From Thermoplasmatales archaeon (lineage in GTDB: Archaea > Thermoplasmatota > Thermoplasmata > Thermoplasmatales > Thermoplasmataceae): DNA of 37,514 nt. The stretch lies in NCBI GenBank assembly GCA_026127925.1, contig JAJSLM010000010.1, positions 1-37,514 of the forward strand, in the 5' to 3' direction. A program made the position numbers and the translations under genes. Below, in pieces: positions 1 to 37,514 of this stretch (positions within the stretch are counted from its first letter, which is position 1; each line of letters starts with the position of its first letter). Below the pieces are notes generated by a model. The model saw nothing but the letters and a program-made list of their open reading frames with translations, did no database searches and was not told the DNA's origin.

Positions 1-648
1 TCCGATGATGAACAGTACGGATATGATTATGTTCAGATCACCGCTGATTGCATACCTTGCAGCAGTGACGACACCGAAGGTTCCAACGGCCATCAGGGAC
101 GTTCCGACAGCCTGTATGATATTGAGACCGCCACCGAAGAGAAGACCTGGGACTATGAGGAAGCCACCACCGATACCGAAGTACCCTGAGGCAAAACCAA
201 CGGTTATGCCTGTGAGTATGAGGATGAGATATGATTTCGAGACCTTCCTCTCTTTTTCCGATATGTCTACGCACTTCCTCTTGAGCATGTATAGAGCTAT
301 GGCGATCATGAGGAAGCCGAAGAAGAACAGGAGGAAGGTACCGGGGGTGAGGAGACCGAGTTCCGATCCTGCCAGCACACCGATTATTCCCGGAACGGTG
401 AATATTACGCCTGTCCGGTAGTTGACGTTCTTCTTAAGGGTGTGGGGTATAAGGTTGAGATATGCATTGATGCCGACAGCGAGTGCTGTCGTGCCTATGA
501 CTAGGTGCGGATGATCGTATCCTACGAAGTATATCAGGAGGGGGATTGCGAGGATCGATCCACCACCACCGATGAGACCGAGGGAGAAACCGACGAGTAT
601 TCCTGATATTATTGATAGAATTATCTGAAGATCTGTTATCGGATACAT
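1..648 (-). CDS. TauE/SafE family membrane transporter (3' end cut by window)
   Basis: Reading the minus strand from the ATG at 648 gives 216 codons without a stop, running off the window start. The product is very hydrophobic and shows the two-fold repeat of the TauE/SafE (DUF81) family: a glycine-rich GLIGGGGSILAIPLL near residue 27 and a second GYFGIGGGFLIVPGLL in the second half. Members are usually 240-260 residues, so only the last segments are missing. The family moves sulfite, sulfoacetate or other small anions across the membrane. It begins 9 bases after the DsrE-like gene stop, so the two probably share a transcript, and this supports a role in sulfur-compound traffic. The actual substrate is unknown. 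Codon use here is richer in C-ending codons than most of the window. Confidence 0.9.
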   Translation of the reverse strand, partial: MYPITDLQIILSIISGILVGFSLGLIGGGGSILAIPLLIYFVGYDHPHLVIGTTALAVGINAYLNLIPHTLKKNVNYRTGVIFTVPGIIGVLAGSELGLLTPGTFLLFFFGFLMIAIALYMLKRKCVDISEKERKVSKSYLILILTGITVGFASGYFGIGGGFLIVPGLLFGGGLNIIQAVGTSLMAVGTFGVVTAARYAISGDLNIIISVLFIIG

Positions 649-657
649 TTCGATGGC

Positions 658-1005
658 CTAGAATGATATTACCGTGTACCCGTCTTCTATCCTGGAGTTT
701 GTCTCAACGCCACCGAGAACCAGATCGATTCCTGGAAAGATATCATCCTCGGTTAATCCCTCACCCGACATGCTTATCTTGCATATCTTCAACGGTATGC
801 CTTCATTCCTGAGCATGTTGATCTGATCTTCGAACTGGGGGGAACTCTTCTGATGCTTGTTCGCGGCCTGGACTCCCCTTCCGAGGAAGAGGAATTCGAC
901 ATTGGCCTTTGCATTCTTAACTGCGTTGAATGCAAAACTGAATGCAACCATCTCTGTGTTTATGTTGTCTTTACCTGTGATCAGCATTACGAGTATTTTG
1001 GACAT
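658..1005 (-). CDS. DsrE/DsrF-like family protein
   Basis: This 115-residue protein has the alternating strand/helix pattern of the DsrE fold: an initial strand MSKILVMLITGKD, a helix with FSFAFNAVKNAKA, a strand VEFLFLGRG, and a later IPLKICKISMSGEGL. A cysteine at the position often used for sulfur relay in DsrE/TusD proteins (the ICKIS strand) is present. The family includes sulfur-transfer subunits and many uncharacterised small proteins. It is the first gene of a probable two-gene operon with the TauE/SafE transporter, which suggests a sulfur-handling unit. The start is the ATG at 1005 and no alternative is better. The family assignment is fairly firm and the specific function is inferred. 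Confidence 0.8.
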   Translation of the reverse strand: MSKILVMLITGKDNINTEMVAFSFAFNAVKNAKANVEFLFLGRGVQAANKHQKSSPQFEDQINMLRNEGIPLKICKISMSGEGLTEDDIFPGIDLVLGGVETNSRIEDGYTVISF

Positions 1006-1236
1006 GATTTTTCACTGCTTTTAGGTATTGCCAAATTATACATAACATTTGGCGTTCATTTCTATAGCGTGAATTACAGTTGTGATGGGCATTTTCCCGA
1101 TGCAATATAAAAAAGGTAATTGCTGATATGATCAGAAATAGCAACATATATTGCGCATATTCTCAATTATTTGCAATATTGTAGTAATTTTCTCAACATA
1201 ACTATAAATTTTTATATTATCTTTAACTAATGAACT

Positions 1237-1830
1237 GTGGAACAAAAGACGAAACGCGGAAGTGTTGAAGACGTTGTGGAAGACTACCTAAAGTTATTTC
1301 CTGAGAACCTTCTATCGATGAGAGAGGGGGTTATAAATCTCAGCAAACTCTCAGAGCAAATTAAGGCAAGGAATCCTGCCTACAACCTGATTTCTATAAG
1401 GTATGCTCTGAATCAAATTAAGGAAAGACATGAAAGTACTTTATTCGACGAGAATTATGTGCACGAGTTGCTAATAAAGAGCAAGATTTCACTACAGGAT
1501 AAAATTACAGTTCTCACCTCAAGAAAACCAATCGACGTGAATTATATTTCTGCTACGTACTTGAGCGATTCCGTTGTTTATGTCGTAGATGAAATGGAGA
1601 ATGGGGAAATAAAATCACAATCTGGAATTTCTATTGAGCGAGATGTAAGCGCACTGCATATTTTTTCTTCAAAGGATATAGAAAGAGTTCCGGGTTTCGT
1701 TATGAGGATCACCGAGAGATTATTTGCAGAATCCATAAACATCCTTCAGCTCATATCCTGTTCAAACGAGACTCTGATAATAGTGAACAGGAAGGATGCA
1801 GTGAAAGCTTACAAAGCATTGACTTTTTAA
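1237..1830 (+). CDS. ACT-domain regulator-like protein (COG2150 type), first copy
   Basis: A 197-residue protein. The N-terminal ~70 residues are helical and look like a winged-helix segment (VINLSKLSEQIKARN followed by ISIRYALNQIKERH). The C-terminal half fits a divergent ACT domain, with a characteristic run VPGFVMRITERLFAESINI before SNETLIIVNRKDAVKA. This layout is that of archaeal predicted regulators of amino acid metabolism with an ACT domain (COG2150). ACT domains bind amino acids, so a sensor for lysine, arginine or a related metabolite is plausible given the operon 0.8 kb downstream. The start is the GTG at 1237; a TATA-like TTTATATTAT lies about 25 bases upstream, suggesting a leaderless transcript. 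It is convergent with a paralogue at 1873-2556. Confidence 0.7.
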   Translation: MEQKTKRGSVEDVVEDYLKLFPENLLSMREGVINLSKLSEQIKARNPAYNLISIRYALNQIKERHESTLFDENYVHELLIKSKISLQDKITVLTSRKPIDVNYISATYLSDSVVYVVDEMENGEIKSQSGISIERDVSALHIFSSKDIERVPGFVMRITERLFAESINILQLISCSNETLIIVNRKDAVKAYKALTF

Positions 1831-1872
1831 TGAAATTTTAGAACGTGATTCGAATACTGTCCCTAAGGTTTT

Positions 1873-2556
1873 TCATTTCATGTTTATTCTCAGTCTTCCA
1901 TATTCTATAAGCTCCATTATGGCATGAAATGAAGCATCCAGTTGATTTTCGCTTACTACAACTATCGTATCGGTATAGCTATTTGTTGTTTCCTCTACAT
2001 TGATTCCGGATGTGGCTAACTTTTCATAAATGTACATCAGGAAACCGGGTGTTATTAGCATCTTTGGAGTACTTCGAATTGAAATTATTCCAAGCTTGTC
2101 CCTCCTATCAACAATCTCGTGTACATTAAATTCCTTCAACAATTTTACCTTGGTTTCTTCCATTATCATGGTGACATAGTCTGTTCCTACTGAAAAAAAC
2201 ATTGAGTCAAAGGCATTGAGAGAATGAAGCAATTCAGAGATGTGCTTCATCGAGGAAGTTCTTGTCACTATCTTAATAAGCCCAGTAGAAAGCTGCACAC
2301 TACTATTTGCCAGCGCTTCAAAAATGTCCTTTTCATAGGAGCTATGTGCTGTTACCATCCTCTTAAGGGAGGACAATATCGCATCTTCAGAAATTCTTGA
2401 ACCTAGGCGCGCCTCAATGTATGGCCTCAGCAACCTGCTAATGGATGAGAGATTGGCATAATCGTTCCGAATTGCCGTGTTGACGAAGATGTCATTTGAA
2501 ACTATTGAACGTACGATAGAACTAACTGAACTAATCTTTTTGGCCTCTTTAGTCAT
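1873..2556 (-). CDS. ACT-domain regulator-like protein (COG2150 type), second copy
   Basis: A 227-residue paralogue of the neighbouring gene at 1237. The N-terminal helical part (NLSSISRLLRPYIEARLG, then ISEDAILSSLKRMV) matches the winged-helix-like region of COG2150 proteins. The C-terminal part carries an ACT-like domain with MLITPGFLMYIYEKLATSGI and TIVVVSENQLDAS. It is transcribed divergently from the lysW operon with only 99 bases between the two start codons, a classic position for a local regulator. Whether it binds DNA, and which amino acid it senses, cannot be read from sequence. Family assignment is based on recognised motif patterns and the function is inferred. Confidence 0.72.
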   Translation of the reverse strand: MTKEAKKISSVSSIVRSIVSNDIFVNTAIRNDYANLSSISRLLRPYIEARLGSRISEDAILSSLKRMVTAHSSYEKDIFEALANSSVQLSTGLIKIVTRTSSMKHISELLHSLNAFDSMFFSVGTDYVTMIMEETKVKLLKEFNVHEIVDRRDKLGIISIRSTPKMLITPGFLMYIYEKLATSGINVEETTNSYTDTIVVVSENQLDASFHAIMELIEYGRLRINMK

Positions 2557-2655
2557 ACATGACCGAAATAGGTCGCAAGTTATTAATAATTTATGTTAAT
2601 AACCCAAAAATGGCCATAAAAGTATGGCCAAAGAAATGGAATAGGTGAAAAAAAA
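2557..2655. promoter_or_regulatory. Divergent promoter region between ACT regulator and lysW operon
   Basis: This AT-rich 99-base spacer separates the minus-strand ACT-domain gene from lysW. The segment around 2578-2602 contains TTATTAATAA and TTATGTTAAT, which could serve as a TATA box in both directions. On the plus strand a Shine-Dalgarno-like AGGTGA at 2643-2648 lies 7 bases before the TTG start of lysW. A shared control region for regulator and operon is an inference from layout. Confidence 0.5.
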
Positions 2656-2823
2656 TTGGAATGCCAAATGTGCGGTGGAAAAGTAACGATTCCAGCAGAC
2701 GTAATGGAATCTGAAATTGTCAGCTGTAGTGACTGCGGTCTTGAATATGAGATCTGTGGTGTCAATAGTGGCACCTTGCAACTTAAACCGGCAGATTCAA
2801 TTAAAGAGGACTGGGGAGAGTAA
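2656..2823 (+). CDS. lysW: LysW amino-group carrier protein
   Basis: A 55-residue acidic protein, too short for standard ORF lists. It has the LysW layout: a zinc-binding CQMCGG near the N-terminus, a second CSDCG, and the invariant C-terminal EDWGE. In this family the terminal glutamate forms an isopeptide bond with the amino group of aminoadipate (lysine route) or glutamate (ornithine route), and the carrier shields it while the other enzymes act. The TTG at 2656 is chosen because the frame is closed 13 codons upstream, an AGGTGA ribosome-binding site lies 7 bases before it, and it puts the first cysteine at residue 3 as in relatives. It heads the operon continuing with lysY. Confidence is very high because of the diagnostic tail. 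Confidence 0.95.
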   Translation: MECQMCGGKVTIPADVMESEIVSCSDCGLEYEICGVNSGTLQLKPADSIKEDWGE

Positions 2824-2883
2824 GCAACTGAACCCTGTAATTTCTCCGAATTTCCCTCAGAATCACTGTTCTGTTTGTTTCAG

Positions 2884-3936
2884 ATGATAAAAGTAGCAGT
2901 TATAGGGGGTTCTGGTTATATAGGTGGGGAGCTTCTTCGCTTGCTCTTGCAGCATCCCCAGGTAATTGTTGAATATGCCGGTTCAAGAACCTTCAATGGT
3001 AAATTTGTTTATAAAGTGCACCCAAGCCTTAAAGGTAGCACTTCATTGATCTTTAAAAATGAGGATATAGCGGATATTGCATCGAAGGTTGAGTTAATTT
3101 TTCTGGCCATCCCCCATGGGAAATCCCATCAAATTGTTCCCTCGATAATGGACACCGGCAACAGGATAATAGACATGAGTGCTGATTTTCGGCTAAAAAA
3201 CCCCAGCGAATACCCGAGGTGGTATGGGTGGGATCATTCGTGCCCAGATCTAATTCAAAAGTTTGTCTATGGAAATCCAGAGCTTCACAGAGATGAGATT
3301 CGGTCAGCGAAATTTATTGCCAATCCTGGGTGCATTGCCTCTTCGTCTATATACAGCCTTGCACCATTGGCTAAAGCAGGATTTACGGATAAAGTGATAA
3401 CCATAGACGCAAAGACTGGATCATCTGCGTCAGGCAATGATGCCTCGGAATTTTCAAATTACTCTGCTAAAACGAACTCTGTTAGACTCTATAAACCTTC
3501 AGGCCACAGACATACACCAGAAATTGAACAGGAGCTTTCATTATTAAGTGGCGGCAGAACAAAAGTTGCGCTCACAGCCCAGTCTGTACCCATGGTCAGG
3601 GGTATTCTCACAACATCATCTGTAACATATGAAAAGGATGTCGAGGAAAAAACTCTCTGGAGTATGTTTAGGGAATTCTATAGGAACGAGAGGTTTATAC
3701 GGCTCATGATGGATAAGAATGGCCTCTACCGATACCCGGATCCAAAACTGGTGACTGGGTCAAATTTCGCTGATCTTGGCTTTAATATTGATAGTTATTC
3801 GCGAAGAATAACATCTATCGGCGCGATAGACAACCTTGTGAAAGGTGCTGCGGGAAACGCCGTGCAATCCATGAACCTAATGCTCGATTTTCCTGAAGAG
3901 ATGGGATTGACTTCAATCCCAATATTTCCGGTGTAA
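2884..3936 (+). CDS. lysY: LysW-aminoadipyl/glutamyl phosphate reductase (ArgC/LysY family)
   Basis: This 350-residue protein reduces the phosphorylated carrier-bound acid to the semialdehyde with NADPH. The N-terminal Rossmann motif VIGGSGYIGGELLRLL and the catalytic-cysteine segment FIANPGCIASSSIYSLAPL are those of the ArgC/LysY family, as is GSSASGNDASEFSNY later. Length fits the family. The reading frame could begin at the TTG at 2875, but the ATG at 2884 puts the Rossmann strand at residues 2-8 as in relatives, so it is chosen. It follows lysW after 60 bases and precedes lysZ by 3 bases, consistent with one operon. LysY enzymes in other archaea act in both lysine and arginine synthesis. 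Confidence 0.92.
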   Translation: MIKVAVIGGSGYIGGELLRLLLQHPQVIVEYAGSRTFNGKFVYKVHPSLKGSTSLIFKNEDIADIASKVELIFLAIPHGKSHQIVPSIMDTGNRIIDMSADFRLKNPSEYPRWYGWDHSCPDLIQKFVYGNPELHRDEIRSAKFIANPGCIASSSIYSLAPLAKAGFTDKVITIDAKTGSSASGNDASEFSNYSAKTNSVRLYKPSGHRHTPEIEQELSLLSGGRTKVALTAQSVPMVRGILTTSSVTYEKDVEEKTLWSMFREFYRNERFIRLMMDKNGLYRYPDPKLVTGSNFADLGFNIDSYSRRITSIGAIDNLVKGAAGNAVQSMNLMLDFPEEMGLTSIPIFPV

Positions 3937-3939
3937 GAA

Positions 3940-4743
3940 ATGAAAATAGTTATAAAGATTGGAGGAAGCGTAATAGATAAAGGTATCCCAGATGCACTGA
4001 TAGATGATTTCGTATCGCTGAGAGCGCATTCTATTTGTGTAGTTCACGGAGGAGGAAAGACTGTTACAAGGATTTCACGCCTTATGGGTGTTGAGCCAAA
4101 GTTTATTACTTCACCATCCGGGATTAAAAGCCGCTTCACCGACGGAGAAACTATGGACATATACAAAATGGTCATGATAGGCAAGATAAACTCGGACATA
4201 GTTCTTGCACTCAACAGAAGACATGTTCCCGCATTCGGTTTTTCTGGGCTTGATGGACCTACCATATTCGCAAACAGAAAGAAAAAATTAATAGTACTGG
4301 ACGGAAGAGACAGAAAAATGATCATCGATGGTGGATTGACCGGCCAGGTAGGCAAGGTCGACACTTCTTTCATTTCCCTCTTCTTGGATCGGGGCATCGT
4401 ACCCGTAGTTTCACCCATTGCGATAAGCGAGGAATATGAACCATTGAATATCGATGCAGACAGAGCCGCAGCATCCATCGCAGCAGCACTAAATGCCGAC
4501 AAACTCATCATGATTACCGATGTCGATGGATTGATTCATAATGGATCCGTTGTGAACAAAGCCAGGGCAGAAGAGATCAAGGAAATTAGTGGAGAAGTTG
4601 GAAACGGCATGGACAAAAAATTGATATTTGCAACGCAAGCCCTAAGTGGAGGTGTCAAGGAGATAGTCATATCAAATGGGTATATTGATAAACCTTTACA
4701 AAACGCTCTCAACGGAAAGAGGAGAACAGTGATACTAAAATGA
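3940..4743 (+). CDS. lysZ: LysW-aminoadipate/glutamate kinase (ArgB/LysZ family)
   Basis: A 267-residue amino acid kinase of the ArgB/LysZ type. It phosphorylates the side-chain carboxylate of the LysW-bound substrate using ATP. Visible motifs are the N-terminal VIKIGGSVIDKG, the glycine-rich VVHGGGKTVTRISRLMG, the substrate region RFTDGETMDIYKMV and the nucleotide-site MITDVDGLI. The length is normal. The ATG at 3940 lies 3 bases after the lysY stop, and the 3' end overlaps lysJ by 4 bases (ATGA), so translation is probably coupled. The classification as the LysW-dependent form, rather than the acetylglutamate kinase, rests on the presence of lysW and lysX in the same operon. Confidence 0.93.
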   Translation: MKIVIKIGGSVIDKGIPDALIDDFVSLRAHSICVVHGGGKTVTRISRLMGVEPKFITSPSGIKSRFTDGETMDIYKMVMIGKINSDIVLALNRRHVPAFGFSGLDGPTIFANRKKKLIVLDGRDRKMIIDGGLTGQVGKVDTSFISLFLDRGIVPVVSPIAISEEYEPLNIDADRAAASIAAALNADKLIMITDVDGLIHNGSVVNKARAEEIKEISGEVGNGMDKKLIFATQALSGGVKEIVISNGYIDKPLQNALNGKRRTVILK

Positions 4744-5948
4744 TAACAGCACAAAACATCATGGACCTGGAGATAGAACATGAAGCAAAGACTTACCAAA
4801 AACTTCCTGTCGTTGCATCCAGGGCATCAGGTTCAATTATATGGGACGTAAATGGCAAGGATTACGTGGACCTTTCAAGTGGATACGGTGTTGCCATCCT
4901 TGGATACAATAACCATAGGATAATGAATGCGATCATGGAACAATTTAACACAGTTTCAATATTGCATTCCTCTCTTTACAATGAAACACGTGCAGACTTT
5001 CTTGAAAAGTTATCCTCAGTCGTGCCAAAAAATATAACAAGCTTTTATCTTGGAAATAGCGGAACTGAGGCTATTGAGGCATCAATGAAGGCAGCCATAA
5101 AATTTACGGGAAGGAAGCTTTTGGTCAGCATGAAGAACGGATATCATGGCAAGACCCTTGGATCACTTGCCATAACGCACTCAGAGAAGTACACTCGTTC
5201 GTTCAGAGATGTCATATACAAAGGCGTCCAATTCGTTGACTATGGAGACGCTAACGCTATAAGAGAATTGCCCAATCTAAATGAGATAGCTGCTGTCTTT
5301 GTTGAACCGGTACAGGGAGAAGGGGGTATAATTCTTCCAGGAAGCGAGTATTTGAAAGAATTAAGAGAAATCACGGAAGAGCACGGGATCTTGCTCATCG
5401 CTGATGAGATCCAATCCGGTCTTGGCAGGACCGGAAAGATGTGGGCTCATCAATGGTCTGGAGTTGAGCCAGACATAATGACCATCGGTAAAGGTATAGG
5501 GGGCGGTATTCCGATGGGAATAGCCGCAGGAGAAGAAGAAATCATGAACTCTTTGACACTTGGAGAAATGTCTTCGACTCTGGGTGGAAATCCATTGGCA
5601 TGCGCGGCTGGAATTGAAGTTCTTAACCAATTGAGTAAGGAATTATTGAGTGAGGTAACAAGAAAGGGAAAATACATGATTTCCAGGTTATCTCAGAGTC
5701 TTTCTGATTCCAAAATTGTCAGGGAGGTGCGTGGCATCGGGATGATGCAGGCGATAAGCCTCAGAGTAAAATTTATTCCGGTTCTAATGAATATGATACA
5801 AAATGGCGTTATACCACTATACTCCGGAATATCAATTATCCGGTTGTTGCCCCCATATATCATTTCTGATAGTGAAATAGACATTGCTGTGAATAGAATC
5901 ACTTCATCGATAAATGAATTTGAAAACGGAACGGGTGCTGCTCATTGA
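4740..5948 (+). CDS. lysJ: LysW-bound semialdehyde aminotransferase (ArgD/LysJ family)
   Basis: A 402-residue PLP-dependent class III aminotransferase that converts the carrier-bound semialdehyde to the amine, usually with glutamate as donor. Typical motifs are FYLGNSGTEAIEASMKAA near residue 100, EPVQGEGGI, the cofactor-binding LLIADEIQSGLGRTG and the PLP-lysine segment PDIMTIGKGIGGGIPMG. The full family length is present. It overlaps lysZ by ATGA and its own stop overlaps the TTG start of lysX, so it sits in the middle of a translationally coupled operon. The substrate is inferred from the neighbours to be LysW-linked glutamate or aminoadipate semialdehyde. Confidence 0.93.
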   Translation: MITAQNIMDLEIEHEAKTYQKLPVVASRASGSIIWDVNGKDYVDLSSGYGVAILGYNNHRIMNAIMEQFNTVSILHSSLYNETRADFLEKLSSVVPKNITSFYLGNSGTEAIEASMKAAIKFTGRKLLVSMKNGYHGKTLGSLAITHSEKYTRSFRDVIYKGVQFVDYGDANAIRELPNLNEIAAVFVEPVQGEGGIILPGSEYLKELREITEEHGILLIADEIQSGLGRTGKMWAHQWSGVEPDIMTIGKGIGGGIPMGIAAGEEEIMNSLTLGEMSSTLGGNPLACAAGIEVLNQLSKELLSEVTRKGKYMISRLSQSLSDSKIVREVRGIGMMQAISLRVKFIPVLMNMIQNGVIPLYSGISIIRLLPPYIISDSEIDIAVNRITSSINEFENGTGAAH

Positions 5949-6796
5949 GGATCGGCGTTTTACATGACGTTGTACGATGGGAGGAAAAAGCGATAGCAGA
6001 GGCGATTGCACGAAAAGGGCACGAAGCAGTAATGATAGATACCAGAAAAATGGAGATGGATTTTGATTCAAAAGTTACAGAACCAGAATTATATATCCAA
6101 AGGAGTGTCAGCTATTATCGTGGATTGCATACAACCGCATTTCTTGAAGCAAAAGGGAAATTTGTCGTTAACAACCTGCAAGCGATGCTGATCACCGGGG
6201 ATAAAATGCTTACTTCACTTGCACTTGTGAAAAACAATGTACCAACACCCAGCACTGCAGCTGCGACGTCGATAGAAAGTGCCATGAGCATTTTCACGAA
6301 TAAATTTCATGGGAAAGCTGTTTTGAAGCCAGTAGTTGGAAGCTGGGGTAGAATGATCGCTCTTCTAAATGACAGAGATGCCGCGGAAGCTGTGTTCGAG
6401 GACAGGGAATACATGCATCCCATAAATTCCATCTATTATCTTCAAGAATTTGTTGAAAGACCGCCAAGAGATATGAGAGTTTTCGTTGTTGGAGATAGGG
6501 TTTTATGCGGCATATACAGGTATTCTCAAGATGGAAAATGGAAAACAAACACGGCGATAGGTGGAAGGGCAGAAAAACTTGAAATTACGAACGAGATAGA
6601 GAAAATAGCCCTTAATTCTACAGATAGCATTGGAAGAGGTATTTTCGGTGTCGACATGATGGAATCGGATAAGGGCTATCTCGTACACGAAATAAATGGA
6701 ACTACTGAATTCAAGAACACAGCTAGGGTAACCGGCGTAGATATTGCGGGAGAGATAGTGGATTTCACAATACATGATGGCGAATGGACAACATAG
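5945..6796 (+). CDS. lysX: LysW ligase LysX/ArgX (ATP-grasp, RimK-like)
   Basis: This 283-residue ATP-grasp ligase attaches the amino group of glutamate (ArgX) or aminoadipate (LysX) to the C-terminal glutamate of LysW. It begins MRIGVLHDVVRWEEKAI and carries the ATP-grasp core VLKPVVGSWGRMIALL, YYLQEFVERPPRDMRV and the metal-site region GRGIFGVDMMESD followed by VHEINGTTEFKN. The length is that of LysX/ArgX. The start is a TTG whose last two bases belong to the lysJ stop codon. Only one such ligase gene is seen here, and arginine genes follow downstream. It may therefore be the ArgX-type or a bifunctional enzyme. The specificity residues cannot be assigned with confidence from reading alone. 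Confidence 0.9.
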   Translation: MRIGVLHDVVRWEEKAIAEAIARKGHEAVMIDTRKMEMDFDSKVTEPELYIQRSVSYYRGLHTTAFLEAKGKFVVNNLQAMLITGDKMLTSLALVKNNVPTPSTAAATSIESAMSIFTNKFHGKAVLKPVVGSWGRMIALLNDRDAAEAVFEDREYMHPINSIYYLQEFVERPPRDMRVFVVGDRVLCGIYRYSQDGKWKTNTAIGGRAEKLEITNEIEKIALNSTDSIGRGIFGVDMMESDKGYLVHEINGTTEFKNTARVTGVDIAGEIVDFTIHDGEWTT

Positions 6797-7866
6797 TCAC
6801 GGATTATTTCCTGGAACTGCTGAGAACCTACTCACCAACCGGCAGAGAAGATAAGATAGCAGGAGTCGTGGAGAGTCAGCTCAGGAGTTTGGGTTATGAA
6901 AACGTCCACCTGGATCGTGCTGGAAACGTGTTGGGTTCCTTCATCGGCAATGGAGCAAAGGTTCTGCTCTGCGGACACATGGACACGGTTCCAGGGAAAA
7001 GACCTGTAACTTTCAGGAACGGTTTATTCACTGGGCGGGGAGCAGTCGATGCAAAGGCCTCTCTTCTGGCTCTGATGGTCGGAGCAAGTGAGGCAAAGAG
7101 GATGGGTGCAAAGCTAGCAATCACGTTTGTGTCTGCAGTAGGAGAAGAGGGAGAGAGCAAGGGTATCAGGGAGGTCATCAAGAATAATCCCCATCCAAAT
7201 TATGCGATATTTGGAGAGCCTAGCAATACGGTGGATCTGACAGTCGGCTATAAGGGAAGGATTCTCCTGGAGATGGTAGTTTCCACATTACCGCATCATG
7301 CCAGTGCACCATGGCAGGGAGCAAATGCTATAGAGAAAAGTGTGGATATTTTCCGGAAGGTAGAAAGGTATTATGGAAAAGGGGAAAGTTTCAGAGAAGT
7401 ATCTGTCAGCTTAACAGGCATGACGTCAAAAAAGGCACATAACGTAACAGCATATTATGCCAGGAGTCTAATAGATTTAAGATACCCGCCCTCGAAAACA
7501 GAAGGGGGAGTAATGGGCGAACTAAGGGGACTTGTCAACTCAGAATCTGACAAATGTGACGTAAAATTAAAGGCCATTAGCTCCGTTAAGCCGTATGTTT
7601 CAAATATCAGGGGCAACCTGGTTAAAAGCTTTCAGGCAGGAGTGGCTAAATTTAGCGGAAACAATCCTTCACTGTTGTTTAAGAGTGGTTCGGGAGACAT
7701 GAACATAGCAGGGAATGAAATTAATGTCGAGACCGTAACTTATGGCCCGGGCGATCCATCACTTTCTCATTCAGATAACGAAGTTATTTCAATTAAGGAT
7801 CTGGAAAACAGTATAAAAATTGTCACAAATGCCCTTATTGAATTGGATTCCCTTAATCCAAGTTGA
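6784..7866 (+). CDS. lysK: LysW-lysine/ornithine hydrolase (M20 peptidase, LysK)
   Basis: A 360-residue M20 family metallopeptidase. It releases free lysine or ornithine from LysW at the end of the pathway. Zinc-site motifs are visible: LCGHMDTVPG near residue 60, GRGAVDAKASLLALM with the bridging aspartate, and SAVGEEGESKGIRE with the catalytic glutamate pair. A late histidine region LSHSDNEVISIKDL is also typical. The gene starts inside lysX (13-base overlap) and is the last of the operon. LysK proteins in other archaea accept both LysW-lysine and LysW-ornithine, so the gene alone does not decide which amino acid is made. The argG-argH pair downstream favours ornithine for arginine. Confidence 0.92.
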   Translation: MDNIVTDYFLELLRTYSPTGREDKIAGVVESQLRSLGYENVHLDRAGNVLGSFIGNGAKVLLCGHMDTVPGKRPVTFRNGLFTGRGAVDAKASLLALMVGASEAKRMGAKLAITFVSAVGEEGESKGIREVIKNNPHPNYAIFGEPSNTVDLTVGYKGRILLEMVVSTLPHHASAPWQGANAIEKSVDIFRKVERYYGKGESFREVSVSLTGMTSKKAHNVTAYYARSLIDLRYPPSKTEGGVMGELRGLVNSESDKCDVKLKAISSVKPYVSNIRGNLVKSFQAGVAKFSGNNPSLLFKSGSGDMNIAGNEINVETVTYGPGDPSLSHSDNEVISIKDLENSIKIVTNALIELDSLNPS

Positions 7867-7919
7867 TATTTCAAAATAAACTATTCGTGATTTCCGAATA
7901 ATGCGATGGAATGTTAAGG

Positions 7920-8243
7920 CCATGAGAAATGCTCTGAGTAAGCCCCTTTCTGTTAACCGTTTCCGGCCGATGACATTCAACTTCGCCCATTTCTGAGCCG
8001 TCTTACCCGACCCTGTCGGTGGCCTAAGCGAGTCTGTTTAGACTTTCTCCATCCATGAAGGGTTTCCATCGGTATTCCGGGAAACGTCATTCCACCGAAA
8101 TCATACTTTACCCGGACCCGTTTTTTTCTTTTCCCTTTTCGAATCCCTTTCGAGATATGCGCTTGCACGCATTGGATTCCACCAAGGAGAGGGGACTTTC
8201 CTCACTCTTTCGAGCGTAAGTCATCCTAGAGCCTTTCTCAATA
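7920..8243 (-). ncRNA. rnpB: RNase P RNA
   Basis: On the minus strand the hallmark conserved region I (GAGGAAAGTCCCC, plus-strand 8191-8203) and conserved region V (ACAGAAAGGGGCTTAC, around 7938-7953) are both present, forming the P4 pair. A P1 stem closes the molecule: the 13 bases at 8228-8240 pair with those at 7923-7935 with one mismatch. Just inside, CGCTC-GAAA-GAGTG forms P3. The roughly 320-nt length suits an archaeal RNase P RNA. It lies between lysK and argG on the opposite strand. Exact ends are estimated from P1. Confidence 0.93.
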
Positions 8244-8390
8244 GTCCTGGCATCCTATTACGGGATTCCAATCCTTCCCAGATTCAACGGAAAAGATTAG
8301 CGTCAACTCGGATCGCCACTCCTACTTAGCTACCCTTAACCTCTAGGTCATAGATTAAGTTTTCACAAAAAATTGTAAAATCAGTTCGGG
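8244..8390 (-). other. Unassigned leader or second ncRNA upstream of RNase P RNA
   Basis: Between the RNase P P1 stem and the nearest upstream TATA box lie about 120-140 bases of comparatively GC-rich, non-coding sequence with short palindromes such as GGATTGGAATCC and CCTAGAGG. Because no closer promoter is visible, this stretch is probably transcribed ahead of RNase P RNA. No tRNA, 5S rRNA or C/D box pattern was found in it. It could be a 5' leader removed by processing or a separate small RNA. Confidence 0.4.
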
Positions 8391-8405
8391 TAAGAGCATT
8401 AATTG

Positions 8406-8417
8406 TACTATATATTA
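8406..8417 (-). promoter_or_regulatory. TATA box for the RNase P transcript
   Basis: On the minus strand this reads TAATATATAGTA, a good archaeal TATA box. A start about 25 bases downstream would fall near 8386, some 140 bases before the RNase P P1 stem. Confidence 0.5.
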
Positions 8418-8472
8418 TTGTAACTTAATCTCATTTTTTAATAAAATACGTATGATTTTGTTAACATTGTCA

Positions 8473-8484
8473 AAAAATATAAAG
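8473..8484 (+). promoter_or_regulatory. TATA box of argG
   Basis: AAAAATATAAAG is centred about 29 bases before the GTG start of argG, which matches the spacing expected for a leaderless archaeal transcript. There is no Shine-Dalgarno sequence before the GTG, which agrees with leaderless translation. Confidence 0.55.
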
Positions 8485-8507
8485 TACTCAATGACCCTTT
8501 CGCCAAC

Positions 8508-9734
8508 GTGAACAAGAAAGTATTGCTCTTATATTCGGGAGGACTTGATACCTCAGTAATGCTAAAATGGCTAAACGAGAAGTTAGGTTACGATGTTGTT
8601 GCTTTGACTCTGGACGTTGGCCAAAGGGAACTTAATCTTGATTCTGTTGCGGATAAAGCAAGAAATATAGGGGCTCTCGATACAATAACCATGGATGTAA
8701 AACATGAATTCGTAAATGGATATGTATCTAAATCCATTTTATCAGATGGGCTTTACGAAGGGTCCTACCCACTTTCAACAAGTATAGCAAGGCCGCTGAT
8801 GGCAGAAAAAGCTGTAGAGGTTGCCCATGATTACGATTGCACCTCCATTGCACATGGATGCACTGGAAAAGGAAATGATCAGGTACGATTTGAGACTTCA
8901 ATACGTGCACTGGACCCCTCGATGGATGTCCTGGCCCCCGTGAGAGAATGGAACATGAACAGGGACGATGAGATAGAATATGCAAAGGAGCACGGAATAC
9001 CAGTCCCAGTAGGCGGAAAATACTCTGTGGACGAGAATCTTTGGGGAAGGTCGGTGGAAGGTTCTGTTCTTGAGGATCCGGCGGTGGAACCTCCGGAAGA
9101 TGCGTATTTCTATGTAACACCGCCTTGGAAATGCAAAGATACAAAAACTGAAGTAAAAATTGGTTTTGAGAAAGGACTTCCCATTAAATTGAATGGACAG
9201 CGTCTTCCTTTGATGACTATTGTGAATAAATTAACAAAAATAGCAGGAGAAAACGGCTATGGCGCAATAGACCATATAGAAAACCGTGTCACCGGGATAA
9301 AAAGCAGAGAATTCTATGAATGCCCAGCAGCACTTAGCATTCTGGAAGCGCGTAAAAAATTGGAATCTTTAACATTGAACGAAAAGGAACTTAAGCTGAA
9401 GAAATTTATAGATGACCTATGGGCAAACAATGCTTACGTCGGCCTCTGGCACGATCCTGTAATGAATCATCTGAATAAAACCGAAAAGAGCATGAACGAA
9501 TTCCTATCCGGCGAAGTCACGCTCAAATTCTACAAAGGTAATTGCATCGCGACAAGCGTCGAAAGTTCCAACTCTCTGTACAATTATTCCCTATCAACAT
9601 ACGGAAGGGGGCAAACATTCGATCAAGGATCTGCTGCAGGATTCATAAAGATCTTTGGGATGCAGACAATTCTTTCATCAAATGTGAGAAATGGATATTC
9701 TCGCAAGTTAAGAGCAATAGAGGAAGAAGCGTGA
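8508..9734 (+). CDS. argG: Argininosuccinate synthase
   Basis: A 408-residue ArgG that joins citrulline and aspartate with ATP. The N-terminal nucleotide-binding YSGGLDTSVMLKWL, the SIARPLMAEKAVEVA segment and AHGCTGKGNDQVRFE are diagnostic, and KYSVDENLWGRSVEG is also conserved. The length is typical. Start: GTG at 8508, preceded by a TATA box at leaderless distance. The stop overlaps the GTG start of argH, so the two are co-translated. With the LysW operon upstream supplying ornithine, only carbamoyl phosphate synthase and ornithine carbamoyltransferase would be needed elsewhere for arginine synthesis. Confidence 0.97.
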   Translation: MNKKVLLLYSGGLDTSVMLKWLNEKLGYDVVALTLDVGQRELNLDSVADKARNIGALDTITMDVKHEFVNGYVSKSILSDGLYEGSYPLSTSIARPLMAEKAVEVAHDYDCTSIAHGCTGKGNDQVRFETSIRALDPSMDVLAPVREWNMNRDDEIEYAKEHGIPVPVGGKYSVDENLWGRSVEGSVLEDPAVEPPEDAYFYVTPPWKCKDTKTEVKIGFEKGLPIKLNGQRLPLMTIVNKLTKIAGENGYGAIDHIENRVTGIKSREFYECPAALSILEARKKLESLTLNEKELKLKKFIDDLWANNAYVGLWHDPVMNHLNKTEKSMNEFLSGEVTLKFYKGNCIATSVESSNSLYNYSLSTYGRGQTFDQGSAAGFIKIFGMQTILSSNVRNGYSRKLRAIEEEA

Positions 9735-11077
9735 ACAGAAAATTGTGGCAGGGCGGGAAAGCCTTTAAGGCTGGAATAGAACCGAACAGGATAATGTCTG
9801 AAGATGACCTAGACACGGACAGTTACCTTATAGATTACGAGATCCTTACGCTCCTTGCTTTCCAAGTAGAGCTTTTCAAAGAAAGGAAAATAGAGAGAAA
9901 AAAATCTCGTGCGATTATTGATTGCCTGCTCGGAATAAGAGGAAAATACGATTCCATACCTGCGGATTATGAGGACGTTCATTCATTTATCCAAGACATT
10001 GTAGATAAGAAAATCGGTGAAGACGCAGATGATTTAAGACTGTTACTGTCAAGGAATGAGGAAATACATTCTGACCTTAGAATGTTTTATAGAGACCACA
10101 TAATTTCAATTCAGGAGAAACTTTACAGCCTAATCTGCTCAGTGAAATATATGGAAAATAAGTACGATGGAACGCTTCCGGGATATACACATTATAGACA
10201 GGCAATGCCTGTCTCGATTAAGACATATGCAGATTTCATTGCGTCTGTAATGGAGAGTAAGATCTATGAATTCCAGGGATTGCTCAAAGATCTATCATTG
10301 TCCCCTCTGGGCTATGGCTCCGGTTTTGGAAATCTCCTTGACATAGATTGGATTACTCTGGCCAAATCGCTTGGTTTCGATAGTTCAGTCTCAAACCCAC
10401 TTTTTCTTGCTTCACGTAGGCCTATAGACGACTTTAGCATCCTGGCCGCTCTTTCTTCGATGATGCTTGACATCTCTCGTATAAGCCAGGATCTTATATT
10501 TCTCAGTTCGGAGGAATCTGGAATTTTTACGCTTCCTCCAGATTATGTCACAGGGAGTTCCCTTATGCCCAATAAGACTAACCCCGACTTCCTCGAGATT
10601 GTCCAGGGGTATGCCTCAACGTTTGCAGGGAATCTCGCGGCGGTTGCTTCGAATACAATCAATAAATTGAGCGGCTATCACAGGGAATTTCAAATAGGTA
10701 AGAAACTCACAATAGATTCCATACTGAAAATGGAAGAGATCATTGTTGCGCTATCAGACATGTTTTCAAAAATTTCTTTTAACAAAGAGCAGTCAGGTCA
10801 AGCTATCCGGAATTCCACATATGCCACAAATTTTGCTGCAGAGAAAGTATTATCGGGAAATGCATGGCGTGATAGTTACAGCGAGGCTGGAAAAAGAATT
10901 GCAAACAATGAACAGATACCAAGCTCTGAAGTAAAATCATCTATCGTGATCGACAAGAAGAGACGGGATAAGATAAGACTTCTTATAGACGGGAATCGCA
11001 GGCGTGTAAATGAAACAATCAAAAACCTAGTGAAAGAAGCAGGGGAATGTGTCGCACAAATACAAGAAATACACTGA
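9731..11077 (+). CDS. argH: Argininosuccinate lyase
   Basis: This 448-residue lyase splits argininosuccinate into arginine and fumarate. It belongs to the fumarase/aspartase superfamily, with the signature GSSLMPNKTNPDFLE around the catalytic serine, and GYTHYRQAMPVSIKTYADF earlier. The frame is open from 9542 inside argG, but the GTG at 9731, which shares bases with the argG stop codon, gives the family-like N-terminus NRKLWQGGKAFKAG and a normal length, so it is taken as the start. The earlier frame is only read-through of argG. The gene ends the argGH operon. Confidence 0.95.
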   Translation: MNRKLWQGGKAFKAGIEPNRIMSEDDLDTDSYLIDYEILTLLAFQVELFKERKIERKKSRAIIDCLLGIRGKYDSIPADYEDVHSFIQDIVDKKIGEDADDLRLLLSRNEEIHSDLRMFYRDHIISIQEKLYSLICSVKYMENKYDGTLPGYTHYRQAMPVSIKTYADFIASVMESKIYEFQGLLKDLSLSPLGYGSGFGNLLDIDWITLAKSLGFDSSVSNPLFLASRRPIDDFSILAALSSMMLDISRISQDLIFLSSEESGIFTLPPDYVTGSSLMPNKTNPDFLEIVQGYASTFAGNLAAVASNTINKLSGYHREFQIGKKLTIDSILKMEEIIVALSDMFSKISFNKEQSGQAIRNSTYATNFAAEKVLSGNAWRDSYSEAGKRIANNEQIPSSEVKSSIVIDKKRRDKIRLLIDGNRRRVNETIKNLVKEAGECVAQIQEIH

Positions 11078-11135
11078 TGACCATTTAATCCATTAGGCTT
11101 TACACAACTTTATGCGTTGCAGGAGGGAAACGTAA

Positions 11136-11537
11136 TTACTTGACCTCTGTGGTATTTGATACCCCGGTCTTGACCTTCTTCGGCTTCCATTCTATAGCCA
11201 TTATTCCAGCTATAAACCCTAATACAAGGCCAATCAGTTCGCCACCATTCGTGCCATAAATGCTTGCTATAGAAAAGACCATGATTCCAATGCCGTATGC
11301 GATATGATGCGGCCTATCAAAATAAAGCATGATACCTAAGAGAACTATTAGGATGCCCCATGCCAAGCCTGCCCATACCTCCACAAGTTCCGAAATAACA
11401 GTTATGTCTAATTTCTTCAGAATAAATATCGAATATGTAGCTATGTACAACATTATCGCGCCTGAAACTACTGACACCAGCGTTGAATCTAATGGAGTAT
11501 CGCGAAAATACTTTAAGGACAACAGGGGAAAATGCAA
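11136..11537 (-). CDS. Small four-helix membrane protein, unknown function
   Basis: A 133-residue hydrophobic protein with about four predicted membrane segments: LVSVVSGAIMLYIATYSIFI, WAGLAWGILIVLLGIMLYF, IAYGIGIMVFSIASIYG and LIGLVLGFIAGIMAI. It ends in a short charged tail with KPKKVK. No catalytic or binding motif is seen, and the function is not recognised. It lies about 30 bases downstream of the ATPase gene of the corrinoid-type ABC importer on the same strand, so it may be co-transcribed. The start is a TTG at 11537; a later internal start is possible. Confidence 0.6.
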   Translation of the reverse strand: MHFPLLSLKYFRDTPLDSTLVSVVSGAIMLYIATYSIFILKKLDITVISELVEVWAGLAWGILIVLLGIMLYFDRPHHIAYGIGIMVFSIASIYGTNGGELIGLVLGFIAGIMAIEWKPKKVKTGVSNTTEVK

Positions 11538-11567
11538 TTGCAGTATTTAACCACAAAGTTGCAGCAG

Positions 11568-12341
11568 TTATGAAAACCTTCTCATCCTAGCGCTATCCAT
11601 TTCGTCATCTGGAATAAATTTGTATGGAGTCCCGTTGTCATAAATCTTGAATTTGACATCGAATGTCTTTAATAGATTTTCAACGGTCATAGTATCTTCT
11701 GTACTTCCAGAAGCGACCATTGATCCATTCTTTATGAATACAACCTCGTCGCACAGGTTATAGAGAAGATTTATGTCGTGCATCACTAAAACCACGGTCT
11801 TGCCAGCATTTTTAAGAGATCTAATAATTTTCATAACTCTTAGCTCCTTGTCGATATCCAGGAATGCCGTGGGCTCATCCATTATAACAAATTTAGAATT
11901 CTGATAAACGGCAGCCGCGATGATCACCAGTCGCTTTTCTCCTCCACTTATCTCGGAAAAACTTCTATGCCTAAGGTACCCTATTCCACACAGATCCAAA
12001 GCGTCATCGATGTTCCTTTTCTCCTCGGAGCTGTATCCGGAGAGCGATATAACGTCTTCTACCGTAAAATTGAAGGGCTCCGATATTTCCTGGTTTACCA
12101 CTGAAATTTTCCTTGCTCGATCAATCATCTTGTAATCTTCCAGAACCTTTCCATCAAGTCTTATTGTTCCACTATCCCTATGCAGGAATCCATACATTAC
12201 CCTTACAAGCGTTGTTTTTCCCGATCCATTTTGCCCGCCTATACCCAGGACCGTATGCTCATTTACCGTAATGTCGATGTTCTTCAGAGAGAAACCGCCC
12301 CTTCTAAAGTTCACCTCGTCCAATTCAAGTGACATATCCAC
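11568..12341 (-). CDS. ABC importer ATPase, corrinoid/siderophore type (BtuD/FecE-like)
   Basis: A 257-residue ABC ATPase with Walker A GQNGSGKTTLVRVMYG, a signature motif in the variant form EISGGEKRLVIIAA, Walker B FVIMDEPTAFLD and the switch histidine VLVMHDINLLYNLCDEV. It powers import through the BtuC-like permease encoded just upstream, whose 3' end it overlaps by 17 bases. The same architecture serves haem, iron-siderophore or cobalamin uptake. The concentration of cobamide genes over the following 10 kb makes a corrinoid the likely cargo, but this is inference. The start is a GTG at 12341 (ATG two codons in is the alternative). Confidence 0.85.
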   Translation of the reverse strand: MDMSLELDEVNFRRGGFSLKNIDITVNEHTVLGIGGQNGSGKTTLVRVMYGFLHRDSGTIRLDGKVLEDYKMIDRARKISVVNQEISEPFNFTVEDVISLSGYSSEEKRNIDDALDLCGIGYLRHRSFSEISGGEKRLVIIAAAVYQNSKFVIMDEPTAFLDIDKELRVMKIIRSLKNAGKTVVLVMHDINLLYNLCDEVVFIKNGSMVASGSTEDTMTVENLLKTFDVKFKIYDNGTPYKFIPDDEMDSARMRRFS

Positions 12342-13374
12342 CCCTCGAGATCCTTCTTAAGAGATACATAAAAAACGGTACTCCGACAAGACCTGTAATA
12401 ATACCCACGGGTATCTCCGTGTAACTTAAAGAATCTCTTGCAACATCATTTGCAAGCAGAAGAAATATGGCCCCAAGTACAGCCGATGTCGGAATGACTA
12501 TTCTGTTTGACCCGCCAAACAGCATTCGGCTCACATGAGGCATAAGAAGGCCTACAAAACCAATAAGGCCACTGATTGACACAGCTGCAGAGACTCCGAG
12601 TGTTGTAACCAAAAGTGAAATGAGCTTTGCTCGCTCCACGTTCACCCCGATCGATTGTGCATGATGTTCACCCATTTGTAACGCGTCCATGTCCTTGGAA
12701 AACGATGTAAGAACTATGCCAGAGATTAAGACGATCACAAAAACTATGGCGTCCTCTGCCCATGTTACACCACTGAGAGATCCAAGTAGCCATGCAAATG
12801 CCTCAGATTCGAGTCTCTTGTTTGAAAATAACATAAGACCGACAATAGCGGAGAGGAAGAGCGAAATAGCGATACCTGAAAGAAGAAAGTACATTGGCGG
12901 TACCTTGCCCGAGCGAAACGAAATAGAATAGATAACAAGCATGACTACAATCGAGAAGGAGAAGGCAAGTACCTGCAAAGTGTAAGCTCCAAACCACATG
13001 ACCTGGGTAGAAAGTGCAAACACTGCTCCGAGGGTTGCGCCGCTTGAAATGCCAATTATATAAGGTTCGGTTATAGGGTTTCGAAACACACTCTGAACAG
13101 AGGATCCTCCCATTGCAAGTGCTGCTCCCACAATCACGGCGCCAAGAATCACCGGTTCCCTAACAAGAACAACTATGTCATATTCTACACCTGTGAAGCC
13201 CCAGTGTGCAAAATTTCCCACGAAGGGGATCTGACTGAAGAATATTCGCGTAACGACAAGCGGTGGAATTCTGACTGGTCCGAGAAAAAGGGAGAGTATT
13301 ATAGACATGAATAAGATTATTACAATTACTGCAGCTTTGAAGGGACGAGTCCCGTATTTCAAATTAAATTTCAT
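12325..13374 (-). CDS. ABC importer permease, BtuC/FecCD family
   Basis: A 349-residue integral membrane protein with about ten membrane segments. Family motifs are present: GSSVQSVFRNPITEPYIIG followed by GISSGATLGAVFAL, and near the C-terminus GLIGFVGLLMPHVSRMLFG. Permeases of this family form a homodimer that works with a BtuD-like ATPase and a lipoprotein or anchored substrate-binding protein. The gene lies 9 bases after the binding-protein gene and overlaps the ATPase gene, giving the order binding protein, permease, ATPase. Import of cobalamin or cobinamide is the favoured role from context. Confidence 0.88.
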   Translation of the reverse strand: MKFNLKYGTRPFKAAVIVIILFMSIILSLFLGPVRIPPLVVTRIFFSQIPFVGNFAHWGFTGVEYDIVVLVREPVILGAVIVGAALAMGGSSVQSVFRNPITEPYIIGISSGATLGAVFALSTQVMWFGAYTLQVLAFSFSIVVMLVIYSISFRSGKVPPMYFLLSGIAISLFLSAIVGLMLFSNKRLESEAFAWLLGSLSGVTWAEDAIVFVIVLISGIVLTSFSKDMDALQMGEHHAQSIGVNVERAKLISLLVTTLGVSAAVSISGLIGFVGLLMPHVSRMLFGGSNRIVIPTSAVLGAIFLLLANDVARDSLSYTEIPVGIITGLVGVPFFMYLLRRISRGGYVT

Positions 13375-13383
13375 TGGACGACA

Positions 13384-14469
13384 TCATCCATATATTCCCA
13401 CATGAGGGGCAGGTGAGAGATCGAAGTGCGTGTAATTGTTGAAACCAGTAATGTCGGTTATGTTGATGTAGTTCGGATAGACAACGCTTCCAATCCAGAA
13501 CAAAGCATAGATCGTTCTGAATGTCGGCTCATCTATGAATGAATCGTTTAGAACCGTAGTATAATTCTTATCCTTGACCGCCGTTAGGTTAGGGAAATCC
13601 TTTAGAAATCTGCTCTGGTTAACGTATTCATCGATTAATACGAATCCCGGGGTCCCGTTGTAAACAGTTTCCCTTGAAACCTCTGGATAACCGGTTGCAT
13701 TAATGATGTTTTTAATGTGATCGAGCTGAAACATTTCGTTGATAAACGTACCATTTCCCGCAGTGTATATTCCTGAACTGCCATGCCCAAGATCGTAGAA
13801 TATTGAGGTTTCATTTGTGATCTTCTTTGTCAAGTTACCCAGTTTCTGTAGATTCTTTTCCATCCATGCATTTATTATCGTTGCATTATGCGCTGTGCCC
13901 GTGAGTTCTCCAAGGATTGTATTTGCATTTTCAATCTGGGGAACGGATTCAGGGTTAAAAACAAAGTATGGTATGTTCAACACGTTTACGACTTTGCTGA
14001 TCTCCTGTGTTGTAAAGTATCCCGTGGTGGTCATTATCGCGTCCGGTGAAAGATTCACGATTGCTTCTATCGGAAGAGACGAAACACCTATGGTGAGAAC
14101 CGGGATATCATAATTTGACGGATTTGGGTACGTGCTGTATTGATCTACCCCTTTTACATCCTTTTGATAAGAGCCTAGTGCGTACAGCGTGACTGTGACA
14201 GATGGTATTAGAGATACGATCCTTGAAAGTGATCCATGGATAGTAAACACGCCGTTATTCGTGTCCTTTGCATAAACAAAACTGTTTGCTGCGCTCAAAT
14301 TTATCTTTGTTGTACTGCCATTATTTACCAGATTGATGCTTGTTACTGGGGTAAGTGTGTTCTGTGCAGCATCGTTTGGAGTCCGAGAAAAATGCTCATA
14401 CGCCAAGGCGCCGGCGACAACAACAATGGCCACTACCACCACTGTAATTATTATTTTTATGGTTTTCAT
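13384..14469 (-). CDS. Membrane-anchored substrate-binding protein, BtuF/FecB-like
   Basis: A 361-residue extracytoplasmic binding protein. The N-terminus has a single uncleaved-looking anchor (IKIIITVVVVAIVVVAGALA) with no lipobox cysteine, as often seen in archaea. Two Rossmann-like lobes follow, with typical starts such as RIVSLIPSVTVTLYALG and IEAIVNLSPDAIMTT. Many N-x-S/T sequons suggest surface N-glycosylation in an acidophile. It is the first gene of the operon and should capture the ligand for the downstream BtuC/BtuD-like transporter. The ligand may be a corrinoid because of the surrounding cobamide genes. An iron chelate cannot be excluded. Confidence 0.85.
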   Translation of the reverse strand: MKTIKIIITVVVVAIVVVAGALAYEHFSRTPNDAAQNTLTPVTSINLVNNGSTTKINLSAANSFVYAKDTNNGVFTIHGSLSRIVSLIPSVTVTLYALGSYQKDVKGVDQYSTYPNPSNYDIPVLTIGVSSLPIEAIVNLSPDAIMTTTGYFTTQEISKVVNVLNIPYFVFNPESVPQIENANTILGELTGTAHNATIINAWMEKNLQKLGNLTKKITNETSIFYDLGHGSSGIYTAGNGTFINEMFQLDHIKNIINATGYPEVSRETVYNGTPGFVLIDEYVNQSRFLKDFPNLTAVKDKNYTTVLNDSFIDEPTFRTIYALFWIGSVVYPNYINITDITGFNNYTHFDLSPAPHVGIYG

Positions 14470-14520
14470 AAATATCTGTTTACTCCTTGTTAAGTGTACT
14501 TGAATTCTGTAAAGTTAACT

Positions 14521-14531
14521 TAATATATAAG
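14521..14531 (+). promoter_or_regulatory. TATA box of the amino acid permease locus
   Basis: TAATATATAAG fits an archaeal TATA box and lies about 40 bases before the ATG at 14566, leaving room for a short leader. It is in the 96-base divergent gap between the binding-protein gene and the permease. Confidence 0.45.
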
Positions 14532-14565
14532 ATTTTTCTTGCTGGTTTTGAAGGATAAACAATAT

Positions 14566-15917
14566 ATGCGCTTCCATCTAAAAAATCATAATAGCGTGAA
14601 AGAGTTAGGCTTGCTGCAAGGAACAATGCAAAGCCTCTCCTCTTCAGGTCCAATAATAAACATAATGGCACTGTTTCCAATAATCATAATCCTTACAGGG
14701 AGGTACGGCTTTTTTCCATCATACTAGGTTCAATTTTGGGTTTGTCTGTTATCTACTCAACAGTATTCTTTTCTAAACATATAAAGTCGAACGGAGGTTA
14801 CTACAGCTATGTTGGGAAAGAGTTGGGAAAGAGAAGTGGTATATTTGTTTCATTAATGTACATTTCGTATGCGGCCATGGCTTTACCTGCGGTTGCAATC
14901 ATGGACATTTTCTTCCTTGATTCGGATTTTTTGAGTCATACTTTTCTGCTAGTTTTCATCATTGCGCTGTTAATGCTATTTATTTTAACTATTGGTTTCA
15001 GTGAATCAAGAATAACGATGAAATACATCGTAGCATCGACAGTAATAGAAATAGCATTCATGGTCTTTGTTGCCTTTTCCCTGTTTACAAGGGGCTCATT
15101 CCATCTTCCAAATTATTCCATTAACATAATTTCCACTTTCAAGGCATTACCATTCACCTTACTTGCACTATCAGGAATAGGTTCGTCAATATTTATTTCT
15201 GAGAGCATGGGGAATTGGCGCAGGAATACCCACCTTGCAGTTATATTGAGCTATGTTCTGCTCGCATGCGCAATGACGATCGTTTCAATTGGGATCGGTC
15301 TGTTTTTACCTGAAAAATTGCTTAATCAGTACGTTTCGTCTCCGCTAAGCATTATGGAATACTTCAGCAGACCCTATGGTAAAATCCTTGAATACATAGG
15401 GCTTTTGATCGTATTGAACGGATCCGTTACGCTTGGTGTTGGATATATGAACGCCCTTAAACATGCGTTGCTTAAAGCGAATTATGATTTCGTTTTTGGA
15501 AAAAGAATGTACCAAAATCGGATAAAAAGCATATCCTTCTCTATAATATTATTTTCTGGGATAGTGATATCGATGGTTGCTTTCTTTACCAACAATTCTT
15601 ACGAAATATTTGCTGCCGTCTCACTCACCATGGGCGTTGCCTTCATAATAATTCATTCATTTACGAATGCCGCACTAATAAAAGTGTTTTTAAGAACACG
15701 ACATAACATACGCATAATTATTCCCTCGCTCTCAATCCTTATCTTCGCATTTATTATTTTAGAAAATGTTATTGCCAGAACAGAAATGTCTACATATTTT
15801 ATTTCTCTCTTTAGTGCCATACTTGCTTTTACGGTGTCCTTCTCTACCATCAAGCTAAGAAATAGTCAATATATTATAAACTTAGATTTTCATATGGAAT
15901 CTGATTTTGAAGAGTAA
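14566..15917 (+). pseudogene. APC-family amino acid permease, frameshifted in a T tract
   Basis: Two abutting frames together make one permease of about 450 residues. The first frame (ATG 14566 to TAG 14725-14727) gives the usual APC N-terminus with LGLLQGTMQSLSSSGPIIN and the first helix. The second frame continues with SIILGSILGLSVIYSTVFF, the NGGYYSYVGKELGKRSG loop and about ten more membrane segments to 15917. The frames join at a run of six T at 14710-14715. One extra T would restore a continuous reading (GFF then SIILG). It could be a mutated gene, a homopolymer sequencing error, or a slippage site. Its usual role would be amino acid uptake; the substrate is unknown. Its stop lies within the 3' end of convergent cobY. 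Confidence 0.8.
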
Positions 15918-16456
15918 AGTTCCAACGCGATTTCATAATCCCTTAACGTGTTGACATTTACGCAAAAATCGGCATTGACATTAAAGCTTTCATTAGTCAA
16001 TTCTTCATCTTTCTCCGGGCATCTCTTGAAAACACTTATCCCTACAGGCCTACCACGCTGAAGAAGGGTTATCACCTCAGCTTTGCTTGATTCTGCAAAA
16101 ATTATAAGATCCGTGAGATGCGTTACATTGAAAACAAAAATATCTCCGGAGATTACCATCGCAGGGAAAATATCAAGCTTGCATAAGGCGTACCTTATCG
16201 CTTTGATGTAATCTTCCTCCTCTTCAAGGATATAATCGATTTTCATCTCTTCGCAGTAGTTTATTGTACTTCTCGATTCCTTTTTCGTGCATATTAAAAC
16301 CTTGTTGCTGAAAGTACCTGCTGTTTTGAATGTGCGGTATAATATTGGTATGCCTCCAATTAATGATAGATATTTGTCGCTCCTTCCAAAGCGCTCACCC
16401 CTTCCTCCAGCCATGATTATTGAAACGGCTACTTTCTCTTTTTCAGTACTTCCCAT
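15890..16456 (-). CDS. cobY: GTP:adenosylcobinamide-phosphate guanylyltransferase (CobY)
   Basis: A 188-residue nucleotidyltransferase with the archaeal CobY layout. The N-terminal IIMAGGRGERFG nucleotide-binding loop is followed by DKYLSLIGGIPILYRT and a later MVISGDIFVFNVTHL. CobY transfers GMP from GTP to adenosylcobinamide phosphate, replacing the bacterial CobU, and is the archaeal solution to this step. The neighbours cobS, cobD-like, cbiB and cobT support the assignment over other MobA-like transferases. The ATG at 16456 gives a normal length. Its 3' end overlaps the convergent permease by 28 bases. Confidence 0.85.
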   Translation of the reverse strand: MGSTEKEKVAVSIIMAGGRGERFGRSDKYLSLIGGIPILYRTFKTAGTFSNKVLICTKKESRSTINYCEEMKIDYILEEEEDYIKAIRYALCKLDIFPAMVISGDIFVFNVTHLTDLIIFAESSKAEVITLLQRGRPVGISVFKRCPEKDEELTNESFNVNADFCVNVNTLRDYEIALELYSSKSDSI

Positions 16457-16504
16457 CGTTAAGATAAAGTGATCATGTTTTAATATAGATTTGCAATTAA
16501 CTTT

Positions 16505-16605
16505 TATCAGATTGGGGAGCTTCGAAAAGAGGCTGAGAGGACCATAAGGTCGACCCTGTGAACCTGATCCAGATAATGCTGGCGGAGGGAATAGAATGAT
16601 TGATC
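16505..16605 (+). promoter_or_regulatory. TPP riboswitch (THI element)
   Basis: The conserved aptamer segments appear in order: GGGGAGC (16514-16520), GGCTGAGAGG (16531-16540), a variable hairpin ACCATAAGGT, GACCCT then GAACCTGATCC (16560-16570) and GATAATGCTGGCGGAGGGAA (16572-16591). This is the full thiamin pyrophosphate aptamer. It lies about 75 bases before an MFS gene on the same strand, so thiamin pyrophosphate should repress that gene. Exact P1 ends are estimated. Confidence 0.96.
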
Positions 16606-16641
16606 GTTGTTTAAGAATAGTAAACAGAAATGTATGCTATT

Positions 16642-16655
16642 GGGGTTTTTTACTT
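16642..16655 (+). terminator. Candidate regulated terminator after the TPP aptamer
   Basis: GGGG followed by TTTTTT (16646-16651) lies between the aptamer and the MFS start codon. Archaeal transcription often stops at such T runs, so this may be where ligand-bound riboswitch ends transcription. The mechanism is not proven by sequence alone; masking of the translation start is the alternative. Confidence 0.4.
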
Positions 16656-16681
16656 CTGACTGAGAATGGGATGATACTCTA

Positions 16682-17965
16682 ATGCACACGAGTTACCAGA
16701 AATTTCTCCTGATTTCTGTAACTGCAAGTTTCTTTATGTGGGGATTGATCGCAACTATCGGTCCACTGTCTCTGAATTTCCCATTTCTTGTTCATGAATC
16801 CATTCCCGTTAAAACTTCAATACTTGTTACAGGGCCTGCATTTCTCGTTTTTGGAAACGTATTGATGGGTTTTATCGCCGATAGGATAGGTCGTAAGAAA
16901 GTATTTATTGTAACTATGATAGCATACGCCCTTGGCATAATCATAGTTGTTCTAGCCACAAATTTCTTTGTTCTGCTTCCTGGATTAGCTCTTTCCCAAT
17001 TCGGAGTTGGTGGTGAAGAACCGCCTAGTCTCTCTCTCGTTGCGGAGGATTTCCCGGCAGTCGAGCGAGCCAAGCAATTGACACTCGTCGCCAACTTCAG
17101 CAATATAGGTAGCGCTTTTATCTCTGGCCTCATGATATATGAGAGTTTCTTTAGCACTCAACTTCATTCCTTCCTGGTTTCGCTATTCGGTCCTTTATCT
17201 TTCCTCTCCGATCTGACGTTCAGGTTTTTCTTACTGGTATCGAGTATAGCTTTGATCATAATCTTGGTTTACTCCAGACTCTCACTGCCAGAGTCATATC
17301 GCTGGCTGAACGTTAAGGGCAGAAAAAAGGAAGCCGAGAACGAGAAGAAGAAGCTCAATTACAAGAACGATAAAGAAATCCTTGTCAAACCCATGATATC
17401 ATTCGCCATTATCATAATGGCTGTTGTTGGGGTCTCCCAGTATGCCACAGATGGGCTTATGTCTTATATCGTCGGTCCCGTCGTTTTCCCAAACCTAATT
17501 GCGCAAATCATATTTGTTTCCAATGTTGGGGCATCCATTGCTGGCGTTGCAGCAATGTTCATCATTGGGAGATTCCCTCGCAAGAATTATCTTCTATATT
17601 CATTTATCGGTGGCGTTATCTCCATAGGGATCATATTGGTTTTCTACCGTTCCCTGACCAATGTAGCTATATTCTATCCTTTGCTGTTTATAAACCTCGC
17701 GTTCAGCGAGTTTGCGTGGTCTGCTAGAACCACTCTCGAACCGGAAACCGTTCCGACAAGATTACGCGCTACATATATTGGGGTTATGCGTATTGCTCCG
17801 ATTACTGTTTATGAGATATTTGTGTTTCTTACATCTTATTTCAATGTTGGAGTCTTTGACTTTGTCCTCATAAATATGCTACTTTGGATCCTTGGACTTG
17901 GCGCGGCTTCATTATGGTACTTTAGAGGTTATGAAACCAGAAATGCAGACATAGATTATCAATGA
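16682..17965 (+). CDS. MFS transporter, probable thiamin or thiamin-precursor importer
   Basis: A 427-residue major facilitator with 12 predicted helices in two halves separated by a lysine-rich loop (around KGRKKEAENEKKKLNYK). The MFS motif A appears as GFIADRIGRKKVFIV after helix 2. The substrate is not readable from motifs, but the TPP riboswitch directly upstream ties it to thiamin supply. THI-element-controlled MFS genes in Thermoplasma and relatives have been proposed as thiamin-related transporters. The start ATG at 16682 gives a short cytoplasmic N-terminus before helix 1. It is a single-gene transcript; cobS is convergent behind it. Confidence 0.82.
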   Translation: MHTSYQKFLLISVTASFFMWGLIATIGPLSLNFPFLVHESIPVKTSILVTGPAFLVFGNVLMGFIADRIGRKKVFIVTMIAYALGIIIVVLATNFFVLLPGLALSQFGVGGEEPPSLSLVAEDFPAVERAKQLTLVANFSNIGSAFISGLMIYESFFSTQLHSFLVSLFGPLSFLSDLTFRFFLLVSSIALIIILVYSRLSLPESYRWLNVKGRKKEAENEKKKLNYKNDKEILVKPMISFAIIIMAVVGVSQYATDGLMSYIVGPVVFPNLIAQIIFVSNVGASIAGVAAMFIIGRFPRKNYLLYSFIGGVISIGIILVFYRSLTNVAIFYPLLFINLAFSEFAWSARTTLEPETVPTRLRATYIGVMRIAPITVYEIFVFLTSYFNVGVFDFVLINMLLWILGLGAASLWYFRGYETRNADIDYQ

Positions 17966-17989
17966 ACGAATTATAAAATCGGACGCCGT

Positions 17990-18775
17990 CTAAAGGTGAG
18001 AGAACAAAAGCGTCAGTGGAATGAAGTGTAACGGCTCAAAGAGGAGGAGAATTACGGCTATGAAAATAAAAAACGCTCTGGTTATCTCCCCCAAAAATCC
18101 CAGAACGTCACCATTAATTCCTCCAAATGAGCGTTCAATCCTTGTTTTTATTAAGTATTGCGCTGTCAAAGCTAGTATTCCGGCAATTAAAAGGGATGGC
18201 AGGAAAATCACGGCAAGTACTATAAAAAGGAAAAAATTGGCCAGAATCTGCAATCTCCAATTTTGCTGAACCGAAATCTTGAATTGTGAAAACATACCTC
18301 CAGGGACCAGGCCCTTCGTTTTTAACGAATTTAAAATGTATGAATCTTTTGCAATAATCTCGGAAAGTAATATTGTGATCATGCCTTCTAGTGGGATGAG
18401 AGAGGCCATGGAGGAGAAAGTGACGACATAAATCACAAAGGCAAAGCCGAAACCACCTGCACCAAGAAAATGGTCTTTTAAAACCTCCAACCTTCTCGAA
18501 AATGGACCACGAACGAGTATCGCATCGCCTGTATCAAGAACAGCATCAAGATGATTAAAGCCGGAAAGCAAGAGTATAAGGGATAGCGAAATTGCTGCAG
18601 CAAGAATAACATTAACATAAAAAGAAAGAAAATAGAACGCGGTTCCGGATATTAGGCCGATGATCGCGCCAACCAATGAAACATATCCGGAATAGCCACT
18701 GGTTATATCATCACATCTTGAAGGTATAATTGTAAAGAAGGAAAGGGCACATTTGAATTTTTTGATATTGAACAT
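17990..18775 (-). CDS. cobS: Adenosylcobinamide-GDP ribazoletransferase (cobalamin synthase)
   Basis: A 261-residue membrane enzyme that joins adenosylcobinamide-GDP with the alpha-ribazole nucleotide in the last assembly steps of the cobamide. The active-site segment HLDAVLDTGDAI corresponds to the aspartate-rich DGLADTADG motif of CobS proteins and is followed by RRLEVLKDHFLGAGGFG (family: LEIMKDSRIGxxG). There are about six hydrophobic segments. It is convergent with the MFS gene and divergent from the threonine-phosphate decarboxylase gene, with 91 bases between the two starts. Confidence 0.9.
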   Translation of the reverse strand: MFNIKKFKCALSFFTIIPSRCDDITSGYSGYVSLVGAIIGLISGTAFYFLSFYVNVILAAAISLSLILLLSGFNHLDAVLDTGDAILVRGPFSRRLEVLKDHFLGAGGFGFAFVIYVVTFSSMASLIPLEGMITILLSEIIAKDSYILNSLKTKGLVPGGMFSQFKISVQQNWRLQILANFFLFIVLAVIFLPSLLIAGILALTAQYLIKTRIERSFGGINGDVLGFLGEITRAFFIFIAVILLLFEPLHFIPLTLLFSHL

Positions 18776-18866
18776 GTGATACCGATATTTACGTTAATAT
18801 CTATGAAGTTAAACATACTTTCTATAATTGAAGTAGACTTTAAGTCATGGTATATATCTACATTCG

Positions 18867-19961
18867 TTGAAAGGCAACTTCGAGGGACATGGAGGAAACA
18901 TCTGGGAATTCGCAAAGAAAAACCACTGTAAGCCATCTGAGGTCTTAGATTTTAGCTCAAATTTGAATGAATTTACGAAAATCGACTTATCTGGATTTCT
19001 TAAGAACAATGAATCACTGCGATCTTATCCGGATACCGATACGAGAAATTATCTAAAACCGTTGGCAGACTACGTTCATTTAGATCCGAAGAAGATACTT
19101 CTTGGACCAGGCCTTACTTATCTGATATACCGAATAAATCAGCTCTTTTATGGAAGTAAAGTGGCAATTGTTCAACCCACGTTTTCAGAGCACAAGAAAA
19201 GCGCACTTATCAACCATTCCAGGGTGTATGAGACCTCGTGGAGCAGAGAAAATTCCATGGAAAATTTACTTTCAACACTCAACGGAATAAATTATGATCT
19301 ATTATTCATAACAAACCCATCAAACCCAGTTGGTGATCTTGTTTCTGAAAATGACCTGGAGGCGATCATTGATCTCGATCACAAAAAGCACGCTTTGACA
19401 TTCATTGACGAAGCTTTCATAGATTTTGTTAATTTCCAGAGCCCGTCATTTCAAGGGCGAATGATTACAGATTATGGAGATGTGATATTTGGCCGTTCAC
19501 TCACAAAACTCTTCGGATTCGCGTCTATAAGACTAGGTTATCTGCTTTCCAGCAGAGAGATACTAATGAGAATAGAAAAACTGATGGAACCATGGACTGT
19601 TGGACAGTATGCTCTCGACCTGGTAAACAGCGTTGATTATAATGCGTTTAAGAAACTTCCCTCTTTAGTCGAGAAAGAGAGAAAATTTACAGCAAACAAA
19701 CTGACTTCTATAGGATTTAAAATCATTTCGCATCCAAAGGCTAATTTCTTTTGCACTATTCCACCGAAGAATATTAACGCCCATTATTTAGCCTCCGAGT
19801 TGATGGGAAATAGGATCCTTGTAAAAGAAGTCAGGATTCCATACGAAAGAAGAATAGCCCTGAGATTCTCCGTTAAAACAAGAGATAAGAATAAGGCTCT
19901 AATTGACGCAATCCAGGAGATAATTGGAAAGCGCATGCAGAAGATAAGTGGTCGTGAATGA
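18867..19961 (+). CDS. cobD: L-threonine-O-3-phosphate decarboxylase-like aminotransferase (CobD type)
   Basis: A 364-residue PLP fold-type I protein of the HisC/CobD group. It opens with EGHGGNIWEFAKKN (CobD proteins start with a GGN motif) and DFSSNLNEF, and has ITNPSNPVGDLV and the cofactor lysine in FGRSLTKLFGFASIRLGYL. CobD makes (R)-1-amino-2-propanol phosphate, the linker that CbiB attaches to the corrin ring. The gene overlaps cbiB by ATGA, which supports this over histidinol-phosphate aminotransferase. The start is a TTG at 18867. Note that some databases use cobD for the cbiB gene. Confidence 0.85.
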   Translation: MKGNFEGHGGNIWEFAKKNHCKPSEVLDFSSNLNEFTKIDLSGFLKNNESLRSYPDTDTRNYLKPLADYVHLDPKKILLGPGLTYLIYRINQLFYGSKVAIVQPTFSEHKKSALINHSRVYETSWSRENSMENLLSTLNGINYDLLFITNPSNPVGDLVSENDLEAIIDLDHKKHALTFIDEAFIDFVNFQSPSFQGRMITDYGDVIFGRSLTKLFGFASIRLGYLLSSREILMRIEKLMEPWTVGQYALDLVNSVDYNAFKKLPSLVEKERKFTANKLTSIGFKIISHPKANFFCTIPPKNINAHYLASELMGNRILVKEVRIPYERRIALRFSVKTRDKNKALIDAIQEIIGKRMQKISGRE

Positions 19962-20905
19962 TCAACCTTCACATTAATTTCTTTTTAGATCAGATCATCA
20001 TACTTATAGGGGCATTGATTCTAGATGTTGTCATAGGTGAATTCCCAGAAAAGATCCACCCAGTTGTCTGGACAGGAAAACTAATAGAATCTCTTGAACC
20101 TCATTTTCGAAAATCACGGAACAAACTGTTATCTGGTACTCTTCTTGTGGTATTTGTCGAGATATTATTTGTCGGTGCGATGGTAATAATTAATTGTAAG
20201 TTATTTTATATAACAATCATATATATTATTGTATCAGTATTCTTCCTGAAGAGTTCATTTGCGTTCAGAAGCATGAGAGATCACATTGAGCCCATAATTT
20301 CTTCAATTGAAAAAAATGACCTAGAAAAAGCTAGATTATTTCTTTCCAGAACCGTTAGGCGGGAAACTGCCGGACTTCCCAGAGAGCTCATTTGTTCAGC
20401 GGCCATTGAGACAATTTCAGAGGGGTTGGTAGATGGTTTCACCGGCCCATTGTTTTATTTCTCATTCTTCTTCTTACCGGGATCATTCTTCTATAGGGTT
20501 GCAAACACGTTCGACTCCGAGATTGGATACAATGATGATAAAAACAAGCTGTTTGGAAGGTTCGCTGCCCACCTGGATACATTGTTAAATTACGTACCAT
20601 CTAGGTTAACAGCTCACATATCCTATATTTCTGCATACATTCTCGGATTAAGGCCAAGATCGTTGCAACTCTTTACAGTTTCCAGAAAAACCGCAAGTAG
20701 GAACGCGGGATGGCCTATGGGGGCATTTTCGAATATAATCGGCGTGAGATTAGAGAAGAAAGGAGAGTATATCTTGAATGATGATTTCCGATACCCAGAT
20801 GTAGAGGATGTCCGAACAGCACTAAAACTTCATTCGCTTACTTCAGCAGTTTTTACCCTAGTTATAACAGTACCAATACTTATTTTCCTTTATATATTTT
20901 TATGA
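19958..20905 (+). CDS. cbiB: Adenosylcobinamide-phosphate synthase (CbiB)
   Basis: A 315-residue membrane protein that amidates the corrin ring with aminopropanol (phosphate). Motifs match the CbiB family: LDVVIGEFPEKIHPVVWTGK near the start, ISEGLVDGFTGPLFYFSFFF, and VANTFDSEIGYNDDKNKLFG. Later, RTASRNAGWPMGAF-like sequence (KTASRNAGWPMGAFSN) is also diagnostic. About four to five hydrophobic helices are present. The ATG overlaps the stop of the decarboxylase gene that supplies its substrate, and cobT follows after 12 bases, so the three form an operon for nucleotide-loop assembly. Confidence 0.93.
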   Translation: MINLHINFFLDQIIILIGALILDVVIGEFPEKIHPVVWTGKLIESLEPHFRKSRNKLLSGTLLVVFVEILFVGAMVIINCKLFYITIIYIIVSVFFLKSSFAFRSMRDHIEPIISSIEKNDLEKARLFLSRTVRRETAGLPRELICSAAIETISEGLVDGFTGPLFYFSFFFLPGSFFYRVANTFDSEIGYNDDKNKLFGRFAAHLDTLLNYVPSRLTAHISYISAYILGLRPRSLQLFTVSRKTASRNAGWPMGAFSNIIGVRLEKKGEYILNDDFRYPDVEDVRTALKLHSLTSAVFTLVITVPILIFLYIFL

Positions 20906-20917
20906 GATGACAGTGGT

Positions 20918-21907
20918 ATGAGTAATAAGTTGAGGCTAGAGAATTCAGCATTCGTGCTTCTTGCAGGGAACACGAAACTTTCACTAATTCCTGGCTTAAC
21001 TGCGGCTGGAGCTTCGCCCGAACTGACCTTCATGACACCAGCTGTAGATTCAGAAATTCTCCTGAATGGGAAATCCGTGACGATGAGAGAGCCGCCCATG
21101 ACTCCGGATGGCATTCCAACACCAGCTATCGTCACCCGGGGATGCCTGCAGCTTGTGGATATACCTGTAATCGTTGTGAATGCTGGGATGGCCATTAAGC
21201 CTAATGTACCGTTTATAGAAACTGGCCTAAATTCAGCAGAAGATCCAAGGATTACAATTGGAGCCCCTTTTTTTGATATGGCTGTCAACAGCGGTTACTA
21301 TATCGGGAGCTCCATTCTCAGAAGGTTTGATTCCGTATTCCTGGCAGAAAGTGTTCCGGGAGGTACTACCACGGCCTTGCTTACACTGCGATCACTTGGG
21401 CTGGACTTAAAAACAAGCACTACTTTCCGAGTTAACCCAGATGAATTAAAGGAACAGATCGTGAAAGACACCCTGGGAATGAGGCCACTTTCCCCACCAA
21501 GTTTCCTGGATTCCGTAAAATTCTATGGAGACTATATGATGGCTCTCTCATTAGGGATCAGTGCCGCATTAAAGGATCACTGGATATATTTTTCCGGTGG
21601 AACGCAGATGGCAACAGTATACTATCTGGACAAGATGATATCAGGCTCAAATAGCAGGAGATCGGTAATCACGACTCGATGGATAATGGAAGATCAGAGG
21701 AAAACTATGAAAACTCTCTGTGGGGATAACCTGATAGAATCGAATTTGGATTTTCACTTGTCCAAAGAAGATGGTTTTAAGAAATTTGAAGAAGGCCACG
21801 TAAAGGAAGGCGTTGGTATGGGGGCAGCATATCTCATAGCCAAAGAGAGCAGCCCAGAAAAAACGATAATGAAGAGCGTGGAAGAAACATATGAACAACT
21901 TTCGTGA
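20918..21907 (+). CDS. cobT: NaMN:base phosphoribosyltransferase, archaeal CobT type (TIGR00303/UPF0284)
   Basis: A 329-residue protein of the archaeal CobT-like family that activates the lower-ligand base by transfer of ribose phosphate from nicotinate mononucleotide. Recognisable segments are LLAGNTKLSLIPGLTAAGASP, PDGIPTPAIVTRG, VVNAGM and the glycine-rich AESVPGGTTTALLTLRSLG, with YFSGGTQMATVYYL later. The length is normal for the archaeal form. It is the last gene of the cobD-cbiB-cobT operon. The base attached in this organism (dimethylbenzimidazole or another) cannot be read from sequence. Confidence 0.88.
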   Translation: MSNKLRLENSAFVLLAGNTKLSLIPGLTAAGASPELTFMTPAVDSEILLNGKSVTMREPPMTPDGIPTPAIVTRGCLQLVDIPVIVVNAGMAIKPNVPFIETGLNSAEDPRITIGAPFFDMAVNSGYYIGSSILRRFDSVFLAESVPGGTTTALLTLRSLGLDLKTSTTFRVNPDELKEQIVKDTLGMRPLSPPSFLDSVKFYGDYMMALSLGISAALKDHWIYFSGGTQMATVYYLDKMISGSNSRRSVITTRWIMEDQRKTMKTLCGDNLIESNLDFHLSKEDGFKKFEEGHVKEGVGMGAAYLIAKESSPEKTIMKSVEETYEQLS

Positions 21908-21966
21908 ATGGCGTTAACAGACGAGAAATGAACAATTTTTTTAATTTCAATAGCAAAGCTCAAACA

Positions 21967-21976
21967 TTTTATAGTA
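21967..21976 (+). promoter_or_regulatory. TATA box of SRP RNA
   Basis: TTTTATAGTA lies about 25 bases before the first base of the SRP RNA helix 1, the spacing expected for archaeal transcription start. Confidence 0.55.
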
Positions 21977-21990
21977 AGTTAAGCATAACA

Positions 21991-22284
21991 TGGAGCCGGA
22001 CTTGGCCGGGAAGCCAGGCACTTCCTGTTACTCGAAGTCTACATGCGAGGGCGACAGTTTGGAGAGGCCTACTTGGTTTCTGCCAGGCCTTAGGGAATCG
22101 CTGAAGTTCTGTTCCTTTGGATCGGAGGTTCACATATCCAGAATCGAAGGAATCTGGGTATGCGATTTGACAGAGGAATCCGCAAGGACCGGAAGGGAGC
22201 AGCGGTACTCTGCACTCTTGATGCTAAGGGAGTGCGGGATCGAGAGGAACTAGGGAGCACCTGACAGGACGCCAAGACCGATCC
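21991..22284 (+). ncRNA. SRP (7S) RNA
   Basis: The helix 8 core of signal recognition particle RNA is clear: AAGGACCGGAAGGGAGCAGC around 22184-22203, containing the conserved internal loops that bind SRP54. The 5' bases CGGACTTGG (21997-22005) pair with CCAAGACCG (22272-22280) with one mismatch, forming archaeal helix 1, so the molecule is about 290 nt. GC content is well above the flanking DNA. A TATA box precedes it. Protein-like frames read across it are spurious. Ends are estimated from helix 1. Confidence 0.93.
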
Positions 22285-22363
22285 AAACGTGTCCGGTATT
22301 CAATTTCTTCTACCTACCCAGATTATAATTATAAACCTTGCGGATATTCGTTATCGATATTAG

Positions 22364-23521
22364 TTGTCTGACAGAAGTTACAAAATAATTCAGGACCCTT
22401 TAAACGGCCCAATAAAAATAAGCTCGGAGTTTCAAAAATTGATCGATTCACCAGAATTTCAGAGGCTAAGATATGTAAAGCAACTCGGTATGTGCTATAT
22501 GGTTTTTCCAGGTGCAAACCACACAAGGTTTGAACATTCAATCGGAACAATGTTTCTGAGTGAGATGTTTGCTGATACTCTTCACATAGACGATAAAGAT
22601 CTTCTTATGGCTGCTGCCTTATTGCATGATGTGGGTCATCCACCATTGAGCCACGGACTCGAAGATGTTTTCGAGACGATAACCAGCTTAGACCATGTTG
22701 ATGCTGGAGTTTCGATCATAGAAGGAAAGAATGAATTTGAAGAGAGTACAATACCATTAGCGCTCGAAGAAATGGGATTACGCCCTAACGATGTTGCAGA
22801 TGTAATTTCCAGGAAAAGCCACAGGTATAAACTTATTTCCAGGATTATAAGCGGCCCCATAGATGTCGATGAACTTGATTATCTCAGAAGAGATTCCCTC
22901 AACTGTGGTGTTCCTATAGGGAACATAGATTACAAGAGAATCCTGAATGTGGCAGAGATCCATGATAATGATCTGGCAATAGAAGAAAAAGGACTACCAA
23001 CCCTTGAATCGATCCTCATAGCACGAATATTAATGTACGGATCGGTCTATTTTCACAAGACATCAAGGATTGCTCAATACATGGTCAAAAATCTAGTGCT
23101 GAAACAGCAACAGGACTTTAGGAATCCATTCAGCATGACGGATTACGATCTTTTCTGGTTGCTGGCAAATGGAGAAAATTCTTCATCCTTTAGAAAAATA
23201 ATATCGAGGGAGCTATTAAAACCTGTCTTGAAGGTGAAGTATAACGAAGAAGATCTCAAAAAGATAGCCTTTGCCGTCGAGTCCGCGAAACTCGATCCTT
23301 CTGATTATGCGATTGACGTGATTCCTCCACTTGACTTTTCTGGCCCCGAAAGGATAAAGTCAAATCTTCAGGTTTTGATAAAGGATAGACTTGAAAGCGT
23401 AACGGAAATATCGCCCTTGGTACGAACACTAAAGGAATCTCTTGAGCATAGGTTCATAATAGTTTTTGCGGAGAGAAGCAAGGCGGAATCAGTAAAGAAA
23501 CTTCTTTCCGAGTTCAAATAA
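22364..23521 (+). CDS. HD-superfamily phosphohydrolase (SAMHD1/dGTPase-like)
   Basis: A 385-residue HD-domain protein. It begins with the characteristic YKIIQDPLNGPIKISSEF and FQRLRYVKQLGMCYMVFPGA, followed by the metal-binding HTRFEHSIGT, the catalytic ALLHDVGHPPLSHGLED and the distal aspartate in GPIDVDELDYLRRDS. This group includes dNTP triphosphohydrolases related to SAMHD1 and archaeal enzymes of unknown substrate. The start is a TTG at 22364 that lies some 25-30 bases after an AT-rich stretch near 22325-22340, consistent with a leaderless transcript. It stands alone between SRP RNA and an unrelated operon. Confidence 0.88.
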   Translation: MSDRSYKIIQDPLNGPIKISSEFQKLIDSPEFQRLRYVKQLGMCYMVFPGANHTRFEHSIGTMFLSEMFADTLHIDDKDLLMAAALLHDVGHPPLSHGLEDVFETITSLDHVDAGVSIIEGKNEFEESTIPLALEEMGLRPNDVADVISRKSHRYKLISRIISGPIDVDELDYLRRDSLNCGVPIGNIDYKRILNVAEIHDNDLAIEEKGLPTLESILIARILMYGSVYFHKTSRIAQYMVKNLVLKQQQDFRNPFSMTDYDLFWLLANGENSSSFRKIISRELLKPVLKVKYNEEDLKKIAFAVESAKLDPSDYAIDVIPPLDFSGPERIKSNLQVLIKDRLESVTEISPLVRTLKESLEHRFIIVFAERSKAESVKKLLSEFK

Positions 23522-23710
23522 TAGATTGTATGCGGGAATGCACGTAGCTTCTGATAAGAACAATGAAACAGAACATAAGAAAAATTGGGGTAGGATCTTA
23601 TCCCCCAAACAGGAGGTTTCACTTTAGAACTTATGAAATTCACTTGTCACTGGAAACTTCATAAAAGCATAGGTGTCATATTATGAGACCAAAAAAAAGT
23701 CATTTACCAT

Positions 23711-23896
23711 ATGATCCCCTGCCTGGACGGCAAGAGCGTTTTGATAATCTATTCACAACAAATAGTTGCATTTAAGGATCATGAACGAATCCAGTTTCTT
23801 GCAGATGGAGCGGCTAGATCCGTAGATACAATAATAGACCTGATAGGTATACGAATGCGCAGAATCGGAATCCGCAAGCAAACTAGTGAAGAGTGA
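23711..23896 (+). CDS. Short Alba-like protein, possibly truncated
   Basis: A 61-residue ORF with the segment FLADGAARSVDTIIDLIGIR, which resembles the ARGRAISKAVDxxEIVRNR region of the chromatin protein Alba, followed by a strand MRRIGIRKQTSEE at the place where Alba has its last strands. It lacks about a dozen residues of the usual first helix, so it is shorter than typical Alba (about 90). A TATA-like CATATTAT lies near 23677-23684, at leaderless distance. The stop shares bases with a GTG that could start the GtrA gene. Resemblance is by eye only; it might be a remnant. Confidence 0.4.
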   Translation: MIPCLDGKSVLIIYSQQIVAFKDHERIQFLADGAARSVDTIIDLIGIRMRRIGIRKQTSEE

Positions 23897-23904
23897 GAGC
23901 TAAT

Positions 23905-24354
23905 ATGGCAAAACTAAGAGAGAACATTATTTTGTTCATAGAAAAGAACTTGGTAAGAATGCTAAAATATTCTCTCTCGGGTTTTGTGGGTTTTGCCTCA
24001 CTCGAGTTCCTTACGTTCCTTGGAATCTCATTGCTAGGCTATGCACACATAATTCTGATTGACATTATTGCATTTACGCTTGCAGTTGCAATTGAATTTA
24101 TATTTCAGGAATACTGGACAACACACAAGATGGGGGAGCATCACGGCCGCATTTATGGCCTTATTATTAGACTCCTGAAATTTGAAATTCTGAATGTGAT
24201 TGGAAATGCTGTCGCAATCGCAACCCAGTTTTCCCTCTTTAAGTACTTTGGTCTATATCCATTGATAGGTAATTTCATAGGATCAGCTGTAGCATTTCCT
24301 TTCAATTACTACATTCAGATGAGGTTGATATGGAAGATCAGAATGTTATCGTAG
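23905..24354 (+). CDS. GtrA family membrane protein
   Basis: A protein of about 149 residues with four membrane helices and the GtrA/DPMS pattern: MLKYSLSGFVGFASLEFLTF at the start of helix 1, a basic/aromatic cytosolic loop containing FQEYWTTHK, and FIGSAVAFPFNYYIQMRLIW at the C-terminus (the family has a conserved N-F-x-x-x-x-x-W/F there). GtrA-like proteins are proposed to help move lipid-linked sugars across membranes. The ATG at 23905 is chosen; a GTG at 23893 that overlaps the preceding stop is an alternative. No glycosyltransferase gene is adjacent, so the partner is unknown. Confidence 0.82.
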   Translation: MAKLRENIILFIEKNLVRMLKYSLSGFVGFASLEFLTFLGISLLGYAHIILIDIIAFTLAVAIEFIFQEYWTTHKMGEHHGRIYGLIIRLLKFEILNVIGNAVAIATQFSLFKYFGLYPLIGNFIGSAVAFPFNYYIQMRLIWKIRMLS

Positions 24355-24438
24355 GCTTTGATCAAGAGTTCATCTTTCTGGAACTTTCGATCTGACCATG
24401 GATGTACAATAAATAAATGAAAACATTGCTAATAAGAT

Positions 24439-25755
24439 TTAATTGCTTGTTTTCATGCCCAGACTAGCTGCGATTATTATCGGATCCCACACAGGACCAA
24501 ACGGCGGAGAATAACCGAGATCCGAATAGAACAGATCTTCCATAGTGATCCCCGCGTATATGGCTTCTGCTAACGTGTTGAGTCGCCATGCCCCATTGCT
24601 TTTGGAAACTACCTGTGCACCAAGGAGTCTACCGGAATGTGAATCGTAGGTTATTTTAACGTAAGCATTTAAATTACCTTCATAATATGCCGCTTTACTA
24701 CCTGCCTTGACGAAGATATCTTTTGGCGCAAAGCCGTATTTGATCGAAGTCGAGGAATCAATTCCCGTGAAGCCAACCTCGTAGTCAAAGATTTTTACCA
24801 GAGTTGTGCCTATGCCTCCTTTGAAGGTCATCCGTTCACCACCCACATTAGATCCGGCAACCCTGCCCATCTTGTTGCTGATCTGCGCCAACGGCATCCA
24901 ATCTTCAGAATTCGTAACCTTGTTTAATGTTGTGGCACAATCCCCTGCGGCGAGGATTTTACTGTCACTGGTAAACATTCCATTATCCACCTTTATGGCC
25001 CCGTTTTTGCCCAAAGAAAGACCAGCATCCAAGGCGAGTTGTGAGTTTGGTTGGATACCTGTTGCAGACAGAACCAAATCGGCGGAATGTTGCCCTACAG
25101 TTGTCTCGACTTTTAATCCCTCACTGTTCCTAGTCACTGATTTAAGTTCCGAGTTTTTTTCCACTTTAACATTTGCTTCGAACTCTTTCAGAAGTTCCTG
25201 CCCAACCTGCTGATCTAATCTTTTGAAAAGTTTTTCGTGATGGGCGATCATTGTAATTTCTTTCCCGGATTCTGCAAGAGTAGAGGCCAGTTCCATTCCG
25301 AGAACCCCATCGCCAATAATAGTAATCTTTTTTGACTTCTCAATCTCTTGCTTTAATGTAATGCCATCGGATAGCGACCGAAGGGTCCGTATTTCTTTAC
25401 TACTTATTCCCTTTGGTTTCACTGCTGAGGCACCAGTCGAAATTAACAGGTAATCATAGGAAAGGGCATTACCACCGGTTGTTTTGACTTGTTGCCTTGA
25501 TCTATCGATCTCTGTCACACTTTCATTGATAACAACTTTAATCTTTCTCTTCTCCGTAAATTCAGTTAGAGGGTAATGCAAAAGCTTGGAATAATCTTCA
25601 AACATCCCGCCAAGGTAATAGGGCATTCCACATTCTGCATACGATACAAAAGGCCCTGCTTCAATCACGGTAACATCAATGAGAGGATCCACACGTTTTG
25701 CTTTTGAAGCAGCGGCCATTCCCGCAGCCCCGCCACCAATTACAATAAAATTCAT
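24439..25755 (-). CDS. CoA-disulfide reductase / NADH oxidase-like flavoprotein
   Basis: A 438-residue FAD- and NAD(P)H-dependent oxidoreductase. The FAD loop is FIVIGGGAAGMAAASKA, and the single active-site cysteine (residue 42) lies in SYAECGMPYYLGG, the signature of CoA-disulfide reductases and related NADH oxidases and polysulfide reductases. A second dinucleotide-binding loop is ITIIGDGVLGMELAS (family GxGxxG, here GDGVLG). The second FAD site is ILAAGDCATT. Roles in this family are reduction of CoA disulfide, oxygen or polysulfide in thiol and redox control. The gene stands alone on the minus strand. Confidence 0.87.
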   Translation of the reverse strand: MNFIVIGGGAAGMAAASKAKRVDPLIDVTVIEAGPFVSYAECGMPYYLGGMFEDYSKLLHYPLTEFTEKRKIKVVINESVTEIDRSRQQVKTTGGNALSYDYLLISTGASAVKPKGISSKEIRTLRSLSDGITLKQEIEKSKKITIIGDGVLGMELASTLAESGKEITMIAHHEKLFKRLDQQVGQELLKEFEANVKVEKNSELKSVTRNSEGLKVETTVGQHSADLVLSATGIQPNSQLALDAGLSLGKNGAIKVDNGMFTSDSKILAAGDCATTLNKVTNSEDWMPLAQISNKMGRVAGSNVGGERMTFKGGIGTTLVKIFDYEVGFTGIDSSTSIKYGFAPKDIFVKAGSKAAYYEGNLNAYVKITYDSHSGRLLGAQVVSKSNGAWRLNTLAEAIYAGITMEDLFYSDLGYSPPFGPVWDPIIIAASLGMKTSN

Positions 25756-25958
25756 GAATCTTCAATCCCATGAATACATAAATCTTTTGGCACAACTTTC
25801 CTAAAACTAATTAAAATAACCTACCACGAAAAGAAATTAAGTGGTTATTGCACGGAACATTTCTTCTTCTGTTTATGAATTGTTATTTTAATCTAAAAAT
25901 ATCTGAGGTTCGTTATCTAAACGAGAAACCTTTTAACTGATGGCAACTTAACCAAATT

Positions 25959-26498
25959 ATGATAAAACATGGATTTGTAGAGAAAGACACAGAACCGTCT
26001 GCAGTGGCAGACCACGTTAAGGAGTTGCTTGTAAACGAAAATTTCAAGATCACCTCTGATGAAACCAGAGATGCTCTTTGGGAGATCCACGCCAAGAAGT
26101 CTGACAGGGAGAGAATCGTCCTGGGAAAAGTAAGAGACGTTGATGTCGTTATAGCCGGTTCGCAAGGTAAGTTCGAGGTACAGCTGCACGCTGGTATCTG
26201 GGGAAGAGATATGGCGATCCCCGCAATTGAAGGCGTTGCTACCTTTGGTATAGCTACAGCTGCCGAGTTACATTCTGGACACGAGTTCGAAATGAGGATC
26301 TGGGAGCAGATAGTCCATCAAATCGATCCAACACTAAAAATTTGCAAACTGGATGGATTACTCTTCAAGACAGATGATGATCTCAATAAGCATATGCAAG
26401 AACATCAGGCCCAGAATTCTGGTTCAATGATGGGAATGGGGATGATGGGCATGGGAATGCTCGGAATGGGTATGATGATGCCGGGAATGTGGATTTGA
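25959..26498 (+). CDS. Uncharacterised protein with degenerate zinc-finger and Met/Gly-rich tail
   Basis: A 179-residue protein. Residues 1 to about 130 form an alpha/beta domain with no family I recognise. Then comes CKLDGLLFKTDDDLNKHMQEH, spaced like a C2H2 finger except that the second cysteine is an aspartate (broken here for length: CKLDGLLF then DLNKHMQEH). The last 25 residues are almost only methionine and glycine (SMMGMGMMGMGMLGMG). Such tails can bind copper(I) or be membrane or chaperone-interacting, but no function is known here. The ATG at 25959 is preceded by AT-rich sequence compatible with a leaderless transcript. It is flanked by intergenic gaps and is a single gene. Confidence 0.7.
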   Translation: MIKHGFVEKDTEPSAVADHVKELLVNENFKITSDETRDALWEIHAKKSDRERIVLGKVRDVDVVIAGSQGKFEVQLHAGIWGRDMAIPAIEGVATFGIATAAELHSGHEFEMRIWEQIVHQIDPTLKICKLDGLLFKTDDDLNKHMQEHQAQNSGSMMGMGMMGMGMLGMGMMMPGMWI

Positions 26499-26597
26499 AC
26501 ACATACTTCATCGTATGCTTTTCTAATTCACAATCGTTAGTTTAGTACAGTAGTATGTTTTTAAATAAAAATATAATATACGCAACTCAGTGTGTTT

Positions 26598-27149
26598 ATG
26601 TCGAACCAAACCGCAACTAAGAATCAGATAGAATTTATCAAGAAACTTGAGCTAGCGAGTACGGAACGGGGTACAATTCTTGAAAATTTTCTCAACGAAA
26701 AGAAAGTAATGGACGTTGATGAGCTTACAATAGACGATGCATCAAAACTCATAGAGGAACTCAAGAAAGTGAAGACTGATGAAGACAACAAATCATTTGC
26801 TACAGGTAAACAAATTTCTCTGTTGAATAAACTCCAGGACACTGATGAGCGAATTAGAATAACAGGGCAGTTTTTGGATGAAAAACAAAAAGAGACCGTC
26901 AATATATTGAGCGTTCATGAAGCCTCAGAACTCATAGATAAGCTTATGAAATTGCCATCGGGAACCAAACAGGATACTGCAGGTAGTTTAGCAACGGATA
27001 AACAGTTGAAATTCGTAAAGAGTTTGCAGAATTCAGAGAAAAGACTTGAAGTAACTAGGACATTTTTGATTGAGTTGAAGAAATCCACAATTGAAGAACT
27101 TACGCGATCTGAAGCAAGTGCATTGATAGATTCGCTTAAGGAGTCTTGA
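26598..27149 (+). CDS. Triple-repeat helical protein, unknown function
   Basis: A 183-residue protein made of three copies of a module of roughly 55-60 residues. Each copy begins A-T-x-K-Q-I/L (ATKNQIEFIKKL, ATGKQISLLNKL, ATDKQLKFVKSL) and ends with a variant of L-T/S-x-x-E/D-A-S-x-L-I-x-x-L. Single modules of this kind (ATxKQ...LTxxEAS) occur in bacterial and phage proteins of uncertain function, often at the end of DNA-related proteins. Here three are strung in tandem with short linkers. The ATG at 26598 is preferred to the GTG at 26592; a TATA-like ATATAATATA lies about 20-25 bases upstream, so the transcript is probably leaderless. Confidence 0.75.
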   Translation: MSNQTATKNQIEFIKKLELASTERGTILENFLNEKKVMDVDELTIDDASKLIEELKKVKTDEDNKSFATGKQISLLNKLQDTDERIRITGQFLDEKQKETVNILSVHEASELIDKLMKLPSGTKQDTAGSLATDKQLKFVKSLQNSEKRLEVTRTFLIELKKSTIEELTRSEASALIDSLKES

Positions 27150-27231
27150 ACCAACACGCATAAAGATGGCGATTTTTATGTGGGGAACTAAATATCCCGC
27201 ACTCTAGGAAACTGAGAAAAATAATCAGAAT

Positions 27232-27567
27232 TTAGAAGAATCGAAAAGTAGACCTATCAAAGATATCGATGATCTCTCTAAGCTCTTTTTCACTACAGTC
27301 TTCAGAAGAGAATTTGTCAAATGAAATACTGACTGTGATCTCTTTATCTGGACGAAGCTTGGAAATAGAGACTTCTATCGAGACAAGCCGATCCAACTTG
27401 TTCTTTTCCGGAAATGAAGTCGAATAGATAATCTTGCCATCAACCATTTCTCCCTTTCTCACATAAGAAACAGAAATCTCATGAACATCAACTGTCTTTA
27501 AACGTTTTATCGCAAACAGCTTTGAAATGTAGTCCAATATCAGGGCGAAGTCATCATTTATTTGCAT
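27232..27567 (-). CDS. Hypothetical protein, 111 residues
   Basis: A small alpha/beta protein with no family I recognise. It contains three amphipathic beta-like segments (EISVSYVRKGEMVDGKIIY, LVSIEVSISKL, EITVSISFDKF) and a C-terminal acidic helix with CSEKELREIIDIFD. The frame extends seven codons upstream to a TTG at 27588, but the ATG at 27567 lies about 10 bases after the expected transcription start from a TATA box near 27598-27606 and is preferred. That TATA box could also serve a small divergent ORF. Confidence 0.55.
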   Translation of the reverse strand: MQINDDFALILDYISKLFAIKRLKTVDVHEISVSYVRKGEMVDGKIIYSTSFPEKNKLDRLVSIEVSISKLRPDKEITVSISFDKFSSEDCSEKELREIIDIFDRSTFRFF

Positions 27568-27634
27568 AAACGGTACGAGAGAAAGCAACCGACAATGCTA
27601 TATAATGTTTACACAAAAGAAGGCTGAATTGATT

Positions 27635-27772
27635 TTGAACATCGACAAGGCAAAATTTGTTTACAAAAAACCAAGAAGCATACAGATGCCTGTAGGTGAA
27701 TCAGAATGTTCTTTTCATTTGAATGACCAAAGGGGGATTGAATTTCATAATTTTTTACCAAGAACCATTTAA
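27635..27772 (+). CDS. Possible small protein, 45 residues (55 if started upstream)
   Basis: A short frame open from an ATG at 27605; a TTG at 27635 sits about 30 bases after the TATA-like CTATATAATG and would suit a leaderless start, giving MNIDKAKFVYKKPRSIQMP and ending in FHNFLPRTI. Basic residues dominate the first half. No family is recognised. It is divergent from the 111-residue gene. Support is weak: an open frame, composition and promoter position only. Confidence 0.3.
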   Translation: MNIDKAKFVYKKPRSIQMPVGESECSFHLNDQRGIEFHNFLPRTI

Positions 27773-27845
27773 TAGTGAGAACAGATTAGGGATTAACTAA
27801 AAAAGAAGATTAAAAGTTTTCTAGAAGTTAGAGAAAGTGCTTAAA

Positions 27846-29096
27846 ATGCAAGGATTCGGAAAATACGAAATTAACAAAGAATTATTGGATTCTCTTAATA
27901 AAATGGGCTTTTTGGAACCTACTGAGGTTCAGGAAAAGGCTATTCCAGTCATTCTTCAGGGAAAAGACATTGTGGTTAGATCGAAAACTGGTTCAGGAAA
28001 GACTGGTGCTTTCCTTGTTCCAATCATAGGAAAAAGCAACAGGGAAAACTACGTAACTTCCCTGATCATAGCGCCTACAAGGGAACTGGCGCTCCAGACA
28101 TATGATGTTGCGCAAAAAATGGGAACAACCTCTGGTATAAAACCGGTAGTAGTTTATGGTGGCGTCAGTATAGATAACCAAATAAAAAAGATAAGAAATA
28201 GAGCGAATATGGTGATCGGGACCCCAGGTAGGATAATCGATCTCATGAAGAGGAAGGTTTTGTCACTGGAACATGTAAAGTTTCTGGTCCTTGACGAAGC
28301 AGATACTATGCTTGATCTTGGATTTATTGAAGACATAGAATATATAATTTCACAAACTTCATTAACAAGACAGAATATGTTGTTTTCTGCCACGATTCCA
28401 GATAAAATCCTGGCACTCGCCGACACGTTTATGAAGAGCCCTACTTATGTGCAGATCGGCCATGATGCAGAGGTGACTGTATCAACTATTTCCAATAACT
28501 TTACTGTGTGCGAGAACGGCAATAAGGTATCCACCCTTCTGGCTTATTTGAATGAATATAACCCTAGAAAGGCCATCATATTCACAGAACAAAAAAGATC
28601 AGCATCAACCCTCTCTGACATCTTAAAGCAGTACAACCACTTCGCCACAGTAATGCATGGGGATCTCACACAGGCTCAACGAGAGAAAGCGCTGAGTAGG
28701 TTCAGGAACGGGGCAAAACTCCTAATAGCGACAAATGTTGCTGCCAGAGGTCTTGACATTTCAGACATATCGGACATTATAAATTTCGATGCACCATCAG
28801 AACCTAATATGTACGTTCACAGGGTCGGAAGATCGGCCAGAATGGGAAAAGACGGGAATGCACTAACAATAGTAGAACAGAACGAGTTGGAAATTATTGA
28901 GAACATTGAGAACTCCCTCGATATTCGAATGAATCCCATCAAAGTGGATGAAAATTCTTTTTCCGAAGCAAAAAACATTGTGAGACCAAGATACAATAAT
29001 TTCAGGAGACCACAGTCACGCCGACCACAAAACACAAGATATGGTGGAAGGCGCGATTACCACCATTATCGCTCGTTTAGATCAAGAAACTATTGA
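27846..29096 (+). CDS. DEAD-box RNA helicase
   Basis: A 416-residue helicase with all expected motifs: the Q motif region GFLEPTEVQEKAIP, motif I SKTGSGKTGAF, Ia PTRELAL, motif II LDEADTMLDLGF, motif III SATIP, motif V ARGLDIS and motif VI HRVGRSARMG. The C-terminal 35 residues are rich in Arg, Tyr, Asn and Gly (FRRPQSRRPQNTRYGGRR), an RNA-binding tail like that of cold-shock helicases. It probably unwinds or remodels RNA in ribosome assembly or decay. The ATG at 27846 is used; a GTG three codons earlier is an alternative. No gene is tightly coupled to it. Confidence 0.92.
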   Translation: MQGFGKYEINKELLDSLNKMGFLEPTEVQEKAIPVILQGKDIVVRSKTGSGKTGAFLVPIIGKSNRENYVTSLIIAPTRELALQTYDVAQKMGTTSGIKPVVVYGGVSIDNQIKKIRNRANMVIGTPGRIIDLMKRKVLSLEHVKFLVLDEADTMLDLGFIEDIEYIISQTSLTRQNMLFSATIPDKILALADTFMKSPTYVQIGHDAEVTVSTISNNFTVCENGNKVSTLLAYLNEYNPRKAIIFTEQKRSASTLSDILKQYNHFATVMHGDLTQAQREKALSRFRNGAKLLIATNVAARGLDISDISDIINFDAPSEPNMYVHRVGRSARMGKDGNALTIVEQNELEIIENIENSLDIRMNPIKVDENSFSEAKNIVRPRYNNFRRPQSRRPQNTRYGGRRDYHHYRSFRSRNY

Positions 29097-29208
29097 TCTA
29101 CTATATACTTAATTTTACTTTGTCAACGTTACTGATAAACTCCTTAATAATTTTAATTTGTTAGAAATTGAAACAACAAGATTAATATTAGGAATGCATA
29201 AAGTCAGT

Positions 29209-29514
29209 ATGGTAGAATTCAAATGCTACGAATGTGACGGAAATGTTAGAACCGGAGAGAAATTTACCTTTACAAAGAAAGGCGCAGTTCATTTTGACTG
29301 CTTTGTTTCTTCCAAGAGGAAAGAGATATCAGATGAACAGAAAGAAAATCTTAGGATTCTCTCTCTGCTTTTAGATAGCGAGCTTGATCACTTGCTGAAC
29401 ATACTCTCGATTCAGAACAGTTCAGAGACTCTGAAGGAACAAGTTAGATTGAAATATAAGGACATAGAGAAGGCTGCAGGTGAAACTACAAGGCTCATTT
29501 ACGAACTTCAGTAA
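29209..29514 (+). CDS. DUF2175-like small zinc-binding archaeal protein
   Basis: About 101 residues. The first half is a treble-clef-like metal site: FKCYECDGNVRTGEKFTFT, then KKGAVHFDCF, giving CxxC...HxxC. This matches the archaeal DUF2175 family (the FTFTKKGxVHxxC block). The second half is helical. The frame is open from a TTG at 29158, but the ATG at 29209 places the CxxC near the N-terminus as in relatives and lies about 28 bases after an AT-rich ATTAATATTA, so it is preferred. The function of the family is unknown. Confidence 0.75.
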   Translation: MVEFKCYECDGNVRTGEKFTFTKKGAVHFDCFVSSKRKEISDEQKENLRILSLLLDSELDHLLNILSIQNSSETLKEQVRLKYKDIEKAAGETTRLIYELQ

Positions 29515-29576
29515 TTCTCGTGGATTCGTATATATTTCTTAACGTTGCTTCTCTGTTAATTCTCTCAACCACACAA

Positions 29577-29700
29577 AAATTATATTTTTTGGGATGCAAT
29601 ACGTACCTGTTGGTTTTAGCTGGGCGGTCCTTTGGTACAAACTTCACATAGCGCATATGTTGTTATCCTCACAAATTTTTCTTATTTTTTAATTAAAAAT
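29577..29700 (+). other. Candidate small non-coding transcript between DUF2175 and DUF309 genes
   Basis: In an AT-rich gap a TATA-like AATTATATTTT (29576-29586) is followed about 25 bases later by a short GC-rich island bounded by GTACC (29603-29607) and GGTAC (29634-29638), and then by T-rich stretches that could end transcription (29676-29690). No open frame covers it. It is suggestive only. Confidence 0.25.
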
Positions 29701-29755
29701 TTTGTCCACGAAATAGAGCGTTTTAAATAACAACAGAGGATCAAAGAAGGAGACT

Positions 29756-30316
29756 ATGCGTGTAATTTTCCATATCTATGATTCAAATAACCATAACCAA
29801 GGACTTGAAGAGCTTGGAGACGACTTAAAGAAGATCATTATAAGAAAAAACACCCATGGGTTTGAACTAGATGTCCACACAGAAGAAGCGGAGAAATCGA
29901 TTGAGGCAGTAAGATCTCTGTTTTGTGTTGGGACGATATCATTTCCAAATTCAATTGAACAAGCGTTCAGACTGAAAAAACAACTGAATAATAATAGAGT
30001 CTTAGAAGTTCTTAAATTCTCAGAATCTCTAATGCTTCAGGAAAGGTTCTGGGAATCCCACGTTATTCTGGAAGAGTTGTGGAAATCCTCCAATGGGAAA
30101 GTTAAATCTTACTTTCAAGGCCTGATCTTAATATCCGCGTCTATGGTTCATTTTCAGATGGGAAAAACTGAAAAGGCATTCACTATTTACAGGAAGGCCC
30201 TTCAATTGATCAAGTCGTCTGGAATAGACAGTCCCATATTAGATACTATTCCACAAGATTTTTCCTATCCAATTGCATTGAATTTTGAGCTAATGTTTCC
30301 CAATAATATTGGGTAA
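29756..30316 (+). CDS. DUF309 family protein
   Basis: A 186-residue protein. The C-terminal two thirds match DUF309: RFWESHVILEELWKSSNGKV then YFQGLILISASMVHFQMG, in a helical bundle whose family signature is an E-x-H-E/V-x-x-E-x-x-W helix followed by a hydrophobic QGL helix. The N-terminal 70 residues (RVIFHIYDSNNHNQGLEELG onwards) form a small separate alpha/beta part. An AAGGAGA ribosome-binding site lies 5-10 bases before the ATG at 29756. The function of DUF309 is unknown. It is the last intact chromosomal-looking gene before the decayed accessory region. Confidence 0.82.
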   Translation: MRVIFHIYDSNNHNQGLEELGDDLKKIIIRKNTHGFELDVHTEEAEKSIEAVRSLFCVGTISFPNSIEQAFRLKKQLNNNRVLEVLKFSESLMLQERFWESHVILEELWKSSNGKVKSYFQGLILISASMVHFQMGKTEKAFTIYRKALQLIKSSGIDSPILDTIPQDFSYPIALNFELMFPNNIG

Positions 30317-30461
30317 TCCGAGATACAAATATATCGATTCTTTTTTTTAATGGAAATCAAAAATTTCGGTTTCAAAAAGAATTTTAACATATACAAACGT
30401 AAAGCCCTTGCACACTCCCGGGAATATGGTGATCTAAAGTGACAGAGAAGTTCCAGGGGTA

Positions 30462-30662
30462 TCAACCACCAACACCTTTCTTTCTGTAAGGAAGACCCCC
30501 AACTATCTCATCAATATTGAATTCACCTGATGTACATCTACGATCATACAGAACGTTGCTATTCTTGCTACCAGTAATCCATCTGGCGTTTATACATAGT
30601 GGTAACTCAAATTGTTCTAAATCAGTGCAACCTAAAGAACAGGCAGAGAGATGCTTGATTAA
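30462..30662 (-). pseudogene. Gene remnant without a start codon (Cys-containing)
   Basis: A frame of 66 codons on the minus strand with protein-like composition and no ATG, GTG or TTG anywhere in it. It reads IKHLSACSLGCTDLEQFELP, then LCINARWITGSKNSNVLYDR and GEFNIDEIVGGLPYRKKG before the stop. The frame is closed by a TGA exactly inside the 18-bp repeat at 30661-30678. The likeliest reading is the 3' end of a gene whose 5' part was lost or displaced at the repeat. Cysteines are spaced CSLGC...C...C, which might bind metal. The family is not recognised. Confidence 0.45.
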
Positions 30663-30678
30663 TCAAGTGGATACCAAA
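30661..30678 (+). repeat. 18-bp repeat, copy 1
   Basis: AATCAAGTGGATACCAAA, 17 of 18 bases identical to copy 2 at 32067-32084, same orientation. It is preceded by an overlapping palindrome CTTGATTAATCAAG. It lies at the point where the remnant frame at 30462-30662 ends. Confidence 0.7.
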
Positions 30679-30698
30679 TAATATTTCGGCTGACTTCA

Positions 30699-30920
30699 TC
30701 ATAATAGATTCACAAACTCTTCTACAGTTAGATCGGATTGTTTAATAATTGCTCTTGAGGTTCCGGGCTTCAGTTCTTTATGCAATGGTACGACTATGAT
30801 TCTGTATCTATCTTTGCTCTGGGTTATAACGTGATCACTCTTTCATTTTCTGAAAATGAAACCTCTTTTGGAGAGTGCTTTGATTACAACTTCTCCAGAT
30901 ACAACTGGAAGTTTAGGCAT
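30699..30920 (-). pseudogene. hicA: HicA toxin, interrupted by an in-frame stop
   Basis: The minus strand from the ATG at 30920 reads MPKLPVVSGEVVIKALSKRG, then a TGA at codon 26 (30843-30845), and continues in the same frame with KSDHVITQSKDRYRI and PLHKELKPGTSRAIIKQSDL to a stop at 30699. This is a full HicA mRNA-interferase of 73 residues in two pieces; the catalytic histidine sits in KSDHVI just after the premature stop (the family reads QKGSHV here). The toxin is therefore presumably inactive. Its start codon overlaps the original end of hicB. A restart after the stop would lose the first strand and helix. Confidence 0.88.
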
Positions 30921-31123
30921 CCAGAAGGACTTCCTCGTCAACATCCTGGGGGTATAGGTTTTCCGTCTTCTTTTAAAACTTCCAAATATAATTCTATTGC
31001 TTCCTTGATATTTTTGAAGGTTTCTTCTCTGTTCACCCCCTCAGAGATGCAACCAGGGAGTGCCGGTACACTCACTGTAAACCCCCCATCTTCCTGTGAT
31101 TCAAGTATAACCGTAAATTTCAC
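30913..31123 (-). pseudogene. hicB: HicB antitoxin, C-terminus frameshifted
   Basis: The ATG at 31123 starts a HicB-like protein: MKFTVILESQEDGGFTVSVP, LPGCISEGVNREETFKNIKE and LYLEVLKEDGKPIPP. The frame then stops early (30938). The adjacent frame encodes the expected native tail DVDEEVLLDA and stops at 30913-30915, overlapping the hicA start. One base too many lies in the CCCCCAGG stretch at about 30945-30952. The core HicB fold remains, so a slightly shortened protein of 61 residues might still be made, but it has lost the normal tail. Confidence 0.85.
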
Positions 31124-31413
31124 AGAATATGAATTTAAAATACTGATTTAAGTATTGTGTAAAGGAATAACATGTTGAATTGAATGATTTGATCTCACAA
31201 TCAAAAGTTTTTTGGATTTTGAGGTTCTTAATTTAGATACAGAAAGAGCCATTTCCATTACTTATTCTAAAACATTTCTTTAATCGTTATATGAAAATTA
31301 TTTTTATAAAATTAACTCAAAGATAATACGTTGGAAAAGATTGTTGCCATTCTTTAAATATTGATCGTGATATTTTGGTTAAAATATTAAACACGGATAC
31401 GTATCCCTTGAGC

Positions 31414-31965
31414 GTGGAATATTTTATTGCTATCACACCCCCGAAGAAATATGGGGAAATAATAACACAATTCCAAAGAATGTGGCCAAATAATGCCTTA
31501 CCAGATTTTGTGGAGCCCCACATCACTGTTAAATCCCAGGCTGGTCTGAATGAAGATGAATACTGGATAGATTCTATAAAAGCAATTTGCAGTAACTTCG
31601 CAATGTTTAAGTTGTCATTAAAAGGTGTAAAATCCTTTGGGAAATCTGTTGTATATATTGGTGTAGAATCCAATAAAATTCGCATATTGCACCGGAAGAT
31701 TGTGGAAGCGATCTCCCCCGATCCTGAAAATAGCAGGAAATACTATGAGCTTGACCTTTATGAACCACATTTAACATTAGGGGCGAAAGAATTTGGAATG
31801 AGTGAAGCAGAATTATCAGAAATGAAAGAGCTTGCAAATAATTGTCTTCACGACTTTCATTCGTTCATTGTAAAGTCAATAAAAATTTACAAGCTAATCG
31901 AAAATAGGTATCAGAAAATTCATGAAATTGATTTAAAGCAAACATGCTCAGATAAGACTTTCTGA
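31414..31965 (+). CDS. 2H phosphoesterase / 2'-5' RNA ligase family protein
   Basis: About 183 residues. The two H-x-T/S-type motifs of 2H phosphoesterases are present: EPHITVKS in the first half and EPHLTLGA in the second, each embedded in the usual strand context. Such enzymes process cyclic phosphates in RNA or nucleotides. The frame opens at a TTG at 31375, but a TATA-like TTAAAATATTAAAC lies at 31378-31391 and would place the transcript start near the GTG at 31414, which also gives the family-like N-terminus EYFIAITPPKKYG. It lies alone between the decayed hicBA and the second repeat copy. Confidence 0.8.
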   Translation: MEYFIAITPPKKYGEIITQFQRMWPNNALPDFVEPHITVKSQAGLNEDEYWIDSIKAICSNFAMFKLSLKGVKSFGKSVVYIGVESNKIRILHRKIVEAISPDPENSRKYYELDLYEPHLTLGAKEFGMSEAELSEMKELANNCLHDFHSFIVKSIKIYKLIENRYQKIHEIDLKQTCSDKTF

Positions 31966-32051
31966 ATTCAGTCAACGCGAACGTTGTTTGATCCTGTGAA
32001 TATGCATATTAAGCCTCTTTCTGGTGTTTTATAGCAGTATAAGGATAGGTA

Positions 32052-32084
32052 GGTATCCAATTAAATAATTAAGTGGATACCAAA
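32052..32084 (+). repeat. 18-bp repeat, copy 2, with inverted partner
   Basis: AATTAAGTGGATACCAAA at 32067-32084 repeats copy 1 at 30661. Here an inverted partner GGTATCCA (32052-32059) faces TGGATACC (32074-32081), forming an 8-bp stem. The two copies are direct repeats 1.4 kb apart and enclose hicBA and the 2H phosphoesterase gene. Confidence 0.65.
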
Positions 32085-32092
32085 AGGCAAGC

Positions 32093-32188
32093 ATGGACAC
32101 TTTTTTTTATGAATGTCTTAAAGGTGCAGTGCCGGGATGCGATTATTGTTTTAATCGCACATTGGATTCATTTATCATCTTCAACTGA
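32093..32188 (+). CDS. Possible 31-residue Cys-rich ORF or gene fragment
   Basis: A short frame from an ATG at 32093, reading MDTFFYECLKGAVPGCDYCF and ending in DSFIIFN, with three cysteines in the pattern C-x7-C-x2-C. No ribosome-binding site stands out. It starts 9 bases after repeat copy 2, so it may be debris of a mobile element or a chance frame. It is convergent to the ABC-2 permease gene. Together with repeat copy 2 it is all that I see in the 317 bases between 31966 and 32282. Confidence 0.2.
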   Translation: MDTFFYECLKGAVPGCDYCFNRTLDSFIIFN

Positions 32189-32282
32189 ACCTATTTATGG
32201 TGGGCTGCTCCCTTAACTCATAAAACAGACGAACTACTATTTTCTGGTGTGTACCTATTCCCTATTATCTTTGTGTGACTTT

Positions 32283-33014
32283 TCACTTATTGCTTTTTAC
32301 TGAAACAAAATAGAGGACTATGATTCCTAAGACAAACAGGAAGAAGACTAAGAAAATTCCACACAATGTTATGAAATTAAAACCATATATTATCCCATCA
32401 ATAGCATAGGAAGCTGATGTCGTCGGTGCAAGGAGAGCTAAAAATCTTAAGTCATAGGGCAATACGCTATAGGGGTAAAATACGGGAGGAAGAATTGAGA
32501 GAGAAAATGAAAGGATACTGAGGACTGGCCATATATCTTTATTCTTCTTTATTCTCTGAGCGACAATATAGCTAATAGACAGCAAGAAAATCCAAACCAT
32601 TAGAAGGATTAAAAGAATCATAACCATTTGGAGTACCGATATATGGGTTACATAGAAAAGCAAGACCATAAATAACACAATTCCGGGAACAACATATACG
32701 ATGTCACCTATGCCTATCCCTATAAGATACGCCCATAGAGGAATTGGAGAGGCAATTACCATATCCTGAAATAAATTATTTGTCTTGTACGATGCTATAT
32801 CCGACAATGCAAAAAAAGCGGAATTAACTATCGTGTAAATAAGTCCACCAATGGCACCATACTTGATTGCGTTCTCTCCCCCAAAGACATAGATAAAGAA
32901 AACAAACGAAATTGGAGACAGGGTAACGGCTGGTAGCGCAAACCTATTACGAAATAAGTATATAATCCCATTTATATGGAGCATATAAAATAGAGCTCTA
33001 ATGCTATTTTTCAT
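32283..33014 (-). CDS. ABC-2 type permease of the putative RiPP operon
   Basis: A 243-residue integral membrane protein with six predicted helices, for example FALPAVTLSPISFVFFIYVF and VPGIVLFMVLLFYVTHISVL, and a short basic C-terminus. The topology and length are those of ABC-2 export permeases. Its start overlaps the ATPase gene by 11 bases, so the two form one exporter. It is the last gene in the order precursor peptide, radical SAM enzyme, ATPase, permease, which suggests export of the modified peptide or self-protection against it. The substrate is inferred from context only. Confidence 0.82.
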   Translation of the reverse strand: MKNSIRALFYMLHINGIIYLFRNRFALPAVTLSPISFVFFIYVFGGENAIKYGAIGGLIYTIVNSAFFALSDIASYKTNNLFQDMVIASPIPLWAYLIGIGIGDIVYVVPGIVLFMVLLFYVTHISVLQMVMILLILLMVWIFLLSISYIVAQRIKKNKDIWPVLSILSFSLSILPPVFYPYSVLPYDLRFLALLAPTTSASYAIDGIIYGFNFITLCGIFLVFFLFVLGIIVLYFVSVKSNK

Positions 33015-33954
33015 AATTATCTTCCACCATGCTTATGAATACATCTTCAAGAGTAACTTTACCTATGGTAATCTCCATACCTCCTTTCACAAGCTGGTTA
33101 ACTGCCCCATCAAGCTCTCCATCTTTTAGGAATATTACCAAAGAATCATTAATTTTCCTCTTGAAAGCGTATTGAGACGTAAGAGCACCGTTATCATAGT
33201 TTTTTATAGTGATCTTATGCTTATATCCAAACTGTTGGATAAGTTCTTTTGGAGTACCTTGTCTAAGTGACTTACCATCTTTTATTATTAGGACAATATC
33301 GGACAATAATTCAGCTTCTTCCATATAATGTGTTGTCAAGAATATAGTAGTTTTATCTTTCACTTCTACGATTCTTTTCCACACTCTTTGACGGGCAATA
33401 GGATCTAGCCCAATTGTTGGCTCATCTAAGAATATTATATCTGGTTCCGAAGCAAAAGCCATAGCCACTAGGACCATCTGTTTTTGTCCTACGGATAAAG
33501 TAAAACATCGTTGGTCTGAAAAATTATCGATGAGAAAATCATTCAAGATGATTTCAGTTCTTTTCCTCGATTCCACGGTGCCTAACCCTCTCATCCTTAA
33601 GTAAAAATAGATGCTCTCCCTAGGGGTAAGATATTCGATTGGCTTACCTTCCTGAGGGACAATAGAGATCCTGTTTCGGATTTGTTCAGGAGATGTGTCC
33701 GGGTCAAAACCAAAAACAGATAAGTCTCCAGAATCCCTTCTTAATAATGTTGACAGAATTTTTACCGTTGTTGTCTTCCCTGCGCCATTTCTTCCCAGTA
33801 AAGTGAACACTCCACCCCTTTTGAATGTAAAGGAGAGATTATCAAGAGCCTTAATATCGTCCCTTCCGTGATATGATTTTGTTATATCCCTCGCAATTAC
33901 CAAGTCTTCATTGCGATTAATATTTCCATTAAGTGTCAGATTTTGCACCTTCAC
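33004..33954 (-). CDS. ABC exporter ATPase of the putative RiPP operon
   Basis: A 316-residue ABC-2 type ATPase. Walker A is LLGRNGAGKTTTVKILSTLL, Q-loop IVPQEG, the signature is the variant LSVGQKQMVLVAMAF (LSVGQ rather than LSGGQ), Walker B IIFLDEPTIGLDP, and the switch histidine is in TTHYMEEAELL. A C-terminal ~90-residue extension after the ATPase core is typical of drug and peptide exporters of the CcmA/DrrA type. The GTG start at 33954 lies inside the radical SAM gene (26-base overlap), so translation is coupled. It would energise the permease at 32283-33014. Confidence 0.9.
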   Translation of the reverse strand: MKVQNLTLNGNINRNEDLVIARDITKSYHGRDDIKALDNLSFTFKRGGVFTLLGRNGAGKTTTVKILSTLLRRDSGDLSVFGFDPDTSPEQIRNRISIVPQEGKPIEYLTPRESIYFYLRMRGLGTVESRKRTEIILNDFLIDNFSDQRCFTLSVGQKQMVLVAMAFASEPDIIFLDEPTIGLDPIARQRVWKRIVEVKDKTTIFLTTHYMEEAELLSDIVLIIKDGKSLRQGTPKELIQQFGYKHKITIKNYDNGALTSQYAFKRKINDSLVIFLKDGELDGAVNQLVKGGMEITIGKVTLEDVFISMVEDNYEK

Positions 33955-35371
33955 TTTTCATTACGTCATTAAAAATATTCCTTAATCCCCAATTAATAAT
34001 AGACTTAGCATAAGGACAAAACATTTTGTCTATATTCCAAATGCTACCTGTTGAATAGAAAGCATTATAGGGACAGCCACCGCCGCAAATTGATATAGCC
34101 TCACACTCTGTGCACTGTTCCATATTTATTGGCGACCTTCTCCGCCACTCATTGAATAAAGGACTATTATCTATAATTGAGAATAAGGTGCTTTCATTAG
34201 TTATGGAATACTTAAAATGGTTAGCGTTGTTAATAAACGCTTGACACACGCCTACCTTACCCTCAGGAGAAATGGTTAATTGGCCACTGCATGCTGCACA
34301 ATCGCTCCATTGGAAATTCTTGTGGAACAGGGCATTCGCTTGCTTGATAACAGGATAAATTAGAATATCCTTTTTACGGTATTTCTCATAAACCTTTAGA
34401 AGTGCGAGAGCGGTATTTTCACTGAGTCCTTGTATTTCCGGGTCTTTGAAATCTTCAGCCATCAAGATGTTGTATCCAATTTTCTTAAACCCGAGGGAGA
34501 CCAGGTGGTCTGTAACTTCTTCCAACTTTTCAACATTGTTCTTGGTTATAGTAGTCGAGGCAGTAACTTCTATTCCCTTGTGTTGAAGTAATCTGAGCCC
34601 ACGTAAAACGTCTTCATATGTCCCACTACCACTCACATAAACTCGATTCTTGTCGTGAAGCTCTTTAGCTCCATCCATCGAAATTGACATGGTTACATTA
34701 TTAAGCTTACATAAGTGGGCTATCTCTTCATCTATAAGAGTCCCATTGGAAATTATTGCAATTCTGATTCTAACATTATTTGCCAATCTATTATTCTCTT
34801 TCAACTCTTTCTCTAGTTTCCTAATATATTGTATTGAGAAAGATACCGTGCGTCGTGCCACAAAGGGTTCTCCCCCATATAATATAACCTTTTGACTCAC
34901 TACCTTAGAGCTTATTGTAGCCTCCATTATTTGTTCAATGGACCGTTTTGCTGTGTCAATACTCATTGTTGATGGATTTTCCTTAGAAGTTGTTAGAAAA
35001 CAATATTTGCATCTTAAATTACAAGATCTAGTCACTACCAAATATGAAACCCCAACCTTAGGTATATTTGCATTTGTAACTGTTTGATTAGTCTTCCATT
35101 GCTCATTATCATAGATAGGTACTAGAAAGTGTTGATTCAAAAGTATTGATACGAGATTGCTAATAGTTTTATAGTCGTCATTCTGGAGAAAATCGTCTAT
35201 GCTCAAAGGTGCTTTAAATTTATCATAAATCATCAAGCTTTCGTCGTCAAGAAAAATTATATTCATCAGCAGACGGTCATAAAGAATCGTATATTTTCTT
35301 CCACTATACATCTGGCTAAGTCTATACGTGTACCTTGACTGCTTCAATGGGACTTCCATACCATTCTCCAT
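33929..35371 (-). CDS. Radical SAM/SPASM peptide maturase with N-terminal RRE-like region
   Basis: A 480-residue enzyme. Residues 117-124 hold the CxxxCxxC cluster motif (RSCNLRCKYCF), followed by YGGEPF and the SMDGA segment of the radical SAM barrel. The C-terminus carries a SPASM domain: CAACSGQLTISPEGKVGVCQ and CTECEAISICGGGCPYNAF with a final FCPY, enough cysteines for two auxiliary Fe-S clusters. Residues about 25-90 (LMNIIFLDDESLMIYDKF, then LSIDDFL and VSILLNQHFLV) resemble the PqqD-like recognition element that binds leader peptides. The ATG at 35371 has a strong GGAGGT ribosome-binding site 10 bases upstream. The earlier in-frame start is less likely. A small Cys-Cys peptide gene lies 85 bases upstream. 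Confidence 0.9.
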   Translation of the reverse strand: MENGMEVPLKQSRYTYRLSQMYSGRKYTILYDRLLMNIIFLDDESLMIYDKFKAPLSIDDFLQNDDYKTISNLVSILLNQHFLVPIYDNEQWKTNQTVTNANIPKVGVSYLVVTRSCNLRCKYCFLTTSKENPSTMSIDTAKRSIEQIMEATISSKVVSQKVILYGGEPFVARRTVSFSIQYIRKLEKELKENNRLANNVRIRIAIISNGTLIDEEIAHLCKLNNVTMSISMDGAKELHDKNRVYVSGSGTYEDVLRGLRLLQHKGIEVTASTTITKNNVEKLEEVTDHLVSLGFKKIGYNILMAEDFKDPEIQGLSENTALALLKVYEKYRKKDILIYPVIKQANALFHKNFQWSDCAACSGQLTISPEGKVGVCQAFINNANHFKYSITNESTLFSIIDNSPLFNEWRRRSPINMEQCTECEAISICGGGCPYNAFYSTGSIWNIDKMFCPYAKSIINWGLRNIFNDVMKSEGAKSDT

Positions 35372-35456
35372 GATGACAACAACCTCCTTTCCTTCTCGTA
35401 ACAACAATAAACACAAAAAAATAGGGTAATTATTTTATCCGTTTACTGCATTGATT

Positions 35457-35558
35457 TCACGGTGTGCAGCACTTGGAAAAGACATCCATATCCATTGTTT
35501 CGTTTACTTTTCCAAAAACTGCCTCTCTTTCCTTCTGGGAAACAACTCTATAGTCCAT
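35457..35558 (-). CDS. Putative RiPP precursor peptide ending in Cys-Cys-Thr-Pro
   Basis: A 33-residue ORF on the minus strand, directly upstream of the radical SAM gene and too short for usual gene calling. It starts at the ATG at 35558 with a charged leader-like part (MDYRVVSQKEREAVFGKVNE) and ends MDVFSKCCTP. The only two cysteines are adjacent and four residues from the C-terminus, as expected for a core peptide modified by a radical SAM enzyme. A TATA box 34 bases before the ATG gives a nearly leaderless transcript. The position as first gene of a precursor-maturase-exporter operon is the main support. Which residues are modified is unknown. Confidence 0.68.
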   Translation of the reverse strand: MDYRVVSQKEREAVFGKVNETMDMDVFSKCCTP

Positions 35559-35587
35559 TTTAAATCTACGTTATATCGAAATGGTAC

Positions 35588-35596
35588 TATATAAAT
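35588..35596 (-). promoter_or_regulatory. TATA box of the RiPP operon
   Basis: On the minus strand ATTTATATA, centred about 34 bases before the precursor ATG. Transcription would begin around 35566, eight or so bases before the ATG, making the precursor the first gene on the transcript. Confidence 0.55.
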
Positions 35597-35745
35597 TCAT
35601 ATCCTGACATGTACGGGTAAGACCGAAGAGAGCTATTGAGATGCTTTACGTTGCCTACACTATATATCGATTATTTGTTTCCCAGCTGTGAATTGGTTAA
35701 TTTCCATTTCTTGTTCAAACTTCTTTTTAAGAAAGGTTATCGCAA

Positions 35746-36257
35746 AGGAAAGCCCGTATTATTACCAATTGAAATTTTAAGGGCTTTCCTGCGAACCCCC
35801 CTCCCCGCCGAGCGTAGTAGGTCTGAACGTAGTGAAGACCCGAAGTGTCCCGAAGGGACACGTAGCCCACACGTGTGAAACACGTGGGGGTGCGAAGCAC
35901 AGGACACGGGGGGTCGGTGGACAGCCCGAAGGGCTGGACAAATCAGGATAATAGGCTGTTGCGAAGCAACAAGTGAACGCCGAAGGCGGACACGTGCCTA
36001 TACCTGATTAGACCTCCGAGACGAGCGAAGGCAAAAAGAGGGGGGGAATTTGTGAGCGAAGCGAACAAAGGAGGGGTGAATTTTTGCCGTAGCGAAAGCC
36101 GACCCTCCGTTCAGGAGGTTGGCGTGTCGTAGAGTGTCCTGTGCTTCGCACACGCTGAGTGTGAAACACGAAGTGCGTGGGTGCGTAGCGAGGCGGGGTA
36201 AGCTAAAGCGGACTGCGGAATAAAGGGTCTACCCGAAATGGAGCAGTCTTACAGACT
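35746..36257. repeat. Hairpin-dense GC-rich block with GAA-triloop mini-hairpins
   Basis: About 500 non-coding bases, markedly richer in G and C than the flanks and made of short perfect stems, most closing on GAA. Examples: TGTCCC-GAA-GGGACA (35846-35860), CACGTGT-GAA-ACACGTG (35870-35886), GTGC-GAA-GCAC (35890-35900), AGCCC-GAA-GGGCT (35923-35935), GTTGC-GAA-GCAAC (35958-35970), CGCC-GAA-GGCG (35978-35988), GTGT-GAA-ACAC (36159-36169) and its mirrored form TGTGC-TTC-GCACA (36140-36152). Larger pairings enclose them: AGGAAAGCCC (35746) with GGGCTTTCCT (35781-35790), AATCAGG (35941) with CCTGATT (36003-36009), GGCAAAAA (36029) with TTTTTGCC. No convincing protein is encoded. It may be a structured RNA or a DNA element such as an origin. 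Confidence 0.75.
35890..36151. repeat. 18-bp perfect long-range inverted repeat inside the hairpin block
   Basis: GTGCGAAGCACAGGACAC at 35890-35907 is the exact reverse complement of 36134-36151. The arms are 226 bases apart and enclose most of the other hairpins. Outside them CCCCGCC (about 35803-35809) can pair with GGCGGGG (36192-36198), so the whole block can fold as one branched structure. Confidence 0.8.
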
Positions 36258-36454
36258 ACAAACTAAATATATTGGATAGGGCTTGATTAATTCAATTAAC
36301 TAAGAAAATGTAGTAAAGAAAATTAATAATATGTTAGATGTGCCTTCCAAATAGACCCATGTGTAGCTACTACGTGTCGTTGCACGTGTTTAGGCGTGTC
36401 CGCCTTCCGCCAAAAATTCTAAAAAATGCTCAAAACCTCTTAGAATGTAGCTAT

Positions 36455-36611
36455 AAGTAATACAGAAAAGTCAGTAGTTGTGGAAAATCCACAACAGTAA
36501 TACGCCCTCTCTCCTCTCTTGTTACTGAACAATTAGTATAGCATAAGTAATACTAATTGTTGTTTTGAGTTTCGGCGGGTCAGTAGTAATAATATGAAAA
36601 AGTCAGTATAG
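36455..36611. repeat. Iteron-like short repeats and palindrome upstream of plasmid-like genes
   Basis: AGTAATAC occurs three times (36456, 36496, 36546, the first and third preceded by A) and GTCAGTA three times (near 36470, 36579, 36602). A perfect 10-bp inverted repeat CAATTAGTAT (36530-36539) / ATACTAATTG (36550-36559) surrounds the third AGTAATAC. The stretch 36300-36745 contains no gene. Such arrays often bind replication or partition proteins or repressors; that is inference. Confidence 0.5.
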
Positions 36612-36745
36612 CTGAAAAAAGTATTATTATAAAGCATCAGTTTAGAAATCGTTTTAGACATTTTTGGTATTACTTGATACTTTGCTACACATTCCTTTCC
36701 ACATACCATTAAAAACCTTCGTAGCGTAATAATATTGGTGTAAAT

Positions 36746-37090
36746 ATGACTGAACAAACAAACGAAAAAATGAAAACGACATTATCAACTCTGCCCATAG
36801 AAAAATCTCTGCTTACCAGAGAAAAGGGCGAAATTATTGGCGATGAGCTGGTAATTATGAACGTAGAGCCGATAACTACACACTCACCAGAAGGCGAGGA
36901 CAGAAATGTTAATCTCTACACGGCACGGGATAACAAAATAGACAGCGTAGTTATGTTTTTTGGGTCTGCAATAATGGATAAACAGAACGTTAAGCCCTCT
37001 GACCACGTTGTTATAGACCTGCGGGCTAGCAAGGAAGGAAGAAAATACTATCTTTTCATTGTCCTGCACAACTACGAGGTGGAAAAATGA
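36746..37090 (+). CDS. Hypothetical plasmid/virus-type protein, 114 residues
   Basis: A soluble protein of unknown family. After a flexible charged N-terminus (about 30 residues) it is rich in beta strands: GDELVIMNVEPITTH, VNLYTARDNKIDSVVMFFG and HVVIDLRASKEGRKYYLFIV. The pattern could suit an OB fold as in single-strand DNA-binding proteins, but no diagnostic motif is present. It starts with an ATG at 36746, preceded by a TATA-like AATAATATTG near 36727-36736. Its stop overlaps the next gene (ATGATG), forming an operon of three small genes typical of archaeal plasmids and viruses. Confidence 0.6.
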   Translation: MTEQTNEKMKTTLSTLPIEKSLLTREKGEIIGDELVIMNVEPITTHSPEGEDRNVNLYTARDNKIDSVVMFFGSAIMDKQNVKPSDHVVIDLRASKEGRKYYLFIVLHNYEVEK

Positions 37091-37308
37091 TGACTACTAC
37101 CAGTTTCAAAATAGACAGTGATAACTTGGAGCTTGTTAGCGAGCTTTCCAAAAGCCGAGAGTTAAGCAAAATCCTTAACTTTCTTCTGCGCGAATACGCA
37201 AAGGATAAGGGCTTTACCTCTTCTTTCAATAAAATACAGGCATTAGAGGACAAGTTAGCAAAGAAAGATGAACAGTATGAAGCACTAAAAAAAGAGGTGT
37301 CGGAATGA
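37087..37308 (+). CDS. Small ribbon-helix-helix-like protein with coiled-coil tail
   Basis: A 73-residue protein. It has a short strand TTTSFKIDSDNLELVSELSK followed by two helices (RELSKILNFLLREYAKDKG), the outline of a MetJ/Arc ribbon-helix-helix DNA-binding domain, and then a heptad-like tail (IQALEDKLAKKDEQYEALKK) likely to form a coiled coil. It overlaps the preceding gene and the next one by four bases each. A role as repressor or copy-control protein of the element is plausible, and the repeats upstream would be candidate operators. This is inference. Confidence 0.55.
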   Translation: MMTTTSFKIDSDNLELVSELSKSRELSKILNFLLREYAKDKGFTSSFNKIQALEDKLAKKDEQYEALKKEVSE

Positions 37309-37496
37309 GCGGTAAGCGTATTAAGTGCTGGGTTTGTAGAACGCCGTTATGCCAATTAGAAATGACGGATAATTGGTATTGTCCTTCCTGCCAAAAGTGG
37401 CTTACTATTCCTTCCAGAAAGCATTACCTAAAAGGCAAAAAGAGAGGGTATAATAATACCTTCCCTCCTTCTATCGTGTCATACAAAGCGATTTAG
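37305..37496 (+). CDS. Small zinc-ribbon protein
   Basis: A 63-residue protein with two CxxC-type pairs: CWVCRTPLC in the first dozen residues and WYCPSCQKW about 20 residues later, forming a zinc ribbon. The C-terminal third is basic (RKHYLKGKKRGYNN), suggesting nucleic-acid binding. The ATG overlaps the stop of the ribbon-helix-helix-like gene (ATGA), so it is the third gene of the small operon. Short zinc-ribbon proteins of this sort are common in archaeal mobile elements. The window ends 18 bases after the stop. Confidence 0.6.
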   Translation: MSGKRIKCWVCRTPLCQLEMTDNWYCPSCQKWLTIPSRKHYLKGKKRGYNNTFPPSIVSYKAI

Positions 37497-37514
37497 AAGG
37501 CATAATTTCTGAAA

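Follow-up and report, generated by a model that had tools for sequence, protein, structure and literature searches.

The window, i.e., the whole 37,514-nucleotide stretch of DNA that was analysed, contains a RiPP-type operon that is probably working or was working until recently, with a 33-residue peptide (33-mer) as the substrate of a radical SAM/SPASM maturase (probability roughly 0.7). The gene set very probably produces, modifies and exports this peptide, an archaeal relative of FibroRumin, a bacterial peptide family known mainly from sequence so far; none of the papers in the library searched mentions FibroRumin. The operon is the cargo of a ~12.5-kb integrative element at tRNA-Cys, newly recognised here. 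The host is a Thermoplasmatales-like archaeon, and the element is inserted in its chromosome.

The operon is encoded on the minus strand in the order TATA box, 33-codon ORF, radical SAM/SPASM enzyme, ABC ATPase and ABC-2 permease. The TATA box TTTATATA (35588..35595), an octamer with only three occurrences in the window on both strands counted together, is located 30–37 nt upstream of the precursor ATG, which implies a nearly leaderless transcript. The gap between precursor and maturase contains a T-rich stretch (35401..35421, minus strand), possibly a partial terminator, and a Shine-Dalgarno-like GGAGG (35383..35387, minus strand), 11 nt upstream of the maturase ATG at 35371. The maturase gene (33929..35371) overlaps by 26 nt with the gene for a DrrA-like ABC transporter ATPase (33004..33954, minus strand, GTG start at 33954), which overlaps by 11 nt with the gene for a 243-residue ABC-2 permease (32283..33014, minus strand). 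The ATPase matches PF00005 ABC_tran (2.7e-27) and TIGR01188 (219 bits, under the cut-off of this model) and is ~40% identical to other general DrrA-type family members, while the permease matches PF01061 ABC2_membrane (1.3e-6). All three tightly overlapping genes are intact, and no Rfam match was found within 31900-37514. A first-pass annotation had described a TATA box, a 33-codon ORF ending in KCCTP, a maturase and an overlapping exporter, and all of them are found on the minus strand where it had placed them. Pfam confirms its identification of the radical SAM/SPASM enzyme and the ABC-2 exporter, and gene calls and domains support its reading of a RiPP-type order of precursor, maturase and exporter.

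The maturase consists of 480 residues with a Radical_SAM (2.9e-21) and a SPASM domain (3.7e-5). It contains both the CxxxCxxC motif and the SPASM cysteines expected of RiPP radical SAM/SPASM enzymes: C117, C121 and C124 of the radical SAM cluster (35000..35023, minus strand) are invariant across alignments, and C358, C376, C420, C423, C429, C433 and C452 of the SPASM/auxiliary cluster region (34016..34300, minus strand) are conserved in them. The best of 18,950 NCBIfam models is TIGR04136, the FibroRumin maturase (205.1 bits, E 1.8e-60, residues 13-466), at about half of its 400-bit cut-off; PapB is second-best with 172 bits, also below cut-off, and a sulfatase maturase model reaches 138 bits. 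In a phylogenetic tree, the enzyme is sister to FibroRumin-type maturases (support 99/98), forming the outermost branch of a six-row clade. Close relatives were found neither in 77 genomes of the family (best other match 4.8e-32), nor in 390 genomes of the phylum (E up to 1e-30), nor by a TIGR04136 search of 400 genomes of the class, and IMG/VR yielded only general SPASM enzymes.

The first-pass annotation had likened the maturase N-terminus to a leader recognition element, and the full-length AlphaFold2 model (pLDDT 87.3; 91-93 over residues 11-50) agrees with this proposal. The model predicts a domain at residues 15-85 (35117..35329, minus strand) with the elements bbb-aaa-b, i.e., strands 15-22, 25-32 and 38-41, helices 43-53, 58-62 and 67-79, and a strand 83-85. 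Because the domain folded by itself gave a poor model (pLDDT 56), the recognition-element fold rests on the full-length prediction, by which it is supported. The top PDB fold match of this model is CteB (TM 0.72), with nearly the whole chain aligned, and CteB is also the solved structure closest by sequence (4.8e-28, 21% identity). TigE, like CteB a RiPP maturase, and ChlB are the next distinct fold matches, and anSME structures are among the matches as well.

The candidate precursor MDYRVVSQKEREAVFGKVNETMDMDVFSKCCTP (35457..35558, minus strand) was recognised by an ORF call, a coding-like codon score and a FibroRumin-like leader motif, and its start is fixed by an in-frame TAA 15 nt upstream. 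It ends in VFSKCCTP, and the adjacent codons for Cys30 and Cys31 (35466..35471, minus strand) mark the presumed core. The codon log-odds of the ORF are +0.116 bit per codon; real coding fragments score 0.141 ± 0.107 and similarly sized spurious ORFs -0.118 ± 0.158, with 6.5% of the spurious ones scoring at least as high as the ORF. The 33-mer matches no peptide family; a search for homologues found none in plasmids and, in its own genome, only the 33-mer itself. Its assignment as precursor in the first-pass annotation stands on circumstantial grounds, namely codons, TATA box and leader motif. The same annotation had recognised no named family in the core motif. This holds for the core, which is unmatched, but leader and maturase resemble the bacterial FibroRumin system.

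The likely recognition strand in the leader is EAVFGKVN (residues 12-19; 35502..35525, minus strand), which was compared with SELFGLIN, KKLFGLIL and KEIFGEVN from bacterial FibroRumin peptides. These three peptides served in this analysis to derive the leader criterion, [LIV]FG ~11-13 residues before the first Cys. [LI]FG precedes the first Cys by 11-12 residues in three of four bacterial peptides, and VFG does so by 13 residues in the 33-mer. The pattern [LIVM]FG.[VIL] with a Cys 8-12 further on occurred in 3 of ~7,200 unrelated small ORFs. Only 0.24% of shuffled sequences were as similar to the closest bacterial leader as the 33-mer, which ranks 4 of 6,525 ORFs in this comparison and 22 of 6,525 by summed leader score. 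TIGR04135, the FibroRumin precursor model (cut-off 45 bits), matches neither the 33-mer nor the G614 precursor, which precedes a maturase above cut-off. In a chimera test with this model, the window leader scored outright above six of seven shuffled leaders but above the seventh by only 1.8 bits, with a frame peptide that is a native bacterial one missed by the model. In the FibroRumin loci of Campylobacter and of one genome from a Clostridia-wide search, the precursor is located directly upstream of the maturase.

The last 99 bases of the window (37416..37514) are identical to the right end of another contig of the same genome, on which the element continues to an integrase gene adjacent to tRNA-Cys; the overlap thereby connects this integrase with the operon. 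The outer border of the element is an attR-like site, CCTACCTATCCTT (32041..32053, minus strand), where the 3' end of tRNA-Cys recurs over 13 nt; positions 32041-32080 are 87.5% identical to the corresponding end of L011, a sister element in another species of the genus. L011 has both borders and a different radical SAM cassette. The integrase match and tRNA-Cys on the other contig, the duplicated tRNA end in the window and the two-bordered sister together identify an integrative element. In this copy, a frameshift splits the integrase. The first-pass annotation had missed the element. A hairpin-rich box (35708..36124), recognised by its inverted repeats and its L011 match, is GC-richer than its surroundings; by BLAST, 35708-35814 is 93% identical to L011 323-429, while aligning the whole box to L011 globally at the DNA level gave mostly noise beyond ~110 nt. 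Two backbone genes follow on the plus strand: one for 114 residues (36746..37090; 47% identity to L011 8699-9079) and one for 73 residues (37087..37308), with a counterpart that is similar by eye at the same place in L011 (9080-9295). A search of IMG/VR found no match for the hairpin-rich box, the element ATPase or the integrase.

In the proposed mechanism, the 33-mer would be transcribed first, from the TATA promoter and on an almost leaderless message, and residues around EAVFGKVN would bind in strand form to the recognition-element-like domain of the maturase. With the SPASM auxiliary clusters assisting, the radical SAM centre would then take hydrogen from the C-terminal VFSKCCTP region or from the nearby Asp23/Asp25, and the resulting carbon would be joined to Cys30 and/or Cys31, yielding one or more thioethers. 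The ABC-2 exporter would move the product out and may also provide self-protection, while the operon as a whole would be exchangeable cargo carried by an integrative, plasmid-like element in tRNA-Cys. The thioether as the specific product is given slightly less than even odds. The closest sequence models, FibroRumin and PapB, describe maturases of Cys-rich peptides, and the closest solved structure is that of a thioether maturase, CteB. SPASM maturases catalyse many reaction types, and the next fold matches, TigE and ChlB, are to our knowledge not classic thioether enzymes. The 33-mer could therefore be modified with a different chemistry only, i.e., by epimerisation, a carbon-carbon link or a side-chain ring, leaving the Cys pair free for a disulfide or metal binding, but this is rather unlikely. 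Unlike ranthipeptide PapA, which carries CX3D/E motifs, the 33-mer has no Asp or Glu after its Cys pair, and D23 and D25 precede it; yet PapB reportedly tolerates variation in how thiol and carboxylate are oriented and spaced (PMC9413430), so Asp23/Asp25 could serve.

That the 33-mer is not the intact substrate at all is improbable in either of two forms. Short ORFs are common in the window (348 of 25-80 residues), and together with the lack of homologues in plasmids and the own genome this would fit a spurious ORF or a regulatory upstream ORF with the true substrate elsewhere; but the codon score, the place of the promoter, the leader motif and the position of the ORF are in agreement against this, and no better candidate is present among the short ORFs of the precursor-maturase gap and downstream. 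Alternatively, a stop codon could have cut a longer Cys-containing core on a decaying element. The split integrase, the far lower number of Cys than in FibroRumin peptides and a frame that continues past the TGA as NQCSKRIK are in line with such decay; however, read-through would gain a single Cys before a TAA after 8 codons, and decay would not long preserve three intact, tightly overlapping genes. An anaerobic sulfatase-maturase-like protein activator beside an unrelated multidrug exporter is highly improbable, even with anSME structures among the fold matches and an ATPase resembling general DrrA-type exporters, considering the 138 bits versus 205 for the FibroRumin model, the recognition-like N-terminus of the maturase model and the operon-like gene overlaps. 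A sulfatase-maturase identity was rejected on the lower model score and the operon context. The preferred reading of the 33-mer as a maturase substrate would offer about the simplest in vitro test case, consisting of one enzyme and a 33-residue peptide with two Cys.

A more speculative proposal, with the odds somewhat against it, is that FibroRumin-like peptides have a minimal branch in archaea. A lone adjacent Cys pair would be its entire modifiable core, and an integrative element at tRNA-Cys, which swaps radical SAM cassettes much as bacteria swap bacteriocin genes, would have carried it from one Thermoplasmata species to another. If peptide cassettes are indeed exchanged as mobile cargo, this would indicate small-peptide competition or signalling among Thermoplasmata and would show where to seek more such peptides. 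According to the sections of PMC12144867 drawn on here, experimental validation of archaeal RiPPs before that 2025 paper was limited to two lanthipeptides; ranthipeptide- and sactipeptide-type clusters are widespread in archaea by genome mining, and Thermoplasmatota account for 17.6% of all predicted archaeal RiPP clusters. The study characterised lanthipeptides, and neither the maturase type of the window nor its occurrence as element cargo is described in these sections.

Among other known systems, the only plasmid match found is Picrophilus oshimae pPO1 (NC_016049), whose ATP-binding protein shares 31% identity with the ATPase of the element, but pPO1 is circular, 7.6 kb in size, and carries a Cdc6-like gene, a recombinase and no annotated radical SAM cargo. 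PapB and the ranthipeptide maturases (freyrasin) share a Cys-directed radical SAM maturase with the window system. CteB, the SCIFF maturase (thermocellin), is the best solved-structure match in both sequence and fold, but SCIFF peptides contain six Cys compared to two in the 33-mer. FibroRumin differs in that its maturases form a bacterial clade that excludes the window enzyme with its halved score, its motif-bearing peptides contain 6-7 Cys instead of two adjacent ones, and an acidic/aromatic tail follows the Cys-rich core where the 33-mer ends in CCTP; the window system also has an archaeal host and a separate ABC-2 exporter. Yet FibroRumin provides the closest full-length maturase model, including the N-terminal domain, and shares with the window system the short precursor directly upstream and the [LIV]FG leader motif.

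In the Thermoplasmatales window, the parts described by the first-pass annotation are all present when the sequence is read directly: on the minus strand, a candidate precursor ORF (35558 to 35457; the 33-mer) is followed by a maturase (33929-35371), an ATPase (33004-33954) and a permease (32283-33014). The TTTATATA octamer, which occurs only three times in the window when both strands are counted, ends 30 nt upstream of the 33-mer ATG, a spacing compatible with archaeal transcription starting just ahead of this ATG, by a few bases. GGAGG precedes the maturase ATG at 35371, and the maturase/ATPase and ATPase/permease genes overlap by 26 and 11 bases, respectively.

The maturase contains radical SAM and SPASM domains (Pfam). 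Its best NCBIfam models are the maturase of the bacterial FibroRumin peptide system (TIGR04136, 205 bits, residues 13-466) and PapB (172 bits), both below cut-off. A tree built from 22 SPASM proteins, with long terminal branches, makes it the outermost branch of a group (support 99/98) that also contains the FibroRumin maturases of a Campylobacter plasmid and the bacterial genome G614 plus another set of maturases from small bacterial genomes (G479, G857 and G905). In three small bacterial genomes, a second FibroRumin-like maturase type is preceded by a methyltransferase-like gene, and a Cys-rich peptide (..SCANCTACTCSNCTCSGNC..) is encoded directly downstream, not upstream (L023 5518-5673, L105 2693-2842 and L106 2322-2468). 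The AlphaFold2 model of the window maturase, built from 18 sequences (mean pLDDT 87.3, pTM 0.86), matches CteB best in the PDB (TM 0.72 over 474 columns), followed by TigE. PqqD-like domains define the order of strands and helices expected of a recognition element, and residues 1-85 adopt this order in the full-length model (three strands, three helices, one strand), in line with the proposed leader-binding N-terminus. This assignment is based on the full-length model because the domain folded alone gave a poor one.

The 33-mer has no family match in Pfam, NCBIfam or the FibroRumin precursor model TIGR04135, and no homologues were found on plasmids or in its own genome. Its codon use is gene-like, ranking at the 39th percentile of coding fragments from real window genes. 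Of similarly short spurious ORFs, 6.5% score as high; opposite-strand ORFs over the same stretch score negatively. None of the other short ORFs listed in the gap and beyond was a better precursor candidate. The frame stays open past the 33-mer TGA, reading NQCSKRIK to a TAA (35430-35459, minus strand) with a third Cys if read through, and the 33-mer is therefore possibly a truncated form of a longer core. At two bacterial FibroRumin loci, four precursors lie immediately ahead of the maturase and can be compared with the 33-mer as candidate precursor. In three of the four, [LI]FG precedes the first Cys by 11, 12 and 12 residues; in the 33-mer, VFG precedes it by 13. The closest leader is that of G614 (ETKKEIFGEVNVEA vs KEREAVFGKVNETM). 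Of some 7,200 unrelated short ORFs, 3 contain the combined motif, and the alignment score to G614 is reached by 0.24% of shuffles (rank 4 of 6,525 ORFs). Summing over three leaders gives a weaker result (0.6% of shuffles, rank 22). Applied to chimeras, TIGR04135 placed the 33-mer leader clearly ahead of six of seven shuffled leaders and 1.8 bits ahead of the seventh, and it did not recognise the native bacterial frame peptide. These figures are flattering because the motif was chosen after the sequences were seen.

The operon lies inside an integrative element. The last 99 bases of the window (37416-37514) are identical, reversed, to the right end (441057) of C1, another contig of this genome, as expected of the overlap that an assembler leaves at a broken path; the contigs adjoin each other and should be merged in the assembly. 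Beyond the joint, C1 encodes an IS-like transposase pair (PF13592, PF13358), an ATPase and, beside tRNA-Cys, an integrase-like gene (433991-435236) split into two frames by a frameshift. L011, a contig of another species of the genus, contains a whole sister element with the 17-nt tRNA end TCCCTACCTATCCTTTT at both ends, an ATPase (36% identical), a gene of 126 aa that shares 47% identity with window 36746-37090, a hairpin-rich box and an intact integrase (14294-15628; PHROG integrase family, 2.4e-6). In the window, the tRNA end recurs as a 13-nt copy (32041-32053) some 230 bases beyond the permease stop, where a 40-base stretch shares 87.5% identity with the corresponding L011 end. Together with the C1 joint, this delimits an element of about 12.5 kb that includes the operon, running from C1:433941 to the end of that contig and on from window 37514 to 32041, with the overlap counted once. 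Just outside its border lies a small HicB-like antitoxin gene (30938-31123, minus strand; PF15919, 4.1e-12). The GC-richer, hairpin-rich box with many short palindromes (window 35708-36124; L011 323-679) is 93% identical between the species over about 107 bases, has no Rfam match and is perhaps a replication or transfer origin. The only plasmid match of the element ATPase, Picrophilus oshimae pPO1, agrees with a Thermoplasmatales-like host.

The cargo of L011 (3965-8091) differs: an MFS-like transporter is flanked by two genes for radical SAM/SPASM enzymes of 508 and 458 aa; the 458-aa enzyme is nearest CefB (286 bits), and no clear precursor ORF was found there. Among 77 family genomes, only 5 besides the source genome encode SPASM relatives of the window maturase (E up to 1e-20; 26-27% identity), those tested fit other models better, and TIGR04136 matches at 1e-35 only the source genome among 400 class genomes. 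The operon ATPase, by contrast, has many relatives (about 40% identity). Transfer on the element would explain this patchy maturase distribution.

The analysis shows the gene order, domains, predicted fold, maturase kinship and element; substrate identity, docking, chemistry, export and role are inferred from these. As putative substrate, the 33-mer would dock on the maturase N-terminus, be modified and leave via the ATPase-permease pair. A first guess for the chemistry is that Cys30/31 would be linked through a thioether to a preceding residue (Asp23 or Asp25, perhaps), since Cys is what the nearest enzymes act on and PapB reportedly tolerates altered spacing and orientation (PMC9413430). The operon encodes no dedicated protease, and the first-pass annotation noted no fused peptidase; leader removal could thus fall to a host protease or not occur at all.

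Radical SAM RiPP clusters have been widely predicted in archaea (PMC12144867), and the literature searched yielded no paper on FibroRumin. By curated tests the window system is not a FibroRumin member, but on present evidence it probably works like one. Three features are new: the minimal core of CC, an archaeal branch of the FibroRumin-like maturase group and the setting as mobile cargo.
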